A DNA stretch of 64,000 nucleotides from Candidatus Methanosuratincola subterraneus (GCA_004028775.1 RXGA01000001.1:1-64000), one strand, 5' to 3'; counted from the first letter of the stretch, positions 1 to 64,000 are shown. Made by a program: numbers and translations. Notes: generated from the letters alone by a model not told the origin.

Positions 1-67
1 TCTTCGTCCTCAGGCCATTCATCCTCTTCTTCGTCCTCAGGCCATTCATCCTCTTCTTCGTCCTCAG
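1..67 (-). repeat. 27-bp tandem repeat inside the acidic gene
   Basis: About two and a half copies of a 27-base unit lie head to tail with almost no differences. The unit is a multiple of three, so copy number can change without breaking the frame. The array continues past the window edge, so its full length is unknown. Confidence 0.8.
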
Positions 68-95
68 TCCAGTCGTCATCGAAGTCCTCTTCCAT
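1..95 (-). CDS. Acidic repeat protein, N-terminal part only
   Basis: A leftward reading frame opens with ATG at 95 and runs off the left edge. It is almost entirely Asp and Glu, with a nine-residue unit (E-D-E-E-E-D-E-W-P) repeated and a Trp-Pro pair in each copy. No domain is recognised. A possible SD (GGAGG on the minus strand, near 112-117) lies about 16 bases before the ATG, further than usual. It diverges from the Sua5 gene. The function is unknown; acidic tails of this kind occur on many unrelated proteins, so only the composition can be stated. Confidence 0.5.
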   Translation of the reverse strand, partial: MEEDFDDDWTEDEEEDEWPEDEEEDEWPEDE

Positions 96-144
96 ATACA
101 ACAATCCAAATACCTCCAGAGAGCAAAGAGTTTTCGTGAGCTTG

Positions 145-153
145 AAATATTTA
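145..153 (+). promoter_or_regulatory. TATA box for the Sua5-THUMP gene
   Basis: An AAATATTTA element is centred about 31 bases before the ATG at 180. That spacing would put transcription start at or just before the start codon, and no SD is seen, so the mRNA is probably leaderless or nearly so. Confidence 0.5.
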
Positions 154-179
154 AGCATGTCTATGATCATCATCTTGAT

Positions 180-1382
180 ATGCCACGCTGGGTATGCGCA
201 GCCGAAGGGTTCGACCCGAGCGAGATCGGGAGAATCGTCAGGGGGGGCGGAATAATAGTCTACCCCACCGACACAGTCTACGGCATAGGTTGCGATCCGA
301 GGAACGCAGAGGCAGTCAGGAAAGTCTTCGCAGCAAAGAGGAGGGAGAAGAAGCCGATGCCCGTGCTGGTCGACTCCCTCCAGTCAGCCGAGAGGCTGGT
401 CGACCTGGGAAAGGCAGGGAGGGATCTCGCTGAGAGATTCTGGCCAGGCGCGCTCACAATAGTTGCGCCCCTCAGGGAGAGGCTACCAGAGGAACTGACC
501 GGCGGCAGGCAGAAGGTTGGCGTCAGGGTCCCTGACCATCCAATTGCAATCGCAATCATAGCGGCATCCGGCGGCGCGCTGGTCGGGACGAGCGCAAATG
601 TCTCAGGCAGGAGGGCGGCGATCGCCGCGGGGGATCTTGATCCAGAGATCCTCAACGAGGTCGAGATCGTTGTTGACGCAGGTAAGGCGCCAGCTGGGAT
701 GGCCTCCACCGTAGTCGAGATAGGGGATCCGATCCCCGAAGTCGGTAAGAAGATAGCCGACGGGGTCTGGCTTATTAGAGAGGGGCCGATAGACGTAGAG
801 AGGATAAGGGAGGCTTTGGGCGGGAGGTCGCCGCAGATGGGAACGCCGGGCAGGGGAGAGGAGTTCAACATAATCGTGACGACTCAGAGGGGCAACGAGA
901 GGAACTGCATGAGGGAACTCGTGACCCTTTCTGGAGAGCCTTCGATCAGGTTCTCGAGGACGGGCTTCCCTGGGCTCCTGAAAGGCGAAGTGCAATCCGA
1001 CCCGGTAGAGTTCTGCAAGGCGCTCGCAGCCAGATTGGCGGAAGATCCTTGGAGGGCAAGGTTCGTCCAGAAGGTCACCCCGATCCAGGAGGTGACCAGG
1101 GCAGAAGCCGAGGATATAAGGGCAGCCGTCAGGCGGCTCGCTGGGTCGATACCAGAGGGGGCGACGTTCAGGATAACCGTGAACAAGAGGGGTTCGGAGA
1201 TCAGCTCCTCAGGGCTGATCAGGGAAGTGGCCCGGGAGATCGAGAGGAAGGTGGATCTTGAGCACCCCGACTGGATAGTCGACATAGAGTTGATCAGGGA
1301 CGTAGCCGGGATTTCGGTGATTAGGCCTGGCGATATAGTCTCGGTCACAAAGATGCAGGAGGAGGCCCTCGGGAAAAATTAG
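180..1382 (+). CDS. Sua5/YrdC threonylcarbamoyl-AMP synthase fused to a THUMP domain
   Basis: Residues about 7-205 form a Sua5/YrdC/YwlC domain. It shows the YPTDTVYGIGCD motif near the start, a KRREKKPMPVLV stretch and GTSANVSG. This enzyme makes threonylcarbamoyl-AMP from Thr, bicarbonate and ATP for t6A37 of tRNA. Residues about 225-400 resemble a stand-alone THUMP domain of the TAN1 kind (FVQKVTPIQEV, FRITVNKRGS, VDIELIRDVAGISV), which binds tRNA. Sua5 proteins usually carry either no extra domain or a Sua5 domain, so a THUMP tail is unusual. The convergent neighbour is Cgi121 of KEOPS, the complex that uses this product. The Sua5 part is certain; the THUMP call is strong. Confidence 0.88.
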   Translation: MPRWVCAAEGFDPSEIGRIVRGGGIIVYPTDTVYGIGCDPRNAEAVRKVFAAKRREKKPMPVLVDSLQSAERLVDLGKAGRDLAERFWPGALTIVAPLRERLPEELTGGRQKVGVRVPDHPIAIAIIAASGGALVGTSANVSGRRAAIAAGDLDPEILNEVEIVVDAGKAPAGMASTVVEIGDPIPEVGKKIADGVWLIREGPIDVERIREALGGRSPQMGTPGRGEEFNIIVTTQRGNERNCMRELVTLSGEPSIRFSRTGFPGLLKGEVQSDPVEFCKALAARLAEDPWRARFVQKVTPIQEVTRAEAEDIRAAVRRLAGSIPEGATFRITVNKRGSEISSSGLIREVAREIERKVDLEHPDWIVDIELIRDVAGISVIRPGDIVSVTKMQEEALGKN

Positions 1383-1385
1383 ATT

Positions 1386-1943
1386 TCACCTAAAGAGATC
1401 CGAGATTGAGACCCTCTCCACTACTAGTGAGGACACAGCCCTGACTCTCGATCCCACCAGAGGAATTGTGCACAATACCTCATCCCAAGAGATCCCGAAC
1501 TTGCTTTCGATAAAGGGGCACTTGGAGTCGCAGAGGTCTATGAGGGAGTCGTCCTCGGTGCCCGCCGCCAGCAGATCCTGCATCACACACATTGCCTGTG
1601 ATTCGCTCTCGCAGACAGCGACTGCAACCCACCCCTCGGATTGATCCCGGACCCCCATGAATTCTATTGCCTCCCTGATCTGCCGCTTGGATGACGCGTA
1701 GAGCAAGACCTCGTTTGCAGGGGTCCTGGATACGTTTTCTCCTGCCTCCCAAGATCTTTTTGCAAGAGTCGCAGCGGTGATTAGATGGGCCTCGCCTGCT
1801 ACAAGGCATGCATCAAGGATCTGCAGGCTCGGCGACTCAGAGTATTTCGCTAGCAGCGGCCTTGGATCCGCCCCAGGCCTCGGCCTCAGGCCTGACATCA
1901 GCAGCAGTGCGAACTGCCCTTTCCCCAGATTGCACACCCGCAT
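1386..1943 (-). CDS. KEOPS complex subunit Cgi121
   Basis: This 185-residue protein matches Cgi121/TPRKB in length and pattern: an early DACLVAGEAHLITAA stretch, then the ANEVLLYASSKRQIREAI motif near residues 77-94. Cgi121 is the KEOPS subunit that contacts Bud32 and helps recruit tRNA for threonylcarbamoyl transfer to A37. It is the last gene of a leftward operon and ends three bases from the stop of the Sua5-THUMP gene, so two steps of one pathway face each other tail to tail. The start is ATG. Confidence 0.85.
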   Translation of the reverse strand: MRVCNLGKGQFALLLMSGLRPRPGADPRPLLAKYSESPSLQILDACLVAGEAHLITAATLAKRSWEAGENVSRTPANEVLLYASSKRQIREAIEFMGVRDQSEGWVAVAVCESESQAMCVMQDLLAAGTEDDSLIDLCDSKCPFIESKFGISWDEVLCTIPLVGSRVRAVSSLVVERVSISDLFR

Positions 1944-1944
1944 C

Positions 1945-2532
1945 TTACCGGATCTCCTTGGGCATTACGGGAGAGAACTTCTCAACGATCTCTAAAGGTA
2001 TGCCAGCGCCCACCAGCCTCTCCTTTGCTCCAGCTGGATCGATCCCTTCCTTGCCCCATTCCCTGATGAGGTTAGATATAGTTTCACGGTACTCCCACGG
2101 ATAAAGTATCCAGCTCGCCGTGCTCTCCACAAAGTAGTCAGGCTTCATCCTCGACCAAGGCTTGACGTGGAGCGTGGCGACCTTTATCTCCGAAGCCCCC
2201 AGGGCAGAGAGGTGGCTCACCACCAGGAGAAGACTCTCGCCCGTGTCTGCAACGTCATCAGCAATAAGCACCCGCTTTCCCCTGATATCGCCTCCAATGG
2301 GTGATATTATCTTTGGCCTGGATTCCCGCTGGCCTACCCCACTGTAAAATGAGACCCTGATTGAGAGCAGCTCGTCAACCCCGAGCAGATCAGAGAGCAG
2401 CCTTGCCACGACCCAGCCTCCCCGGGCGACGCCTACAATCGAGTCGGGGCGGAATCCGCTCCCTTCTATTTTCCGTGATAGCTCCAGTACGGAAGAGTGG
2501 ACCCTGCCCCAGTCCAGAACAAGCATTTCCAT
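1945..2532 (-). CDS. Phosphoribosyltransferase, purine type
   Basis: A type I phosphoribosyltransferase with the PRPP-binding loop VLIADDVADTGES in the middle and an upstream VGVARGGWVVARLL segment, the usual signature of hypoxanthine/xanthine/guanine salvage enzymes. It would join a free purine base to PRPP to give the nucleotide. The exact base cannot be read from the sequence. The ATG at 2532 is preferred because an AGGTG SD sits about seven bases upstream; a GTG at 2541 is the alternative. The MoaD-like gene ends just before it and Cgi121 follows directly, so all are probably one transcript. Confidence 0.75.
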   Translation of the reverse strand: MEMLVLDWGRVHSSVLELSRKIEGSGFRPDSIVGVARGGWVVARLLSDLLGVDELLSIRVSFYSGVGQRESRPKIISPIGGDIRGKRVLIADDVADTGESLLLVVSHLSALGASEIKVATLHVKPWSRMKPDYFVESTASWILYPWEYRETISNLIREWGKEGIDPAGAKERLVGAGIPLEIVEKFSPVMPKEIR

Positions 2533-2541
2533 TCCTGACAC

Positions 2542-2823
2542 CTATCCGCCATGCACAGATGGTAGGAAGACGATCTCGTCCCCCTCCTTCAGCGGGGATG
2601 CCATCCCACCGGTCAGCATCGAGTCAGAATCATTGATGAACACAACTATGTCAGGACGCATCTTGTCGCCCTCGCCGAACATCCTGGACTTTAACGGTTC
2701 GGCCTCCGCGCCCCTAAGGAAGTCGACGAGCTCAGCCAAGGTGCTACCATTGAAGTCAACGTCCTTCTCTGGATCCTTAGACAGACCCCTCAGCACAGCC
2801 ATGTACTTCACCCTCACTTTCAT
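2542..2823 (-). CDS. MoaD/ThiS-like ubiquitin-fold protein (SAMP-like)
   Basis: 93 residues with the beta-grasp pattern of MoaD: MKVRVKYMAVLR at the start, a FINDSDS segment, LKEGDEIVFLPSVHGG at the end. The protein stops at Gly-Gly, the C-terminus that an E1-like enzyme adenylates. Such proteins act either as sulfur carriers (molybdopterin, thiolated tRNA) or as small archaeal modifiers joined to lysines. No E1, MoaE or JAMM protease is seen in the window, so the choice cannot be made here. It sits between the SerK-like gene and the phosphoribosyltransferase. Confidence 0.8.
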   Translation of the reverse strand: MKVRVKYMAVLRGLSKDPEKDVDFNGSTLAELVDFLRGAEAEPLKSRMFGEGDKMRPDIVVFINDSDSMLTGGMASPLKEGDEIVFLPSVHGG

Positions 2824-2835
2824 GGAGGATCCCCT

Positions 2836-3660
2836 TCATGGGTTGGATGGCTCACCGATATAAACCTCTTCCTCGTACCGGCGCCCGCCCAAAATTGCGC
2901 CCGCTCTTACCCTCCTGAAGGAGAGGCGCGACAAAAGATCTTGGAGCTTTGAATTGACTGTCTCAGGAGGATCCATGAGCCACCCTATTGGGATGCGAAG
3001 GTTGATCGGGCGTGACGGGATTATGTGCCTCGTTGACTTTATTGGGAAGAGGCGCCCGCTCAGTGCAGCCTCAAGGGCTTCATCCTTCTTTATTGCCGGG
3101 GGGACAATTACCCAAGAGAACTCCCCCTTTTTGAGCCGCAAGAAAGAGTCTTCCTCTGTCGCATAGGATATTCCGCACCCTTTGGCCCTGAGCTCGGTCT
3201 CTAGCTCGCTGAGCAAGGAATATGCGCGGTGTATCTCAAACCCTTCCTCAACCAATAACTGCGATCCCGATAAGCCTATGATCGCAAGGCTTGCCTTGCG
3301 GTCCATTATTGCAGCCAAGGCCTCCATTTCGTTGGAGTACTCGACCCTGATCTTTCTGTTCGGGAGGAAGATTGCCGGCGAGGCTATACAGCGGTCCCAC
3401 CGGGAGACGCCAATGGAGCTGGAGGCGTAGTCGTACATCGCCACTGGGGCTGAGAGGCAGCCCATCCGGCGCAGCGCCCAGTACCGGTGGGTCCCGTCTA
3501 GTATCATGAGGCTAGAGGCGTCCACGATGATCGGATCCCTGACCACCCGCTCGGTCTGCAGGGAGAGGGCGATCTCGTAAAGGATCTGCCTGTCATACTC
3601 TTCGTGGGGGCGGAGATCATCGATTGCCACTGAGGATATGGTCGGAAGGCGGGAGCTCAA
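2836..3660 (-). CDS. ParB/Srx-fold protein, possible free serine kinase (SerK-like)
   Basis: 274 residues. The N-terminal half has the ParB/Srx pattern: a DDLRPHEEYDRQ start, an RDPIIVDASSLMILDGTHRYWALRRMGC core and a following VAMYDY strand. The C-terminal half has a KSTRHIIPSRP motif. This arrangement recalls the archaeal free L-serine kinase SerK rather than a chromosome-partition ParB, because no DNA-binding helix-turn-helix domain follows. If so, it would make O-phosphoserine. The start is TTG at 3660; an in-frame GTG at 3630 would also keep the domain whole. It is the first gene of the leftward operon. Confidence 0.55.
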   Translation of the reverse strand: MSSRLPTISSVAIDDLRPHEEYDRQILYEIALSLQTERVVRDPIIVDASSLMILDGTHRYWALRRMGCLSAPVAMYDYASSSIGVSRWDRCIASPAIFLPNRKIRVEYSNEMEALAAIMDRKASLAIIGLSGSQLLVEEGFEIHRAYSLLSELETELRAKGCGISYATEEDSFLRLKKGEFSWVIVPPAIKKDEALEAALSGRLFPIKSTRHIIPSRPINLRIPIGWLMDPPETVNSKLQDLLSRLSFRRVRAGAILGGRRYEEEVYIGEPSNP

Positions 3661-3887
3661 TATACCTTACCCCGGTGGTCATCAAAGGTCAGTGGAGGTG
3701 CTACTCTTCATCGACTGACTCAGTGCAGGTCAACCACTTCATTCCGATCTGATCTATGCTTGATTTACTAATATAATATCCGCATCCCCATTCATGATCG
3801 AATTGAGGGGGGCATGTTTATAGAGGGTGGCATTGCGCTGCTCGCATGCCAGCCCTGGCTTTTTTCAGGACAAGAAAGGATGAAGGT

Positions 3888-4313
3888 TTATTGGGCGGCG
3901 CCCTTCACATCGGTGCTGGTTTCGGCATTCTCGCCCTCTGCAGGAGCGGCCTCGGTGGTGGTCTTATCAGTAGGCTCGCCGGACCCGCCGCCGGCCTCAG
4001 GCTCCTGTGATTCGGGCCCCTCCGCCGTCTCCTCAAGTGCCTTCGGTTCCCCTTCAATGTCCAGGGTCTGCTTCGGCTCAGACTCAGCCACCTTCTCAGC
4101 CTCTGCAGCCTCAGCCTCTTCCCGTTTCTTCTCATTCACCTTGAGGCGGGTAATGTAGCCCGCGACCCTGTTCTTCAATCTCTTGCTGGTGATGTCGGTA
4201 TACTGCTGAACCAGCTTTTTGTTCTCTTCAAAATTAGTAGTGAAAACGCCACCGAACTTGAGGACAAGCTCATTTGAGATGCTCTTTACCTTCCCTATCC
4301 GAACCTTTCCCAA
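3888..4313 (-). CDS. rps17e: Ribosomal protein S17e with a long acidic tail
   Basis: Residues 1-65 are typical S17e: MGKVRIGKVKS at the start, FTTNFEENKKLV, then TSKRLKNRVAGYITRLK. Archaeal S17e normally ends near residue 60-70. Here about 75 more residues follow, rich in Glu, Ala, Ser, Thr, Pro and Gly, and probably disordered. The TTG at 4313 is chosen because it reproduces the family N-terminus and has a GGTGA SD five bases upstream; the frame is open to a GTG at 4325. It is a small-subunit component. The tail has no clear motif and its role is unknown. Confidence 0.85.
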   Translation of the reverse strand: MGKVRIGKVKSISNELVLKFGGVFTTNFEENKKLVQQYTDITSKRLKNRVAGYITRLKVNEKKREEAEAAEAEKVAESEPKQTLDIEGEPKALEETAEGPESQEPEAGGGSGEPTDKTTTEAAPAEGENAETSTDVKGAAQ

Positions 4314-4402
4314 ACCAGTCACCACAGGCTATCAACCCGATATTAGAACCATAATTTATAATTTGTGATATCCGGAAATGCGTCTCGAGCCCTTTGGAGG
4401 GG

Positions 4403-4412
4403 AAATATTTTA
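4403..4412 (+). promoter_or_regulatory. BRE/TATA promoter of the histone gene
   Basis: A purine-rich GGGGA leads into AAATATTTTA, with its centre about 36 bases before the histone ATG at 4444. This would give a short leader. Confidence 0.55.
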
Positions 4413-4443
4413 AACGCCCCAGACATACCCTATTAGGATAACT

Positions 4444-4674
4444 ATGACGGACTTGGCTATTTCCGCGATAGACCGGCTGATGAGGAAGGCAGGTGCAGAG
4501 AGGGTCAGCGACGAAGCCTCGGAAGCGCTGAGGGAAGTGCTAGAGACGCTTGCGCTCGAGATCGCCAGGGACGCCGTGGCGCTGGCCAAGCATGCAGGCA
4601 GGAAGACTGTGAACTCTGATGACATCAAGATGGCCAGCAGGAAGCTGCTGGCGATGACTAAGCTAGGGATCTGA
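4444..4674 (+). CDS. Archaeal histone
   Basis: A single histone fold of 76 residues, the standard length for HMf-type archaeal histones without tails. The pattern is complete: a first helix (ISAIDRLMRKAGAERV), the long middle helix with ALREVLETLALEIARDAVALAKHAGRK, and the NSDDIKMASRKL last helix. It packs DNA as dimers and longer polymers. It stands alone, divergent from S17e and followed by the thermosome gene. Confidence 0.93.
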   Translation: MTDLAISAIDRLMRKAGAERVSDEASEALREVLETLALEIARDAVALAKHAGRKTVNSDDIKMASRKLLAMTKLGI

Positions 4675-4732
4675 TTTTCGGGCAGTTTCGCGCCCATACG
4701 CTCCGACCAGAGTCCTACCCCAGACAGAAATC

Positions 4733-4741
4733 TATATATAG
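4733..4741 (+). promoter_or_regulatory. TATA box of the thermosome gene
   Basis: CTATATATA lies about 50 bases before the ATG at 4787, giving a leader of roughly 25 bases that holds a GAGGTG SD (4775-4780). Confidence 0.6.
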
Positions 4742-4786
4742 AAGTGTAAAAGTCTTTCTTCATGCAATTTGTTTGAGGTGGATTCT

Positions 4787-6427
4787 ATGTCAACCGCTCA
4801 ACTCGGTGGAGTTCCAGTCTTAATTTTGAAGGAAGGAACCCAGAGAACACAAGGAAGAGAGGCACAGAAGATAAACATGATGGCAGCCAGGGCCATAGCT
4901 GAGGCTGTCAGGACGACTTTGGGTCCCAAGGGGATGGACAAGATGCTTGTTGACACCCTTGGCGACGTAACTGTCACTAACGACGGTGCAACGATCCTAG
5001 GGGAGATCGAGGTACAGCACCCTGCTGCCAAGATGATGGTAGAGATCTCGAAGACCCAAGATGACGAGGTCGGGGACGGGACGACCTCCTCGGTGGTGAT
5101 CACCGGAGAGCTGCTGAAGAAGGCAGAGGACCTGATAGACAAGAACATACACCCGACCCTCATCGTCCAAGGTTACAAGAAGGCGGCAGAGAAGGCAGTA
5201 GAGGTGCTATCGAAGATAGCGATACCGGTGGGCTTTGATGACGAGAAGAACCTTAAGATGATTGCCTACACCGCGATGAACAGCAAGGCCTCTGTCGGGA
5301 ACCAGGACTACTTTGCAGACATGGCAATGAAGGCCGTTAAGGCAATCGCGGAGAGGCGCGGCGACAAGTACATCGCAGACCTAGACTACATCCAGATAGT
5401 CAAGAAACAGGGCGGAAGCATCGCGGACAGCCAGCTCGTCTATGGCGTGATAGTGGACAAGGAAGTGGTCCACCCAGGGATGCCGAAGGTGGTTGAGAAT
5501 GCCAAGATAGCCCTGCTGGACACGCCTCTCGAGATCGAGAAGACCGAGTTCGACGCAGAGATCAGGATCACTGACCCGACTCAGATGAAGAGCTTCATCG
5601 AAGAGGAGGAGAAGCTCCTGAAGAACATGGTTGCCAAGATCAAGTCCACGGGAGCGAACGTAGTCCTCTGCCAGAAAGGCGTCGACGACATAGCCCAGCA
5701 CTACCTCGCAAAGGAAGGGATCCTTGGACTGAGGCGCGTCAAGAAGTCTGACATCGAGAAGGTTGCAAAGGCGACTGGCGCCAGGATCATCACGAACCTG
5801 GACGACCTCACCCCAGCCGATCTGGGAGAGGCCAAGATCGTGCAGGAGAAGAAGTTCGGCGAGGACAAGCTGACCTTCATCGAAGGGTGCAAGAACCCCA
5901 AGGCAGTCAGCGTCCTGCTCAGGGGAGGGCTGATGAGGGTCGTCGACGAGGCTGAGAGGACATTCCACGATGCGCTCTGCGTAGTTGCCGACGTGATCGA
6001 GGACGGCAGGATTGTCGCCGGCGGAGGCGCACCTGAGCTCGAGGCAGCGAAGCAGCTTAGGGACTTTGCAGCAAGCATCGGAGGCAGGGAGCAGCTAGCC
6101 ATCGAAGCATTTGCGGACAGCCTTGAGGCGATACCGAGAACGTTGGCCGAGAACGGCGGCATGGACCCGATCGATGTCCTCGTAGAGCTGAGGGCGCTCC
6201 ACGACAAGGGCGAGATCTGGGCCGGGGTGAATGTCAAGGAGGGCAAGACGGGCGACATGCTCAAGCTAGGGGTAGTGGAGCCCCTGGCTGTGAAGGTCCA
6301 GGCAATCAAGTCCGCTGCCGAGGCAGCCGCGATGATACTGAGGATCGACGACGTCATAGCTTCCTCGAAGGGCAGCGGCCCCAAGGCACCAGAGAAGCCG
6401 AGCGAAGGCGGAGCCGGAGAGGACTGA
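4787..6427 (+). CDS. Thermosome subunit (group II chaperonin)
   Basis: 546 residues with the full group II chaperonin pattern: [17 protein letters not shown] and NDGATIL near the N-terminus, GDGTTS, and the GGG-AP-E segment ([10 protein letters not shown]) in the equatorial domain. It forms the double-ring ATP-dependent folding machine of the archaeal cytosol. The C-terminus is Gly-, Glu- and Lys-rich rather than a GGM tail. The ATG at 4787 is chosen for its GAGGTG SD; a TTG at 4769 is in frame. Only one subunit gene is in the window. Confidence 0.96.
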
Positions 6428-6446
6428 AAGGGCTAAAACGCCCAAC

Positions 6447-6481
6447 ATTTTTTGCTTTTTCAAACCCAATTTTTGTTTTTT
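6447..6481 (+). terminator. T-rich terminator after the thermosome gene
   Basis: Three T-runs of five or six follow within 35 bases of the stop codon, as expected for archaeal intrinsic termination. No strong hairpin is present. Confidence 0.55.
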
Positions 6482-6577
6482 AACAGCATGCATCTATTCG
6501 GGCTTTTTTTCAGCGATGGGACTGCGCCAAGCAATGTTTTAATTCCTGTTTCATTTAGACCAACAGGGCCACCCGCG

Positions 6578-7150
6578 ATGAAGAACACAATAGTCATTAC
6601 AGGCACCCCCGGAGTTGGGAAGACAACAGTAGCAAGAGAGTTGGCAAGGGCAGACGGGTATAGGCTAATCGAGCTGAACTCGCTTGCCAAGGAGGCTAGG
6701 GCGCTCTCAGGCGAAGATCCTGAGAGGGGGGCAGCGATAATTGACGAGGCCAAGCTGAAGAGGGAGATCGCCAAGGCGCTGAAGGCAGACGGCCCAAAGT
6801 TCATTGTAGAGGGGCATTATGGAGAGGTTGTCCCCCCCAGGTATGTGGAGAGAGCGGTTGTGATAAGGCTCGATCCAAGGATATTGAGGCTAAGGCTTGT
6901 AGAGAGGGGATACCCCCCCTCAAAGGTCGATGAAAATCTCCAGGCAGAAATCCTCGACTCCTGCCTAGTCAACGCAGTCGAGGCATTTGGTGAGGAGGCG
7001 GTCCTGGAGGTCGACGCCACAGGACTTGACTTCCAGCGGCTAGTTGCGAGCGTCAGGGAAGCGATAAACGGCCGGGGACTGCCCCCAGGGAGCGTCAATT
7101 GGGTTGAACGGCTCCAGAAGGAAGGGGCTCTCCACGATTTCCTTCGCTGA
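6578..7150 (+). CDS. AK6/Fap7-type adenylate kinase
   Basis: 190 residues opening with MKNTIVITGTPGVGKTTVAREL, a Walker A motif right at the N-terminus as in AK6 (Fap7, COG1936). The family has adenylate kinase/ATPase activity and takes part in final maturation of the small ribosomal subunit, with uS11 as partner. The VEGHYGEVVPPRYVERAVVIRLDP segment is typical. The frame is open back to 6452, but only the ATG at 6578 gives the family N-terminus, and it has a TATA-like TTTTAATT near 6537. The tail overlaps the convergent ATPase gene by 56 bases. Confidence 0.85.
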   Translation: MKNTIVITGTPGVGKTTVARELARADGYRLIELNSLAKEARALSGEDPERGAAIIDEAKLKREIAKALKADGPKFIVEGHYGEVVPPRYVERAVVIRLDPRILRLRLVERGYPPSKVDENLQAEILDSCLVNAVEAFGEEAVLEVDATGLDFQRLVASVREAINGRGLPPGSVNWVERLQKEGALHDFLR

Positions 7151-8909
7151 TCGACCGAGATGCAGAGAGCAGCGGATCGGCAGACACCTTGACGAAGAAG
7201 TTTCCAGACTTGCTCGGAAGGCTCACTATTGCTTCGCCGACAGAGAGGAGGGGTATTGCGCCCACTTGCCTCTCGTCCATCGAAGTGGATGCCGCTATCA
7301 GTTGCAGGTCTTCCCCTGATCTTATTGCATGTATAACCCTCACGGCAGTGTTCTTGACTACATCCTGGGACACAGACGAGGGGAACTGGGATATGACGAC
7401 GACCCCCTCCCCAAATTTTCTGAGCTCGGCGAGTATCCTCTCGCCTATCGTCATCGGGTCTTCGGGGCGCCTGGGGGGGAAGACATTCTGGGCCTCCTCG
7501 ATGAAGAGGACGTGGGTCAGAACTGAGCTCCCTCCCCTCTGGACGCAGTAGTCGTAGACCATCTTCATCAGGATGTTCGCATAGATCGTCCTGTTGTTGA
7601 CGTCCTTGAGGTTTGTCAGATCAATGGAGACCAGACCCTGGAAAATCTCATCCCTCGGGATTGAATCGTTACCGGACAAGGCAAATCCGCATGCCCCCTC
7701 TGTGAACGACTTGAGACGCCTCATAAGCGCCATCCTCGTCTCGTGATCCCAGCTGGATCGCATGGGCAGCAGGCTCAGCTCAGCTATCAAGTCAGAGACG
7801 GTCGGGGTGATTTTGGACCTGAATGCCGCCTTGAGCGCTTCCCTGAACATATAGGACTGCGGAGGGGTAAAGCGGAAGACTTGGGCAAAGATGTCAGTGA
7901 TGAACTCAACTTGGAAACCGAGGTCTTTGCCGCTGAACCCTGACAGCGGGTTTATGGTGAGCCCGCCTTGGGTGCCTGGCTTCAGCACCCTCCCGCCAGC
8001 GTCCTCGACTGCCAGGGAGTGCTCGCCGTGCCAGTCCAAGATGAGGACTGAGCATCCCAAAGAGTAGAGCCGGAGGGCCAGGCTCATTGCAGTTGTGGAT
8101 TTGCCGCTGCCTGTAGCCCCAAATATCGAGACGTGGCGCCTGATGTCGGTGAGCGGGATGCAGAGGGGAGCCACTTCCTTGCCCCTTGAATAGACAAATC
8201 CTATCAAAGGCCCCCCGCTGGTTATTGGCGGCTGCACGGCGGGCACCAAGGAAGATGGCTCTTGGCGATCTGGCGGGGGCGGGACGGCTGAGATGGCCTC
8301 CCCAGATGGCGGCTTTGCAATGCCGCCGATCTCCCCCAGCGAGTAGGGCAAAGGTGAAGAGAGGATCAACGATAAATCTTTCTCGTCCAGTCGCCTTGTC
8401 TGCGCTCCCGGGAACACCAGGCTGACCAGGCTCTCCAGCTGCCTCAAGGCCATCTCTGCCCTCTCGGAGAGGGCAATCCTGTCGTCAGAGCAGAACCATG
8501 CAATGAGCAGGGCCTGGCTCCCGCTTGGCGATTCTCGGAATGGGGAGGATCCCGGTAGAGAGTACATTATGTAGGCGGTCGGCATCCCGAATGATCCCAT
8601 AGCCTCGGTAAACCTGCATAGGCGCTCGTATGCCAGCTCTTTCTCGAACCGGTCAAAAGAATTGTCTTGGGAGGTGCTTATCGAAAGGGCGACAGCCGAA
8701 TACCGCTTGCCTCCAAACTCGAGGATGGGCGGCGATTGCCCTAGCCTGAGCGCTGCCCCGCTGTACGGGCTGCGCTCCACCAATTTAGGTACGATCGCGG
8801 AGAGAATAGGGATTGAAATCGAAAAAGCTGCAGCCAACGGGATCGACAAATAGTCTTTCAGGAACAGGAAGCTGATTATTGCGAGAAAAAATGAGGGTAT
8901 TATGGGCAT
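7095..8909 (-). CDS. Membrane-anchored HerA/VirB4-like (DUF87) ATPase
   Basis: 604 residues. Residues 5-42 hold one or two membrane segments. A variable region with a Pro-rich linker (about 200-230) follows, then a HerA/FtsK-superfamily motor: Walker A GATGSGKST at 264-272, LILDWHGEHS near 289-298, Walker B VLFIEEAQ at 467-474, and an arginine-finger region near 519-533. Soluble HerA lacks the N-terminal membrane part. Membrane-bound members include VirB4-like ATPases and CedB of archaeal DNA import. It is the last gene of a leftward locus with pilus-assembly genes, so it probably powers transfer or assembly at the membrane. What it moves is not known. The start is ATG. Confidence 0.8.
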   Translation of the reverse strand: MPIIPSFFLAIISFLFLKDYLSIPLAAAFSISIPILSAIVPKLVERSPYSGAALRLGQSPPILEFGGKRYSAVALSISTSQDNSFDRFEKELAYERLCRFTEAMGSFGMPTAYIMYSLPGSSPFRESPSGSQALLIAWFCSDDRIALSERAEMALRQLESLVSLVFPGAQTRRLDEKDLSLILSSPLPYSLGEIGGIAKPPSGEAISAVPPPPDRQEPSSLVPAVQPPITSGGPLIGFVYSRGKEVAPLCIPLTDIRRHVSIFGATGSGKSTTAMSLALRLYSLGCSVLILDWHGEHSLAVEDAGGRVLKPGTQGGLTINPLSGFSGKDLGFQVEFITDIFAQVFRFTPPQSYMFREALKAAFRSKITPTVSDLIAELSLLPMRSSWDHETRMALMRRLKSFTEGACGFALSGNDSIPRDEIFQGLVSIDLTNLKDVNNRTIYANILMKMVYDYCVQRGGSSVLTHVLFIEEAQNVFPPRRPEDPMTIGERILAELRKFGEGVVVISQFPSSVSQDVVKNTAVRVIHAIRSGEDLQLIAASTSMDERQVGAIPLLSVGEAIVSLPSKSGNFFVKVSADPLLSASRSISEGNRGEPLPSGAVQPN

Positions 8910-8912
8910 TTC

Positions 8913-9131
8913 TCAGCCAATCCTGAAGAATGAAAGGACTTGGTTCAAGGAATTCCGCAGGTTCTCGATAAATTCGTTCCCATTGAAGAGAGAGAGGTTG
9001 AATGTGTTCTGGACTCCTGAAAGCAGACCGACAATGATTGACATGACTACTGTCAGCGTCACTATAGATAGGCCAAGCAGCAACCCCTCTTCGACCAAGG
9101 GCGAACCCCTTCTCGAAAAACGCCTTCGCAA
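8913..9131 (-). CDS. Prepilin-like small membrane protein
   Basis: 72 residues. The N-terminus reads as a class III signal: basic MRRRFSRRG, then S-P-L-V-E-E and about 20 hydrophobic residues. Cleavage after Gly9 would leave Glu at position +5, the mark of a type IV pilin. The rest is a short Asn- and Phe-rich domain. The start is TTG at 9131. It lies four bases before the HerA-like gene and after the T2SF gene, so it may be the main subunit or a minor pilin of this locus. Confidence 0.65.
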   Translation of the reverse strand: MRRRFSRRGSPLVEEGLLLGLSIVTLTVVMSIIVGLLSGVQNTFNLSLFNGNEFIENLRNSLNQVLSFFRIG

Positions 9132-9158
9132 AAATTTTCCCCCATAGATCTTGCGGCT

Positions 9159-9950
9159 TTAAAAAGCAATGCCCACGGCAACCACCAGGGCAAGGTAAGT
9201 CACGAAGTAGGCGGCCGATGCGCGGAGAGCAGACCCTAACCAGCCGACGTGGGGGAGGGCTTTGGTGGGGAGGTACGACGACAGTAGCGCTATCGAATAG
9301 AAAACAGAAAATGCTGGAAAATCAAAACTGATCATGGGCCTGCCCATTGCCGCGCCCAGCCGCTGTTCGGAGAAGAAGGATCCCAGTATCGGGGAGGCGA
9401 AGGCGGTTACTGCCAAGGAGGCCGAGGAAATCATTGAGAGCATCTTAAATCGCATCGAAATTGCCCTCAGCCGCACCTCGAGGTCTTGCCTTACCTTCCT
9501 TCGATCCTCCCTCAATTTAACCAAGGACCTGAGCCGCTCAGATGACGAGGCTCTGTCAAACCCGAGCAGTGCCGCGATGGCCTCGAAAGTCTGGCTCTCA
9601 AAATGCATCTGCTTGGAGAATCTGCGCACCACGGATGCGGCGGCAACGCCCTCCCTGAGCTCTAGCAGAGGCTTTAAAAGCCGCTCATCTGGCACAGAGG
9701 TGCTGAATGCCCTGACGAGGGCTTCCCCTGGTGAGGTCGAGCCCAAGAGCCTCGAGAATGCAAGCAGGAAAGGGGCAGTACTGTCAGATCCGCCACTCTT
9801 GGAGACCCCGCGGATTTTCATCAGCCTGTCGAGCACGAGTAGCAGAGGCGGCAGAACAAGCACCCACGAAATGCCTCGGACGGAGGCGAGGGGCACGGTG
9901 ACAAGGATTGAGACCAAGATTGCCAGAGGGCTTGGGAACGCGCGCCTCAT
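9159..9950 (-). CDS. T2SF-like pilus assembly membrane protein (TadC/FlaJ-like)
   Basis: 263 residues with two hydrophobic segments near the N-terminus (about 9-42), a soluble helical middle rich in Arg and Glu with the pattern of a T2SF domain (PGEALVRAF near 73-81), and three or so membrane segments after residue 170. Such proteins form the inner-membrane platform on which the TadA-like ATPase acts. Its ATG overlaps the stop of the next upstream T2SF gene, so two platform proteins are translated as a pair, as TadB and TadC are in Tad systems. The match is by layout, not by strong motifs. Confidence 0.65.
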   Translation of the reverse strand: MRRAFPSPLAILVSILVTVPLASVRGISWVLVLPPLLLVLDRLMKIRGVSKSGGSDSTAPFLLAFSRLLGSTSPGEALVRAFSTSVPDERLLKPLLELREGVAAASVVRRFSKQMHFESQTFEAIAALLGFDRASSSERLRSLVKLREDRRKVRQDLEVRLRAISMRFKMLSMISSASLAVTAFASPILGSFFSEQRLGAAMGRPMISFDFPAFSVFYSIALLSSYLPTKALPHVGWLGSALRASAAYFVTYLALVVAVGIAF

Positions 9951-10741
9951 GAAAGGATCGCCTCGAGCCCCTTGAACCAGCAGAATATCGCCGTTAGCGC
10001 AGCGGAGAACGCCAGGATGAGTAGGGGAGACAATGGCGTGGACGCAAGCCCCCAGACAGCCATGACCATTGACAACCCTATGGGCAGGATGGTCGAGAGA
10101 GCGATAAGCAAGGAAAGCATGTCCTCTGCCTTTAGGATCCTGCCGTGCAATTCATTGTACCAATTCGAAATCACAGGCGAGATCTCTCCTTCCCTGCCAT
10201 TGACCGCAGACTTTACCCAATCTGAACAGATGTCTTTGCCGCTGAAGGACTGGAGTATCGCCTTCTCAGGCCTAACGCCGTCCCTCATCGACATGATCGC
10301 TTTACTGAAGTTTCCAGAAGCGCTTCCTGGCACTTCTGCGGCCTTGCTAGCGGCAAGAGCAAGATTCCCAGTGGCGAGGAGCACAGTAGCAAAGATCTCG
10401 AATGAGTGGGCAGCATCGAAGAGATCCCTTATCCCGGATCCCGCGTCAGTGATCCACGGAAGGACGGCAAGGAGAGCTGCCGCAACCGGCACTGCCAGAG
10501 CCGAGTGCAGGGGAAGGCCAAAAAAGAGGATCGCGATCAGGATGACCAAAGTTGAAAGCGCAAGGAGGTTGAGCCCCGCAACAAGGAGGCCCCTGCCTGC
10601 GACCCCAAGCACTTCGATTGCGTCGTAGCCCAGTACGGTGGAGAGCCGCGCCAATGAGCGGGACGGCAGGATTGACCTTCGGCAGAAGGCGTTGAGCGAT
10701 GCGCTTCGGGCTTGCGTGTGGTCCTTTTCTAGGAGGGGCAA
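9947..10741 (-). CDS. T2SF-like pilus assembly membrane protein (TadB-like)
   Basis: 264 residues: a basic N-terminus, two membrane segments (about 48-100), a soluble helical T2SF-like region with a DGVRPEKAILQSFSGKD stretch, and two C-terminal membrane segments. This is the order seen in TadB/GspF-type proteins. It partners the following gene through an ATGA overlap and is preceded by the TadA-like ATPase gene. The start is TTG at 10741 with only a weak SD, so the exact N-terminus is uncertain. Confidence 0.65.
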   Translation of the reverse strand: MPLLEKDHTQARSASLNAFCRRSILPSRSLARLSTVLGYDAIEVLGVAGRGLLVAGLNLLALSTLVILIAILFFGLPLHSALAVPVAAALLAVLPWITDAGSGIRDLFDAAHSFEIFATVLLATGNLALAASKAAEVPGSASGNFSKAIMSMRDGVRPEKAILQSFSGKDICSDWVKSAVNGREGEISPVISNWYNELHGRILKAEDMLSLLIALSTILPIGLSMVMAVWGLASTPLSPLLILAFSAALTAIFCWFKGLEAILS

Positions 10742-10756
10742 GGCAGATCAATCCCC

Positions 10757-12460
10757 CTACGCGGCTATCGAGATCTTCCTGTACGCAGGCGTGGGCTCTA
10801 GCTGTCCGGAAGCAGCATCCCAGAGGAATAGGTCCCTGAGCGGCGGTATCTCGACCGGGGGCTCGTCGTGCACTACCTCGGATATCCTTACAACCCTTCT
10901 GGCAAAGTTCCCTTCGATGTCGAACCTCCGCATCTGCACCAGCACCCCCAAGTCAGACAAGGAGATCAGCGGTATGTGGTGTTGGTAGGCGAACCTCCTC
11001 AGCAGCCCTTCCCCGGATGGGGCGTGCACTGTGTGTATGCAGCGAATGCCTGATGCCAGAATTTGGAACAGGGCCCGGCTGTCGGACTCGGAGAGGACTT
11101 CCCCAAAGAAGACGTAGTCAGGGGATTTGTGGAGCAGGCTGTCCAGGACCGATCTGCGCCTCTCTGCGGCCTCTCCAGACCCTGTCGCAGCGAGCAGCCT
11201 GACCTGGTGCTTCCCAAGGTGGCGCTGCGTTATGTTCTCTGCGATGTCGGATTCCACAGAGTATTTCCTCCAGTGCTGAGGGGTCTCGAGGTCGAGGGCT
11301 ATTGCGAGCGTCGTCTTGCCAGAGCCGCTCTCACCATAGATGCTGAAGCTGCTCCCAGCCCTCAGCTTCATGAGCAGGTATGAGACCGCTTCGGGCGGGA
11401 TTGTCTTGTTCTTGACCAGCATTTTGAAATCGGTCGGATTCCTGAAGAACTTACGGACATCGACCGAAGCCCCCTCAAATGAGAGTGGCGGGGCGTCGAT
11501 AGAGACCCTTGCATGGAACTCGCTGGTCTTTATCGATGCCTTTATTGAAGGGTTCATGTAGTCAGATGCCCTTCCTGAGCTTGCGGCAGAAAATGCCAAA
11601 AGCCGATCGATAACTTCTGGAGTGACCCAAACCGCTGATTCGCACCTGCCAAACTCCCTGTGGTCTATGTATGCAAATGTCATGGGGGAGTCGGCATAGA
11701 ATTCTCCGACATTGTCGTCAATGAGGAGGGGGAGGAGGTTTTCCAGCCCGACGGACGAATACAGGGCAAAGTTCTCGGCAGGCACACTCATCCTCGAAAA
11801 TTCCCTCAGGATTGCCCTCCTCTCCTCGATGACCTTCCCTAGCTCTATCGAAAAAGGGGGCTTGAGTCGCATCTCCTCATGCACCCTGACCTTCCTCATG
11901 AGCCTGAAAGACTCTATCCTTTCTTCAACCGAGAGGGAACACAGCACAGGGACGTATACAAGGCGTCCAGAACGCCTCAGCATGTAAACGGAATATGGAG
12001 GGATCGAGTACGCTGGAGGCCCAAAGGAGATGAGACCGGATGGCACAACCTGCGGGCGGATGGCAAAGCGGAGCTCACCCCTTGGGATCATAAGGGACCT
12101 TAAACCAGCTAGCTCGCCGCATGCCCCGCAAAGCCTGCACCTGATCCCCTTTTTGTGGATGTGTATCCCCAAACGGACTTTCGAAAGCAGCACGGGCCAT
12201 TCGCTGTTACGCGAAGAGCAGACCTCCCTTGCAAAAGCGCATCCCTTTGCCTTGGTCGAGAGGATCCCAATGCTGAGCATGAGATCCTGGCAGACCCGCT
12301 TAATCATCTGGAACTGATCGCCGGTTAGGAGGAGGCTTCTCTTACCCAAGAAAAGGCAGAGCGCGCCCGGTCCGGGAAGATCTTCATGGACCTGCTCGAA
12401 CTCAGAGAGCGACATCCAGGGATCGAGGTTTCGGTATATCCTAAGGGAACCTTCTCTCAA
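10757..12460 (-). CDS. TadA/VirB11-like secretion ATPase with a Cys cluster
   Basis: 567 residues. The C-terminal half is a GspE/VirB11/FlaI-type motor: Walker A GESGSGKTT at 376-384, an Asp box (YSVESDIAENI) near 400, Walker B DYVFFGEV at 448-455 and a His box CIHTVHA at 474-480. The N-terminal half has Cys at about 74 and 81 and a C-x2-C-x2-C group at 108-114, which could bind a metal. It would drive pilus assembly by pushing on the T2SF proteins encoded next. The start is TTG at 12460, overlapping the preceding small gene; an ATG at 12415 is the alternative. Confidence 0.82.
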   Translation of the reverse strand: MREGSLRIYRNLDPWMSLSEFEQVHEDLPGPGALCLFLGKRSLLLTGDQFQMIKRVCQDLMLSIGILSTKAKGCAFAREVCSSRNSEWPVLLSKVRLGIHIHKKGIRCRLCGACGELAGLRSLMIPRGELRFAIRPQVVPSGLISFGPPAYSIPPYSVYMLRRSGRLVYVPVLCSLSVEERIESFRLMRKVRVHEEMRLKPPFSIELGKVIEERRAILREFSRMSVPAENFALYSSVGLENLLPLLIDDNVGEFYADSPMTFAYIDHREFGRCESAVWVTPEVIDRLLAFSAASSGRASDYMNPSIKASIKTSEFHARVSIDAPPLSFEGASVDVRKFFRNPTDFKMLVKNKTIPPEAVSYLLMKLRAGSSFSIYGESGSGKTTLAIALDLETPQHWRKYSVESDIAENITQRHLGKHQVRLLAATGSGEAAERRRSVLDSLLHKSPDYVFFGEVLSESDSRALFQILASGIRCIHTVHAPSGEGLLRRFAYQHHIPLISLSDLGVLVQMRRFDIEGNFARRVVRISEVVHDEPPVEIPPLRDLFLWDAASGQLEPTPAYRKISIAA

Positions 12461-12587
12461 TCTCTTCTACCTTCTTAGACACCAGGCATATAGAGTACTC
12501 AAGGATCGCGATCCGCTCTTCAAGCATGGAGATGGCATCGCCACTCCTACTCGTTTGGAAACGATCGGCCTCCTGACAGTTTACCAT
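12441..12587 (-). CDS. Small coiled-coil protein leading the pilus operon
   Basis: 48 residues from ATG at 12587 (MVNCQEADRF), ending in a heptad-like helix (ISMLEERIAILEYSICLVSKKVEEIE). The start is set by a TATA box on the minus strand 32 bases upstream and by a GGAG about nine bases before the ATG; a TTG at 12626 is in frame but lies inside that TATA box. It overlaps the TadA-like gene by 20 bases, which suggests coupled translation. No family is recognised. It could dimerise with, or regulate, the ATPase. Confidence 0.5.
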   Translation of the reverse strand: MVNCQEADRFQTSRSGDAISMLEERIAILEYSICLVSKKVEEIERRFP

Positions 12588-12611
12588 CAGATCAGCCTCC
12601 AAAATATGCCA

Positions 12612-12664
12612 GAACTTATATGGCAAACCGCCATTGAGGAGTCCTCCCGTGGGCTTTTATAAGG
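12612..12664. promoter_or_regulatory. Divergent promoters between the two pilus operons
   Basis: On the minus strand CATATAAG (12616-12623) lies 32 bases before the small coiled-coil gene. On the plus strand TTTATAAG (12655-12662) lies about 25 bases before a GTG at 12684. The machine genes and the pilin-like genes therefore share a control region of about 100 bases, with room for a common regulator. Confidence 0.55.
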
Positions 12665-12683
12665 GGTCTAATAGCGTGAGAAG

Positions 12684-12903
12684 AGTGCCCTCTCGGATAG
12701 TGGTCTTTGGCACTTTATTGCTGTTCTGGATCCTGATCGCCACCGCGATCGGCGAGGGCAGCCTAGGGCTCTTCTTCGAGATTATCCAGTCCCTGGAAGG
12801 CGGGCACGAGGGGATTTTCTTGGCAGCAGTGGAGAGTATGAATAGCACAGGCAGGTTCGAAGTCAATTTCAATGGAATAATGGGGTTAGTTGAAGATGGA
12901 TGA
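12684..12903 (+). CDS. Small membrane-anchored, pilin-like protein
   Basis: About 72 residues with one hydrophobic segment close to the N-terminus (RIVVFGTLLLFWILIATAIG) and a short extracytoplasmic part containing two N-glycosylation sequons (NST and possibly NFN). The GTG at 12684 is chosen because a TATA box at 12655-12662 would start transcription there; a GTG at 12675 in frame is nearly as good. It is first of four overlapping rightward genes with the same single-helix plan. No family is recognised beyond that plan. Confidence 0.45.
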
Positions 12904-13099
12904 CGAGATGCTGGAATTCCTCCTAATGGTCCCAGTGATACTTGCCATTGTGGCAATAAATGCGACGGTGCTGGAGGTCATTGATAGCCAGATAGAAGAT
13001 CTTGAGGGGTTCAATATGACGCTGGGGATGGCTCCTTGCGCATATGCGATCGACAACGCCTCGGGCAACGTCTACCCGGAGGTCCTCTGCGGTGGATAA
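12896..13099 (+). CDS. Small pilin-like membrane protein
   Basis: 67 residues from ATG at 12896. The acidic start (MDDEMLEF) leads straight into a hydrophobic helix (LLMVPVILAIVAINATVLEVI), followed by a short domain with two Cys. Overlap with the previous gene (stop at 12901-12903) points to coupled translation. The look of a mature type IV pilin N-terminus without a leader is notable, but no PilD-type cleavage site is visible. The function is inferred only from its place next to the Tad-like machine. Confidence 0.5.
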   Translation: MDDEMLEFLLMVPVILAIVAINATVLEVIDSQIEDLEGFNMTLGMAPCAYAIDNASGNVYPEVLCGG

Positions 13100-13418
13100 G
13101 GGGCAGGTCCCCCTGATCGATGCGCTGGGGGCGCTTCTGGCAGCCATTCTAGTGCTCTCAGCGGCATCACTAGCCCAAGCAGGTTTTGGGGCTGATCTTG
13201 ATGAGATCGCGGAGAAGGAGAGCCTGAGGCAAGAAATTTACCATCTGATTGCCTCCGGGAACATGACTCATCTTCTTGATTTGTGCGCTAAGCAAGGCAG
13301 CCTGGATATTGGAGGCATCAGGTTGAGCCTGGATGAGCCCGAAAATGGGCCTTATGTGGCGCTACTTTCCAGCAGGGATGGGGGGATCACGCTATTCTAC
13401 GCAACAAGAAAGGGGTAA
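13092..13418 (+). CDS. Prepilin-like protein with class III-type signal
   Basis: 108 residues from GTG at 13092: M-D-K-G, then QVPLIDALGALLAAILVLS. Lys-Gly followed by a hydrophobic helix is the pattern of an archaeal prepilin cleavage site, with Asp at +6 where Glu at +5 is more usual. The body has a mixed alpha-beta composition and one Cys. It overlaps the previous gene by eight bases. Upstream frame to 13044 is open but would add an Arg- and Ser-rich stretch that looks like out-of-frame translation. Confidence 0.6.
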   Translation: MDKGQVPLIDALGALLAAILVLSAASLAQAGFGADLDEIAEKESLRQEIYHLIASGNMTHLLDLCAKQGSLDIGGIRLSLDEPENGPYVALLSSRDGGITLFYATRKG

Positions 13419-13420
13419 TC

Positions 13421-13882
13421 CTGACCGCCAGCGAGTTAATTATACTGCTCCTCGTCCTGGTCGCCGCGTTAACCGTAAATGCCCAGCGCAGGGAGCTAAA
13501 GAGGGAGGCGGAGGCAACAGATCTCCTGAAAGGATTCGAGTTCACGTCATACAACCTGCTCTTCGACCTCTGCAGCTACCTCAAAGCACACGAAAATTTC
13601 GCTTCGCTCGAGGAGGCTAGCCAAGGGATCACCCAACTGCTGGATCGGTGGTGCTCGCAAATCAATAGCAATGCCAAGAGCGGTGGCGTGTACAGCCTAT
13701 CGGTTCACATCGAATCTGTCTTGGTCGAGGAATACTCCGGGCAGGCCGTGGATAGCTGCCAGATGCGCTTTGCTGGCAAAACGGGGGATGAGAAGTGGCT
13801 GGTGACTGGGGAGTTGTATGTCGAGTTCTGGAACGAGGAGATTCTCTTCAGGGCTAACCACAGGATCAAGATAGCAATCTGA
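13421..13882 (+). CDS. Pilin-like protein without a canonical start codon (CTG likely)
   Basis: An open frame of about 153 residues follows the previous stop by two bases: (M)TASELIILLLVLVAALTV, then a Glu-Lys-Arg-rich helix and a beta-rich end (VYSLSVHIESVLVEEY, WLVTGELYVEFWNEEILF). The frame contains no ATG, GTG or TTG before the hydrophobic helix; the first GTG and ATG are far inside the protein. CTG at 13421 has an AAGGGG SD about five bases upstream and puts Glu at residue 5, as in mature pilins. A -1 slip on AAAGGGG at the end of the previous gene is the other explanation. Coding is supported by length and sequence quality. Confidence 0.6.
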   Translation: MTASELIILLLVLVAALTVNAQRRELKREAEATDLLKGFEFTSYNLLFDLCSYLKAHENFASLEEASQGITQLLDRWCSQINSNAKSGGVYSLSVHIESVLVEEYSGQAVDSCQMRFAGKTGDEKWLVTGELYVEFWNEEILFRANHRIKIAI

Positions 13883-13917
13883 AACGCAAGTAGAAAAAGA
13901 GGATAGTAGGGCGGAAG

Positions 13918-14853
13918 CTAGATCTGGGCAGCGAGCATTTTGGACTGGGAGGCGCCGTTAGTGAAGACCGTTGAAAGATGGCTCCGCAGCGTGTACTCGG
14001 CTATCCCCACATCCTTGGAGAACTGCGACTTGGTCAGTATGCTTTCGGCCGATCTTGACTCTGCAAGGATCTTATTAGCTAGGAAAACTGCCGAAGCCGC
14101 AAGGAGGTATGGGTTCTTGCCTGATCTGCGGGGCGGGGGGAGGCCTGCAAGAAGAACTTTAGAAAGCGACAAGAGCCTCTGGAAGTAGTCGTCGGGTTCA
14201 AAGCCGATGAGGCGGATCCTGACTTGGATGAAAGGAGATGTGCGCAACTTTTCGACAACCCTGCCGAGATAATCCTCTGACTGATGGAATTTCTTGTTGA
14301 ATGGGATGAAGAAAGAGTGGAAATTAAGGTTCTTTGCGACCACCCTAACGGATAGCTTGTACCCCCTCCGCTTGAAGGCATTGACCAGCTCGGGAAGCCG
14401 CACCGGTGCGCGATCGCCAAATTCCCTAGAGACCGAGGCCAGGCACACCGCCATCAGCATGCCGTAGTTCCCGTAAGGGTTCCTGAGTTTGGAGAGGAGC
14501 TGATCGAAGAAGTTCATTGCCGTCTCAACAACCTCCCTGGGCATGCAGAGTTCCACCGCTATCAACTCCAAATCTCGGCGGAGCTGGAGCATATTGAGGC
14601 ATGATCCGTTGTATGCAGACTCCTGAAGCCGCTTGAGCCGAATATACTTCGCCTGAGTTTCTGGGGAGAGCTTCCTTTCTGATGAGTCGGTGAAGAACGC
14701 AGGCCCCTTGGTTATGAGGCTCCCCAACCGCTGCTTCTTCCCAACCGGCGGATTGTAAAAGTCGCAGTTACTATGGACAAGGCCGCACTCTACGCAAACA
14801 AGGTTTCCGCTGCCGTCTGGGATCAAAACGCCTTTGCATTCATCGCAGCTCAT
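13918..14853 (-). CDS. Transcription factor B (TFB) paralogue
   Basis: About 311 residues. An N-terminal zinc ribbon has two Cys pairs (CDEC, then CVEC 14 residues later), followed by a linker with a basic KKQRLG stretch in the B-finger region and two cyclin-like repeats (from about residue 85 to the end). TFB bridges TBP-TATA and RNA polymerase. The ATG at 14853 has a GGTGGTGG SD and matches the usual ribbon start; ATG at 14880 is in frame. It converges on the pilin-like genes. Sequence details in the repeats are divergent, which suggests a secondary TFB with a restricted set of promoters rather than the housekeeping one. Confidence 0.8.
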   Translation of the reverse strand: MSCDECKGVLIPDGSGNLVCVECGLVHSNCDFYNPPVGKKQRLGSLITKGPAFFTDSSERKLSPETQAKYIRLKRLQESAYNGSCLNMLQLRRDLELIAVELCMPREVVETAMNFFDQLLSKLRNPYGNYGMLMAVCLASVSREFGDRAPVRLPELVNAFKRRGYKLSVRVVAKNLNFHSFFIPFNKKFHQSEDYLGRVVEKLRTSPFIQVRIRLIGFEPDDYFQRLLSLSKVLLAGLPPPRRSGKNPYLLAASAVFLANKILAESRSAESILTKSQFSKDVGIAEYTLRSHLSTVFTNGASQSKMLAAQI

Positions 14854-15121
14854 TTCCACCACCAAAAATGTATTCTTCATGGCTGAACTGCACGGCTAGC
14901 AATCCCAGGGGCTTTAAGATTTACCAGCAACAGGCTTCCTATCCGGGGGCGCACATGTGCATTTGGACGAAGCAACCATCTCAAAACGAGGAGAGCCGGC
15001 ACTAGGAGAAAGAGAGGGAGGGGCGAAACTGAAGGGGCGGCAGGTCCTGCCTAGCCAGCAGGATTGGCGCCCACTTTGATAACCCCTTGGATCCCCTGGC
15101 TTCCCAAGGCGTTGCTTTGCA

Positions 15122-15149
15122 CTATATTTATAATTTATAAAATATTTAA
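15122..15149 (+). promoter_or_regulatory. AT-rich promoter of the Sm-like gene
   Basis: Several overlapping TATA-like elements (CTATATTTATA, TTATAAAATATTTA) sit 20-48 bases before the ATG, and a GGTGAG SD lies at 15159-15164. The 240 bases further upstream, to 14880, hold no gene that I can see. Confidence 0.5.
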
Positions 15150-15169
15150 GGGTGGGTAGGTGAGCGAAA

Positions 15170-15595
15170 ATGAGTGTTACAGTAGGTGGGCGCAAATTCA
15201 TCAGCGAGCTAAATGGTTTCGTCGACAAGACTGTCAAGGTCATCACTACAAGGGGAGTCGCCTATGAGGGCAAACTCTTGGGCTTTGACGGTTCTAGCCT
15301 TAGCATCTGCCTCGAGGATGCCACAGTCAACAAGGAGAGGTTTGCCCGCGCGATAATAAGGGGGGAGGCGATCTCGGAGATCCTTCTGAAGGAGAAGCCT
15401 TTTGACATGAAAGGCCTATCGGACAGGCTACAGAAGCTCTTCCCGAACATGGTGAAATACTACGAAGATGCAGGTTTCATAACAGTGATGGACAGGATCA
15501 GGGTGACTGCGGAAGGAGTCGAGGGGGCAGGCCCGATGGTTGAGAGGGTCAAAAAAGTTTATGAGCAGCACGTACTCGAGCAGAAAAGCGCCTAA
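15170..15595 (+). CDS. Sm-like archaeal protein with C-terminal domain (SmAP3 type)
   Basis: 141 residues. Residues 8-75 form an Sm fold: Sm1 with KTVKVITTRGVAYEGKLLGFDG and SLSICLEDATV, Sm2 around ARAIIRGEAISEILL. Residues 80-141 are an added helical and beta domain, as in SmAP3-type proteins, which are longer than SmAP1 and SmAP2. These proteins form rings that bind U-rich RNA. An SD (GGTGAG) precedes the ATG. The TGT gene follows after 30 bases and may be cotranscribed, fitting an RNA-related role. Confidence 0.8.
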   Translation: MSVTVGGRKFISELNGFVDKTVKVITTRGVAYEGKLLGFDGSSLSICLEDATVNKERFARAIIRGEAISEILLKEKPFDMKGLSDRLQKLFPNMVKYYEDAGFITVMDRIRVTAEGVEGAGPMVERVKKVYEQHVLEQKSA

Positions 15596-15625
15596 AACCC
15601 AATTTTTTCTTTGGAAGGAATTCTG

Positions 15626-17152
15626 ATGTCCTTTGAGATTACGGAGAGGGATCTGGCAGGGAGGGCAGGGGTGCTCCTGACCAGGAGAGGCGAAGTTGAA
15701 ACGCCTTGCCTTATGCCTGTCATCAACCCTGTAAAGAACCTCATCCCTGCCCGTGAGCTCAAGGACAATTTCGGGTTTAAGATGATAATCACGAACTCGT
15801 ATCTCATATTGAAACACTTCGGTCACGAGGCACCCGACGTCCACCAGCTTGTTGGTTATGATGGGGCAATAATGACAGACTCGGGCGCGTACCAGCTGCT
15901 CATCTACGGCGGGGTCGAGACGGATCCTCATGAAATCGTCAAGTTCCAGGAGAGGATTGGCAGCGATATAGGCGTGATACTTGACACGCCAACTGGCGGA
16001 TTCGCAAGCAGGACGGATGCGGAGAAGACTGTTGAAGAGACCATCAGGAGGGCGAGGCTCAGCCTGGAATGGCGGGAGGACCCGACAATGCTCTGGGCAG
16101 GCCCGATCCAGGGTGGAAGGTACCTCGACCTGATTAGGAGGAGCGCAAGGACAATGGGCAGGCTGGACTTCCAGACCCACCCGCTGGGGAGCCCCGTGCA
16201 GATAATGGAAGGGTATGACTATTCCACATTAGTAGACATGATTGTTGCAGCCAAGCTCAGCCTCCCTCCGGACAGACCGCTTCACCTCTTCGGGGCAGGT
16301 CACCCGATGATGCTTGCGCTGGCAGTAGCCCTCGGCTGCGACCTCTTTGACTCGGCTGCATATGCGCTCTTCGCCAAGGATGACCGCTACTTGACGGTCC
16401 GTGGCACCTTCAGGCTTGACCGGCTGACTGAGCTGCCCTGCAACTGCCCTGTATGCTCAAGGTACAGCCAGAAGGATCTCTTGGAGATGCCAAAGAAAGA
16501 GCGCGAAGAAAACCTCGCAAGGCACAACCTCTACGTAACCGCCTCTGAGATGAGGGCGATAAGGCAGGCACTGAAAGAGGGCGGCTTATGGGAACTCGTG
16601 GAGGCGAGGAGCAGGGCTCACCCAAAGCTGTACGAGGCATACAAGAGGCTGGGCAAATACGCCAAATACCTGGAAGAGAATGACCCTGTAATAGGGAAGG
16701 AGGTCAAGGGCATATTCATCTACGACAAGCACTCCCTAGCTCGACCAGAGGTGATGAGGCACCGCAAGAGGGTGATCGAGAACTACAGCAGACCTCCAGG
16801 CAAGGAAATAGGGGTGTTCATCCCGAACCCGCCAGAGAGGCCTTACATCAAATCGAAGGAGTACAAGTATGCGGCAGAAATCCTCTCCGGGCAAGAGTTC
16901 CACATATGCTTTTATGGGGAGCCTTTCGGCGTGGTCCCCTCAGAGCTTTCCGAGACATTCCCCCTCTCCCAGTATGAATGCTCAGAGGGGATTGGGATGA
17001 ACGTCGCGAAGGAACTCAAGAAGTTCATCTCAGCTAACGCCTACAGAAAAGTTTTCATAATTGATCCAAGGTCAACCATGGTGATCGAGGGGGCGAAAAC
17101 CCTAAGGTCTATCGATGAGATTAGAGGGCAGCTTGATGAGGATTCTCCTTGA
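15626..17152 (+). CDS. tgtA: Archaeal tRNA-guanine transglycosylase (archaeosine pathway)
   Basis: 508 residues. The TIM-barrel catalytic domain covers about 1-330: MTDSGAYQLLIYG with the base-binding Asp, LDTPTGG, and the zinc site CNCPVC...H. The enzyme exchanges G15 of tRNA for preQ0, the first step to archaeosine. Residues about 360-508 match the domain found C-terminal in TgtA/ArcS proteins (KHSLARPEVMRHRKRV, IDPRSTMVIEGAKTL). Full-length archaeal TGTs usually end in a PUA domain near residue 580; none is present here. ATG at 15626 is chosen for its GGAAGG SD. The next gene overlaps its end by 17 bases. Confidence 0.9.
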   Translation: MSFEITERDLAGRAGVLLTRRGEVETPCLMPVINPVKNLIPARELKDNFGFKMIITNSYLILKHFGHEAPDVHQLVGYDGAIMTDSGAYQLLIYGGVETDPHEIVKFQERIGSDIGVILDTPTGGFASRTDAEKTVEETIRRARLSLEWREDPTMLWAGPIQGGRYLDLIRRSARTMGRLDFQTHPLGSPVQIMEGYDYSTLVDMIVAAKLSLPPDRPLHLFGAGHPMMLALAVALGCDLFDSAAYALFAKDDRYLTVRGTFRLDRLTELPCNCPVCSRYSQKDLLEMPKKEREENLARHNLYVTASEMRAIRQALKEGGLWELVEARSRAHPKLYEAYKRLGKYAKYLEENDPVIGKEVKGIFIYDKHSLARPEVMRHRKRVIENYSRPPGKEIGVFIPNPPERPYIKSKEYKYAAEILSGQEFHICFYGEPFGVVPSELSETFPLSQYECSEGIGMNVAKELKKFISANAYRKVFIIDPRSTMVIEGAKTLRSIDEIRGQLDEDSP

Positions 17153-17735
17153 TGCGCATGTGCATACCAATAGCTCTCCAGACAGCACATTGACTCCGGG
17201 TCAGCTGCTGGAGAGGTTAAAGACCAAGGGCATAAATGCAGTCGCCATTACAGACCACGACACAATGGATGGGTACAGGCGGGTGATGGATACAAAAGGC
17301 TTCGCGGATATCATAGTGGTGCCAGGGGTCGAGATAACCACCGATCTCGGGGATATAATAGTCCTTGGTGTAACAGAGGCCATTGTGTCAAGGGACGCAT
17401 TCGAAGTCGTAGACAGGGCAAGGGCTTCCGGCGGCATAATAGTCGCACCCCATCCTTTTGACTGGAAGAGGGCTTCTCTCGGAGAGAAGAGCGCAATGCT
17501 CGGAGTGGACCTGATAGAGGGCGTTAATGGTAAGTGCAGCAGGGACGAGAATCAGCAGGCCAAGGAGTTCGCAAAGGCCATAGGCGCGCCAGTGGTAGGC
17601 GGGAGCGACGCGCATGATAAAGGGCAGGTCGGGGCGGTGGTCAACGTCATCGAATGCGAGAAGGATTTGGACTCGCTTCTGGCTGCGCTGAGGAGGGGGG
17701 CGAAGTCGATCATCAGACTTGGCGAGAAGGCATAG
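17136..17735 (+). CDS. PHP-domain phosphoesterase
   Basis: 199 residues that form a whole PHP domain: DAHVHTNSSPDS, AITDHDTMDG, VPGVEIT, PHPFDW and GGSDAHDKGQVG carry the His and Asp ligands of a two- or three-metal site. Relatives are nucleotide or oligonucleotide phosphatases (3',5'-bisphosphate phosphatase, RNase AM) or histidinol phosphatases; the substrate cannot be told. The ATG at 17136 lies inside the end of the TGT gene, so expression is probably coupled. Confidence 0.82.
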   Translation: MRILLDAHVHTNSSPDSTLTPGQLLERLKTKGINAVAITDHDTMDGYRRVMDTKGFADIIVVPGVEITTDLGDIIVLGVTEAIVSRDAFEVVDRARASGGIIVAPHPFDWKRASLGEKSAMLGVDLIEGVNGKCSRDENQQAKEFAKAIGAPVVGGSDAHDKGQVGAVVNVIECEKDLDSLLAALRRGAKSIIRLGEKA

Positions 17736-17761
17736 GTCAGGCTTTGGGACTGCACCTCGGA

Positions 17762-18475
17762 TCAGAGGTACAGCGTATGCTGGTCAATCTTGCCCCTGTC
17801 TTGCCTCTGCTTGTTGAACTCCTGTATCTCCATTTCAATCCGCTGCGCATCGGTGATAAGCTGAGATACGTCCATTGTAAGGTTTGTCAACTTGTTCAGG
17901 TTCTCGACGGCTATTGAGGCGGCCATTGGATCCGGCCTCGTCGGATTAGCGTAAGGAAGTAAAGCTATGGCAGGGAACTCGTTTATCTCGAAGTATGTCA
18001 GCATGACGGCCAATGGGCCAACGACAAACAGCCCTTTCTCGAGCAGGGGTATGCCAAGGCCCTCAACGTCTTTGAATTTCTTGGTCACGGTGCATCGGAT
18101 CTTGTCATTCTCGGTTGGTCGGAGGCGGCTGTCCAGACCCCCGATAAGGTACGAGCTGGAGAACCCCTCGTCTATGGCCCACTCCGCAAGCGCTTTTGAA
18201 AAGCTTTGCCTTTCCTTTGGGTGCGGAGGGACGTTGGTGAGGACGAAGACGAATTTATCCTTCTTGTAGATCTCGAACGGGAGGGAGAGGCGCTTCTCCT
18301 CCATCGACACGAAAGGCGGGATCCTGTCGGTCTCTATGTACCCTATCAGGTCAGCGCTGAGGGAGGTTACCGCATGCTTGACCGATATAAAGCCAGTGGC
18401 ACCGAGCCCGTGGAAACCGGTGATGAGCGAACAGCCCTTCAGGGACGAATTATCAACATGGAACGTGATTGCCAT
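17762..18475 (-). CDS. PAC2-family protein (proteasome assembly chaperone-like)
   Basis: 237 residues. The N-terminal region has the PAC2 signature (LITGFHGLGATGFISVKH), then a GFSSSYLIGGLDSR segment, VGPLAVMLTYFEINEFPAIALLPYA and a helical tail with NLNKLTNL. This is the archaeal COG2047 group, related to the eukaryotic proteasome-assembling chaperone PAC2; in archaea the role is still inferred. ATG at 18475 is chosen because GAGG lies about 11 bases upstream and a TATA box about 37 bases upstream. Confidence 0.8.
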   Translation of the reverse strand: MAITFHVDNSSLKGCSLITGFHGLGATGFISVKHAVTSLSADLIGYIETDRIPPFVSMEEKRLSLPFEIYKKDKFVFVLTNVPPHPKERQSFSKALAEWAIDEGFSSSYLIGGLDSRLRPTENDKIRCTVTKKFKDVEGLGIPLLEKGLFVVGPLAVMLTYFEINEFPAIALLPYANPTRPDPMAASIAVENLNKLTNLTMDVSQLITDAQRIEMEIQEFNKQRQDRGKIDQHTLYL

Positions 18476-18507
18476 ATACACAACCTCGATATCGATTACC
18501 AATTCTC

Positions 18508-18575
18508 ATTAATAAAGAGTGCCTCGCGGGGCTTATATTGACTGGTTTTCCACCGGATTCAGAAGAATTTTTAAG
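18508..18575. promoter_or_regulatory. Divergent promoters, PAC2 gene and aCPSF2 gene
   Basis: CTTTATTAATG on the minus strand (18508-18517) serves the PAC2 gene. AATTTTTAAG on the plus strand (18566-18575) serves the ribonuclease gene and would give a leader of about 28 bases with a CGGAGG SD at 18605-18610. Confidence 0.5.
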
Positions 18576-18624
18576 GGGGAAAAACTTTCTTTTGACAGAT
18601 ATCACGGAGGTTAAATTAAATTTG

Positions 18625-19881
18625 GTGAGTGTAACTGTTTTCGGGGCCGGAAGGGAAGTCGGGAGATCTGGGTTCGAAGTCAAGGGCGAGAGGACAAAAA
18701 TCATAATGGATTATGGGGTCCTTGTGAAGGATGAAAGACCCGCCTTTCCTCTCTCAACATCACCGAAGGATCTGGATGGGATAATAATAACGCACGCTCA
18801 CCTGGATCACTCCGGCACTGCCCCCCTCTTCTATATATCCGAGACGCCCCCAGTCTACATGACAGAGATCACTAAGCAGCTCACAGACATCCTCATCAGG
18901 GATTTGCTGCATCTTTCTGCTTACTACATCCCGTTCGAGGCCCTCGAGCTTAAGACGATGCTCGAGAGCTGCAGGAGCATCAGGAGCGGAACCTACAGGA
19001 TCGGGGATGCAGATGTCCTGTTCCAGAACTCAGGGCACATACCAGGCAGCGTGAATGCGCTTGTGACGCTCGAAGGCAAGAACATATGGTACTCAGGGGA
19101 CATAAATATGATCGACACCGCACTGCTGAAGCGCGCAAATCCGGATTTGCCTGAGCTCGACATGGCAATCATTGAGAGCACATACGCTCTCGTCGACCAC
19201 CTGCCGAGGGAAGAATGCGAGAGGAAGCTGGTTGAGACTGCGACGGAGGTTGTTGAAGGGGGCGGCTTGGCCCTGATTCCAGCATTCTCTGTCGGCAGAT
19301 CCCAAGAGATCCTCTGCATTCTGCAGAAGTACGGTTTCAAGTACGACATCGCTGTTGACGGGATGAGCAGGACCGCTACGAAGATGATAGCCGGGTGCGC
19401 AGGAGAGCTGAGGGATCCCGAGCTCCTGCATGACGCGATGGCTAGGGTCAAGTGGGTGCAGGGGGAGAGGGACAGGAAAAAGCTGATCGACAAGAAGGGA
19501 GTGGTGATAAGCTCATCAGGGATGCTGACGGGCGGAGCCTCGACCTTCTACATGGAGAAGATCAGGAACAGGCCGAAGGACGCGGTGATTCTAGTCTCAT
19601 ACCAGATTCCGGGGACGCCAGGCAGGATCCTAATGGACGAGGGCAAGTACGGCCCGCCAGGCGATCTCAAGAAGGTGAAGTGCAGGGTAGAATGGATCGA
19701 TTTCTCATCCCACTGCGGCAAGACAGGGCTGATGGAGCTGGTGAAGTCGCTTAAAGGGAACCCCAAGATACTCTGCGTACATGGCGAGGCAGAGTCCTGC
19801 ATCGATTTCGCCGAGAGGATCAAGGAGGAGACAGGGCACGACGCGTATGCCCCTTCGATCGGCGACGTATTCAAGCTGTAG
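18625..19881 (+). CDS. aCPSF2-type beta-CASP ribonuclease
   Basis: 418 residues. A metallo-beta-lactamase core with IITHAHLDHSGTAPL (motif 2), SGHIPGSVNAL, YSGDINM and the beta-CASP part ending in SSSGMLTGG...SYQIPGTPGR, then DFSSHCGKTGLMEL and LCVHGE. HAHLDHSG rather than HGHEDH points to the CPSF73-like COG1236 group and not RNase J. No KH domains precede it, so aCPSF2, not aCPSF1. It acts in RNA processing and decay. The start is GTG at 18625 or the adjacent TTG at 18622, giving the expected VSVTVFGAGREVGRSG beginning; the frame upstream to 18469 is open but non-homologous in look. Confidence 0.85.
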   Translation: MSVTVFGAGREVGRSGFEVKGERTKIIMDYGVLVKDERPAFPLSTSPKDLDGIIITHAHLDHSGTAPLFYISETPPVYMTEITKQLTDILIRDLLHLSAYYIPFEALELKTMLESCRSIRSGTYRIGDADVLFQNSGHIPGSVNALVTLEGKNIWYSGDINMIDTALLKRANPDLPELDMAIIESTYALVDHLPREECERKLVETATEVVEGGGLALIPAFSVGRSQEILCILQKYGFKYDIAVDGMSRTATKMIAGCAGELRDPELLHDAMARVKWVQGERDRKKLIDKKGVVISSSGMLTGGASTFYMEKIRNRPKDAVILVSYQIPGTPGRILMDEGKYGPPGDLKKVKCRVEWIDFSSHCGKTGLMELVKSLKGNPKILCVHGEAESCIDFAERIKEETGHDAYAPSIGDVFKL

Positions 19882-19970
19882 GGGTTTAAAGCGCCCGATT
19901 GAAAACGATCACAAATGTACAAACATTTTTTAAATACCTGTGCCCAATTCTCAAGAGTCTGGTGAGGCTA

Positions 19971-21224
19971 TTGAGCAGAGAAGTTGAAGCCATCAGGAAG
20001 ATAGTCGTTGAGCATACGCAATGGAGGGGTTCATGCCTTAACCTGATCGCCAGCGAGAATGTGGTAAGCAAGGCGGTCAAGGAGATGCTCATCTCAGATC
20101 TCGGAAATAGGTATGCAATAGGATTCCTGCACAACAGGTTTTATTGCGGCACGAAGTACATCGACGAGCTCGAAGGGATCACCACCGATCTAGCAAGGCG
20201 GGTCTTCGATGCAGAACATGTGAACTATGTGCCGATTTCTGGCACAATGGCAAACCTTGTGCTGTTCAACTCCCTGACGGAGCCAGGCGAGGTTGTCACC
20301 GCACTGAGCGTGATAGACGGGGGGCACGCAAGCTTCAGGGAGACCTCCAAGATACACGGGGTGAGCCTTGTGCCGCTCCCGTTCTCGATGGATGAGATGA
20401 ATATCGACGTAGGGGAAGCGGAGAAGGTCATCGCGAGGGTCAAGCCAAAAATCGTCTTGCTCGGCGCGAGCGAAATCCTCTTCCCGCACCCAGTCAAGGA
20501 GATCAGAAGGATCGCCGACGAGACGGGCTCGATCGTGGCATATGATTCCGCACATGTTCTTGGGCTAATAGCCGGGAAGGCATTCCAAGATCCGCTTAGG
20601 GAGGGGGCAGAGGTCGTCACAGGCAGCACCCACAAGACCTTCTTTGGGCCGCAGGGTGGGATCATCCTCTGCAAGGCGAGGTATGCCAAGGAGATCGACA
20701 ACGCCGCATGGCAGCTGGTCAACAACCACCATGTGCACCGCGTCGCCGGCCTTTCGGTCGCGCTGGCAGAGTTCCTCGCATTCGGCAGGGAGTACGCAGC
20801 CCAAGTGATCAGGAACGCCAGGAGGCTGGCTGAGGAGCTCTACAACATGGGTGTCCCAGTACTGGGGGAGAAGAACGGGTTTACCCGGTCTCACCAAGTC
20901 ATATTCAGAGGGAACAACAACAACGGGGATGCCACTGCGAAGAGGCTGGAAGAGGCCAACATTGTCGCAACGAAGACGCCTCTCCCGACAGACAAGACTG
21001 AGGAGGACTGCTCCGGAGTCAGGCTCGGCACGCAAGAGGTGACGAGGCTCGGAATGAAGGAGGACGATATGGCAGAGATTGCAAAGCTGGTAAAGAGGGT
21101 GGCAGTCGACAGGGAAAATCCAGCCTCAGTCCGAGAGGATGTCAGGAAGCTGATCTCGCAGTTCACGACTGTGAAGTATGCCTTCGAAGAGGGAGACGAA
21201 GCCTACAGGCATATCTCCCTGTGA
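19971..21224 (+). CDS. glyA: Serine hydroxymethyltransferase
   Basis: 417 residues with the SHMT pattern: LNLIASENVVSKAV, NRYAIGFLHNRFYCGTKYIDELE, and the PLP lysine in VVTGSTHKTFFGPQGG. It interconverts serine and glycine with a pterin one-carbon carrier. Several segments differ from bacterial GlyA, as usual in archaea. The start is TTG at 19971 with a GGTGAGG SD; GTG at 19962 is possible. A TATA-like ATTTTTTAAATACC lies near 19924-19938. The gene stands alone on the plus strand. Confidence 0.92.
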   Translation: MSREVEAIRKIVVEHTQWRGSCLNLIASENVVSKAVKEMLISDLGNRYAIGFLHNRFYCGTKYIDELEGITTDLARRVFDAEHVNYVPISGTMANLVLFNSLTEPGEVVTALSVIDGGHASFRETSKIHGVSLVPLPFSMDEMNIDVGEAEKVIARVKPKIVLLGASEILFPHPVKEIRRIADETGSIVAYDSAHVLGLIAGKAFQDPLREGAEVVTGSTHKTFFGPQGGIILCKARYAKEIDNAAWQLVNNHHVHRVAGLSVALAEFLAFGREYAAQVIRNARRLAEELYNMGVPVLGEKNGFTRSHQVIFRGNNNNGDATAKRLEEANIVATKTPLPTDKTEEDCSGVRLGTQEVTRLGMKEDDMAEIAKLVKRVAVDRENPASVREDVRKLISQFTTVKYAFEEGDEAYRHISL

Positions 21225-21238
21225 TTGTCGGGCAGGCT

Positions 21239-21279
21239 TAATCTTTTGTTTTATTTTTACTTTATTTTTATTTTTTAGC
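21239..21279 (+). terminator. T-rich terminator between glyA and the methyltransferase gene
   Basis: Long T-runs broken by single A and G bases begin 14 bases after the glyA stop. On the other strand the last bases lie inside the end of the convergent methyltransferase gene. Confidence 0.5.
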
Positions 21280-22038
21280 CACCCAGACCATTTCTTGTTT
21301 GTAAGAAGTGAGAGGGCGCCCGTCGAACCCCCCAAATACCTCCCAATCCGAGAAACCAGCGATCCTCAGAAGCAGTTCGAACTCGCGCTTGAACACCAAT
21401 GCCAGGCGCTGTGTCCCCTTCCAGTAGAGCTCGCCGTCCCTGTAGAGGACTGCGGCCGTCTCGACGATCTGATCAGGCTCGCTTATGAAGTAAGATCTCT
21501 GCCGCAGGATGTATTTCCCTTCCTCGCTGATCAGCAACTCTTCCGATTCCTTGTTCAGGCCCATCATCATTTCCAGATCAGGGTAGAAGAAGTTCAGTAT
21601 GAGCAGCCCACCAGGCTCCAAATGCTTATGGAAGGATCTGAGTGTGCTGAGCTGATCTTCGGTGGTTATGTTGTACAGGAAAGACCTGAACGGCACAATT
21701 ATGAGCGAGAATTTTCGCCCGAGATCAAAATTCCGCATGTCAGCCACAGAGACCTTTGGGCTGAGCCCCATTGCCGATGCCTTCTCCTTGAGCTGGTTAA
21801 GCATCCTTTGCGAAATGTCGATCCCCTCAACATCGATCCCTTCCTTGAGCAGCTCCAAGTAGATCCGCCCCGTGCCGCAGCCAACCTCGAGGACCTTTCC
21901 TTGGACCTTCTTGGCCTCCCTCCTGTAGAAGTCGATGTCTTCGCGGTAATTCCCGTACATTATGTCGTAGACTTCAGCCCATTGGTCGTATTCCGAAATT
22001 TTTGGTGCCCCCTCTGGAGATACATATATCGGCGCCAA
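21268..22038 (-). CDS. Class I SAM-dependent methyltransferase
   Basis: 256 residues. Motif I is VLEVGCGTGRIYLELLKEG with VEGIDIS as motif II; SVADMRNFDLGRKFSLIIVPFRSFLY and LEPGGLLILNFF are motifs III-V. The N-terminal YDQWAEVYDIMYG and the later FLYNITTEDQLSTLR are typical of a small-molecule methyltransferase group. The substrate is unknown and no neighbour hints at it. The start is TTG at 22038 with no clear SD. It is the last gene before a tRNA gene on the same strand. Confidence 0.78.
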   Translation of the reverse strand: MAPIYVSPEGAPKISEYDQWAEVYDIMYGNYREDIDFYRREAKKVQGKVLEVGCGTGRIYLELLKEGIDVEGIDISQRMLNQLKEKASAMGLSPKVSVADMRNFDLGRKFSLIIVPFRSFLYNITTEDQLSTLRSFHKHLEPGGLLILNFFYPDLEMMMGLNKESEELLISEEGKYILRQRSYFISEPDQIVETAAVLYRDGELYWKGTQRLALVFKREFELLLRIAGFSDWEVFGGFDGRPLTSYKQEMVWVAKK

Positions 22039-22072
22039 TCAACTTAAGAATTTCTAAACCAAGGCGAATTTG

Positions 22073-22150
22073 TGGTGGGCCGGTCCGGACTCGAACCGGA
22101 GACCACCGCCGTGTCAGGGCGGTATCCTAACCAAACTAGACGACCGGCCC
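22073..22150 (-). tRNA. tRNA-Val (GAC anticodon), CCA encoded
   Basis: Full cloverleaf on the minus strand: acceptor GGGCCGG/CCGGCCC, anticodon stem CCGCC/GGCGG around loop CTGACAC (anticodon GAC), T loop TTCGAGT, discriminator A and an encoded CCA (22073-22075). No intron. Confidence 0.93.
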
Positions 22151-22174
22151 AGTGTCAGACTATTTTTGAGGCGG

Positions 22175-22185
22175 CTTTATATTAA
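22175..22185 (-). promoter_or_regulatory. TATA box of the tRNA-Val gene
   Basis: TTAATATAAAG on the minus strand ends about 25 bases before the tRNA 5' end, the expected spacing for an archaeal tRNA promoter. Confidence 0.6.
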
Positions 22186-22314
22186 ATTAACTATGTGCCG
22201 GGCAGGACGGTTCCGATCCTTCTGAAGATCCCCTGCCTACCTGAACCATCTCCCTGGACACGGCTGAAAACGGCTCTTCTATGAGGGTGCCCCTGAGGAA
22301 GTCATCCCTGGAGA

Positions 22315-23391
22315 TCAGATTTTTGTCTTGATATTGACTATCCTGCCGCAACGTGGGCACGATCTTCCGCACAGCATGACCCTGACCGCAGAATGGCTTG
22401 GGCAAAATCTGCTCACCTGCTGGTCCCTGAAGTAAACTTTTTCTGCATCAGAGTCGCCCGATCTCGAGATCAGCAATTCCCCGCAAACCGGGCAGTATGT
22501 GTTCTGAGCTGGACCCTTAGTCGTCCCGCCGACGTAAACGTGGTTTAGGCCGCTTTGGATCCCTAAGAGCCTTATTTTTTGCAGATCCTCCAGGCTGGTC
22601 TCGGGATGGCCCGCAAAACGGTGGTAACTGTGTACCATGATGAAGTGGACGGGGGTTTCAGGACCGAGGTTGAAACGGACCCACTTGCAGAAACGGTCTA
22701 TTTCGCCTGGGCTGTCGTTCCTCCCCCGCACCACAGGGTAGGCTACCTCGAGGTGTATTCCTTTTTCTGATGCAGCCTTGCATGTCCCAAGAACAGGATC
22801 CAACGACCCCCTGCAGACCTCGCTGTAGAACCGGTTCGAAAACCCCTTTATGTCGACTTTTATGGCATCCATAACCTCCAGTAGCTCGTCCCGTGGGCTA
22901 TCATTTATGTAACCGTTTGTATTCAGCATGCAGTAGAGCCCCTCTTTGCGAGCAAGTCGCGAGGTCTCGATCACGTACTCTGACCAGACGATCGGCTCGT
23001 TGAAGGTCCAGGCGATGCCATCTGCACCCCTGGATATTGCCTCCGACACGAGATCCTCAGGTCGTAGGCGCCTGTAGGGCGCGGCTTCGAAACCGCCTTC
23101 TACCAGCGGGTAGTTCTGGCAATAAAGGCACCTGAGGTTGCACCCAAATGACCCTACAGAATACAATTTTGATCCCGGGAGGAAGTGGAAGATCGGCTTC
23201 TTCTCGATGTTGTCTATGGTGGAGACAGAGACAATGCCATAGTTGGTCGAGAATAGGCTGCCGCCAATGTTCTTCCTGACCAGGCAGAATCCGAGCTTAC
23301 CCTCCTCGATCAGGCATGTGCGTGGGCAGAGAAGGCACCTCACTGCGTCCCCTTCTCCCTCCCACCATTTTGCCAGGGAGATTGGATCCAC
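22315..23391 (-). CDS. AmmeMemoRadiSam-type radical SAM enzyme (COG1180)
   Basis: 358 residues. The radical SAM motif is C-N-L-R-C-L-Y-C (C-x3-C-x2-C) near residue 80. An N-terminal Cys group (CLLCPRTC, GFCLVR) and C-terminal Cys groups (CPVCGELL and CGRSCPRCG) add zinc or Fe-S sites. This is the pyruvate formate-lyase-activase-like group often linked with AMMECR1 and Memo proteins; the reaction is not established. Memo and AMMECR1 genes are not in this window. A second member lies at 38928-39929. The start is GTG at 23391. Confidence 0.8.
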   Translation of the reverse strand: MDPISLAKWWEGEGDAVRCLLCPRTCLIEEGKLGFCLVRKNIGGSLFSTNYGIVSVSTIDNIEKKPIFHFLPGSKLYSVGSFGCNLRCLYCQNYPLVEGGFEAAPYRRLRPEDLVSEAISRGADGIAWTFNEPIVWSEYVIETSRLARKEGLYCMLNTNGYINDSPRDELLEVMDAIKVDIKGFSNRFYSEVCRGSLDPVLGTCKAASEKGIHLEVAYPVVRGRNDSPGEIDRFCKWVRFNLGPETPVHFIMVHSYHRFAGHPETSLEDLQKIRLLGIQSGLNHVYVGGTTKGPAQNTYCPVCGELLISRSGDSDAEKVYFRDQQVSRFCPSHSAVRVMLCGRSCPRCGRIVNIKTKI

Positions 23392-23559
23392 ACGATCGGA
23401 TCCGCTTTTCTGTCTAATATCAGATTTGGAAGGAAATCAAAGAGTGGACGCCAAGCGTGGAGGTGAACCGCTTTGGGAAATTGTTGATCTTGCTGAATCC
23501 TTGCCGTTAAAAGGGGGCTGTATTTTTTGGGGTGGAATCGGTTGAGGCTGAGGATTGGA

Positions 23560-24348
23560 ATGGAAGCCGCCATTTATGTTTTGGCCGTTTCCGGAGTGGT
23601 TGCAATTTCAATATGGCTTTCGATCCCGCACTTGATCTCAGCAACGGTTCGGCCAGTTTATGAGATCGTTAGCGTTGCAGCAGAGGAGGAGGAGTGCAGG
23701 TACGAGCCAGCGCCAGAGGGCATATTCTTAGAGAGGCCGCTGAATTTCGCGGCTTTGAAGGTCAACGTCTCTGGCATCAGAAGCTCAATTGGACCGGTTA
23801 CTACACTGATAGTGAAGCTGCCGGACAACTCCACGCATTTCTTGAGGAGCTATGTCTACCCATCAGACACTCCCCCAAGAGTCGCGAGCACCAGGTTCAT
23901 CGACGCAGTCTATGAGGTCCATTCGTCGGCACATTGGCGAGAGCTTCAGCAAGTCCCTTACGGGGAGGGGTACGAGCTGTCTCTAAACGCCAGTGAGTTT
24001 ATTGAAGCCTACAAACTTATGCTGCGCACCACAGGCAAGAATTACCTGCCTTCGGACGCAACCGTGGTCGGGATAGTCCCGATAAGCGACAAGTACTTGC
24101 TATACACCGAACAATCAAAAATAATGGCGGTGGATTTCGATTGGTGGGGAAGGGGATGGGTCACGCTTTCCATCGTAAAGTGCCTAGTAGATGGAAGCGA
24201 GATGCCTGTTAGCGGCACCGCCGTGGATTTGACCGGGCTCGCCGGAGAGCACAGGGTGGAGCTGACCGTTGAAGCAGAGATGCCACTCATTTTTTGGTGG
24301 AGCCCCACTTTCACCTTGAATTCAATCCAGGACTTGGGACAATCTTGA
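23560..24348 (+). CDS. Membrane-anchored exoprotein of the surface locus
   Basis: 262 residues from ATG at 23560: short MEAA, one hydrophobic helix (IYVLAVSGVVAISIWLSI), then a beta-rich outer domain with two or three N-glycosylation sequons (NVS, NST, NAS). GAGG lies about nine bases upstream and GTTAAAAG, a weak TATA, near 23503. The frame extends back to 23527. It is the first of a run of exoprotein genes and ends 13 bases before the giant PKD protein. No family is recognised. Confidence 0.5.
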   Translation: MEAAIYVLAVSGVVAISIWLSIPHLISATVRPVYEIVSVAAEEEECRYEPAPEGIFLERPLNFAALKVNVSGIRSSIGPVTTLIVKLPDNSTHFLRSYVYPSDTPPRVASTRFIDAVYEVHSSAHWRELQQVPYGEGYELSLNASEFIEAYKLMLRTTGKNYLPSDATVVGIVPISDKYLLYTEQSKIMAVDFDWWGRGWVTLSIVKCLVDGSEMPVSGTAVDLTGLAGEHRVELTVEAEMPLIFWWSPTFTLNSIQDLGQS

Positions 24349-24361
24349 GGGGGGTTAAAAA

Positions 24362-27205
24362 TTGGTCAAGACCAGCCCCAGAGTGTTCTGGTTCCTCTTG
24401 CTCATTTTCGCCTCGACAGCGACCTTTACGCATCCAGTGGGCGCATACACTGAGAGCGTCACCCTGACCCCGGGGCAGCTCGCATGGAGCTGGCAGGCAG
24501 GGCCTGTGTTCCCAAACGACGAGGCCTCGCGGCTAGGATTTGAACAGCCTATACTGTACTACCAGGCGTACACCGTACCAGGCGGGTTTGAGCTCGATGT
24601 GCGGGCATCCGTTCCGACCGGAGGCGGCGGCTGGCCGAACGCGAACATCTCCGGAAGCCTCTCGTATTCCTCATCTGTCCAGAGGGCAGTCTCTTACTTG
24701 GCGTGGGAGGCACAGAACTTCGCCGTGACGGCGCCAGTCTTTCATAACCCCGAGGACGGGGTTGGGCTCTCCTGTCCGCCAGCAGGGATGGGGGACGCAC
24801 TGTATGGAGCGGGGCCCTCGGGCGGCATTATCAAGCTGGGCGCAAGCAAGTACTCAGGAGGGAGCACGATCTACACGGTGGAAGGCCCTGCAGCCTGGGC
24901 GGTTGCAAGTTACTCATATTGGAACAATGAGTACATCACGGACTATGCTGAGGTCAAAGTCAGGGCGACGCTATCCTCTTTGAGCCTGGCTTTTCATTGG
25001 ACGGAGATCAGCATCTCAGCCAGCATGAACGAGTCACCCATAGGCGCCCCAATCCGGTTCAGCGCTTCAGCCAAGGACGGCGTCGCCCCCTACGCCTTCT
25101 GCTGGGACTTCGGCGACGGCAACGTATCCCACGAACAGAGCCCATCCAAATCATATGCCTATCCTGGCGTATACACGGTTACTTGCACAGCAACCGATTC
25201 GATGGGCATAATCGATGTGAAGAGCCTCCAAGTGATAATCCGCACATACCTAACGATCACGCCCTCTAATGGCGGAAGCACAAGCCCCACGGCAGGGACA
25301 TATACATACACTTCGCCGCAACAGGTCGCAGTGCAGGCTTCGCCTTCCCCCGGGAATTGCTTCTCCCACTGGCTCCTAGACGGCCAGACGGTCTACTCCA
25401 ACCCAGTCTCGGTGATAATGGACGCAAACCACACCCTGAGCCCAATCTTCACCGCAGCGCCAACCCCTTTCAACTTCAGCATGTCAAAATCAGGGGATGT
25501 GGTCGTTCAAAAGGGCGGAAGCGGAAGCGCCACAGTATTGGCAACCCTTCTTTCCGGCAGTGCAGAACAGGTCTCGCTCAGCCATTTTTGGGCAGACAAC
25601 GCTCCATTCGACGTCTCGATAGGGATCTCGCCGCTAACATTAGTCCCGACAGCAACCGCATCTCTGCTGATCCAGACGGGTTCAAGCTCCCCCGCTGGCA
25701 CGTACACGTTGAGGGTTGTGGGCACGGCTTCAGGGGGGGCGACTAGGAGTGTTGACATAGCGGTCACAATAACGGAATCGCCGCCCCAAACCAACTACTA
25801 TTACCTGACTGTGCAGCCTGCTGATGGAGGTAGCACCAGCCCAGCGCTTGGCAGGTACAGATACGAGGCAGGCAAGGCAGTCTCACTGACCGCAACGCCA
25901 TACCCAGGCTACACCTTCCAGAATTGGTCTATCAACGGGATAGAATACACCTCCGAAACGGTTCAATTGATGATGAATGAGGATAAGAACGCGTCCGCGA
26001 GGTTCTCGCTCGAGCAGCAGGAGCAGCCCATCGAGCCAGTAACAGTCTCCCCATGCAGCATACTCACAGGCGAGCGCCTTGATAGAGTGATAGTCAATGA
26101 GAACTTTGGAGTGAACGTGACCGGGACGGTGCCGGGAACGACCGCCCCCTCGCAAGTCACTGTCACAGCGTGGCTGGACACGTCTGGTGCAATATGCTAC
26201 TCCGAAGGAAGTTGGAAGAATGCAGTATGCAAGTTCAGCGGCACGACCACAACAAATGCATCCGGGTGGTTCACAATTGCATTCGGTGATTTTTCAGGCA
26301 AGTTCTACTCGACTAACAGGAGCGCGCCCGTGGGGTCGCAGCACTATGCTTATGCGGTTGTGAGCGCCGGAGCCAACAACTATTCGTACAACAGCACTTG
26401 GTGGATCGACACGGTGATGGTGGCCGCCGAGTTCGACTACAACCTGACTGGCGCGGCTGCAAAATTCAGGTTCGTCTTCGCCACAGATGGGCACCCGGTG
26501 ACAGGCAGGGGCGGATATTACATGACCTCGCTCGAGGGCGCGTACAGTGCGCTAGCAGGCGGGACTTTGAATGCAAGCAGGCTCTCGACCCCGTGCGATT
26601 CGCATGGTTTCTCGAGTCTGTACATACCGTACGAGGAGATGAATGCTTCGACGCTCTTCTCGACCGTCGAGCTGCCAGTCTGGGCGATCCTACAGGACGG
26701 GAATGTCTTCAGGGCAAGCTGGCTGCCCACCAGCAGGATCAACTACACCGTGCTGGCTCCGGTGGTTTACCACTTCAACGCGACGTGCCTTGCTGTCGAG
26801 GCGATCGACTGGGGAGACCGAGAAAGCCTGGCAGGCGTGTCGGGGGTGCAGGTAGCGCTCTACTGGGACACGTATGCACACCCCTTTAACGGCACCCAGG
26901 GGCTGCTTGGCTACTTTGGACCCACGCAGAGGGCGAGCCTTGCCAGGCAGGATGGGCAGGTCTACATCGACATGAGCGCCTTAGCCCCAGAATATGGCCG
27001 AATACCTGTGGACAGCACGCTTTCTGTCCCTGAAACCAAGATCGAGGCGGAGATTGCCGTCGCTACGTATGCCGATTATCATGGAATAATTGCAACGGTA
27101 GGCGGCCCGGAAGGGTTGTGGCTTCAACTGGTCCCCGGGCATTCGTCATCAATACTGTATAATCCAGCCAGGGATGGTAGAATACTGCTTGTTGGCACAT
27201 TTTAG
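24362..27205 (+). CDS. Giant secreted surface protein with PKD and InlB-like repeats
   Basis: 947 residues. Signal peptide at about 1-28 (hydrophobic FWFLLLIFASTATFTHPVGA). Residues about 214-293 are a PKD domain with FCWDFGDGNVSHEQS and YAYPGVYTVTCTATDS. Two InlB-like (Flg_new/B-repeat) modules lie at about 295-365 and 479-550, each starting YLT with NGGSTSP or DGGSTSP and holding a W-x2-(N/D)G core. An Ig-like stretch lies between them. The remaining 400 residues are beta-rich with many sequons. No C-terminal membrane anchor is evident. It is probably an adhesin or sheath protein. The start is TTG with a GAGGGGGG SD overlapping the previous stop. Confidence 0.7.
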   Translation: MVKTSPRVFWFLLLIFASTATFTHPVGAYTESVTLTPGQLAWSWQAGPVFPNDEASRLGFEQPILYYQAYTVPGGFELDVRASVPTGGGGWPNANISGSLSYSSSVQRAVSYLAWEAQNFAVTAPVFHNPEDGVGLSCPPAGMGDALYGAGPSGGIIKLGASKYSGGSTIYTVEGPAAWAVASYSYWNNEYITDYAEVKVRATLSSLSLAFHWTEISISASMNESPIGAPIRFSASAKDGVAPYAFCWDFGDGNVSHEQSPSKSYAYPGVYTVTCTATDSMGIIDVKSLQVIIRTYLTITPSNGGSTSPTAGTYTYTSPQQVAVQASPSPGNCFSHWLLDGQTVYSNPVSVIMDANHTLSPIFTAAPTPFNFSMSKSGDVVVQKGGSGSATVLATLLSGSAEQVSLSHFWADNAPFDVSIGISPLTLVPTATASLLIQTGSSSPAGTYTLRVVGTASGGATRSVDIAVTITESPPQTNYYYLTVQPADGGSTSPALGRYRYEAGKAVSLTATPYPGYTFQNWSINGIEYTSETVQLMMNEDKNASARFSLEQQEQPIEPVTVSPCSILTGERLDRVIVNENFGVNVTGTVPGTTAPSQVTVTAWLDTSGAICYSEGSWKNAVCKFSGTTTTNASGWFTIAFGDFSGKFYSTNRSAPVGSQHYAYAVVSAGANNYSYNSTWWIDTVMVAAEFDYNLTGAAAKFRFVFATDGHPVTGRGGYYMTSLEGAYSALAGGTLNASRLSTPCDSHGFSSLYIPYEEMNASTLFSTVELPVWAILQDGNVFRASWLPTSRINYTVLAPVVYHFNATCLAVEAIDWGDRESLAGVSGVQVALYWDTYAHPFNGTQGLLGYFGPTQRASLARQDGQVYIDMSALAPEYGRIPVDSTLSVPETKIEAEIAVATYADYHGIIATVGGPEGLWLQLVPGHSSSILYNPARDGRILLVGTF

Positions 27206-27255
27206 GGAATTAATGATTGCCAGATGGCAAGGACGGGAAGCGCAGGTGTAGAAGC

Positions 27256-27987
27256 ATGCATGTAGGAATAACTGCAATAATGATATCTGTCGCAATGGTT
27301 GCAGCAGTTGCCGGATTAGCTGTAGGAGGGCAGTACATCGCGATGCAGGTGCCAAAATCCCCCGAGGTCACAATCCAGACTAAGGCGGCTGAGATTGGCA
27401 ATGTCATTTCGAGGAATGAGACAGGCATAGTTTTCGGGTTCTCGACCGGCGGATTGCCTATGGTTGAAAAGGAGCTGGGCGTGTTCAATGTCACCCTCAG
27501 CCTCCCAGGGGGATCCCAGAGCGTCCTGATCGGTAAGAGAGGCCTGTGCATAGTTGGCGGATCGATAACGAGCGCCCCAAAGGAGAACTTCTCGGTTTTG
27601 AGTGCAGGGAAAAGCTCCGGCTTTCTGGACGATGGAAGCAGGGTCAGGATCTTCAACGGGATGCTTGAAGGGGAGCGGGCAGCATTCATAATGCCCGTCC
27701 CCGCGATCGGATACGCTTGTTCTGCGAGCGATCTCAACGTAAGAACACATTCGGTAAGGATAATTGTCGGGAGCATCGAGGGACCTTTTTCGGCAGCCGG
27801 AACTTTTGACCTCTTGCTTCTAAAGAGTTGCTGGAAGGACCTGGCTTTCTCGAGGTATGTTGATTTGCCTGGAGGCGTGGAGATCTTCGTCGACGGGGTC
27901 AAGGCACTCAGCTTCTCTGTCAGCAGGGGGGACAAAGTCACAGTCGAGCTAGGTCGCGTCTGCTACACTCCGATCTGGCTGAGGTGA
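27256..27987 (+). CDS. Membrane-anchored exoprotein
   Basis: 243 residues from ATG at 27256, chosen for an AGGTG SD about eight bases upstream; the frame is open to 27217. The N-terminal 22 residues are hydrophobic (ITAIMISVAMVAAVAGLAVGG), then a beta-rich outer part with sequons and a few Cys. Together with the neighbours it has the one-helix-plus-head plan of minor pilins, though no prepilin cleavage site is seen. No family is recognised. Confidence 0.5.
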   Translation: MHVGITAIMISVAMVAAVAGLAVGGQYIAMQVPKSPEVTIQTKAAEIGNVISRNETGIVFGFSTGGLPMVEKELGVFNVTLSLPGGSQSVLIGKRGLCIVGGSITSAPKENFSVLSAGKSSGFLDDGSRVRIFNGMLEGERAAFIMPVPAIGYACSASDLNVRTHSVRIIVGSIEGPFSAAGTFDLLLLKSCWKDLAFSRYVDLPGGVEIFVDGVKALSFSVSRGDKVTVELGRVCYTPIWLR

Positions 27988-27992
27988 GTCCA

Positions 27993-28415
27993 ATGGACAG
28001 GTCTGTCACAACCATAATTTTGATCGCCTCCCTCCTGGCATCCGGATCATTGTTCGCAAGCACCTCGGCTGCTTTCTGGGAGAGGGCCAGCATGGTGATG
28101 GAAGAGAGCGCTGTAAGATGCATGGCTTTTCAGATGGCTGCAGGGGCGGCGGAGGCTGCCAGCGAAGCGGCGCAGAGCGGCACGGCAGTTAAAACATATG
28201 TCATATTCTCTGAAGAAGCGCTGGTCGAGGCCTCAGGGACAAGCATAACCGTAGTCTCCACATTCAAGGGGAGTTTGATTAATGCATCAGTCTCTTTAAT
28301 GGGCCGCATAGACATTCAGCCCTCGAAGATCAGTTCTTCGTCATTCATTGTGACAGCTTACCCGAATGGGACGGCAATAATCTCGGTCTCGGGGCAACGA
28401 GCCGAGGGGATTTAA
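27993..28415 (+). CDS. Small pilin-like exoprotein
   Basis: 140 residues from ATG at 27993, four bases after a GAGGTGAG SD that lies over the previous stop; an in-frame GTG at 27984 is possible. The hydrophobic helix (VTTIILIASLLASGSLFAS) starts at residue 5, followed by an Ala- and Ser-rich helical region and a beta-rich end with sequons (NAS, NGT). This helix-then-beta order is what type IV pilins show. Confidence 0.5.
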   Translation: MDRSVTTIILIASLLASGSLFASTSAAFWERASMVMEESAVRCMAFQMAAGAAEAASEAAQSGTAVKTYVIFSEEALVEASGTSITVVSTFKGSLINASVSLMGRIDIQPSKISSSSFIVTAYPNGTAIISVSGQRAEGI

Positions 28416-28455
28416 GCAAGACTGAAGTTTGGGGTCGAGCCCCGAGTGGCGGAAA

Positions 28456-28896
28456 ATGGATCAGGCCTTCGAAGCCACAATTGCTTTCGCGATATTTTTG
28501 GCAGCTTTTTCGGTATCGCAATACACAGCGGTCGCCGTCTACGAATCATCGATGGATAGGATCGATAAGCCGAGGCTGGAGGCGGCTGCTTGCATAGTGG
28601 CATCAGAGATTTTGATGCAAAACGGGAACTCTTCAGAAAGATGGTCATCCTGGGAGCCTGTTTGCGAACCCGGCTGCTATCTTAGCCCCGCTCCAGGCGT
28701 GGAGATCGCAATCAGGGCTACCTGCTACAGCATTGATCCATCAGGCGGAATTACAAGAATATGGATCAAGCAAGGACCCGCCATGCATCCCCTCGGCGCG
28801 GGCGCCCAGAAATACGTGAGCGGGATCGTCCTCGGAGATGGGACTTTTGTAAGGCTTGAGGTATATGCAAGCGATGGACTTAGCGGTGAGCTTTGA
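28456..28896 (+). CDS. Pilin-like exoprotein with cysteine-rich head
   Basis: 146 residues from ATG at 28456. M-D-Q-A-F-E leads into a hydrophobic helix (ATIAFAIFLAAFSVSQYTAVAVYE) with Glu at residue 6, as at the start of a mature type IV pilin. The head has four to five Cys (CIVA, CEPGC, CYSI) that may form disulfides outside the cell. The next gene starts on its last base. The frame is open back to 28429. Confidence 0.5.
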   Translation: MDQAFEATIAFAIFLAAFSVSQYTAVAVYESSMDRIDKPRLEAAACIVASEILMQNGNSSERWSSWEPVCEPGCYLSPAPGVEIAIRATCYSIDPSGGITRIWIKQGPAMHPLGAGAQKYVSGIVLGDGTFVRLEVYASDGLSGEL

Positions 28897-29342
28897 TGGG
28901 ATCCCTGATTAGACAAGCGATATCCCCTCAAACGAAGGGGTGGGGCAGAGGCGTTGCGTTGATTTTTGACTGTATGGTAGCCTGCGTTATAATGATAATC
29001 GGCCTTGCTGCATATAGCTCGCTGGCTACCCAAGCGCCACCAGAGCCCGATCAATGCCTCGGGGATTACGCAACACACGTCCTGAGCTTTTTGGACTCGA
29101 ATGGCTGCCTCGCAAGGCTTATAGAGGGGCATGACTCGTCAGCGGTGCGCCGGGCCATTGGGGAACTGCTGCCGGAGGGGGCGAGCTACTGCCTATGCGT
29201 CTATTCCCCCAGCTGGGAGCTGAACTGGTCCTTTTCCTCGCAAGGGTTTGACTGGAGAAACGCAGCGGCTTCGTCTCCATATCTAGTTTCCTGCGAGTCG
29301 AACCCAGAGCCGTACCTGGTGACGCTTGCAATATCAGAGTAA
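28896..29342 (+). CDS. Prepilin-like exoprotein with class III-type signal
   Basis: 148 residues from ATG at 28896, overlapping the previous stop. A basic start ends in WGRG, followed by VALIFDCMVACVIMIIGLAAYS. Arg-Gly before a hydrophobic helix fits a prepilin peptidase site, with Asp at +6 as in the protein at 13092-13418. The head has about six Cys. T-rich or hairpin termination is not clear after the stop. Confidence 0.55.
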   Translation: MGSLIRQAISPQTKGWGRGVALIFDCMVACVIMIIGLAAYSSLATQAPPEPDQCLGDYATHVLSFLDSNGCLARLIEGHDSSAVRRAIGELLPEGASYCLCVYSPSWELNWSFSSQGFDWRNAAASSPYLVSCESNPEPYLVTLAISE

Positions 29343-29387
29343 AAATAAATTTTCATAGCAGAACGTAATGGCCCTGGCAAGGCATGA

Positions 29388-29404
29388 CAGGGCACAGTGC
29401 CCTG
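29388..29404. promoter_or_regulatory. Perfect 8-bp inverted repeat, possible operator
   Basis: CAGGGCAC and GTGCCCTG flank a single A. A hairpin would have no loop, so a site for a dimeric DNA-binding protein fits better than an RNA terminator. It lies between two halves of the exoprotein locus, about 90 bases before the next TATA box. Confidence 0.35.
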
Positions 29405-29495
29405 GAGGGGTCAGAATAAGCTCAATCGCATTTTCGGGCCCCATGGTTACAAACCCATCTGAGCGGAATCCATTGGGACCGATCATCCAGGCTAG

Positions 29496-29504
29496 TTTAT
29501 TTAT
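29496..29504 (+). promoter_or_regulatory. TATA box for the second half of the exoprotein locus
   Basis: TTTATTTAT is centred about 33 bases before the ATG at 29533, so the leader would be only a few bases. It suggests that 29533-33579 is a separate transcript. Confidence 0.45.
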
Positions 29505-29532
29505 CCTCTCTGGATCTGCAGGGGGTCTGTTG

Positions 29533-30021
29533 ATGGTGTGGGACCGCAACATCCGCAAAACGGCAGGCATTTCACGCCCTGTTGATTTGATCTTGACTAC
29601 TTTCGCAGCTCTATTGGTTACGGCTGCTGTTGCGTCAGAAGGCAGGATTACTGAAAGCTACCATACAGAAGGGGGAACAGACCTACAGACCATAAAATCG
29701 CTCAACATGCTGATTCAGAGAGCGTATCTCTCGGAGCCCGGGAGCGGGGCCGTGTGCATCATGCACTGGGAAGGGGGACCGGCCGAATTGACGGTCAACG
29801 GCAGTCGTTCTAAGCTGGCGTTCCAAACCAACATTGTCATGGATCAAGTGGCCTTGAGTCTGCAAGACCCCGGGGCGATCATCCAATCAGTCCACTCGAA
29901 TGGGACTCACATTATCGTTGAATACAACGTTCAAATGAACAACCTTACAATGCCTGCAGGCGACATAGCACTGGTAATAACGAGAACCCATGATGGGATA
30001 AGGCTCATGTTGAGACCTTGA
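29533..30021 (+). CDS. Pilin-like exoprotein with class III-type signal
   Basis: 162 residues from ATG at 29533: basic MVWDRNIRKTAG, then ISRPVDLILTTFAALLVTAAVAS. Ala-Gly before the hydrophobic part is an acceptable prepilin cleavage site. The head is beta-rich with several sequons (NGS, NGT, NLT). The frame is open back to 29368, but the TATA position and the class III layout support this start. Confidence 0.5.
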   Translation: MVWDRNIRKTAGISRPVDLILTTFAALLVTAAVASEGRITESYHTEGGTDLQTIKSLNMLIQRAYLSEPGSGAVCIMHWEGGPAELTVNGSRSKLAFQTNIVMDQVALSLQDPGAIIQSVHSNGTHIIVEYNVQMNNLTMPAGDIALVITRTHDGIRLMLRP

Positions 30022-30070
30022 GGGGCGGACCTCCTGTTTGTGCAGCGTCGATAAAAGGAGGGGTGTAGGA

Positions 30071-30994
30071 ATGATGGAGGGGTTCTGCTATGGGCCGGCT
30101 AAGCCCCACAATAAAAAGGACCGGGGCTTCGCGCTTACGGCGACTGCATTGGCATTGGCGCTGATACTGATCTCTACAGGCTTTGTCATTGCAAGCGCTG
30201 CTTGGCATGGATCAAAGATCGGCTTGGATTCTGATTTGGCGAACATGCAGACGGTCAGAAGTGTCTTGAGGAATGCAGGCGCATATGCCTCAAAGACAGG
30301 CAACCCGGATGACGCAGAATCTTACATAAACGAATTCATCCAAAGATCGGCTAACGAAGACCTGAAAAGGCTTATGCCTGGGCCCGACGGCACCAGTTAC
30401 ACTACGACTCTAGGGGCTCCTGATTTCAGCTTATACAAAACTCGGAGCGGCCTGGGCGGGATTGGCGCCGTTACTGTTGAAGGACTGCCTGCAGGATCGT
30501 ATGCAATCGTTGCAGACAAACACGGAAATTTTGAGTTGGCTGGACCGGCTGAAGCTGGCATGACGCTTGAGATCAGAGTCGATCAGCATTTGACCGAGGC
30601 ATATTTGGTCGTTTATTCCCCAGAGTCGGCATCGTGGCGCTACCCTCAAACTGGAGTCGGTTTGGTTAATGTTTCGCAATCATACACTGTTTCGTACAGC
30701 ATCCCGATAATTAATGCAAGCGCATGGGCATCCCCTCCCGGATTCGCATATTTGCGGGTGCGCAATGCCCCTCCTCTTTCGCTCGTGCTTGTTGAGGACT
30801 CCACAGGGATCCTGAGGGGGGCAGCATGGAAGAGCCCTGCGGACATGGCGGCTTTAGATGGGGTGCCGGAGTTGCTGGTCCATGTGGCGGACTCGCAATT
30901 CATAGGGACTTTGAGGGTACTCGGGGCGACTGCATGGGTCAAGGCGGACGTCTCGGGTGGAGACGTCTTCCGCTACACCAATAACTATGGGTAA
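30071..30994 (+). CDS. Prepilin-like exoprotein, larger
   Basis: 307 residues from ATG at 30071 with a GGAGGGGTG SD just upstream. The start is Lys-rich and ends in KKDRG, followed by FALTATALALALILISTGFVIASAA, a clear class III-type signal with Arg-Gly at the cut. The outer domain of about 250 residues is beta-rich. The gene ends on the base where the next begins. It could be a minor pilin or tip protein. Confidence 0.6.
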   Translation: MMEGFCYGPAKPHNKKDRGFALTATALALALILISTGFVIASAAWHGSKIGLDSDLANMQTVRSVLRNAGAYASKTGNPDDAESYINEFIQRSANEDLKRLMPGPDGTSYTTTLGAPDFSLYKTRSGLGGIGAVTVEGLPAGSYAIVADKHGNFELAGPAEAGMTLEIRVDQHLTEAYLVVYSPESASWRYPQTGVGLVNVSQSYTVSYSIPIINASAWASPPGFAYLRVRNAPPLSLVLVEDSTGILRGAAWKSPADMAALDGVPELLVHVADSQFIGTLRVLGATAWVKADVSGGDVFRYTNNYG

Positions 30995-33579
30995 TGATGG
31001 GGGCGTCAGTTATTTTGTACCGAGGCATCAAACGGATCGGCCTAACCAGGGGAAATGGTTCGGGAGGTTTTGGGCAATCAGCACTAGGAGTTTTTGTGAT
31101 GGCGCTTATGTTAGCAGCATCAAGCATTGTGCAACCGCTTGAGGGGGGGCAGAGCTACGTTACGTTCTACAGCGGAGGTGAGGTCCTCCTGGCGCCGGAT
31201 GCGACCATCCATGGAGGTGGGACAGGCATGGCATATGCAATCTCGGAGATGCCGCGACCGCAGGCTTGGTCGGAGCCGTTCACATCCCCTCCCCAAGGAG
31301 TGCCCGCGGACCAATGGGCCGAAGTAAACGGATATGTCTTTGAGGGCACGGCGCCCTCGTCCGAAGCACTCTCCCTGAACGTCACAAATGGTTCCCTGGC
31401 ATGGACCAACAAAGGCATCGCCAGGGCGAAGGGCACCTACAACTTTACGCTCTGGAAGGCGTTCGACCAGCCGCTTTACGCTTACAACATCTCGATCATC
31501 ATCTTTGCCTCGAAGGGCGCATGGAACATCCACTCCCCTCCCCTCTACCTCACGATCACGGCACATGACCAGAACATGGCCCCTATCGTCACGCTCAGGT
31601 TCAATACGTCTGGGACTTCGCTTTATGGAAATGCATCCGCTTATGGCGGGGCGCCCGTGGCGCTGCTCGGGATCAACAACGCCTCATATGCATTCACCCT
31701 ATTTTCCGGAGGCTATGGCGAGCAGGCAACGCTGAAGCAGGGGCAATCGCAGAAGCTCTCCTTCACATGCTTCGCCCCGCTGAAATACATGTCAATAAAT
31801 TACTTCATAAACGAAACCGCCTACATGGACTACGACGCGGCTTACACTGTGAAGGTTGAGGATGTGATGATGACTCCGGGCGCACCCCCCGCAGCCCTAT
31901 TCGGCGTAACAGCAGGCGAGTGGTGGTACACCGCCAGCAATGGGGAAACAGCCGCTTGGCAGGTCGCCAATGGCGCCGGGGTACTGAACCTCACAAACCT
32001 CCCAACGGCATTCAACGGTGAGTTTTCATCCGCAACGACCGGGGCATGGGTGCCGCAGGGGCTCTCAATCTTCTCGGTCTCCAGTGGCTGCCTCAATACG
32101 AAAGGCTCCGGGGTGGAGATAACGAACAACGGGCTGGGGCAACCAGCCTCGAGCTACCCAGGAGCGCTCTACGCCCTGCCCGTTTATGGAGAAGGCGACT
32201 TTTATGTTGCGGTGAGGGTGGCGCTCTCTGGCTGGACAACATCGCCGCAATACACCAGCAGGATAGGATTGGCAATAACGGACACGTCTGGGAGCATAAT
32301 AGCATACCTGACTGCAAAGTTCAACAGCCCCAGGATGTCGTCGGCAATAAATTTGGAGGACTGCTACTACGGAGTCCAGCCCAACAACCCAAACGGGGGA
32401 TCCCTTTTGAGATACGGAAGGTCATCGCTCACGCTGAACATCTCGAGGGTTGGCTCGACATGGAACATCTACTGCGTCGAGACAGAGACTAACTTCACTG
32501 CGACGGGCACTAATGCCCCAATAGGAGGGATCCTGTTGCACCATGCCAACACGATCAATGGCATGAATGCAGGGTGGGATTACGTCCGCACAAACCTCCC
32601 AGCAGACATAGGCGTCCTGAGCGTGAGCCCAGACCAGCAGGCAGTAAGGATCGGGACATTCTATGCCAACACCACGCTCACATATACTGCAACCAATTCC
32701 GGGATGCCGCTGCTTGTTTCAAGCACAACGCAGGACTTTGGTGGGCTCAAATTTGCTGGGGTGTCTGAGGGGGATTTGGTTACACTATTCGGATCGGACG
32801 GATCTGCCGTTTTCAATGCGACCGTGACTGGAGGTACAGCAGAGGTCACCGTCGCAGGAGTGCAGTTACCATTCACCGGTACAGCTTTGGTCACACGCAT
32901 TCCCAAGTCCAGACCAATTGCACAATATTCCGGATATCTTTCCGGCGGGGACACGCTCTCCCTGACGTGCGATGATCAAGGTGCGTACTCGATCTCGAAA
33001 GTCTCCACAGGCGGCAACTGGTCCGGTGTGTTGGTAACCGGATTGCAGCAGGGTTGGAAAGTGACAGCCACGGGCGGGGGCTCTAATGCAGTCGTGTATG
33101 CAGGGAACTCCGGACGGGCGCTCGTTCCTCTGCCAACTGGAACAGTTTCGCTTTCGGTCTTCAAGCCGACCGCTGCAGTGCGTTATACGCTCCAGCAGGG
33201 GGCAGCATACTTCCTTGAGAGGATGCTGAGCCTCCCTGAATTAGCAACCTCCGATACGATCTTCTATGAAGTATCAACCACTGGGTACAGATATAAGGTA
33301 GAAGCCCAGATCCTTTCGGTCGATCGGCAGGACAGCTGGTCGCTTGGTAGCCTCGACAAGATGACTTTCAGGTTCAGCATTTATGAGGGCGGGGAGCTTA
33401 TGCGCGAGGTTGCCCCGATGGTCATTATAGGGGAGAGCGGGACCAGCATCCCGGTAACCAAGACAGGCGCGTATGTCTTCGCTGCTTTGATTCCGACCGG
33501 ACCCCAGCCATTATTGGTGAAGTTTAAGGATCCAAAGTCAGGGATCATCGTGGAAGGGAGGCTTGTTTCTGGGAATTGA
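30994..33579 (+). CDS. Giant surface protein, membrane-anchored at the N-terminus
   Basis: 861 residues. A basic Gly-rich start is followed by one hydrophobic segment at about 30-47 (ALGVFVMALMLAASSIV), then a very long beta-rich, Ser/Thr/Gly/Asn-rich outer region with many sequons and few Cys. A jelly-roll-like middle (GDFYVAVRVALSGW, SRIGLAITDTSGSI, TWNIYCVETE, about residues 395-510) resembles a concanavalin/laminin-G type fold, which often binds sugars; that is a guess from the pattern. Start ATG overlaps the previous stop. It closes the exoprotein locus. Confidence 0.6.
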   Translation: MMGASVILYRGIKRIGLTRGNGSGGFGQSALGVFVMALMLAASSIVQPLEGGQSYVTFYSGGEVLLAPDATIHGGGTGMAYAISEMPRPQAWSEPFTSPPQGVPADQWAEVNGYVFEGTAPSSEALSLNVTNGSLAWTNKGIARAKGTYNFTLWKAFDQPLYAYNISIIIFASKGAWNIHSPPLYLTITAHDQNMAPIVTLRFNTSGTSLYGNASAYGGAPVALLGINNASYAFTLFSGGYGEQATLKQGQSQKLSFTCFAPLKYMSINYFINETAYMDYDAAYTVKVEDVMMTPGAPPAALFGVTAGEWWYTASNGETAAWQVANGAGVLNLTNLPTAFNGEFSSATTGAWVPQGLSIFSVSSGCLNTKGSGVEITNNGLGQPASSYPGALYALPVYGEGDFYVAVRVALSGWTTSPQYTSRIGLAITDTSGSIIAYLTAKFNSPRMSSAINLEDCYYGVQPNNPNGGSLLRYGRSSLTLNISRVGSTWNIYCVETETNFTATGTNAPIGGILLHHANTINGMNAGWDYVRTNLPADIGVLSVSPDQQAVRIGTFYANTTLTYTATNSGMPLLVSSTTQDFGGLKFAGVSEGDLVTLFGSDGSAVFNATVTGGTAEVTVAGVQLPFTGTALVTRIPKSRPIAQYSGYLSGGDTLSLTCDDQGAYSISKVSTGGNWSGVLVTGLQQGWKVTATGGGSNAVVYAGNSGRALVPLPTGTVSLSVFKPTAAVRYTLQQGAAYFLERMLSLPELATSDTIFYEVSTTGYRYKVEAQILSVDRQDSWSLGSLDKMTFRFSIYEGGELMREVAPMVIIGESGTSIPVTKTGAYVFAALIPTGPQPLLVKFKDPKSGIIVEGRLVSGN

Positions 33580-33764
33580 TGGAAATAATCTTTCGCATTT
33601 CTAGAAAGCGACGCAATCGATTGAATGCAGTGACTGCCGCAGCGATGGGCGCATCCCCTGATGGGTTTAAAGGACAGCATCTTTTAGTGCTAGAGTTCGC
33701 TTTAGTGCAAAGGAAGAATTTTGCAGCCTTTTTGCATATGCTTTGCGAAAGAAGTTTACAGCCA

Positions 33765-34844
33765 CTAGGCCTGCGGGGGGCTGCCGGACTTTTTCAGCCT
33801 CGTCGGAATTGTGAATACCACCGCTAGAAGGGTGCAAACAAGGACGCCAAGACCCGCTGATAGGATGAGCTGGGTTGCGCCACTGGCTGGATTGGCAATA
33901 ATCGTAGACGCATCCAATGTAACTTGCCTTATGAAGATAAGGGACACCAAACCGACGATCTCGTGCCAGAGCTTTGGCACCCCCTCTAAGTACTTGACCA
34001 CTGCTTTTCCGCCCAAGAAGATCGCTATTCCTATGACAAGCAGGTCAATCGTATTTGAGAGGAAAAGGCTTATGAAAAGAGCCGGCTGATCAGGCAGGGT
34101 CACATTCATTATCGCTAGGCTGAATCCTTGGTAGACGGCCACGGAAGCGATTATGCTGCCGATGACTGTAGTTATGAACCGGATGGGCGACTCTGACCAG
34201 ACCTGCTTAAGCGCGCTGTCTATCCTGAATCCCTTAATTAGCAATATCACCCCAACGACCACGCCCAAAGTAATCAGGGCATAGTTTATCAGATCAAGGA
34301 AGTACAGCAGAGTGGTGATTATCAGGACTGCCCCAGGGACCCCCAATCCAAGCTTCGAGTGCTGCGGCTCTGAAAGCTTCTTGAGATATCGGTAAAGCAG
34401 GACGTACGTTTCTTCGACGCTCTTCTCCTGCTGGACGAATATCCTCTTGACCGAGATGATAGGTATCCTCGACTGGATTGTCGGTATTACCTGTTCATCT
34501 GCAGCCCCGTCGCTTACGAAGACCACTCCGTCAGCGTCGAAGCGCCTAAGGACCTCCTCAAGCTCTCGGCTTATCTTGAGGTCTGCCTTGAACCCCCCTT
34601 CAGCAGATCCGGCTATGACGGCGACCTCGCATTCGTAGCCTTCGCTGAGAATCGAGTCGTAAGTATTTATTGCCGCGAATATAGAATTGACATCCGAGTC
34701 CTCTGGGCTCTTTATGGCGAAGAGGGTTGCCACGGAAGAGACTGCTTCTCTGCCTACTACCGGAGTCTTCACTCCAGTGACGCGGCCGACATCGTCATCC
34801 TTGTCCACGCTCAGGACAAGTACCCTCTTGCCCTTGAGGCTCAT
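33765..34844 (-). CDS. DUF373-family integral membrane protein
   Basis: About 359 residues. The N-terminal third is soluble (KRVLVLSVDKDDDVGRVTGVKTPVVGRE, AVIAGSAEGGFKADLKISRELEEV, DADGVVFVSDGAADEQVIPTIQSRIPI), then six or so membrane segments. This matches DUF373 (COG2237), widespread in archaea and of unknown function; the soluble part looks like a phosphate- or nucleotide-binding domain. ATG at 34844 or GTG at 34853 may be the start; a TATA box lies about 35 bases upstream. It converges on the exoprotein locus. The 185 bases between them contain no gene that I can see. Confidence 0.8.
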   Translation of the reverse strand: MSLKGKRVLVLSVDKDDDVGRVTGVKTPVVGREAVSSVATLFAIKSPEDSDVNSIFAAINTYDSILSEGYECEVAVIAGSAEGGFKADLKISRELEEVLRRFDADGVVFVSDGAADEQVIPTIQSRIPIISVKRIFVQQEKSVEETYVLLYRYLKKLSEPQHSKLGLGVPGAVLIITTLLYFLDLINYALITLGVVVGVILLIKGFRIDSALKQVWSESPIRFITTVIGSIIASVAVYQGFSLAIMNVTLPDQPALFISLFLSNTIDLLVIGIAIFLGGKAVVKYLEGVPKLWHEIVGLVSLIFIRQVTLDASTIIANPASGATQLILSAGLGVLVCTLLAVVFTIPTRLKKSGSPPQA

Positions 34845-34875
34845 TAAATCCACTATTTAGGTATCATAAGGAGTC

Positions 34876-34887
34876 GATATTTAAAAC
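34876..34887 (-). promoter_or_regulatory. TATA box of the DUF373 gene
   Basis: GTTTTAAATATC on the minus strand lies 27-37 bases before the alternative start codons at 34853 and 34844. Confidence 0.5.
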
Positions 34888-35035
34888 GTTCCCAAATGCA
34901 ACAGAAATCCTTAAAAATGCCTCGGTATGGCTGCGCCCTCACTCGGAAAAACCGTGGCTGGCAAAACCCAGATGCTAATGGAAAAGAATTGAAAGGATGT
35001 CCATATACCAATCTGTTTGCTTGAAAAAGGAATGT

Positions 35036-35914
35036 TCAGCTGCTGCCGTTGGCTTCCCTGTCCTCTAGAAGTGCAGCATACTCCTCAAATGTGAGGCGCT
35101 CGCCCTTCTTCAGCTTCTCGTTTGCCCTGGCAACTAGCTCAGTTCTCTTCGAAAGGAGCAGCTTGGCCCTTTCCGCAAGCTCCTGTGCTTTCCGCTGAAG
35201 CTGCACCGTCTTTGCGATCTCATACTTAGTCCTAGCATCCGAGAGCTTGGTCTTTGATTCCTTTATGGTCTCCCAGATCGTGTTCATTTCAGCCCTGACA
35301 GAGTTGAGCTCGTCGATTATCTTGGCGCCCTCCTCATGGGCAGCCATGAGCTTGTCGTGGCTCTTTTTTGATTCCTCGGCGAGGGTGAGCACTTCCTGGT
35401 GGACCGCGTTGGCTTTGTCTTTCAGTTCGTTGAATTTGGCGCGCAAGCTTGAAATTTCCTGGTCAACATCCTTGACTTTCTTGAAATGCACCAGCTTCTT
35501 CTCGAGCTCTGTTATCTCCTGAACGAGCTTCCGGTCCTCCTCAATTGTAAGGCTGGTCGTCTGGTATTTCCAGGTCAGCTCTTTGTACCGCTTCACGAGA
35601 CTGGCCTCTGACCCGGGTGCGCTCTCGAGGAGTGCCCTCTTCTTTTCGATTAATGCCTTGATCTTCTCCGATATCTCCGCCTTCTCCTTGTGCAGCTGCT
35701 CCCTAATCCGCTTCTTCTCGGAGATGATCCGGTTCTTCTCGTCTCTCTCCGACTTTGCATTCAATGCAAGATCTTGGAGCTCGCTCAGCTTGGTCAGGAG
35801 CGCGTTTTTCTTGTCCCTCAGGGCATTCAGTCGCTGGTAGTAATCCTCGATTTGTTGCTGGATCGCCTGTAATTGTCTTGTTGTTGGACCGACCTCAACT
35901 GTCCGATTCTCCAT
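35036..35914 (-). CDS. Conserved archaeal coiled-coil protein (COG1340-like)
   Basis: 292 residues, almost wholly Glu-, Lys-, Leu- and Ala-rich heptads in several helices, with breaks near ESAPGSEASLV and at the C-terminal LKKGERLTFEEYAALLEDRE. Length and the final KLKKGERLTFEEY segment fit the archaeal COG1340 coiled-coil family, which is of unknown function and often found near RNA-processing or translation genes. It is the last gene of a leftward operon after the GPN GTPase, 19 bases downstream of it. Confidence 0.7.
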   Translation of the reverse strand: MENRTVEVGPTTRQLQAIQQQIEDYYQRLNALRDKKNALLTKLSELQDLALNAKSERDEKNRIISEKKRIREQLHKEKAEISEKIKALIEKKRALLESAPGSEASLVKRYKELTWKYQTTSLTIEEDRKLVQEITELEKKLVHFKKVKDVDQEISSLRAKFNELKDKANAVHQEVLTLAEESKKSHDKLMAAHEEGAKIIDELNSVRAEMNTIWETIKESKTKLSDARTKYEIAKTVQLQRKAQELAERAKLLLSKRTELVARANEKLKKGERLTFEEYAALLEDREANGSS

Positions 35915-35933
35915 CCATTAATCACCATGTTGC

Positions 35934-36695
35934 CTATTGATCCTCTCCACCGGAGTGAATCCGCTGTATCTGTGCATACAGATCGTCAAGCCCTTCTCCT
36001 GTATTTGAAGAGGTAAATATAAACTCTCCTAAAACCCCGATCTCAAGCAAAGCCTCAAGGACGCGCTCCGAGATCTCGATGTGGAGATCCATCTTCTCCG
36101 ACATGAAGTCGTCTTTCAGGAACTCTGGATCCTCGGTCCAGAGGAGCCCTCTCTCATAGATTTCGCGCGGGAGGAGATCGCACTTTGATATGCAGTTAAT
36201 TTGCGGCGCGTGGAATCTTGCCTGGACAGAGTACGAGAGCAGGAGAATCGAGACAAAGTCAGACGGCCGGCTGAGGAAGATCGAATCCGCGAGGAACACT
36301 GTGCAATAATTGCCGTCTGAGAGGGCGCTGGCTATGCCCCTACCAGCGCTCCTGTAAGCGAATATCTCCATCTGACCGGGAGTGTCTACAAGAACATAAT
36401 CAGCCCCGATCTTATCCAGCTCGTCCCTCATTTCCCGTATGTGGCTCACAGAGGCATCCACCGAGGCGATCAGCGCCCCGTTAGGCCCAAGCTTGTAGTC
36501 TTCCACAAGCCGGTCGTAGTCGATGTAGTCTCTGACGTCCACGTCAGGGGAGTATGGCAGCCAACGGACCCCAGGGTCAAGGTTCAGCGTGGCCACACTG
36601 ACATCGGAGCTACTGATCCTGTCGCGGAGCGATAGGACCAATGTAGATTTTCCTGAACCAGCGGTGCCCATTAAGAACGCGAATTTCAAGCACAT
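35934..36695 (-). CDS. GPN-loop GTPase
   Basis: 253 residues. Walker A is MGTAGSGKSTL at residues 9-19, the family-defining Gly-Pro-Asn loop is in KLGPNGAL, switch II is VLVDTPGQMEIF and the base-recognition motif is NCISKCDLL. The GPN GTPases assemble RNA polymerase II in eukaryotes; archaea have a single related protein that forms a dimer, with role unclear. The ATG overlaps the end of the CinA-like gene and has a GGAGGGG SD. Confidence 0.9.
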   Translation of the reverse strand: MCLKFAFLMGTAGSGKSTLVLSLRDRISSSDVSVATLNLDPGVRWLPYSPDVDVRDYIDYDRLVEDYKLGPNGALIASVDASVSHIREMRDELDKIGADYVLVDTPGQMEIFAYRSAGRGIASALSDGNYCTVFLADSIFLSRPSDFVSILLLSYSVQARFHAPQINCISKCDLLPREIYERGLLWTEDPEFLKDDFMSEKMDLHIEISERVLEALLEIGVLGEFIFTSSNTGEGLDDLYAQIQRIHSGGEDQ

Positions 36696-37528
36696 CCCCT
36701 CCTGACCAAGGCTCCGATCTGCCTGGCCGCAGAGATTAATTCGCCCTCAGCAGAATCCAGGGCTTTGGACAGCGAATCAGCGTCTGGAGCATAAGCGCTG
36801 AGGTGCATTTCGATCAATGGGAGTGCCTCAGATCCCTTCGGGTGCGACTTGAAATACACGTTCGGGTGCAGCCTCCTGACTTCATCGATTACTGAGGCTA
36901 GAGTTGATTCGGGGACTCTTTCAAGCAGCAATGTCCTCTCGCCGTAAACTGCACCGGAGCGCTTGGAAAGGGCTGGCAGGACGCTTGATTCGAACATCGC
37001 CTTCATCTCCCTAGGCACGCCCGGCAAGCAGAAGATGCGCGTTCCCATGAGCTCGGCAGAGACCCCAGGGGCAGTACCGACATCATTTCTTATTGGCTCA
37101 GCCCCAATGGGGAGGTATGCCATCTTGATCCTTTGGGGCGCCATCGGCAACCCCATGGCAGAGTATTTCTCGGAGACCATGCGGAGAGCCTCCTCGTTCA
37201 GGGCGTTTGGCACCCGGAGGGCGGACGCAAGTGCCTCCACGGTCATGTCGTCGTAGGTCGGCCCAAGGCCGCCCGTAATTATTAAGGCAGCCGGCCTCCT
37301 CGCGAGGGTTTCGATTATTGCACCAGATATCTCCTGGACTGAGTCGCCTACCACGACTATCCTGGTCACGGAGGCGCCAATCCAAGTCAAGCGGGAGGCC
37401 ATCCAAGCTGCATTTGTGTTTACAGTCTTCCCTATAAGAAGCTCCCTTCCAGAGGAGATGATCTCGATCTCCAACCGGCGACCCTTTCCGGGGCCGCTTT
37501 CAGGGGTCACTTCTTGGTTGCCCACCAT
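36686..37528 (-). CDS. CinA-like protein (MoaB/Mog fold)
   Basis: 280 residues. The MoaB/Mog-type fold of COG1058: IEIISSGRELLIGKTVNTNAAWMASRL, then ITGGLGPTYDDMTVEALA and FCLPGVPREMKAMFESSVLPAL. Bacterial CinA proteins with this domain act in pyridine nucleotide repair; the archaeal short form lacks the C-terminal deamidase part, so its reaction is not certain. The first 18 residues may be non-native: a TTG just before EIEIISSG would give the family start. It overlaps both neighbours, so it is in a tight operon. Confidence 0.8.
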   Translation of the reverse strand: MVGNQEVTPESGPGKGRRLEIEIISSGRELLIGKTVNTNAAWMASRLTWIGASVTRIVVVGDSVQEISGAIIETLARRPAALIITGGLGPTYDDMTVEALASALRVPNALNEEALRMVSEKYSAMGLPMAPQRIKMAYLPIGAEPIRNDVGTAPGVSAELMGTRIFCLPGVPREMKAMFESSVLPALSKRSGAVYGERTLLLERVPESTLASVIDEVRRLHPNVYFKSHPKGSEALPLIEMHLSAYAPDADSLSKALDSAEGELISAARQIGALVRRGCA

Positions 37529-37779
37529 TTCAGGTACTCCTTTCGGACCCTCTCTTTTTCTTCCTCTTCGTTGAGCTTCTGATCCTTGTAACGTATTTCG
37601 TCTATCTCCTCCCTGGAGAGCGATAGGCCGCAGCTCTGGCAGACGTATCGCTTCCTTGAAGGGTCAAACTTCAGAGTTCCCCCGCACTCCGGGCAAACAC
37701 CGCTCACAAAGACCCACCAATCTTGAGATTCCCGTACGTCTATTAAAGAATGATCTACATATCGTTGGCCCACTTTCAT
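37507..37779 (-). CDS. Small zinc-ribbon protein
   Basis: 90 residues from ATG at 37779, chosen for the GAGG eight bases upstream; GTG at 37797 is in frame. A zinc ribbon (CPECGGTLKFDPSRKRYVCQSCG) sits in the middle, followed by a highly charged helix (EEEEKERVRKEYLKWWATKK). The domain order suggests nucleic acid or protein binding. It lies between the frameshifted radical SAM gene and the CinA-like gene. Confidence 0.7.
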   Translation of the reverse strand: MKVGQRYVDHSLIDVRESQDWWVFVSGVCPECGGTLKFDPSRKRYVCQSCGLSLSREEIDEIRYKDQKLNEEEEKERVRKEYLKWWATKK

Positions 37780-37798
37780 CCCCGACGCCTCTTTCACT

Positions 37799-38533
37799 TC
37801 ACGTTATAACATTCCTAAGACCTGCTTCCAAGGCAATCTTGACGGCTTTTTCCCACTCGTCGGGATCCAACCGCTTCTTTAGCTCGGGCAACTCGGCAGC
37901 CCGCCAGTGGGGCGAGTACTGATCCATCAGGTTCACCCTGGTTTCCGGGCCGAGTTCCCTTGAAATGAAAGAGACTATCGGAATTAGGCAGCATTCCAAG
38001 TGACGAGGAAGGACCAACACTCGTATGAGGAGCTCCCCTTGTTTCTTTGCCGCCTTGAGGTTTCTGGTGATGACTTTCCAGTATCCGCTCACCCCGGAGA
38101 TCTTCTCCGCGCAAATGTCAGATCCGTACTTGAAGTCGATCTTGTAGATGTCCACGACACCCCTCAGAAGAGAGGAGGCCTCGGTGGAGTAGAAGCCGTT
38201 GGTATTGAAGAAGACAGGGGTGTTCTCGGTCTCCCAGAGCAGCACCTTTAGCCAGAACGGGATGTGCGGTATCGGGTCCCCACCTACCCAGTTCTGGTTC
38301 CTGCACCCCCTCCTCCTAGCTTCGTCAATGAGGGCTGCGATCTCCCTCTCCCCGCAGACCGTCCCCTCCGCGAACTGCTGGCTGATCTCCCAGTTCTGGC
38401 AGTGGATGCAGGCGAAGTTGCAGCCCAGGCTAATTCGGCCGGACTCTAGATCCGTATACCGTGAAGCTGGGCACAACTTCTGGCTCCTCCCCCAGATGGT
38501 CGAAGCACGAGTGGACCCTAAACTCCCTCCCAA
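37799..38533 (-). CDS. COG1313-type radical SAM protein, C-terminal part (after frameshift)
   Basis: This frame carries the radical SAM motif C-N-F-A-C-I-H-C and the rest of a PflX-like enzyme (CRNQNWVGGDPIPHI, NTNGFYS, DIYKIDFKYG, RVLVLPRHLECC, MDQYSPHW). Real coding probably begins near 38459, where TDLESGRISLGCNF takes over; the first 20 or so residues of the open frame are out-of-frame sequence of the preceding part. The missing N-terminal Cys-rich domain is in the overlapping frame at 38430-38915. Either the gene is broken, or one base is wrong, or the ribosome shifts. Confidence 0.7.
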   Translation of the reverse strand: MGGSLGSTRASTIWGRSQKLCPASRYTDLESGRISLGCNFACIHCQNWEISQQFAEGTVCGEREIAALIDEARRRGCRNQNWVGGDPIPHIPFWLKVLLWETENTPVFFNTNGFYSTEASSLLRGVVDIYKIDFKYGSDICAEKISGVSGYWKVITRNLKAAKKQGELLIRVLVLPRHLECCLIPIVSFISRELGPETRVNLMDQYSPHWRAAELPELKKRLDPDEWEKAVKIALEAGLRNVIT

Positions 38534-38915
38534 CCCTGCAGAAACCGAGTTCGCCCTTGAGGCGATCGGCGCCGCACCTCCTCTCGCAGAGCCTGCAAGA
38601 GCGCATTATGGACTCCCCAATCCTCGCCTTCAGGTGGAGCAGCGACTTCTTTGGCGGATCCCCAAGTTCATCAGGATGGATCCTCCCCGAATCCAGATCG
38701 CGCATAAGCTTCTCCATCTTCCTGAGGGAGGCGTCATGGATATCCCACAGCTCGTCCTCGCTGCTGTCCGACCCCCACTCGACTTGGACTTGCCTTGAGA
38801 TGACGAACTTGGGAAGGAGCTTCCCTTTGAGGATCCCAATGTACCGGGGCATCGAGGAGACGACTTTCGGATCCTCCAGTGCCCTGACAGCATCAGGCCT
38901 CCATAATCTCCACAC
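38430..38915 (-). CDS. COG1313-type radical SAM protein, N-terminal part (before frameshift)
   Basis: This frame has the N-terminal part of a PflX-like protein: a helical lead, then CRLCERRCGADRLKGELGFC and HLGEEPEVVPSF, which normally runs on into the radical SAM motif. Here it meets a stop 12 codons later, while the motif continues in the +1 frame. The start is GTG at 38915 with a GAGGTGG SD, directly after the stop of the upstream radical SAM gene. Joined, the two halves give about 370 residues, the family's usual length. Confidence 0.7.
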   Translation of the reverse strand: MWRLWRPDAVRALEDPKVVSSMPRYIGILKGKLLPKFVISRQVQVEWGSDSSEDELWDIHDASLRKMEKLMRDLDSGRIHPDELGDPPKKSLLHLKARIGESIMRSCRLCERRCGADRLKGELGFCRVGREFRVHSCFDHLGEEPEVVPSFTVYGSRVRPN

Positions 38916-38927
38916 TCCAAAGCCACC

Positions 38928-39929
38928 TCAGATTTTCACATTGATCCTGCTTCCGCAGTAGGCGCAGGAGCTCCCCTTAAGCCTCAACGAGGTCACCTGG
39001 AACCCGATCCTCCCGATGACGAGCTTCCCGCACGATGGGCAGTATGTGTTCTCATACCTGTGCCCCGGGACGTTCCCCAGGTAAACATACTTCAATCCCT
39101 CTGTCTTTGCCAGGTTCCAGAGCTCCTCAAGGAGACCCTCGGCAGGGGATCCCGGCCCCTCGTACCTGTAGCTTGGGAAGAACCTGAGGATGTGGAAAGG
39201 GGTCTCGTCCCCCAGATTTTCAACGATCCACTTCACCAGCTTTGTGAAGGCGCCCTTGATCTCCCCCTGCCAGGGCACGATTAGGTCGGTTATCTCGATG
39301 TGAATGCCTTTTGATTTCATGGCCAAGAGGGACTCGAATACCGGATCTGCGCTCAGGACGCCGCAGAATGACCGGTAGAAAGCAGGATCCCCGCTGCCCT
39401 TGAAGTCGACGGTTGCGGCATCCAGGTAAGGGTGGATTGACTCAATCGCATCAGGAGTCATGTACCCGTTTGTCACGAAGGTATTGAACAGCCCTGAGCG
39501 GTGGGCTGCCCGCGAAGTGTCAAAAGCGTATTCGAAGAATATCGTTGGCTCCGTATAGGTATAGCTTATCGAGGAACAGCGCAGGGAGAGGGCCTCGCTC
39601 ACGACCAGCTCGGGAGGGAAGTCCTCCCCGGCGATTGTCTCCTCCTGGCTTATAACCCAATTGTCGCAGAAATTGCACCTGAAGTTGCAGCCGACGGTAG
39701 CAATCGAGAATGCATTGCTTCCAGGGTGGAAGTGGTAGAGCGGCTTCTTCTCGATTGGGTCGACAGCATAGCTGGCTGCCTTGCCGTAGACCAGCGTCTC
39801 CAGCCTGCCGCCCCGGTTCTCCCGCACCCTGCAGACGCCCCGCTTCCCTGGCTGGATCACGCAACGCCAGGCGCACAGGTTGCACCTTACCGCCCCATTG
39901 TCCAGCTTCTGGTAGAGCATGGCCTCCAA
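38928..39929 (-). CDS. AmmeMemoRadiSam-type radical SAM enzyme (COG1180), second copy
   Basis: 333 residues with the same plan as the protein at 22315-23391: N-terminal RCNLCAWRC and GVCRVR, radical SAM motif C-N-F-R-C-N-F-C near residue 82, GNVPGHRYENTYCPSCGKLVIGR and a final CAYCGSRINVKI. The substrate is unknown. TTG at 39929 has a GGGGAG SD and gives the family N-terminus; ATG at 39920 is the alternative. First gene of a leftward operon, divergent from the PRPP synthetase gene. Confidence 0.82.
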   Translation of the reverse strand: MEAMLYQKLDNGAVRCNLCAWRCVIQPGKRGVCRVRENRGGRLETLVYGKAASYAVDPIEKKPLYHFHPGSNAFSIATVGCNFRCNFCDNWVISQEETIAGEDFPPELVVSEALSLRCSSISYTYTEPTIFFEYAFDTSRAAHRSGLFNTFVTNGYMTPDAIESIHPYLDAATVDFKGSGDPAFYRSFCGVLSADPVFESLLAMKSKGIHIEITDLIVPWQGEIKGAFTKLVKWIVENLGDETPFHILRFFPSYRYEGPGSPAEGLLEELWNLAKTEGLKYVYLGNVPGHRYENTYCPSCGKLVIGRIGFQVTSLRLKGSSCAYCGSRINVKI

Positions 39930-39990
39930 CAGGATCTCCCCGCATAAGTCTTAAGAGGGGACAGATATTAAGAATTTTGAGTTGGTCACT

Positions 39991-40860
39991 ATGATAGTGG
40001 TCCCCGGTCCTTCGTCGATAGACCTCGGCAAGAGAGTTGCAGGGTTGATTTCTGCAGCAACGGTAGATCTAGACTATAAAAACTTCCCGGACGGCGAGTC
40101 ATACCTCCGCCTGTCAAGATCCGTGGAAGGCGAGGAAGTGGCGCTCATCCACACGACTTACCCCCAGCAGGACAAGCGCCTAATCGAGCTCCTGCTGATC
40201 ACTGACGCGCTGAAGGATCTAGGCGCAGAGAGGGTCAGGGTAGTCGTCCCGTACATGGCATACGCGAGGCAGGACACGAGGTTCAGGGATGGGGAGGCGG
40301 TCAGCATAAGGACGCTCTTCAGGCTTGTCGAGGCGGCAGGCGCAGACGAATTCTACACGGTCGACATCCACAAGGAGGCGACCCTGGGAGCTTTCAGGAT
40401 CAAGGCAAAGAATCTCTACGGCACCGAGGTGATAAGCGAACACCTGGGGACGATGGACCTCAAGGATCCTTACATACTCTCCCCGGACAAAGGGGCTATA
40501 ACGATCGCGAAGAGGGTTGCGGAGCGGCTTGGGGCGGAGTGTGGAAATTTCGAGAAGACCCGCGACAGGATCACCGGGGCGATAACCGTCAGGGGAGAGG
40601 CGGTCGACGTGAAAGGCAAGGACGCAGTGATAGTCGACGATCTGATCAGCACTGGAGGGACTATAGCGAACGCTGCCCGGCTCCTAAAGGAATGGGGTGC
40701 CAGAAGGGTCATTGCGGCATGCACGCATCCTTTGCTGGTTTCAGGCGCATCGGAGAGGATGCGCGAGGCTGGTGTGGACGAAGTCCTTGGCACTGATACG
40801 GTAAGCAGCCCAATAAGCCGCATAAGCGTCGCCCCGCTCATAGCGAAGGAGCTACGCTAG
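39991..40860 (+). CDS. prs: Ribose-phosphate pyrophosphokinase (PRPP synthetase)
   Basis: 289 residues: MIVVPGPSSIDLGKRVA, KNFPDGESYLRL, YMAYARQDTRF, a VDIHKEA metal/PRPP site and the PRPP loop VIVDDLISTGGTI. It makes PRPP from ribose 5-phosphate and ATP for nucleotide, His, Trp and NAD synthesis. The length is typical of the archaeal class. ATG at 39991 is preferred over TTG at 39982; a TATA-like ATATTAAG lies about 25 bases upstream, so the mRNA may be leaderless. It starts a rightward run of three tightly packed genes. Confidence 0.93.
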   Translation: MIVVPGPSSIDLGKRVAGLISAATVDLDYKNFPDGESYLRLSRSVEGEEVALIHTTYPQQDKRLIELLLITDALKDLGAERVRVVVPYMAYARQDTRFRDGEAVSIRTLFRLVEAAGADEFYTVDIHKEATLGAFRIKAKNLYGTEVISEHLGTMDLKDPYILSPDKGAITIAKRVAERLGAECGNFEKTRDRITGAITVRGEAVDVKGKDAVIVDDLISTGGTIANAARLLKEWGARRVIAACTHPLLVSGASERMREAGVDEVLGTDTVSSPISRISVAPLIAKELR

Positions 40861-40861
40861 G

Positions 40862-41890
40862 TTGCCTAAGAGCACCTTCCTCCTACTCTCGGGAGAGCAC
40901 CCGACGCTCCCTTATGCAGAGGTCAGGGCGATCCTCAGATCCGAGGGGATCAGTTACGTCGAGAAGGAGAAAGGCGACCAAGTGCTCATCCTGACTCCGG
41001 AGGGAAGGATTGAAGGGCTGCTGAGTTCAAGGGCTGCACTGGTGATGGAGGGAGGGGAGCTCTTGGGGCGGGCAGGGCTCAGCATGGAGTCGGTCATGCG
41101 CACCTGCAGCGAGATAGACTGGGGGTTTTTGGGGGGCAGGACCTTCGGAGTGAGGGCCACCAGAATCAAGAGGTACTGGGACGGCGCAGAACTGCAGACC
41201 CTCGAGAAGGCCATTGGCGACGCTGTCCCAAGGAGCCTTGGCGCAAGGGTGGACCTGGGCAGGCCTGAGATCTGGATCAGGGCAGTCATATCAGGGGGGA
41301 GCGTCTACATCTTCTCGCGCGGCTTCACTACGGACAGGGGGGCGTTCGTGAGGAGGAGGCCGAGGACCCGCCCGTACTTCCACCCCGGCGTCTTGGAGCC
41401 AAAGATCGCCAGGGTTTTTGTGAACCTGTCAGCGGTCAGGTCCAAGGACCTTTTCCTGGACCCCTTTTGCGGCACAGGGGGGTTCCTCATTGAGGCCGCG
41501 ATGATGGGGATGGATGCGGTGGGGATCGATCTGGACCTGAGGATGGTCGTTGGCGCAATGAATAACACACGGTTTTACGGCCTTGATTGTGGCTTGGTGC
41601 ACGGCGACGGCACCTCAGGCATCGTTAAGAAGGCTGACGGGATCGCGACCGATCCGCCGTACGGGAGGGGCACATCCACAGGCGGGGAAAGGGTCGAGGA
41701 CCTGATAAGGGGGCTCGCCAGGATGGCGCGAGACACCCTCAAGAATGGCGGGAGGATCTGCTTCGCCTCGCCCTCTGAGATAGGACCCGCAATGATCGCC
41801 AGGGAGGAGGGGCTCAGGATCCTCGAGGAGCATTCAATGAGAGTCCATAAATCGCTGACGCGTGCAATAGTAGTCGCAGAGAGGGAGTGA
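40862..41890 (+). CDS. THUMP-containing tRNA (guanine-N2) methyltransferase, TrmG10-like
   Basis: 342 residues. N-terminal half is a THUMP and linker region (FLLLSGEHPTLPYAEV at the start, RTFGVRATRIKRYW, EIWIRAVISGG, FVRRRPRTRPYFHPGVLEPKIAR). C-terminal half is a Rossmann methyltransferase with FLDPFCGTGGFLIEA and the N-methylation motif DPPYGRG. This is the layout of the archaeal enzyme making m2G/m22G at position 10 of tRNA. The start is TTG one base after the prs stop, so the two genes are coupled. Confidence 0.85.
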   Translation: MPKSTFLLLSGEHPTLPYAEVRAILRSEGISYVEKEKGDQVLILTPEGRIEGLLSSRAALVMEGGELLGRAGLSMESVMRTCSEIDWGFLGGRTFGVRATRIKRYWDGAELQTLEKAIGDAVPRSLGARVDLGRPEIWIRAVISGGSVYIFSRGFTTDRGAFVRRRPRTRPYFHPGVLEPKIARVFVNLSAVRSKDLFLDPFCGTGGFLIEAAMMGMDAVGIDLDLRMVVGAMNNTRFYGLDCGLVHGDGTSGIVKKADGIATDPPYGRGTSTGGERVEDLIRGLARMARDTLKNGGRICFASPSEIGPAMIAREEGLRILEEHSMRVHKSLTRAIVVAERE

Positions 41891-41891
41891 A

Positions 41892-42797
41892 GTGAGGGTA
41901 ACATTCCTAGGGACATCTGCCGGGACGCCTACCCAAGACCGCGGTCTCCCCTCGGTATTGCTGGAGGTCGACGGGGAGCTGATACTTCTGGACTGCGGAG
42001 AGGGCACCCAGCGCCAGATGATGAAGGTCGGAGCCAGTCTAGGCAAGAGGATGAAGATCTTCATAACCCACATGCATGGGGATCATATATTCGGCCTCCC
42101 GGGGCTCATCCAGACAATGAACCTCATCAACAGGGCGCACCCCCTCGATGTCTTCGGCCCACCCGGGATCAGGGATTTCATAGAGCAGACCACGGTCCCG
42201 GCGATGTGCGAGCCTGCTTTCGAGCTGGAGGTGCACGAGGTGGGATGCGGGGAGATATTCAGCAGCAGGAATTACAGCGTGACCGGCGCATGGGGGGAGC
42301 ATTCAGTCCCCAACATAGGCTACAGGATCACTGTGGGCGGAAGCCCGGGGAGGTTCCTACCGGAGAGGGCGAGGGCGCTCGGTGTGCCCGAGGGGCCCCT
42401 TTGGGGCGAGCTCAAGTCAGGAAAGCAGGTGATCCTAGAGGACGGGCGAGAGGTGAAGCCCTCGGATGTGCTAGGGGAGCCAGTCAGGGGGATCTCAGTC
42501 GTCTACTCAGGAGATACCAGACCTAGCGATGGAATCGTCAGGCTCGCAGATGGTGCTGACCTGCTCATACACGAGAGCACATTCTCGGAGGAGCTTAGGG
42601 AGAGGGCCATGGTTGAGGGGCATTCCACTGCCCGGGGGGCTGCCGAGGTTGCCAGCAGGGCAGGTGTGAAAAAGCTGATCCTGACTCATTTCAGCGCGAG
42701 GTATCCCGACGCTGCTTTTCTGGAAGAGGAGGCGAGGACTGTCTTCGCCTGCACCTATGCGGCAAAGGACTTTGAGACCTATGAGCTGAAGACCTGA
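41892..42797 (+). CDS. rnz: Ribonuclease Z
   Basis: 301 residues: MRVTFLGTSAGTPTQDRGLPS, LLDCGEGTQRQM, FITHMHGDHIFGLPGL (motif 2), VVYSGDTRPS, LIHESTF and LTHFSARY. It cuts tRNA 3' trailers ahead of CCA addition or discrimination. All metal ligands are present. GTG at 41892 overlaps nothing and is one base past the methyltransferase stop. The end overlaps the convergent TIM-barrel gene by 19 bases. Confidence 0.93.
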   Translation: MRVTFLGTSAGTPTQDRGLPSVLLEVDGELILLDCGEGTQRQMMKVGASLGKRMKIFITHMHGDHIFGLPGLIQTMNLINRAHPLDVFGPPGIRDFIEQTTVPAMCEPAFELEVHEVGCGEIFSSRNYSVTGAWGEHSVPNIGYRITVGGSPGRFLPERARALGVPEGPLWGELKSGKQVILEDGREVKPSDVLGEPVRGISVVYSGDTRPSDGIVRLADGADLLIHESTFSEELRERAMVEGHSTARGAAEVASRAGVKKLILTHFSARYPDAAFLEEEARTVFACTYAAKDFETYELKT

Positions 42798-43549
42798 CGG
42801 GCTGCAGCGATCGACTCAAGGGCTTCAGGGATCGTGTTGGCCTCGACTACCGCTGTCAGAGAGTGGATGTCGATCTCCCTCTTCAAAAGTTTCCAGTCGA
42901 TGGTCCCCCTGCCGAAAGGGAGGTGCGCGTCTCGGTCCCCCTTATTGTCGTGCAGGTGCAGGTGCCTGATGCGCCCCCTGAGCTGCGCAAGGAACTCATT
43001 CAGCAGGCCCTTTGTGTTGGCATGCCCGACGTCGAGCGCGATCTCAAAATCAAGACCCTCCTCTGAAGCCCTGAGGAAATCCTGAGGGGTCTGGAAGAAG
43101 AGCCTTGTCCCGGCAGGCATGTTCTCTATGCAGACTTCCACGCCCTCCTTGGCGGCATGCTCGCAGATCTCGGATAACGACTCGGAATTCAGCCGCCAGT
43201 GGGCTTCCGGATTCCCGCGGCCGTCTGGCGGGAACGAGCCCGGGTGGACCACCACCAAGGGGGCGCCTAGCGCATGGGCGTGGTCAATCGACTCTTTCAC
43301 AAGCAGGGCGGACAGCCGCTTCAACCTTTCGTTTGCGGAGGCTATATTCAGGTCGATTATCGGGGCATGGATCGTGTAAAGAACGTCCCAAACCGAAGTC
43401 AGGTCGAGCAGTAGCCTGATCCTAGATCCATCCAGCCGATCCGCCCAGTCATCTATTACTTCTATTACGGGCGGGGTGGATTCTCGATAGAACCCTATTT
43501 TCGTGAAGGTCTCTCCGAACGTGCAGAGTGTGGATATCCCGATTGGCAT
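42779..43549 (-). CDS. TIM-barrel sugar isomerase / endonuclease IV-like protein
   Basis: 256 residues with the xylose isomerase-like barrel: VVVHPGSFPPDG, VEVCIENMPAG, FEIALDVGHANTKG, IRHLHLHDNKGDRDAHLPFGRGTIDW. His, Glu and Asp metal ligands are in place. Members are epimerases, isomerases or AP endonucleases; the short loops favour a small-molecule enzyme, but which one is unknown. Its ATG lies 55 bases inside the end of the UPF0201 gene on the same strand in another frame. Confidence 0.75.
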   Translation of the reverse strand: MPIGISTLCTFGETFTKIGFYRESTPPVIEVIDDWADRLDGSRIRLLLDLTSVWDVLYTIHAPIIDLNIASANERLKRLSALLVKESIDHAHALGAPLVVVHPGSFPPDGRGNPEAHWRLNSESLSEICEHAAKEGVEVCIENMPAGTRLFFQTPQDFLRASEEGLDFEIALDVGHANTKGLLNEFLAQLRGRIRHLHLHDNKGDRDAHLPFGRGTIDWKLLKREIDIHSLTAVVEANTIPEALESIAAARQVFSS

Positions 43550-43962
43550 ACCTCATCTATTGGCCTCCCGTCCACAGTCCTAGTTGCAAGCCAGTCAATA
43601 AATGATTTTGGGTCCTCGGTCTCGACGGTGAACTTGATCGGTCCCAATGGGGACTCCCCTTCGGGCATGCAGAAGGATACGTGCCCAGCATAGGCTACCT
43701 GCTTGTTGATGTAGAAGGTGAACTGGTTGCCCCTGACCCCTCTCAGCATGAGCTTTCTTGCCGCGTCTAGTATGCGCTCCCTGCGTAGGAGCTGCCTCAG
43801 AGTCACCAGCATCGATTCGTCGCCTTCCTGGACGAGGATCCTCTGTTGTCCCCTCTGCACGATGCGGTAAGGCTTTGTTCCGGTCAAGTTGGAGACCGCC
43901 CTCGCTACCTTCTCCTCATCCTCGGTGGATCGTACCTCCGCCTCAACAACTACCCGCGCCAT
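43495..43962 (-). CDS. UPF0201 (COG1931) protein
   Basis: 155 residues beginning MARVVVEAEVRSTEDEEKVARAVSNL, with the LGPIKFTVETEDPKSFIDWLATRT core, as in UPF0201. The fold is related to ribosomal L5/KH-like RNA-binding folds in known structures; the role is unknown. In some archaea it is fused to the UPF0200 kinase, which is the gene directly upstream here (13-base overlap), so the pair very likely works together. The last 10-15 residues look unstructured. Confidence 0.8.
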   Translation of the reverse strand: MARVVVEAEVRSTEDEEKVARAVSNLTGTKPYRIVQRGQQRILVQEGDESMLVTLRQLLRRERILDAARKLMLRGVRGNQFTFYINKQVAYAGHVSFCMPEGESPLGPIKFTVETEDPKSFIDWLATRTVDGRPIDEVCQSGYPHSARSERPSRK

Positions 43963-44492
43963 CTAAACTCACCGCTGAATATGCGCTTGGCGGAGTCGAC
44001 AAGGTCCGGGATGGGTCCCTCGTTGATCAGCACAAGGTCAGCCAAAGCGATTACCGATCCAAGACCCACGCCAAGCTCCCGCATATCCCTCTCCTCGAAG
44101 CTTTTCCAGTCTTTGGGATCGTCCGCCCTCCCACGCTTGAGGAGGCGCTCGAATCGTGTCTTTGGGGAGGCATGGACGGCTATGAGGAAGATATCCTCGT
44201 TTGACCGCAGGTAGTTGAGCTCGTCGAGGCTCCTGATACCTTCTATAACGATGGGCGAGCCGTTCTTAGGGGCCCTCTCAAGGCATTTCTTCGCTACGAC
44301 GCTGTTACCGTGTTCCCTCCGCAGGTCGAGCATCAGCGCCCCCAAAGACTCAGGGGTGATCTGGATCCCCCTTGCCCTGGCCTCGTCCCTTATCACGTCG
44401 CCCATGTTCAAGACTGTGAGCCCCATCAAGCGGGCGGTGTCAGAGACTACAGACTTGCCCGATCCGGGCATCCCCGTTATGCAGTATATCAC
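43950..44492 (-). CDS. UPF0200 P-loop kinase-like protein
   Basis: 180 residues from GTG at 44492: VIYCITGMPGSGKSVVSDTA puts Walker A at the N-terminus, followed by LNMGDVIRDEARARGI and VIEGIRSLDELNYL. It is related to dephospho-CoA kinase and adenylate kinases (COG0237-like UPF0200), substrate unknown. GTG is preferred for its GGGGAG SD and the family N-terminus; the frame is open to an ATG at 44528 that coincides with a TATA-like TTATATG. Divergent from LigT. Confidence 0.8.
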   Translation of the reverse strand: MIYCITGMPGSGKSVVSDTARLMGLTVLNMGDVIRDEARARGIQITPESLGALMLDLRREHGNSVVAKKCLERAPKNGSPIVIEGIRSLDELNYLRSNEDIFLIAVHASPKTRFERLLKRGRADDPKDWKSFEERDMRELGVGLGSVIALADLVLINEGPIPDLVDSAKRIFSGEFRWRG

Positions 44493-44554
44493 TAAGCTCC
44501 CCGAAAAAGAAGTTAAAAGTATCCGCATATAACGGTTATCCAGAGTGGTATGGT

Positions 44555-45112
44555 ATGGAATCGGTGAGGGCTTTCTTCGCTCTCGAGATATCTGACGACA
44601 TGAGGCAGAGGATAGCTGATCTCGGGAAAGAGGTAGCTAGGTCTGGCGCAGATGTCAAGGCAGTGGAGGCGGAGAATCTACACGTGACAATGAAATTCTT
44701 GGGGGAGGTGCCGCTCTCTAAGATCGATGAGATCTCGGGCGCGCTGGAGAGCATTAAGATGAGGAGGTTCGAGCTTGAGGCGAGGGGTGCAGGCGCATTT
44801 CCAGACAGGCGGATGATAAGGGTGATGTGGGTCGGGATCGGTAAGGGCGCAGGCGAGGTGACGGAAGTCGCCAGGAAACTTGATGAAGCGCTTTGGAGGT
44901 TCGGATTCCCGAAGGAGAAGAGGTTCGTCCCCCACATAACGGTCGGAAGGGTAAGGTCCCCAAGAAACAGGGAAGCCCTGCTGAATATCTTGGACAGCCA
45001 CTCACAGACAGTCTTCGGCACGACTCTGGTAGACCGGCTAGTCCTCAAGAAGAGCACGCTCACAGGCGCAGGCCCCATCTATTCAAACCTGAAGGTGTTC
45101 CCATTTGAATGA
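44555..45112 (+). CDS. thpR: RNA 2',3'-cyclic phosphodiesterase (LigT/ThpR)
   Basis: 185 residues with the two HxTx motifs of the 2H phosphoesterases: LHVTMKFLGEV and PHITVGRVR. Starts VRAFFALEISDDMRQRI, as in LigT. It opens 2',3'-cyclic phosphates to 2'-phosphates; ligation seen in vitro is reversible and of unclear importance. In archaea it sits near tRNA-processing genes, and here the CCA-adding enzyme gene overlaps its end. Confidence 0.9.
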   Translation: MESVRAFFALEISDDMRQRIADLGKEVARSGADVKAVEAENLHVTMKFLGEVPLSKIDEISGALESIKMRRFELEARGAGAFPDRRMIRVMWVGIGKGAGEVTEVARKLDEALWRFGFPKEKRFVPHITVGRVRSPRNREALLNILDSHSQTVFGTTLVDRLVLKKSTLTGAGPIYSNLKVFPFE

Positions 45113-46508
45113 TGGGCGGGAGATCTCAACAGTCAAGTATGAGGTCCTGAAGAGGGTAAGACCGACGAAGGAGGACAGGGAGGAGATCCTCATGGCGGTG
45201 GAGGTCGCCAAGGGGAGGATCCTTGAGGCAGCGAGGAGGAAGGGGCTGGAAGTGAGGGTTGAAGTGGAGGGGTCCATTGCCAAGGACACATGGATCTCCA
45301 CGGACAGGGACGTTGATCTTTTCATCATATTCCCGCCCAGTGCCGGGAGGGAGACCATAACCGGCGTTGGACTGGAACTTGCAAAGGCAGGCGCAGGGGA
45401 GAGGTGGAAGGCAGGTTATGCGGAGCACCCATATATCGAGACGGAGGTGCTCGGCTGCAAGATGGACATAGTGCCGAGCGGGGAGCTCGTGCCCGGCAAA
45501 AAGGCGATGACCGCGGTCGACAGGACCCCCTTGCACACAAGATACGTGCGGGAGAGGCTCAGTGAGGATGGGAAGGACGAAGTGAGGGTCCTGAAGCAGT
45601 TCATGAAAGGGATCGGGGTCTACGGGGCAGAGCTGAAGGTTGGCGGCTTCTCCGGCTATCTCTGCGAGCTCCTCATAATCAGGTACGGCAATTTTGAGGA
45701 GACCCTTAGAATGGCCGCGGAATGGCGGACGAGGGAGGTAATAGACATAGAAGGGCATTACAGCCACGGATCTGCCCTTGATGCATTCGATTCACCCCTT
45801 GTTGTTGTAGACCCGGTGGACAGGGGCAGAAATGCCGCGGCAGCAGTGTCCCTTCGTGCTCTCGCAACCTTCATCTCGGCATCGCGCCATTTCCTGAGGA
45901 GGCCATCAATCGCTTTCTTCTTCCCCCAGACCGACCAGATCGAATTGGGCGAGCTGATGGGGATGGCGGAGGGGAGGGGGACTGAGTTGATTGCGATAGA
46001 AACAGCCTGCCCCAGCATCCCTTCGGACGTGCTATGGGGGGAAATCCACCACAGCCTCTCAAAGATTTCTGGCCTGCTCAAGGAGAAGGGGTTCACACTT
46101 CTTGATGCCCATGCTTGGTCGGATGAGGAGGAGAGGGTGATCTTCCTGCTCGAGCTTCAGGAGGGCAGGCTTCCTGAGGCTGAGATCCACCCAGGCCCAT
46201 CCGCAATCTTCCCAGAAGACGAGGAGAGATTCCTCGAGAAGCACCTGGGGAGCGCAAGGACTATCGCTGGACCTTTCATCTCTGGCGACAGGTGGTGTGT
46301 AATCAGGAGGAGGGTTGCCACTGATGCCAGGAAGGTGCTAGAGGAGAGCCTCCCGAAGATGCAGCTGAGCCCAGACCTCGCTGCCGAAATCAGGCAAGGC
46401 TTCAGCATAATTTCAGTAGGCGAGCTGATCAGGCGTTCATCGGAGAGGCGGGACCTTCTGCTGGAGATCTTCAGGTTCTTGAGGAAGAGACCCCTATGGC
46501 TGGAGTAG
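45105..46508 (+). CDS. cca: CCA-adding enzyme, archaeal class I
   Basis: 467 residues. The nucleotidyltransferase active site is EGSIAKDTWISTDRDVDLFI with the paired Asp; ETEVLGCKMDIVP carries the third acidic residue. RVLKQFMKGIGVYGAELKVGGFSGYLCELL is the following archaeal CCA/poly(A) polymerase central domain, and an RRM-like tail ends the protein. It repairs or adds the tRNA 3' CCA. The start is TTG at 45105, overlapping LigT by eight bases. All three tRNAs in this window encode CCA, so repair may be a main use. Confidence 0.93.
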   Translation: MNDGREISTVKYEVLKRVRPTKEDREEILMAVEVAKGRILEAARRKGLEVRVEVEGSIAKDTWISTDRDVDLFIIFPPSAGRETITGVGLELAKAGAGERWKAGYAEHPYIETEVLGCKMDIVPSGELVPGKKAMTAVDRTPLHTRYVRERLSEDGKDEVRVLKQFMKGIGVYGAELKVGGFSGYLCELLIIRYGNFEETLRMAAEWRTREVIDIEGHYSHGSALDAFDSPLVVVDPVDRGRNAAAAVSLRALATFISASRHFLRRPSIAFFFPQTDQIELGELMGMAEGRGTELIAIETACPSIPSDVLWGEIHHSLSKISGLLKEKGFTLLDAHAWSDEEERVIFLLELQEGRLPEAEIHPGPSAIFPEDEERFLEKHLGSARTIAGPFISGDRWCVIRRRVATDARKVLEESLPKMQLSPDLAAEIRQGFSIISVGELIRRSSERRDLLLEIFRFLRKRPLWLE

Positions 46509-47242
46509 TCGTCCCCCTTGAGGACGTGAGGCTCAAGGCAGCATTCTCCTACCCCCACTTCTCATGTGCCCACTATGAAGCGGTGCTCGCTGACCTGAGG
46601 GCTTTGGGGGTAGAGGGAGTGGCACTCGTCGGAGATCTGGAGGCGGGCGACGCCAGGCTGATAGGCAAAGGCTGCGCTGGAGTGGTCTGCCTGGGAGTGA
46701 TCAGTGGCAGCAACGTCGCGTTGAAGATAAGGAGGAGCGACTCGCCCAGGGAAAGCCTTGAAGGAGAGGCACCATACCTGGAGTACGCGAACTCGTTCGG
46801 GGTTGGCCCCAGGCTTTACGGCGCAAGAAGGAATGCGATAGCCATGGAGCACATAAGCGGGAAGAATTTCGCAAGGTGGATCGAGGAGGAGCCGCGGACA
46901 GAGGCGGTCAAGCGGGCTGTCCTGGACATCTTAGGGCAGTGCCTGTCCCTTGACTTGCACGGTCTGGACCACGGTGAGCTCTCGGACGCCAAGAAGCACA
47001 TAATAATAAGCGAGGGGAGCAGAGCGCGCATAATCGACTTTGAGAGCGCAAGCAGGTCGAGGAAGTGCAGGAACCTGACTTCAGTAGTAAGCTACCTGTT
47101 TTTCAAGGAAAGCATTTCCAGGCTGCTTGGGGCGCACCTCACGTGGGACAGGGAAATTATTGCGCAAATAATGAAAGAATACAAGGCTGCACCATCGGAT
47201 CGGGTCTTGGAAAGACTCGCTTCCCATCTCAAGCTTTATTAA
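46496..47242 (+). CDS. Bud32/RIO-like protein kinase (COG2112)
   Basis: 248 residues. Gly loop GKGCAGVVCLG, ATP lysine in VALKIRR, catalytic loop HGELSDAKKHI and the metal motif IIDFESAS (DFE rather than DFG), as in RIO/Bud32-like kinases. It is not Bud32 of KEOPS, which is shorter and starts near the Gly loop; here about 55 residues precede it. Substrate unknown. ATG at 46496 overlaps the end of the CCA enzyme gene. Confidence 0.8.
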   Translation: MAGVVVPLEDVRLKAAFSYPHFSCAHYEAVLADLRALGVEGVALVGDLEAGDARLIGKGCAGVVCLGVISGSNVALKIRRSDSPRESLEGEAPYLEYANSFGVGPRLYGARRNAIAMEHISGKNFARWIEEEPRTEAVKRAVLDILGQCLSLDLHGLDHGELSDAKKHIIISEGSRARIIDFESASRSRKCRNLTSVVSYLFFKESISRLLGAHLTWDREIIAQIMKEYKAAPSDRVLERLASHLKLY

Positions 47243-47265
47243 CAGATCAGAGAATCATGTCTTGA

Positions 47266-47286
47266 GGCCGAGGAATAAACTCGGCC
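47266..47286 (+). terminator. 7-bp perfect hairpin after the kinase gene
   Basis: GGCCGAG, seven-base loop, CTCGGCC, starting 24 bases after the kinase stop. No T-run follows, so a terminator is doubtful; it may instead be part of a small structured RNA in the 230-base gap to 47475. Right after it a TTGATGA resembles a C box, but no matching D box was found. Confidence 0.3.
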
Positions 47287-47475
47287 GTTGATGAAGGAGA
47301 GTCTCGGACTTCGGGATGACGAGAACTTACCCGACTGGCATTGGATCGAGCGATCAGAAAATGGAACAAAATGGAGTTTCTGATTGCATGGTCGATAGAA
47401 AGGCTTAATAGCAGATCACTTCTTGGGGGAGTTTGTGCAAAGAAATTTGCATCAAATAAAATAGGAGTGAAAGAA

Positions 47476-47613
47476 ATGGCAAGTAGAGAGATGTACAAGG
47501 CAGTCTGTTCCGAGTGCGGCCAGGAATGCGAAGTTCCTTTCAAGCCGGACGGGACTAGGCCTGTGTATTGCAGGGACTGCTACGCTAAGCGCAGAGGCCC
47601 AAGAAGGCGGTAA
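47476..47613 (+). CDS. Tiny CxxC zinc-finger protein
   Basis: 45 residues from ATG at 47476 with an AGGAGTG SD. Two Cys pairs, CSECGQEC and CRDC, flank a VPFKPDGTRPVY loop; the tail is basic (AKRRGPRRR). This is the pattern of the small CxxC-x(n)-CxxC proteins common in archaea, probably RNA- or ribosome-associated. The frame upstream to 47341 is open but lacks this look. Confidence 0.75.
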   Translation: MASREMYKAVCSECGQECEVPFKPDGTRPVYCRDCYAKRRGPRRR

Positions 47614-47758
47614 ACTGACCTTCTTAACCGTGTGAAGATTAGTTTGGACTTTTTGTTTTTCACCTTTAGATTTTGAGTGCATTCAACCAGCGGAGGCCAA
47701 TTTTACAATGCCAGGTTTTTGCTTTACAAAATTATAATTTATAATTATAGATCGTATA

Positions 47759-47768
47759 GTTTTATATA
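47759..47768 (+). promoter_or_regulatory. TATA box
   Basis: GTTTTATATA lies about 70 bases before the unknown gene at 47836 and would give a leader of about 45 bases that includes the small hairpin at 47798-47812. Confidence 0.45.
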
Positions 47769-47797
47769 CCATAAAAGCAAGTTATTCGGGCGGAGGC

Positions 47798-47812
47798 GCA
47801 ACCAAAGGTTGC
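47798..47812 (+). promoter_or_regulatory. Small hairpin in a probable 5' leader
   Basis: GCAACC-AAA-GGTTGC forms a perfect six-base stem with a three-base loop between the TATA box and the start of the unknown gene. Its role is not known. Confidence 0.3.
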
Positions 47813-47835
47813 AGTTTTCTGAGGCCACCAAAAGG

Positions 47836-48135
47836 ATGATAGAAAGATGCTTTGCGATGAACGAGCTTGAGACGGAGATCCAAGGCCTCTTGACGGAGCT
47901 CCCAGAGGAGATGGCAAGAAAGATCGGGGGGACCAAGGAGTACTGGATAGAGCGATTCAGCAGCAGCCCGGTAATGCAGAAGATTGTAGAGGACGCGCTC
48001 AGGTGGTCGATCAGGAGATCCCAGAGCTGGAGCAAGAAGGAAGGGAAACCGATACGATACTACCTCAAGATGATAATCGATAACGGCGACATCCCGGAGT
48101 GGATTTCCTGGCACGCCAAGGCCATGGAGTTTTAG
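47836..48135 (+). CDS. Unknown helical protein
   Basis: 99 residues from ATG at 47836; ATG at 47854 (MNELETEIQ) is a second choice. Mostly helical and charged: LLTELPEEMARKIGG, EYWIERFSSSPVMQKIVEDALRW, with a basic middle and a Trp-rich end (IPEWISWHAKAMEF). No signal or membrane segment. I do not recognise a family. The long frame back to 47677 crosses the promoter and is not coding. Confidence 0.5.
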   Translation: MIERCFAMNELETEIQGLLTELPEEMARKIGGTKEYWIERFSSSPVMQKIVEDALRWSIRRSQSWSKKEGKPIRYYLKMIIDNGDIPEWISWHAKAMEF

Positions 48136-48200
48136 AAGTGCCAACAAGCTTCACAAAAACAAATACCTTTTTTTACACAAAAGCTAACATCTATTTTTAG

Positions 48201-48359
48201 GTGAACAAAGTGCCAGAGGAGAAGAAAGGCAAGGTTGAAGAGGCTGCTGAAAAGACAGGAGAGGTAATCGGGAAGGGGCTGAAGAAAGGGATCGGCGTTG
48301 CCAAAGCATTTGGCAAGGGCGCAAAAGAGGCGGTCTCTAAGGACGAAAAGAAAGAATAA
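48201..48359 (+). CDS. Small Lys/Gly-rich protein
   Basis: 52 residues from GTG at 48201 (GTG at 48210 also possible). Nearly all residues are Lys, Glu, Gly, Ala or Val, with a repeated helix-like pattern (KGLKKG, KAFGKGAKEA). No Cys, no Trp, one Phe. A TATA-like AAATACC lies near 48160 and a T-run follows the stop. It could be a nucleic-acid-binding or stress-type hydrophilic protein; no family is recognised. Confidence 0.55.
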   Translation: MNKVPEEKKGKVEEAAEKTGEVIGKGLKKGIGVAKAFGKGAKEAVSKDEKKE

Positions 48360-48500
48360 ACTCTTAATTTTTTTAGTCCTTGAATTTTGTTTGCAGATCA
48401 AGATTGGCAGCTAAGGCTCATGTATCTCAGCCTGCAGGCAAGAAGATTCCTAACCTTTATTAGCATGCTGATATTTTCTCCATCAGTAGAATTGTGAATC

Positions 48501-48579
48501 GGGGCCGTAGTCTAGCTTGGACCAGGATGCAAGCCTGGGGCGCTTGTGATCTCGGGTTCAAATCCCGACGGCCCCACCA
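48501..48579 (+). tRNA. tRNA-Pro (GGG anticodon), CCA encoded
   Basis: Acceptor GGGGCCG/CGGCCCC, anticodon stem CAAGC/GCTTG around loop CTGGGGC (anticodon GGG), T loop TTCAAAT, discriminator A, encoded CCA. No intron. A TATA-like CTTTATTA lies about 45 bases upstream. Confidence 0.93.
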
Positions 48580-48592
48580 TCACAAAAAAAAG

Positions 48593-48871
48593 TCAAGTTC
48601 CTTTAGGAGGCTCTTGCTTGACTACGACTTCTAACTTTTGCTTTCTTGTAGAGGCCGCCAAAGAGTAAAGCAGCCACGCAATTATCCCATAAATTACCCC
48701 ATTTAAAATCGAGGCTGCAAAGACTGGTGCAGGGAGGCCGAGTATTGGATAGTTGGTGTCAGGAAAACCAAGCATGTAGTATATGTTGAGTCCTGGAGGT
48801 ATAGATGTGTTAGATGTCGTCACCACGACTCCTATAAGGAAAACCACTATAAAGACCAACGCGCCTTTCAT
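48593..48871 (-). CDS. Small two-helix membrane protein
   Basis: 92 residues from ATG. An N-terminal hydrophobic segment (ALVFIVVFLIGVVV), an outer loop with Pro, Tyr and Asn, a second segment (VFAASILNGVIYGIIAWLLYSL) and a Lys-rich cytoplasmic tail. Unknown function. It converges on tRNA-Pro. Confidence 0.55.
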   Translation of the reverse strand: MKGALVFIVVFLIGVVVTTSNTSIPPGLNIYYMLGFPDTNYPILGLPAPVFAASILNGVIYGIIAWLLYSLAASTRKQKLEVVVKQEPPKGT

Positions 48872-48936
48872 TACAACTCACCAAATTTTCCCTTGAACTA
48901 TTTTTCAGCTATGTGATATAAAAGAAGAGGGTCAAT

Positions 48937-49284
48937 TTATCCGAGACCCATCTTTGGCTCTTTCGACTTTTTCTTAGATTCCATTATCAGAACTTTGTCG
49001 TGGAAGTCTCCACCCTGGACGATTCTGATAACAGGCCCGTCAGGAACCTCGTATTCAGTTCCTTTTTCTTGCGGCGCTTTCCTCACCTTCGTCCCCTCTG
49101 GGAACGTCACCTTGTATACTTTGTCAATGGGGTCATGCTCAATATGACCGCAACTCTCGTTGTCGCAGCCCTTGTACCTGACAAATTCTACTTTTATTCC
49201 AGGAAAATTCATCAAGTCAAGTACGTTTGCGCCCCAAACCTCCACTTCCAATTGTTTTTTGCTCAAAAAACACCACCATGTCAT
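48937..49284 (-). CDS. Unknown small protein
   Basis: 115 residues. Trp- and Cys-containing start, a KGCDNESCGHIEHD segment that could bind a metal, beta-rich middle (VYKVTFPEGTKV) and a Lys-rich tail. The start is uncertain: ATG at 49284 stands next to TATA-like sequence, and the TTG a few codons in (LSKKQLEVEVW) is also plausible. No family is recognised. Confidence 0.5.
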   Translation of the reverse strand: MTWWCFLSKKQLEVEVWGANVLDLMNFPGIKVEFVRYKGCDNESCGHIEHDPIDKVYKVTFPEGTKVRKAPQEKGTEYEVPDGPVIRIVQGGDFHDKVLIMESKKKSKEPKMGLG

Positions 49285-49381
49285 TTTATAACAAGAGGAG
49301 ACTATAAATTTTTAGTTTTTTCCGAAGATTCTAACAATTTGTCCGAAAAATTTAATCATGCAAATTTATTAATTGAGTTTG

Positions 49382-49654
49382 CTATCTGAAGGCGCTTCTT
49401 CGTAGGAGGGCGATTAAGATATAGAATATCACAAAATAGATGGTCAGATCGATTGTAAAAACCACCAGCTGACGCATAATCGACTCGAATAAAGCAAGAC
49501 CTTCTAAGCCAAGCGGGGGAGTTGAAAAGGAAGAAGTTATGTAATCAATAATAGGCCAAAAAAATCTGCTCAATAGGTTGAGATATCTGACGTCAACAAT
49601 GGAGACCGTGAACGCTAGTAGGAGAGAAGCTTCCTCGATCTCCCTTTGGGGCAA
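49382..49654 (-). CDS. Small hypothetical membrane protein
   Basis: About 90 residues with hydrophobic segments near 10-22 and 62-84 (VVFTIDLTIYFVIFYILIALL). The start is TTG at 49654 with no good SD, so the N-terminus is unsure. The local DNA is AT-rich. No family is recognised. Confidence 0.4.
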   Translation of the reverse strand: MPQREIEEASLLLAFTVSIVDVRYLNLLSRFFWPIIDYITSSFSTPPLGLEGLALFESIMRQLVVFTIDLTIYFVIFYILIALLRRSAFR

Positions 49655-49865
49655 TTACTCACTTCCGATAGAATGTTTCACAAAGTGCTTAATAAAATAT
49701 ACTTTGTAACTGTTTTTAAACTAAAATTGATAACTGCAATATGCCTGATGCTTCAAAAACAGCCCTGCATTGCTCATGTCAAAAGGCGCCCATTTCGAAA
49801 AATCGAACTTCGACACCCTTAAATTGATGCCACCATATCCTTTACCTAGTCACGAGGAAAATGCC

Positions 49866-50813
49866 ATGGTTAACCCCTCGATCGAAGCAGTGGATCTTAC
49901 GAAGTGCTACAACTCATTCTGCGCCCTCTCTGATCTGAGCCTCCGACTCGAAGGGGCAAAATGCGTAGGGTTCCTTGGACCGAACGGGGCCGGAAAGACT
50001 ACAGCACTGAAGATACTCACAGGATTGATCCGCCCCACCAAGGGCAAGGCACTGATTAATGGTATCGACGTCCAAGAGGACAAGAAGGCTGCGCTCTCGA
50101 CCTGCGGGGCGCTGATAGAGACCCCCGAGATCTACCCCGCGCTCTCCGTGAAGGAGGCCCTAATGATGGTAGCAGAGATCAGGGGGGTCCCATCAGCAGC
50201 CCGGAAGGACGCGGTGATGAAGGCGATCTCGGAGGTGAAGATGGAGGAATGGATAGACATGAAGTGCGGGAAACTGTCCAAGGGCATGAGGCAGAGGGTC
50301 AACTTGGCTGCTGCGCTCATTTCGGATCCGATGATAATGCTGCTGGACGAGCCTTCTTCCGGGCTGGATCCGAGGGGGATGGCCGAGGTGAGGGAGATCG
50401 TCAAGGGGCTCAAGAAGAAGGACAGGCTGATATTCATGAGCTCGCACCTCTTGAGCGAGGTGACCGAGATCTGCGACGAGGTAGCGATATTGGATCACGG
50501 GAGGCTCCTGGCATATGACACATTAGAGAGGTTGACTTCGGCACTGTCGGTTGGCAATGCCAGGGAATGCGAGGCATCATTTTCAAGGGACCTGAGTAGT
50601 GATGCATTGAAGGAGATCGGATCGACAGAGGGGGTTTTGGGTTTGAAGCTCGTCGAGCCCAGGAGACTAATATTGAGCTTTGAGGGCGGGAATGAGGCAC
50701 AGGAGCGGATCCTGGCGAAGATTGCAGGTTTGGGGGTTGGGCTCATTGCTTTCAAATCCTCGTCTTCCGCACTGGAGGAAACCTATCTAAGGCTTGTGAA
50801 GGACTCGAGGTGA
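49866..50813 (+). CDS. ABC transporter ATP-binding protein
   Basis: 315 residues. Walker A GPNGAGKTT, signature LSKGMRQRV, Walker B IMLLDEPSSGLD and the switch His in MSSHLLSEV. The short C-terminal domain after residue 225 is typical of drug- or NatA-type exporters. ATG at 49866 has a GAGGA SD; the frame is open to 49770. The permease gene overlaps its end. The substrate is unknown. Confidence 0.9.
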   Translation: MVNPSIEAVDLTKCYNSFCALSDLSLRLEGAKCVGFLGPNGAGKTTALKILTGLIRPTKGKALINGIDVQEDKKAALSTCGALIETPEIYPALSVKEALMMVAEIRGVPSAARKDAVMKAISEVKMEEWIDMKCGKLSKGMRQRVNLAAALISDPMIMLLDEPSSGLDPRGMAEVREIVKGLKKKDRLIFMSSHLLSEVTEICDEVAILDHGRLLAYDTLERLTSALSVGNARECEASFSRDLSSDALKEIGSTEGVLGLKLVEPRRLILSFEGGNEAQERILAKIAGLGVGLIAFKSSSSALEETYLRLVKDSR

Positions 50814-51697
50814 TTGATCGCATGGCTGATAGAATGGAAGGATCTGGGGAAACGATGCGGATCGAAAACGTGCCGGAGCGCGCCATCCCAAGAAGCGCGT
50901 CTCAGCTCAAAACAATTGCAAAGTATGAGCTAACGAATTACCTCAGGAGCAGGAGGTTTTATGTTCTGCTGGCAATCACTCTGATAATAAGCGGACTTTT
51001 GACGGCTGTAGTCGCATATTACCGTCCCTCAGGTTTCCTCTCCTCTCCGCTCGGGTTCTACTCGAGCTGGTGGGGCCTGGCAGTCACATACATCCTGATC
51101 CTATCCGGGATCTTCTTTGGGGGGGATGCCATCTCTGGAGAGTTCCAGAACAAGACTGGCTATTTCCTGGTGGTCAATCCAGTCAAACGGTCCACGATTT
51201 ACGCGGGCAAATGGGCTGCTGCATTCATCGCCTCGCTCGCCGTATTCGGCACTTTTACCGTAGTGACCGTTGCAAATGGGGCATATTACTTCGGGCTCGA
51301 TGTGCCTTACCAGTTCGGGCTTTCCCTGGCGTTCTCTGTCCTGTACCTGATTTCAATACTCGGGGTGACATTCTTTTTCAGCTCAATATTCAAGAGCGGC
51401 TCGATCTCCATTCTCGTCACCGCCATACTCTTCCTGTTTGCCCTACCTCTGACCCAGTCGCTGGTCAGCAACTTGGCTCAGATGGAGCCGTGGTTCCTGA
51501 TCACTTACGGTGCTGAGATAATCGGGAATGTCCTGAAAGACCCGTACCCAGCCCATATTGTAACGGTCCAGCTCGGGCGGGTCACATTTACGACCTACAA
51601 TGCTCCGATCCTCAACGGCATTGCAATCATGGCAGCATATTTCTTGGTCTGCGCTGCGCTCGGAATGATCATATTCGATCGCAGGGATTTTTCCTAG
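50810..51697 (+). CDS. ABC-2 type permease
   Basis: 295 residues: a soluble N-terminus of about 45 residues, then six membrane segments, with the FFGGDAISGEFQNKTGYFLVVNPVKR stretch after the second that is typical of ABC-2 exporters. GTG at 50810 overlaps the ATPase stop, so the two are made together as one half-exporter pair. Confidence 0.85.
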   Translation: MIDRMADRMEGSGETMRIENVPERAIPRSASQLKTIAKYELTNYLRSRRFYVLLAITLIISGLLTAVVAYYRPSGFLSSPLGFYSSWWGLAVTYILILSGIFFGGDAISGEFQNKTGYFLVVNPVKRSTIYAGKWAAAFIASLAVFGTFTVVTVANGAYYFGLDVPYQFGLSLAFSVLYLISILGVTFFFSSIFKSGSISILVTAILFLFALPLTQSLVSNLAQMEPWFLITYGAEIIGNVLKDPYPAHIVTVQLGRVTFTTYNAPILNGIAIMAAYFLVCAALGMIIFDRRDFS

Positions 51698-51726
51698 CCA
51701 AACTTCCAGAAAGCCTAGTGGATTGG

Positions 51727-52185
51727 CTATTTCCCTGCGGGTTCTGTTTCAGACATCTCGCGGAGGTGCCTGATCGTCAGATCCAAGAGTTCCTTCGGAT
51801 CTGGGGGATCCCCTTCGCCTATTCCCGGGCATTCAGTATCATATATTATAACATAAGTCTCGTTGTCTGGGGCACTAACTCTGATTGCCTCAGGATCGAC
51901 TTGAAAGCCTGTTTCCAGGAACTCGGATTCAGGGATCGCGATGAACGGAAAGACACGGCACAGCATAGGCCTCTCTTTGTAAATTGTGCAGGCATCGCCG
52001 TCCAGAAGGGAGCAGACCAAGCGACCGCCCCTGAAAGATTTCTTGGTGGTCCTCCAACCCCTGTCAGCGCTGGCGCCTAGGCGCCGGATTTCCATGCTGC
52101 TGAGCATCACGTCAAGAGAACAGCATCGGGTGCACCGCATGCACTTGAATTTTGTTGAATGGGTCAAGAATTTCAGTTCTGCCAT
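51727..52185 (-). CDS. YkgJ-type cysteine-cluster protein
   Basis: 152 residues with CMRCTRCC near the N-terminus and later Cys in LVCSLLDGDACTIYKERPMLCRVFPF and ECPGIG, the eight-Cys pattern of the YkgJ family (Zn or Fe-S cluster). Function not established. It converges on the ABC permease gene. Confidence 0.8.
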   Translation of the reverse strand: MAELKFLTHSTKFKCMRCTRCCSLDVMLSSMEIRRLGASADRGWRTTKKSFRGGRLVCSLLDGDACTIYKERPMLCRVFPFIAIPESEFLETGFQVDPEAIRVSAPDNETYVIIYDTECPGIGEGDPPDPKELLDLTIRHLREMSETEPAGK

Positions 52186-52343
52186 GGTTAATGGGATCTC
52201 GAGAAGGCAGAAAAATCTATCATTTTAAACTCCTGCAGGAGACGATGGTTAAAGAGCTTCCGATAGAGGAAATGCTCTGTAAAAGCAATTAATTCAGCCA
52301 GACGAAAAGTTAAAAAAAGAAAGGCTATCCTTTCAAAGTAAGT

Positions 52344-52439
52344 GCGGCCATAGTCTAGCCTGGTTAGGACGTCGGCCTTCCATGGCGTTCCAACCGAAGA
52401 GAGCCCATGACCCGGGTTCAAATCCCGGTGGCCGCACCA
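52344..52439 (+). tRNA. tRNA-Gly (TCC anticodon) with a 19-base intron, CCA encoded
   Basis: Acceptor GCGGCCA/TGGCCGC, T arm CCGGG-TTCAAAT-CCCGG, discriminator A, encoded CCA. The anticodon loop CTTCCA|A is split after position 37 by an intron at 52383-52401. The fold is a canonical bulge-helix-bulge: bulge CA|T, four pairs CTTC/GAAG, bulge AG|A. The mature anticodon stem TCGGC/GCCCA has a C28-C42 mismatch, which is unusual. Confidence 0.85.
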
Positions 52440-52557
52440 CAACCAATCCCGGCGCAATGCAGCAGAATTGCTTGTGCGTCGCAAGCTCATAATTAATATC
52501 CATCGGTGCCAAGCGGGGATGGTTCCGGGCTGACTAGCAGCTTAATGGTAAAATCCC

Positions 52558-52613
52558 CAAGACCCAACCTGAGTCTTGCTCCATGACATACTCCCGCGGC
52601 TAAAGCTCGTGGG
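52558..52613 (+). mobile_element. Two hairpins, the second like an IS200/IS605 (IS1341/TnpB) right end
   Basis: The 440-base stretch 52440-52879 has no convincing gene. It contains CAAGAC/GTCTTG (52558-52578) and then CCCGCG-GC-TAAA-GC-T-CGTGGG (52593-52613). The second closely recalls the hairpin at the right end of TnpB elements, whose RNA serves as guide scaffold. No tnpB or tnpA is present, so this would be a remnant or a short non-autonomous copy. The borders are unknown. Confidence 0.4.
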
Positions 52614-52879
52614 CGTTCTCATGATTACTCCGTAAATTGCAAGCTCAACCAGCCCTAATTCCCCAGCGCAAGAATTCTGCCAATGGTGAACCGACTTGAG
52701 CCCAGTTACATTTCAGTTATGGACAAAAAAGGATCAATGTAAAAGGAGCGGCATCAATGAGACATGGACGACAAAGACAAGACCACTAATAGCCCGCTTA
52801 CACGGTTGCACGCCTCCCATGTCAAAAGAAAGATGCCCATCCTAACCCGCATCAGGGCAGTTTTTCAGTTTAGCGGGGT

Positions 52880-53878
52880 TCATCGGTTTGAGGATCTCCC
52901 AGGCAGAATCGAGGCGATCATCATGATTGAGGGCCCGACCAAGGCTCCGGCCCAAAGCAGTAGTCCCAGTGCCCCGAGTGCGAATATGGACAGCCTGGAT
53001 CTGGTGGACGGGCTCCAGTTTTGCGCCTTCCGAAGTGCGGCTATTCCCAGCATTACTGGCAGCGCAGCGAAGACCAAGGTAATCCCAACTTCAGGTCCGA
53101 GTTCCACCCATTTTGATGCATACGCAATCTGATTCAATATGATCGCCCCCGTCCCGATGTAGAAGAGCGAAGCCACAGCTGTCAATGCCTTTGGGAGGCA
53201 GATAGGCCCAGTGAGACACCACTTCCACAGAAGGAAAAGCACCCCAATCATTACTACAAGAGCCATCGGGGCAAGGACGGCAAGCGGAGACTGGCCAGAC
53301 CACAGGTATATCAAGATCTGATTGATCGGTATCATTACCCATTCGTATGGCGTGAACTCCTCCTTGTACCCAATCGCCAAGCTGTACGATCCAGGGATCC
53401 CGGAAAAGACGGCCAAGTAATATGTGCCCGTAGCAGGGGCTGGAGAAGAGTAAGAAGCGACCCTGAAGAATACAGTAGGGGTGAAACCCTCGTATGAAGC
53501 AGAGTCTGCAGGGACCCCTTCGATCACGAGGACGCCAGATCCCTCCGGGACCTGGAAAGGCAGGCCCTCAGGGGGGTCAGGCATCCCTGGACCAATTATT
53601 GCGATGAGTGGGGAGAAACCCGACTCCTTTGCCTCCGGCGAGATCTGGAGCACAGAGTAAATGCGCTCGCCTTCATTCATATCGAACTTGTAGAATTGGG
53701 CTGTCCAGCCGCCAGGGATACGCGAGAAAATTGCCCATGACTTAGCCGGGTCGTCTATCGAGATGGCCCGATCCAGGCTGTCGTTTCCTCCTGCGATTAT
53801 CGGAGAGTGTGCAGCCGCAGGGGGGACCGCCAGAGCGATCATTAGAAACAATGGTAAAAGAAATTTCCTTAATCCCAT
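52880..53878 (-). CDS. Secreted-domain membrane protein, unknown
   Basis: 332 residues. Signal peptide at 1-23 (FLLPLFLMIALAVPPAAA), an outer domain of about 170 residues with a beta-sandwich look (SWAIFSRIPGGWTAQFYKF, GTYYLAVFSGIPGSYSLAIGYKEEF, resembling a pre-peptidase C-terminal-like domain), then four membrane segments (about 200-325). It may sense or bind something outside. No partner is adjacent. Confidence 0.6.
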   Translation of the reverse strand: MGLRKFLLPLFLMIALAVPPAAAHSPIIAGGNDSLDRAISIDDPAKSWAIFSRIPGGWTAQFYKFDMNEGERIYSVLQISPEAKESGFSPLIAIIGPGMPDPPEGLPFQVPEGSGVLVIEGVPADSASYEGFTPTVFFRVASYSSPAPATGTYYLAVFSGIPGSYSLAIGYKEEFTPYEWVMIPINQILIYLWSGQSPLAVLAPMALVVMIGVLFLLWKWCLTGPICLPKALTAVASLFYIGTGAIILNQIAYASKWVELGPEVGITLVFAALPVMLGIAALRKAQNWSPSTRSRLSIFALGALGLLLWAGALVGPSIMMIASILPGRSSNR

Positions 53879-54018
53879 ATGCTATTTTAGCCGCTAATGG
53901 TTATATTTCTTGCCGGCGCTGCCTTCCGATCCTTACAACTGCCGGCTAACGCGTCTGGAACAGCTCTATCTTTCGGACCTGCCTTAATGGCATCCAAAGC
54001 ATAATCGAAAAAAGGAGG

Positions 54019-55290
54019 TCATCTCTTGAACGCAGAGATCCCTGGGTAGACCGCTGCGGCCCCGATCTCCTCCTCTATCCTCATGAGCTGGTTGTATTTT
54101 GAAGTCCTTTCCCCGCGGGCTGGAGCCCCTGTCTTTATCTGCCCGGTCCCGAGCGCAACGGTTATGTCAGCGATGTAGTTGTCCTCGGTCTCGCCTGACC
54201 TGTGGCTGACCACCACCGAGTAGCCGTTCTTCGCCGCAAAGGCTGCGACTTCGATTGCCTCTGAGAGGGTACCGATCTGGTTCACCTTCAGGAGGATCGA
54301 GTTTGCAGCCCCCACAGAGACGCCGCGGCTGAACCTCTTGATGTTGGTCACAAATATGTCATCACCAACGACCTGGACGCGCCTCCCGATCCTCCGTGTC
54401 AGCTCAGCTAGACCTTCAAAGTCCTCCTCCTCGAGCGGATCCTCGAGCGATACGATTGGGTAGGAATCCAAGAGCGCAGAGTAGTAGTCGATCATGCCCT
54501 CCCGATCCAGCCGCCTGCCGTCTATTTCATAGACCCCATCCTTGAAGAAGTTGGAGGCGGCCGAGTCTATGGCAAGCATAACAGTACCCTCGTCGTAGCC
54601 AGAAGATCTGATCGCTGACACAATCGCACCCAGTGCCTCTTCCGAGCGTGAAATCGGCGGGGCGAAACCGCCCTCGTCACCCACGTTCACTGCGGATGGG
54701 CCGTAGCTTTCCCGGAGGATCCTCTTGAGCGACGCATAGACTTCAGAGCATATCCGAACTGCATCCCTGAACGAGCCTGCCCCGACAGGCACCACCATGA
54801 ACTCCTGGACTGCCAGCTCATTGCCGGCGTGTTTCCCGCCGTTGATTATGTTCATCATCGGCACAGGGAGCATCACGGACTTTGGGTTCAAGTGCTTGTA
54901 GAGCGGAACGCCCGATGTGTTGGCGGCTGCGCGCGCGACCGCGAGCGAGACGCTAAGGATCGCATTTGCGCCCAAACGGGATTTGTTTTCAGTCCCGTCA
55001 AGGGCAATCATCCTGCGATCGATCTCGCTCTGGGACCTGCAGTCCATGCCGATGATTTCCGGGGCAATGACTTTGACCACATTGTTGCAGGCATTGATCA
55101 CTCCCTTGCCGTGGAACCGTTTCCCCCCGTCCCTCAATTCCACCGCCTCGTGCTTCCCAGTGGAGGCGCCTGAAGGGACCGACGCCCTCCCGAAGCCCCC
55201 CTCTGTGAGCACGTCCGTCTCGACTGTCGGGTTTCCTCTCGAATCTAGTATCTCCCGAGATCGTATCTCCTTCACAAGGTATGGATCCAT
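54019..55290 (-). CDS. eno: Enolase
   Basis: 423 residues with all hallmarks: EILDSRGNPTVE, SGASTGKHEAVELRDGG, VGDEGGFAPP, EDPLEEEDF, VVGDDIFVTN, KVNQIGTLSEA and SHRSGETEDNYIADI. It converts 2-phosphoglycerate to phosphoenolpyruvate. The start is ATG at 55290; the gene lies seven bases after the nicotinate phosphoribosyltransferase gene, likely in one transcript. Confidence 0.97.
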   Translation of the reverse strand: MDPYLVKEIRSREILDSRGNPTVETDVLTEGGFGRASVPSGASTGKHEAVELRDGGKRFHGKGVINACNNVVKVIAPEIIGMDCRSQSEIDRRMIALDGTENKSRLGANAILSVSLAVARAAANTSGVPLYKHLNPKSVMLPVPMMNIINGGKHAGNELAVQEFMVVPVGAGSFRDAVRICSEVYASLKRILRESYGPSAVNVGDEGGFAPPISRSEEALGAIVSAIRSSGYDEGTVMLAIDSAASNFFKDGVYEIDGRRLDREGMIDYYSALLDSYPIVSLEDPLEEEDFEGLAELTRRIGRRVQVVGDDIFVTNIKRFSRGVSVGAANSILLKVNQIGTLSEAIEVAAFAAKNGYSVVVSHRSGETEDNYIADITVALGTGQIKTGAPARGERTSKYNQLMRIEEEIGAAAVYPGISAFKR

Positions 55291-55296
55291 AGCTCT

Positions 55297-56493
55297 TCAC
55301 TCCAAAGTATGGAACTCAAGCTCCCTAAGTACCCTTTCCCTTATGGTGCTTGGGAGATCCCTCCCAGCGACCGGGTCACCCCTCTCCACAACCTTCCGCA
55401 GCATGGGCTCGAGCGGCGCGCCGCAAGACGGGCAGTTCCCGCCAAGCGCGCCCCAGGGGGTTACGACCCATTTGTGGCACTGGGGGCACCTCCAAGCCTG
55501 CTTGCGCCCTCCGTATTTGCCCCTCTTTGAGACGGGCTTGCCCTCCACCTCGACCAAGTCGAGGGAGAAGTCAATGGTCGGCGCGTTCGAAACAGATGTT
55601 CCGACCCCAAAGCCGTCCACAGGGCCCGCAGCAAGTTTTGATACCGAGGACTCGTTCAGGCCCCCCGACACATAGATCTTGACATGCCTGTATCCGCGGA
55701 GGTCAAGCTCCCAGCGAACCTCCTTGACTATCTCAAGGAAGTCGCCTCTCCTCGAGCCAGGCGTGTCGAGACGGACGCCGTCGAGCCGTTCTCCAAGCAG
55801 CTCTGCAGCCCTGATCGCCTCAAACTTCTCGTCGCACATGGTGTCGACGAGTGCTATCCTCGGGACCGAAGGGTCGATCACCTCATCGAAGGCGCCCCAG
55901 GCTGCTTCCTGCTTCCCGAACATCAAGATGAGCGGGTGGGGCATGGTCCCGGAAGGCGGTATACCGATCAGCCTTGCCCCCAACATGCCAGAGACGCCGT
56001 CGAACCCTCCGATGTAAGCAGACCTGTCGAGCATCGGGGCGATTGCAGGGTGCATCCTCCTGATGCCGAAGGCAAAGACTGTCTTTCCAGCCGCAGCCTT
56101 CTTCACCCTTGCCGCGGCGGTCGCCACACCCGAGGCCTGGCATATTAGCCCGACTGTCGCAGTCTCCACTGAGACGAAGGACCCGTACTTTCCGACGATG
56201 GCCATCTGTGGCACACGGTAGCCCCTGATGTCCCTGGAAGGGAAAATCGTCCCTTCAGGCAAGGAATAAACGTCAACGGGAAGGCCGCTGTAAAGGTTGA
56301 TCACCTCGTCTAGCCCGCAGAAGACGCCCCACTTCCAGCCCTCAGGGAGGGAGCCCACGGTGACCTCTGCGACGACATCCTTATCGATGCACTTGGCCTC
56401 GATTATGGACTTTGTCCTGAGGTAGTAGATGTCAGAGGTGAGCCCTGATTTTATTTCATCGTCAGTCGCGGTATTGAAGAGCCTCAACAACAT
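55297..56493 (-). CDS. Nicotinate phosphoribosyltransferase, archaeal type, with zinc ribbon
   Basis: 398 residues. The type II phosphoribosyltransferase body has VETATVGLICQASGVATAAARVKKAA, FGIRRMHPAIAPMLDRSAYIGG, GTMPHPLIL and the VDGFGVGTSVSNAPTIDF phosphate site. A zinc ribbon (CPQCHKW...CPSCG) at about 333-360 is common in the archaeal form. It makes nicotinate mononucleotide for NAD. Start ATG. Confidence 0.85.
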   Translation of the reverse strand: MLLRLFNTATDDEIKSGLTSDIYYLRTKSIIEAKCIDKDVVAEVTVGSLPEGWKWGVFCGLDEVINLYSGLPVDVYSLPEGTIFPSRDIRGYRVPQMAIVGKYGSFVSVETATVGLICQASGVATAAARVKKAAAGKTVFAFGIRRMHPAIAPMLDRSAYIGGFDGVSGMLGARLIGIPPSGTMPHPLILMFGKQEAAWGAFDEVIDPSVPRIALVDTMCDEKFEAIRAAELLGERLDGVRLDTPGSRRGDFLEIVKEVRWELDLRGYRHVKIYVSGGLNESSVSKLAAGPVDGFGVGTSVSNAPTIDFSLDLVEVEGKPVSKRGKYGGRKQAWRCPQCHKWVVTPWGALGGNCPSCGAPLEPMLRKVVERGDPVAGRDLPSTIRERVLRELEFHTLE

Positions 56494-56541
56494 CCCAGCC
56501 TGATCGAGATAGTTGAGCGATGGAGGTAATATTTTTGATCA

Positions 56542-58758
56542 TCATGTGCCGTAGTCGTCGATGGAGAGCTGCCTGGTGCCTTTCCTTGATGCGACGGAGG
56601 ACCATTCCTCCTTGGTAACGGTCCCGCCCACCTGCTCCAGTATCGACTTCACCGTCTCTGGCCCTATCTGGGGGATCCTCCTCAAATCAGAGACAGAGGC
56701 GCGCTTCAGGTCCTCAATGCTCCTGTATCCTGCGGAGTAGATCGCCCTTGCCCTCACCCTCCCGATTCCCCTAAGCGAAATTAGCGGCAGGAGCTCCTCC
56801 CTGATGCCGTTCTCCACCCTCACGAGGAGCCTCCTGATGGGTTCCGCCGACTCCCGGTATCCCATTAGCCTTGCGAGCTCGTGCGCAGCGTTTAGGATCC
56901 ACTTGGCTGACTCCACGTAGGCGTAAATGTCCCCTGACCCGATGTCGAAGTGCTCAACAATCGCCTCCTCGGGCGCCTCATCAATCCACTCCTTAAGGAG
57001 GAGCGCAGTCTTGAGCTCTGACAGGATCATCTCGCGCTCAAACTCTTCCTCCGGCACCTCGAAGAGCAAGAGATCGGAGTTGGACTCCAGATAGGACTCG
57101 AGGGACTCGACCTCCTTTCCCCTGACATAAAGCTTCGGCATGTCCGGAGTGTGGCATGCCAATGCGAGGTAGCTCATGGCAGGCAGGCCGGATCTCCTCA
57201 GGGCAAGTGCACGCAGGATGATCTCCGCCGACTTAGGGTCGATGTAAAGCTCTGCCACCCTCTTGCCGAGTGCAGTGGCCTCGAGGGACTCGACCTCCTT
57301 TCCCTCCTTGATCATACCAGCATTGATCAGGAAGGAGACCGACTCGAGGATCGAGCTCTTGAAGGAATCTATCCCATATTGGTAGGCGCAGAAGGACTCG
57401 CCGAAGAAATCAATTATGCTGCCCCTCGATCTAGCGAGACCCATCGCCACGGCTGCAAGCACCTGCGACCTGAGCGAGGGGGCAACGCCAAGCTTGGACC
57501 AGACCTTCTCGGGCTTGGCAAGAAGGTACTGCTCGAACAGGAAGTCCCTCTCCTCCTCGGACCTTGAGAAGACGATCGCCTCGCCGAGCTTGTCGTATCT
57601 CGGGCGTCCTGCCCTGCCTGCCATCTGCTTGTACTCCAGCACGGGTATGTTAACCCTACCAACCCCGGGCTCGTACCGCCTATACTCGTAAATGAGGACG
57701 CGCCGCGCAGGGGTGTTAACCCCAGCCGCGAGCGTTGGTGTGGCGCAGATGCACTTGATAAGCGCCGAACGGAATGAGTCCTCTATCGCCTTCCTCTGCG
57801 GGTAAGTGAGACCGGCATGGTGGAATGCCACGCCGCAGGACACAGACTTTGCGAGCTTTTCGGTGAGCTTCGTCCGCTCTCCGAGCGAGAGGATCCTCTC
57901 CGAAAGCGCCTTCAGCCGGGACTTCTCCGATGACTTGAGCTCCCCCTGGACCGGCCCCTCGAGCCTCCTTGCGAGCGATACTGCCGAGTTTCGGCTGCCT
58001 GTGAAGATCAGCATCTGACCGCCGGATTTTATCACGTCGACAGCCATGTCCGCAACAGGGTCCCCGCCCCCAGACTTGGGCACCTGCCTCACCTCCCCGT
58101 CCAGGAAGGTGACGCTCCCCCGACAGAAGACGCCCTCTTTCAAGGGCACTGGGCGCCAATCGCTTGTGACCAGGCATGCGCCAAGCCAGCCAGCAAGCTC
58201 CTCTGCATTGCTTATGGTGGCGCTCAGCCCCAGCACCTGGACGTCCATCTTGAGGTACTTCATCCTGGTGAGGATCGACTCCAAGGTCGGACCTCTCGAT
58301 GGCTCCCCGAGGAGGTGGATCTCGTCAGCCACCACAAGCGAGAGGCGGTCGACCCAGGGCGGGCTGTGGCGGAAGAGGGAGTCCGCCTTTTCGTTGGTGG
58401 CGATTATGAGGTCGTACTTGCCAAGCTCTGGGTCGAGCGAGTCGTAGTCGCCGCTGCTCATCACAACCTTTATGCCTATCTTGGCAAGGCGCTTGAACTC
58501 ATCGAGCTTCTCTGAAGCGAGAGCCCTCAGAGGGACGAGGTAGAGGACTTTTCCATTCCGCTCGAGAATGTGCTTTATCGCGCAGATCTCTGCGACAAGC
58601 GTCTTTCCTGAGGCGGTCGGGACGGCAAGGACCAGGTTTTTCCCTTCCAGGAGGCCGGACTTCAGCGCGAGCTCCTGGGGCGGGTAGAGTTCGGTTATCC
58701 CGCACTCTTCGTATAACTTCTTAGCCCTCTCGTCGATTTCGAGCTCCTCTACCCTAAT
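56542..58758 (-). CDS. hel308: Hel308-type DNA helicase, ATT start
   Basis: 738 residues if begun at ATT 58758: (M)RVEELEIDERAKKLYEECG, LYPPQELAL (Q motif), VPTASGKTLVAE (I), VPLRALASEK (Ia), VVADEIHLLGEPSRGP (II, DEIH rather than the more common DEVH/DEIH set), GLSATISN (III), AFHHAGLTYPQRKAIE and KQMAGRAGRPRYDK (VI), then a ratchet domain and a C-terminal helix-hairpin-helix (LRRIPQIGPETVKSIL). It unwinds lagging-strand forks. No ATG, GTG or TTG precedes the Q motif in frame after a TGA; the ATT has a GGGTGAG SD five bases upstream. It follows MCM by 13 bases. Confidence 0.9.
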   Translation of the reverse strand: MRVEELEIDERAKKLYEECGITELYPPQELALKSGLLEGKNLVLAVPTASGKTLVAEICAIKHILERNGKVLYLVPLRALASEKLDEFKRLAKIGIKVVMSSGDYDSLDPELGKYDLIIATNEKADSLFRHSPPWVDRLSLVVADEIHLLGEPSRGPTLESILTRMKYLKMDVQVLGLSATISNAEELAGWLGACLVTSDWRPVPLKEGVFCRGSVTFLDGEVRQVPKSGGGDPVADMAVDVIKSGGQMLIFTGSRNSAVSLARRLEGPVQGELKSSEKSRLKALSERILSLGERTKLTEKLAKSVSCGVAFHHAGLTYPQRKAIEDSFRSALIKCICATPTLAAGVNTPARRVLIYEYRRYEPGVGRVNIPVLEYKQMAGRAGRPRYDKLGEAIVFSRSEEERDFLFEQYLLAKPEKVWSKLGVAPSLRSQVLAAVAMGLARSRGSIIDFFGESFCAYQYGIDSFKSSILESVSFLINAGMIKEGKEVESLEATALGKRVAELYIDPKSAEIILRALALRRSGLPAMSYLALACHTPDMPKLYVRGKEVESLESYLESNSDLLLFEVPEEEFEREMILSELKTALLLKEWIDEAPEEAIVEHFDIGSGDIYAYVESAKWILNAAHELARLMGYRESAEPIRRLLVRVENGIREELLPLISLRGIGRVRARAIYSAGYRSIEDLKRASVSDLRRIPQIGPETVKSILEQVGGTVTKEEWSSVASRKGTRQLSIDDYGT

Positions 58759-58771
58759 ACTGGCTCACCCT

Positions 58772-60841
58772 TCAAGCCTTCTTCAGTTCACCGTGTTTGG
58801 GCTCGTAGATGACCCCCTGGTTTATCCATTCAATGACAGCCCTCTCGACGAATTTCCTGTCCAGCCCTTCCAGCCCGGCTCGCTCGATCAATGCCTCCTT
58901 CCGGACGGGCCTGCCCTCGTTCTCTTTTTCCATCTCCCTGAAAATGTCGAAGAGCTGCGCCATCTTGTCACCCTGCGACTTGGGGTGCCCAACCATAATG
59001 GTGTCGATGTCGATCTTCCCCGTTGATGAGTCTATCCCAACTTGCTTCAGGAAGGTCTTGAGCAGCCTGATAACTGCCTGCACGTCCTCCTTCGAGACCT
59101 CCTTCTTGAGGGCCAGCTTTGCCCTGGCCTCTGAGAGCCTTATCACAGCCTCGAGCTGCCTCATCGTGATAGGGACGGGGGAGTCTGCGCCTTGTCCCAT
59201 CGCCCTCATCTCAAGGAAGAAGTCCTCTATTGCCTTGCTGGCATCCTCGCCTATCTTCGGCGATCCGTGCTTCCTCACGTAGTATATGTACTTCTTAAGG
59301 AGCTCTGGGTCTATTGGGGACTCCTTGGTCACGCGGATCCCGCGGTGCAGATTGAGTATGTGCTCGGTCATCTTCCTGTCCTTGAGTTCGTCGGGGCGGT
59401 CTAGCAGCGTGAATATGAGGTCGAACCTTGAGAGGATTGTGACTGGCAGGTCGTTGATGTTCTCCGAGATCGTCTTCTGCGGGACGTACCTGCCGAAGCT
59501 CGGGTTGGCTGCCGCTAGGATGCTGCTCCTGGCGTTGAGCTGGACGACTATGCCGGCTTTGGCTATGCTGATGGTCTGCTGTTCCATAGCCTCGTGTATC
59601 GCCGATCTGTCTTCCGGGCGCATCTTGTCGATCTCGTCGATGCAGGCTATCCCCTTGTCGGCGATGACGAGAGCTCCCGCCTCGAGGAAGAACTCCCCTG
59701 TGTTCTTGTCTCGGATCACAGTGGCCGTGAGGCCCGCGGCAGTCGATCCCTTCCCCGACGTGTATACGCCGCGGGGGGCTATCCTCGAGACATACTGGAG
59801 GAGCTGGGACTTTGCGGTGCCTGGGTCTCCGACCAGAAGTATGTTGATGTCGCCCCTTATCTTGATCCCGTCTGGCATCGTCTTGGTGACGCCTCCGGCG
59901 AGCTGGTATGCCACAGCCTCCTTTATCTCATCGTAGGCGTAGATCGACGGGGCGATCGATCCGATCAGCTTGTCGTACAGGTTGGGGTCCGAGGCGAGCT
60001 TCTTTATCGCCTTTTCGTCCTCGGGGGTGATCGCGACTTCCTCGGTCCCCCTCTCTGAGATCTCGAGGTGGTTGGCCTCGATCCCGGAAGAGAATGTAGC
60101 AAGCCTGAAGCCTCTCGAGGTGAACTCCTGCTTAGCCTGCAGGATGCCTACGAGCGAGACCCTGTCGCCCGGCCGGGAGGTGTCGACTATGTCGCCCTGG
60201 AGGATGCCCTCGACGGAGCGTGGGAGCTGGCCAGGGGGCAGCTCCTCTGGCTTCTCCTGGACCGATATGAGCTGCCAGTCAACGAATACGGACTCCTCGG
60301 GGAGGAGCCTGAAATAACCCTTCCTTGCGCAGTCCTGGTTCGTGCACTGGGATGGAGGCATCAATATGTTTCCCGTCTGCTCCAGGACTATCTTCTCACC
60401 GCAGCGCGGGCACTGGTAGACCGCAGTCTTCAGAAGCTGCTTTACCGCGGATGCCCTTGTGATTATCCCTTCCACCATGATCAGCTTTCCCATGTGCGCC
60501 GACTTCAGTGACCTGAGCGGTACGACCTCGTCGAGCTTCCTGAACCTGGCCTTGAAGTTCTTGATCTTCGCTGCGTACTGCATGTTCTCCGCGCGCATTG
60601 CATCGTAGATCGCGGCATTTATCTTTGGCAACAGCTCGAGGGGCCTCTCCTTGATGTCCTTCGCGAGGTCTGGATCGAAGGATATTACGTCCTCGAAATC
60701 CACCACAAGGGAAGTCTTCCCCTGTGATGCCATGCTGGACATCGCGTCCCTGTACTTGAATGCTCCCTTGCTATCCTGGAACTCCTTGAGAAAACTGACG
60801 AAGCGTTCACGGTAATCGACAATCTCAACAGTTTCGGTCAT
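58772..60841 (-). CDS. mcm: Replicative helicase MCM
   Basis: 689 residues from ATG at 60841. N-terminal DNA-binding domain with a zinc site (CPRCGEK...CTNQDC), AAA+ domain with Walker A GDPGTAKSQLL, Walker B ACIDEIDKM, sensor 1 (ILAAANP) and arginine finger SRFDLIF, then a C-terminal winged helix. It is the hexameric fork helicase. The ATG lies five bases after the GINS stop, with a GGAGTGAT SD, so the two CMG parts are cotranscribed. ATG is preferred over a frame start at 60877. Confidence 0.97.
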   Translation of the reverse strand: MTETVEIVDYRERFVSFLKEFQDSKGAFKYRDAMSSMASQGKTSLVVDFEDVISFDPDLAKDIKERPLELLPKINAAIYDAMRAENMQYAAKIKNFKARFRKLDEVVPLRSLKSAHMGKLIMVEGIITRASAVKQLLKTAVYQCPRCGEKIVLEQTGNILMPPSQCTNQDCARKGYFRLLPEESVFVDWQLISVQEKPEELPPGQLPRSVEGILQGDIVDTSRPGDRVSLVGILQAKQEFTSRGFRLATFSSGIEANHLEISERGTEEVAITPEDEKAIKKLASDPNLYDKLIGSIAPSIYAYDEIKEAVAYQLAGGVTKTMPDGIKIRGDINILLVGDPGTAKSQLLQYVSRIAPRGVYTSGKGSTAAGLTATVIRDKNTGEFFLEAGALVIADKGIACIDEIDKMRPEDRSAIHEAMEQQTISIAKAGIVVQLNARSSILAAANPSFGRYVPQKTISENINDLPVTILSRFDLIFTLLDRPDELKDRKMTEHILNLHRGIRVTKESPIDPELLKKYIYYVRKHGSPKIGEDASKAIEDFFLEMRAMGQGADSPVPITMRQLEAVIRLSEARAKLALKKEVSKEDVQAVIRLLKTFLKQVGIDSSTGKIDIDTIMVGHPKSQGDKMAQLFDIFREMEKENEGRPVRKEALIERAGLEGLDRKFVERAVIEWINQGVIYEPKHGELKKA

Positions 60842-60846
60842 AACAA

Positions 60847-61410
60847 TCACTCCGGGGAGACAATCTTCTTGCGCCACTCGTCTATCGCTTCCCTGATAGA
60901 ATTGAACAGGGCAAGCTCCTCCGGCTCAAGCATATCGAGGGACGGCCTGAGCGGGTTCCTCTCCCTTGCCAGTTGGAGGATCTTCTGCAGCCTGCAGTTC
61001 ACCAAGTCCTGCGCCTTCATGAAAGACTGCCGGTGCTCGCTCAAGAGCGTGTGAGTGGGGTTGTTCTTTATTGCCTCATTGAGCGTAGCCAGCAGGCGCC
61101 TTAGGCGAGGGTAGAAGTGGCTCGGGAGCTTCGAGAGACCCTCGTTGCGCTCCTCCTTCCAGCAGAGCTTGTAGAGATCTGTTGACTTCAGAGCCTGGGA
61201 TTCCTCTCCTGAAATCTTGACAAAGCCCTCCGCCTCGAGCACCCTAGCGATCCAGATAGGCAGCCGCTCCTCCCTTCCCTCCTCGATGGCGCCCAGTTCA
61301 ACGCCGCCGACTGACGTCGCAGGGAAAGCCTTGATGAAAGTGACGCCTATCAGCTCCTCCTCGTAGAAGAACTGAGAGTGCCTGATGCTTTCGGAGGGAT
61401 CTGTAGGCAT
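60847..61410 (-). CDS. GINS subunit, Gins23-like
   Basis: 187 residues. A beta-strand B domain comes first (ELIGVTFIKAFPATSVGGVELG, LPIWIARVLEAEGFVKI), followed by a helical A domain (LPSHFYPRLRRLL, DMLEPEELALFNSIREAIDEWR). The B-then-A order is that of Psf2/Psf3, hence Gins23 rather than Gins51. GINS links MCM and Cdc45/RecJ-like protein. No Gins51 gene is in the window. Confidence 0.82.
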   Translation of the reverse strand: MPTDPSESIRHSQFFYEEELIGVTFIKAFPATSVGGVELGAIEEGREERLPIWIARVLEAEGFVKISGEESQALKSTDLYKLCWKEERNEGLSKLPSHFYPRLRRLLATLNEAIKNNPTHTLLSEHRQSFMKAQDLVNCRLQKILQLARERNPLRPSLDMLEPEELALFNSIREAIDEWRKKIVSPE

Positions 61411-61520
61411 AAGCTATTCAGACGAGACTACGCATTTTAAGGTTTTAACCTTTCGGATTCATTCGGCTAGCTGCCACCTGCCTGGTCGGACAGGCTCCAG
61501 GATCTCAGTTCCCCTGGCGA

Positions 61521-62288
61521 TCAATGATTGGATCGGCGCGAGATCACCTTTAGAGATGCATAAGCGGGAATTGCAATGGTGATTCCGACCAGAACCTGAC
61601 CTATGTTAAAGGGGACCTCGGCTATCGCGGCGTACCCAAGGAACAGCTGCTCGTAGAGGAAGTAGCCTATGACCATCACCGATCCCGAGACCAGGGCAGA
61701 AATTGTCATGTACCCAGCCTCTTGGCGCGCAGAAAAGGAAGCATAAGCGACTACAATGGCGATTGCGATCCCTATGATCGCCCAAAATGCGTAGGAAAGC
61801 TCGACTACAAAGTTATAGGCGCCAATCCAAGGGAGCCCGATTGAAACCTCCGATGATCCTGAGTAGAACAAGGTGCCAACGGCAAAGACCAGCATAAAGA
61901 CGATGGCACTGGCAGCGACTGAAAGCAGCCGCCACCCCCTTTCCCGAAGCCCAGGGCGCCTCGAGATCAAAGCGCCCAAGAGGAAGCCCTCGAGACCCTT
62001 GATCAAGAGCGTAGCCGGGGCAAACAGGTAGTAACCAAGGATGAGGTCGGCAAGCATGGATCCAACCCCCCCTGCGAAGGCGCCTATCCTCGCGCCTCCA
62101 AGGAGGGCGGCAAGGAACACCGCAGACTCTCCGACGTTGAAGTAACCCCTCGTCGCAGGCACATAGATTGTGAAGGCGACGGTGGCGACGGTTACTAAGG
62201 AGGTGTAAAAGGCGGTAACAGGGACTTCCCTCGCCAGGCGCATATTGGATTCGCCGAGGAATGAGGGGAGCCGATTGGATATTAGCAT
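61521..62288 (-). CDS. ECF-type transporter S component-like membrane protein
   Basis: About 255 residues from ATG at 62288 (ATG at 62243 also possible). Six or seven membrane segments; the YFNVGESAVFLAALLGGARIGAFAGGVGSMLADLILGY stretch is typical of vitamin or precursor-binding S components. The cargo is not known and no ECF ATPase or T subunit lies nearby. The frame continues to 62501, but the extra part looks non-coding and covers the RFC promoter. Confidence 0.6.
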   Translation of the reverse strand: MLISNRLPSFLGESNMRLAREVPVTAFYTSLVTVATVAFTIYVPATRGYFNVGESAVFLAALLGGARIGAFAGGVGSMLADLILGYYLFAPATLLIKGLEGFLLGALISRRPGLRERGWRLLSVAASAIVFMLVFAVGTLFYSGSSEVSIGLPWIGAYNFVVELSYAFWAIIGIAIAIVVAYASFSARQEAGYMTISALVSGSVMVIGYFLYEQLFLGYAAIAEVPFNIGQVLVGITIAIPAYASLKVISRRSNH

Positions 62289-62489
62289 TTTGGTAGAATT
62301 CCGGATCGCCCGAAGACGGGAAATGGCAGGGCATCGCAGATTTTCTGAAAAAGCTTGCTGATCCATCCGAGCGGAGGGTTGCAAATGGGCGGAAGCCACG
62401 CGAGCACTTTTGCAGGGGCTGCCACAGGGGAGGGGGCAAGGACTTTTCCTAGCAGGCGAAATTGGGCTCCAAGAAATGGCTCCGAGTAG

Positions 62490-62525
62490 GTTAAATACCA
62501 TTTCCTTAAGATCGAATCAGGAGGG
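62490..62525 (+). promoter_or_regulatory. Promoter and SD of the RFC genes
   Basis: GGTTAAATACC (62489-62499) is a TATA box about 40 bases before the TTG at 62533, and GGAGGGG (62520-62526) is the SD. Confidence 0.5.
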
Positions 62526-62532
62526 GACTCGA

Positions 62533-63498
62533 TTGTCAGCACACGAGATTATGTGGACAGAGAAGTACAGACCCCGGACATTAGACGCCATTGTGAACCA
62601 GACCGAGATCGTTGAGAGGCTTAAGAGGTTTGTCAAGGAGAAGTCTATGCCCCACTGCCTCTTTGCAGGGACGCCTGGTACAGGGAAGACGACCGCAGCG
62701 ATGTGTCTGGCTAGCGACCTGTACGGGAAGGACTACAAGAAGAATTACCTAGAGCTCAACGCAAGCGACGAGCGAGGGATCGACGTAATCAGGACGACCG
62801 TCAAGGACTTTGCCAGGACTGTAGGGATGGCCGAGGCCCCCTTCAAGATACTCGTCCTAGACGAGGCCGACAACCTCACGGCGGACGCGCAGCAGGCACT
62901 GAGGAGGACCATGGAGATGTACACCGCGACTTGCAGGTTCATACTATGCTGCAACTACTTCAGCAGGATAATTGAACCAATACAGTCGAGGTGCGCTTTC
63001 TTCAGGTTTGTTCCGCTCAAGCCTGAGGACGTGAGGGCAAGGATAACATACATCTGCAAGCTCGAGAACGTGGAGATCACCAAAGAGGGGATCGATGCGC
63101 TCATCTACGTCGGCAATGGGGATCTCAGGAAGGTCATAAACACGCTCCAGGCGGCTGCTGCCACCTCGGAGGTCGTGGACGAGGGCGTCATCTACAGAAT
63201 CGCAGGGAGGGTAAGCCCCAAGGAGATAAAGGAGGTGCTGGCCGACGCCCTAGGCGGGGATTTCAAGTCCGCGCGCGAGAGGGCGATAGACCTGATGGTG
63301 GAATACGGCCTCTCAGGTCTCGACGTTGTCAAGCAGATTCACAGGGAGGTCCTCGGGCTCAACATTGATGAGAAGGCGAAGCTGAGGATAATCGAGGCTG
63401 TCGGGGAGGCAGAGTTCAGGCTTCTGCAGGGCGGCAGCGACGAGATCCAGATAAACTCGATGCTCGCAAAGGTGGCAGACATAGGGCGCGAAAAGTGA
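62533..63498 (+). CDS. rfcS: Replication factor C small subunit
   Basis: 321 residues: MWTEKYRPRTLDAIVNQ box, Walker A AGTPGTGKTTAA, LNASDERGIDVIR, DEAD Walker B (VLDEADNLTADAQQALRRTME), sensor CNYFSRIIEPIQSRC and the collar domain. It loads the PCNA clamp. TTG at 62533 (MSAHEI) has an SD; ATG 18 bases on (MWTEKY) is an alternative. RFC large overlaps its stop. Confidence 0.95.
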   Translation: MSAHEIMWTEKYRPRTLDAIVNQTEIVERLKRFVKEKSMPHCLFAGTPGTGKTTAAMCLASDLYGKDYKKNYLELNASDERGIDVIRTTVKDFARTVGMAEAPFKILVLDEADNLTADAQQALRRTMEMYTATCRFILCCNYFSRIIEPIQSRCAFFRFVPLKPEDVRARITYICKLENVEITKEGIDALIYVGNGDLRKVINTLQAAAATSEVVDEGVIYRIAGRVSPKEIKEVLADALGGDFKSARERAIDLMVEYGLSGLDVVKQIHREVLGLNIDEKAKLRIIEAVGEAEFRLLQGGSDEIQINSMLAKVADIGREK

Positions 63499-64000
63499 AA
63501 CGAGGGTCAGGCGGGTGGCGCGGATTGACAGGAGAAGGGCTGCCGTGGACTGAGCGGTTCAAACCAGCCAGCCTGATGGAGATCGTTGGGAACTATGCCT
63601 CGGCTGAGCAGCTGCTGAACTGGGTCAAGAGGAGTCTGGAGGGCGGGGAAGGGGTCAAGAAGGGGGCAATGGTTTACGGACCGCCAGGCACAGGCAAGAC
63701 TCTTTCTGTGGAGCTTGTCGCCAAAGAGCTTGATCTCGAACTTATCGAGATGAATGCAAGCGACTTCAGGACGGAGGAGCTCGTTGAAAAGGTTGCAGGA
63801 GGGGCAGCATCCCAGGCATCCCTGTTCGGCAGGAGAGGCAAGCTGATCTTCATGGACGAGATAGACGGGATCTCGGGGAGGGAAGACAGGGGAGGGCTCT
63901 CCTCGATAATCGCGACTATCAGGGCGTCCAAGCACCCGGTCGTAGTCGGCGCGAACGACCCTTGGGACCCGAGGTTCAGGGGCCTCCGCGAGATCTGCGA
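63495..64000 (+). CDS. rfcL: Replication factor C large subunit, N-terminal part
   Basis: The frame opens with GTG at 63495 over the rfcS stop (or TTG at 63525) and runs off the right edge after about 168 residues. LPWTERFKPASLMEIVGN is the RFC box, YGPPGTGKTLSVELVAKEL is Walker A, EMNASDFRTEELVEKV, LIFMDEIDGISGRED is Walker B and VVGANDPWDP is sensor 1. With rfcS it forms the clamp loader. Confidence 0.92.
   Translation, partial: MKRGSGGWRGLTGEGLPWTERFKPASLMEIVGNYASAEQLLNWVKRSLEGGEGVKKGAMVYGPPGTGKTLSVELVAKELDLELIEMNASDFRTEELVEKVAGGAASQASLFGRRGKLIFMDEIDGISGREDRGGLSSIIATIRASKHPVVVGANDPWDPRFRGLREIC

Follow-up and report, generated by a model that had tools for sequence, protein, structure and literature searches.

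A type IV pilus cassette with a CedD-like ATPase in Candidatus Methanosuratincola and related archaea

Organization of the locus

The window, i.e. the whole stretch of DNA analysed here, comprises 64,000 nucleotides from Candidatus Methanosuratincola, a methane-producing archaeon of the phylum Thermoproteota with a genome of 1.51 Mb. The nearest named contig is JARYLH010000012.1 (protein 91% identical). Positions 7095-14880 form one cassette of pilus genes, a relative of cedD and a TFB paralog, see Table 1. From about 12.46 kb a secretion ATPase, two platform proteins, a prepilin and a 604-residue ATPase are encoded leftward, and four pilin-like genes diverge from them. The gene order in the window is TGT, Lsm, TFB, pilins, ATPase, platforms, prepilin and cedD, followed by the convergent genes of an adenylate-kinase-like protein (AK) and the thermosome.

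A sequence-only reading of this DNA had described the operon and the four divergent genes at 7095-13882, and all the genes it named are present there. However, the real unit is larger and includes the TFB paralog.

Table 1. Features of the cassette and the basis of their assignment.
Feature	Position	Strand	Basis
CedD relative, 604 aa: two N-terminal TM helices, CedD-type NTD, HerA/VirB4-fold ATPase	7095..8909	-	NCBIfam, hhalign, tree, AF2/Foldseek
Prepilin, 72 aa: class III-type signal RRG/SPLVEE, then hydrophobic helix	8913..9131	-	sequence; orthologues
T2SF platform protein B (TadC-position half)	9159..9950	-	orthologues match PF00482, best 3.1e-5; weak hhalign match to UpsF
T2SF platform protein A (TadB-position half)	9947..10741	-	orthologues match PF00482, best 1.7e-5; hhalign to UpsF 63%
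Type IV pilus assembly ATPase (FlaI/TadA superfamily)	10757..12460	-	T2SSE PF00437 9e-8; FlaI 2.6e-22; TadA 1.2e-13; PDB FlaI 4ii7 4.7e-23
Small coiled-coil-like ORF, 61 aa from TTG (an internal ATG gives a shorter protein)	12441..12626	-	kept in genus and family loci, before the ATPase
Divergent promoter region, two TATA-like elements: ATATAAG (-), TTTTATAA (+)	12594..12665		intergenic alignment, eight genomes
Pilin-like gene 1: one N-terminal hydrophobic helix, MPSR-type start in relatives	12676..12903	+	conserved position and N-terminus; likely start 12676 (GTG)
Pilin-like gene 2	12896..13099	+	conserved position; likely start 12896 (ATG)
Pilin-like gene 3: signal DKG/QVPLIDALGALL	13092..13418	+	[KR]GN..LIDA motif in relatives; likely start 13092 (GTG)
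Pilin-like gene 4: signal KKG/VILTASELIILLL	13394..13882	+	orthologues; non-standard start codon likely, near 13394
Divergent TFB (TFIIB) paralog	13918..14880	-	TFIIB model 1e-6

The set of parts expected for an archaeal type IV pilus is present: the secretion ATPase, a T2SF platform, a class III prepilin signal and a class III prepilin peptidase. The latter is found in the genome, and one family (f35) carries a peptidase gene inside the cassette. The platform consists of two proteins of 263-264 residues each. Pfam gives no match for the window's own two platform proteins, and their similarity to T2SF (T2SSF PF00482) is seen through positional orthologues. Because the profile of the pilus ATPase is nearer to archaeal FlaI (79 bits) than to bacterial TadA (51 bits), the machine is, judged by sequence, an archaeal type IV pilus with a split platform. 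The earlier description as "Tad-like" fits the split platform better than the ATPase. Neither a secretin nor TadZ/CpaE or TadE/F was found among the ORFs of the cassette.

The 72-residue prepilin is probably the main pilin; wherever the cassette occurs, its orthologues (62-87 residues) immediately precede cedD. The four genes on the plus strand are pilin-like by N-terminus and position, and may encode pilin heads. An AlphaFold (AF2) model of the fourth shows a long helix and an antiparallel sheet (pLDDT 79), for which Foldseek found no significant match in the PDB. Across the genus both TATA-like elements are mostly conserved. Small cytosolic ORFs occupy the position of the coiled-coil-like ORF, before the pilus ATPase, in families f45, f49 and f43.

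The TFB paralog, which adjoins the pilus ATPase in f4 and f9 even without an adjacent cedD, is probably a dedicated regulator of the cassette. In Sulfolobales another TFB paralog, TFB3, activates the ups genes (PMC10470591); the parallel with the cassette TFB would be one of function only. We recognised no VirB6/CedA-like channel gene in the cassette, nor CedA1, relaxase or VirD4 genes. A mobile element or conjugative plasmid was ruled out, as the site in the chromosome is fixed and the flanking genes are housekeeping genes.

The 604-residue ATPase

The top NCBIfam match of the 604-residue protein is CedD (NF053655, 1.1e-59, 202.5 bits). This match spans the ATPase part, and the scores against the other models are far lower: 59 bits for HerA, 21 for VirB4 and 17 for CedB. 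CedD was described in 2025: Sa. islandicus cannot import DNA without it (SiRe_1715; PMC11868833), and this is the one species for which such a requirement is known. The relation also covers the N-terminal domain: an hhalign comparison of the profile of the pilus-linked proteins with Sulfolobales CedD gives a probability of 96.7% (E 4e-10, 227 columns, both TM helices inside), while the corresponding values are 44% for CedB and 1.3% for the HerA control. In the window protein the two hydrophobic helices are residues 3-21 and 22-40, and the Walker A motif (G264-K270) and E471/E472 are invariant. Its AF2 model has a mean pLDDT of 75, near 90 in the ATPase part, and the closest structures in Foldseek are HerA (4d2i, the best match) and VirB4 (4ag6).

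In an IQ-TREE phylogeny of 79 sequences, built on the ATPase cores alone and weak in its deep nodes, the window protein and Sulfolobales CedD lie in one part of the tree, to which neither HerA nor CedB belongs; inner supports there are low (42-68). The curated cut-off of NF053655 is 600 bits, which the window protein does not reach. It is a narrow cut-off, passed in 25 of 397 genomes, every one in a Sulfolobales-type family (f26). Since it is missed, we call the protein a full-length CedD relative, as its sequence indicates, rather than a certified CedD.

The sequence-only reading had seen a HerA/VirB4-type ATPase and likened it to CedB. The membrane anchor and the fold stand, but the family is that of CedD, and an identity as CedB or VirB4 is ruled out by the NCBIfam scores and, for CedB, also by the tree. 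The HerA-NurA repair helicase shares the fold of the ATPase with the CedD relative, its N-terminal domain is unrelated, and its neighbourhood does not match either, which rules out this identity. The true HerA of the relatives is a separate gene elsewhere (L048), beside genes of the size of Mre11 and Rad50.

Other candidates for a DNA import motor were sought in the genomes. CedB (NF041017) is absent from the genome itself and from 40 relatives, with a positive control in S. acidocaldarius. No VirB4 (PF19044) was detected in the genome or its congeners, with a model that is blank in four f12 genomes too and whose sensitivity for archaeal TedB is thus unproven. ComEC was not found in the genome. 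The CedD relative is therefore the only recognised candidate for an import motor there. Most archaea, to our knowledge, have no ComEC, and the Ced and Ted systems are known from Thermoprotei only.

Conservation and inheritance of the cassette

Among 397 genomes sampled across the phylum the cassette, i.e. a TFB paralog, three to four pilin-like genes divergent from the ATPase, two T2SF platforms, a prepilin and CedD, occurs in 12 families. In eight of them (f14, f24, f35, f43, f45, f49, f59 and f67) the pilus ATPase and cedD were found on the same strand within about 4 kb; the others are f1, f2, f3 and f7. The seven congeners have the block (for one, G005, the contig examined holds the end of cedD alone), as do f2 and all the rest of f1 apart from three genera. 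The order of the genes is kept in the 12 families despite strong sequence divergence, and in nearly every one of their loci the prepilin directly precedes cedD. Such an order indicates that the association of the genes is not due to chance.

Outside these families the arrangement varies. The pilus ATPase and cedD lie apart in f4, f6 and f47, and on separate contigs in f50 and f55, where no pilus genes are found beside cedD. Family f13 has the prepilin-cedD pair only (L177). A CedD-like gene neighbours another pilus with a split platform in f25 (L200) and a different pilus, of UpsE/UpsF type, in f6; UpsF (NF046075, 6.6e-66) is found in f6 relatives only. In nine loci of f3, f4, f6 and f7, four families of the same class, a Rad3/XPD helicase gene follows the CedD-like gene, often overlapping it, and in f6 a DNA ligase gene also accompanies the CedD-like and UpsE/UpsF-like genes.

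In Sulfolobales, Desulfurococcales and others cedD occurs alone, without a pilus. Its place next to the thermosome gene is the same in Sulfolobales and Desulfurococcales as in the cassette. A pilus-free cedD flanked by TGT (Lsm may or may not be present) on one side and (AK)-thermosome on the other is seen in a contig of Desulfurococcales (L076) and at L182, L184, L187, L190, L193, L194 and L199, and in Metallosphaera (L074) cedD again faces the thermosome gene. This shared place makes cedD a positional orthologue, with the pilus block in the gap. An accidental link between pilus and ATPase had been considered in the sequence-only reading. CedD does occur without a pilus, yet at the same chromosomal place, and does not cluster with the HerA repair proteins, which points to a shared history instead.

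The cassette is missing in five f1 genomes from three genera, 90-98% complete, and in these Lsm and AK adjoin with 50-172 bp between them. Within f1 these five genomes, which lack the pilus and cedD, are also precisely the ones without the TFB paralog. In the fragmentary genome G020 the TFB and a 211-residue end of cedD remain, while the pilus genes are gone. TFB, pilus genes and cedD are thus inherited as one unit. The conservation in 12 families and the joint loss in five genomes support the earlier view that the genes for a type IV pilus machine and for a membrane-anchored ATPase of HerA/VirB4 fold belong to a single locus, which is conserved and inherited together.

Comparison with known systems

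The CedD protein that belongs to Ced (PMC11868833) resembles the cassette protein in its two TM helices, N-terminal domain and HerA/VirB4-like ATPase, with homology over the full length. The chromosomal place, convergent with AK/thermosome, is also the same. In contrast, the cassette gene lies in an operon with type IV pilus genes, and the partner CedB is absent from the genome.

With other archaeal type IV pili (Ups, Aap, archaellum and bindosome; Makarova 2016, PMC4858521; Denise 2019, PMC6668835) the cassette has in common the ATPase of the FlaI superfamily, a T2SF platform, a class III prepilin and the shared prepilin peptidase. The differences are the platform split in two, the ATPase of DNA-translocase type at the end and the dedicated TFB paralog; in Ups, the platform UpsF is a single fused protein. 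DNA exchange by Ups and Ced in Sulfolobales depends on the type IV pilus as well as on CedD (PMC11868833, PMC9905601), and a TFB paralog, TFB3, is the activator of ups (PMC10470591). There, however, the pilus and Ced genes are separate loci and CedB is present (PMC11868833, PMC9905601).

Bacterial Tad pili (CpaF/TadA, TadB, TadC) have, like the cassette, one assembly ATPase, two separate platform proteins and a small prepilin, and they serve DNA uptake in some bacteria (PMC11300603, PMC8513845). They differ from the cassette, in which no secretin, TadZ/CpaE or TadE/F is recognised, the ATPase is nearer to FlaI and the CedD ATPase is added.

The text of the 2016 census of archaeal type IV pili (PMC4858521) mentions HerA solely as background on the superfamily, and the available portion of the CedD paper (PMC11868833) contains no mention of such a pilus-cedD operon. 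Full-text literature searches returned no paper describing the cassette and no other on CedD in archaea; as most subscription papers and preprints were outside their scope, priority is uncertain.

Function and origin

A pilus and CedD encoded together suggest that the pilus serves to capture DNA, or a mating partner, so that DNA can be drawn into the cell. With moderate confidence we favour the reading that 7095-14880 works as one type IV pilus cassette for DNA import, or for both joining a partner and importing DNA. The secretion ATPase and the split platform would extend a thin pilus, and might retract it, as in CpaF. Its body would be mainly the 72-residue prepilin, with the four pilin-like proteins at the tip, and the pilus would make contact with a partner cell or with DNA. 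Held in the same membrane by its two helices, and possibly in contact with the pilus motor, the CedD relative could form a cytoplasmic hexameric ring that uses ATP to draw DNA in for recombination. Expression of the locus may be switched on by the TFB paralog next to it.

A role of the locus in DNA exchange, as raised in the sequence-only reading, would fit what is described for Sa. islandicus, where DNA import needs CedD as well as the type IV pilus Ups (PMC11868833). Tad pili with a single motor mediate DNA uptake in Liberibacter (PMC8513845). Also in favour of DNA import are the CedD match with its N-terminal domain and position in the tree, the conservation and joint loss of the cassette, the Rad3/XPD and ligase neighbours, the prepilin peptidase and the lack of another recognised import motor in the genome. 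Against DNA import weigh the CedD score of 202 bits with a cut-off of 600, the lack of a VirB6/CedA-like channel gene in the cassette, the persistence of CedD without the cassette pilus in Sulfolobales and Desulfurococcales and its separation from the pilus ATPase in f4, f6, f47 and f55. Further, the assignment of the pilin-like genes relies on their N-termini and positions, and the model of the fourth is without a PDB match.

In the main rival to DNA import, the CedD relative would not move DNA but drive the pilus. As a second motor it would extract or energise pilins, or power secretion, the pilus would serve adhesion or aggregation, and DNA import in Sulfolobales would be a later use. VirB4 has been proposed to act on pilin in such a way, and HerA-fold motors with known substrates move DNA. 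The VirB4-type fold, the linkage to pilus genes with cedD right after the main prepilin and the prepilin-cedD pair retained alone in f13 speak for such a second motor. A cultured congener forms aggregates (PMC12244365), which fits both readings alike. The DNA-moving record of HerA-fold motors and the Rad3/XPD and ligase neighbours in f3, f4, f6 and f7 argue against it, as does Sa. islandicus, where deletion of cedD abolishes DNA import and Ced is not involved in aggregation (PMC11868833). We regard the second motor as unlikely.

That the genes are chance neighbours, a pilus operon having settled without shared function upstream of a cedD that always lies beside the thermosome gene, is strongly disfavoured. 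CedD at the same place without a pilus in Sulfolobales and Desulfurococcales would agree with it, and the tree would allow a single gain of the linkage as well as its loss (a pilus gained elsewhere, or one lost in Sulfolobales/Desulfurococcales). However, it accounts poorly for the joint loss in three genera, the order kept in 12 diverged families and the CedD-like genes beside other pili in f6 and f25. Export resembling conjugation, with the pilus joining cells and the CedD relative pumping DNA out as in VirB4/VirD4 systems, is very improbable: the VirB4-like fold and the pilus genes in the same cassette are compatible with it, but the cassette has no relaxase, VirB6 or VirD4 gene and is fixed between housekeeping genes, and loss of CedD in Sa. 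islandicus affects import and not export (PMC11868833).

Encoded at one locus with a CedD motor and found in 12 families, among them that of a genus with a methanogen in culture, the pilus is a concrete candidate for natural competence or mating of archaea outside Sulfolobales, and the TFB paralog gives a handle on its regulation. More tentatively, the cassette may represent a class of competence pili: type IV pili that have a DNA pump of the inner membrane (CedD) and a TFB switch of their own encoded in the pilus operon. It also offers a possible origin for CedD: if the linkage is ancestral, Sulfolobales CedD would be a remnant of a pilus system and CedB/CedA of Ced later additions. A small ORF also lies upstream of the solo cedD; no homology was found between it and the small ORF of the cassette, and in the Desulfurococcales contig L076 it encodes a protein resembling RNA polymerase subunit G.

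CedD-like genes and type IV pilus components in related genomes

In family f6 a second pilus type adjoins a CedD-like motor and repair genes. The same group of genes recurs in three further neighbourhoods of this family (L052-L054), and in part in another (L056). In family f25 (L200) a CedD-like gene is immediately preceded by another T4P-type ATPase and two UpsF-like halves.

The cedD gene is also found without the cassette's pilus, in family f64, where the adjacent upstream ORF carries a TFIIB-type zinc ribbon. In three of the cassette-bearing families it appears to be split into two ORFs, one for the membrane/NTD part and one for the ATPase part, and in f35 a prepilin peptidase is encoded within the cassette itself.

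Location of features in the neighbourhoods (L) of related families (f)
Feature	Locus and coordinates	Family
UpsE-like ATPase, UpsF, DNA ligase, CedD-like ATPase, Rad3/XPD helicase	L051 3064-12855	f6
TFB-like ORF (223-225 aa) directly upstream of cedD	L183 6012-6683; L185 8251-8928	f64
Two-ORF cedD	L163 10235-10921; L164 6941-7558; L166 8473-9027	f49, f35, f43
Type IV prepilin peptidase (PF01478)	L164 11535-12113; L165 4903-5472	f35

The window's own genome (G000) has four more FlaI/TadA-superfamily ATPases, at C6:444082, C2:343946 (adjoined by a prepilin peptidase gene), C1:254470 and C2:11203; judged from these genes, several other type IV filaments would therefore coexist in it.

Other features of the window

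An adenylate-kinase-like gene (6452-7150, + strand) is convergent with cedD and overlaps its 3' end by 56 bases (7095-7150); overlap or close apposition of the two is seen again in relatives. The ORF at 2836-3660, which has a weak ParB_N-like match (0.023), remains close to thermosome/histone genes across the whole family. At 48001-50000 the GC is 0.43, compared with about 0.55 elsewhere; this segment, which contains a tRNA-Pro gene (48501-48579), is possibly an integrated element.
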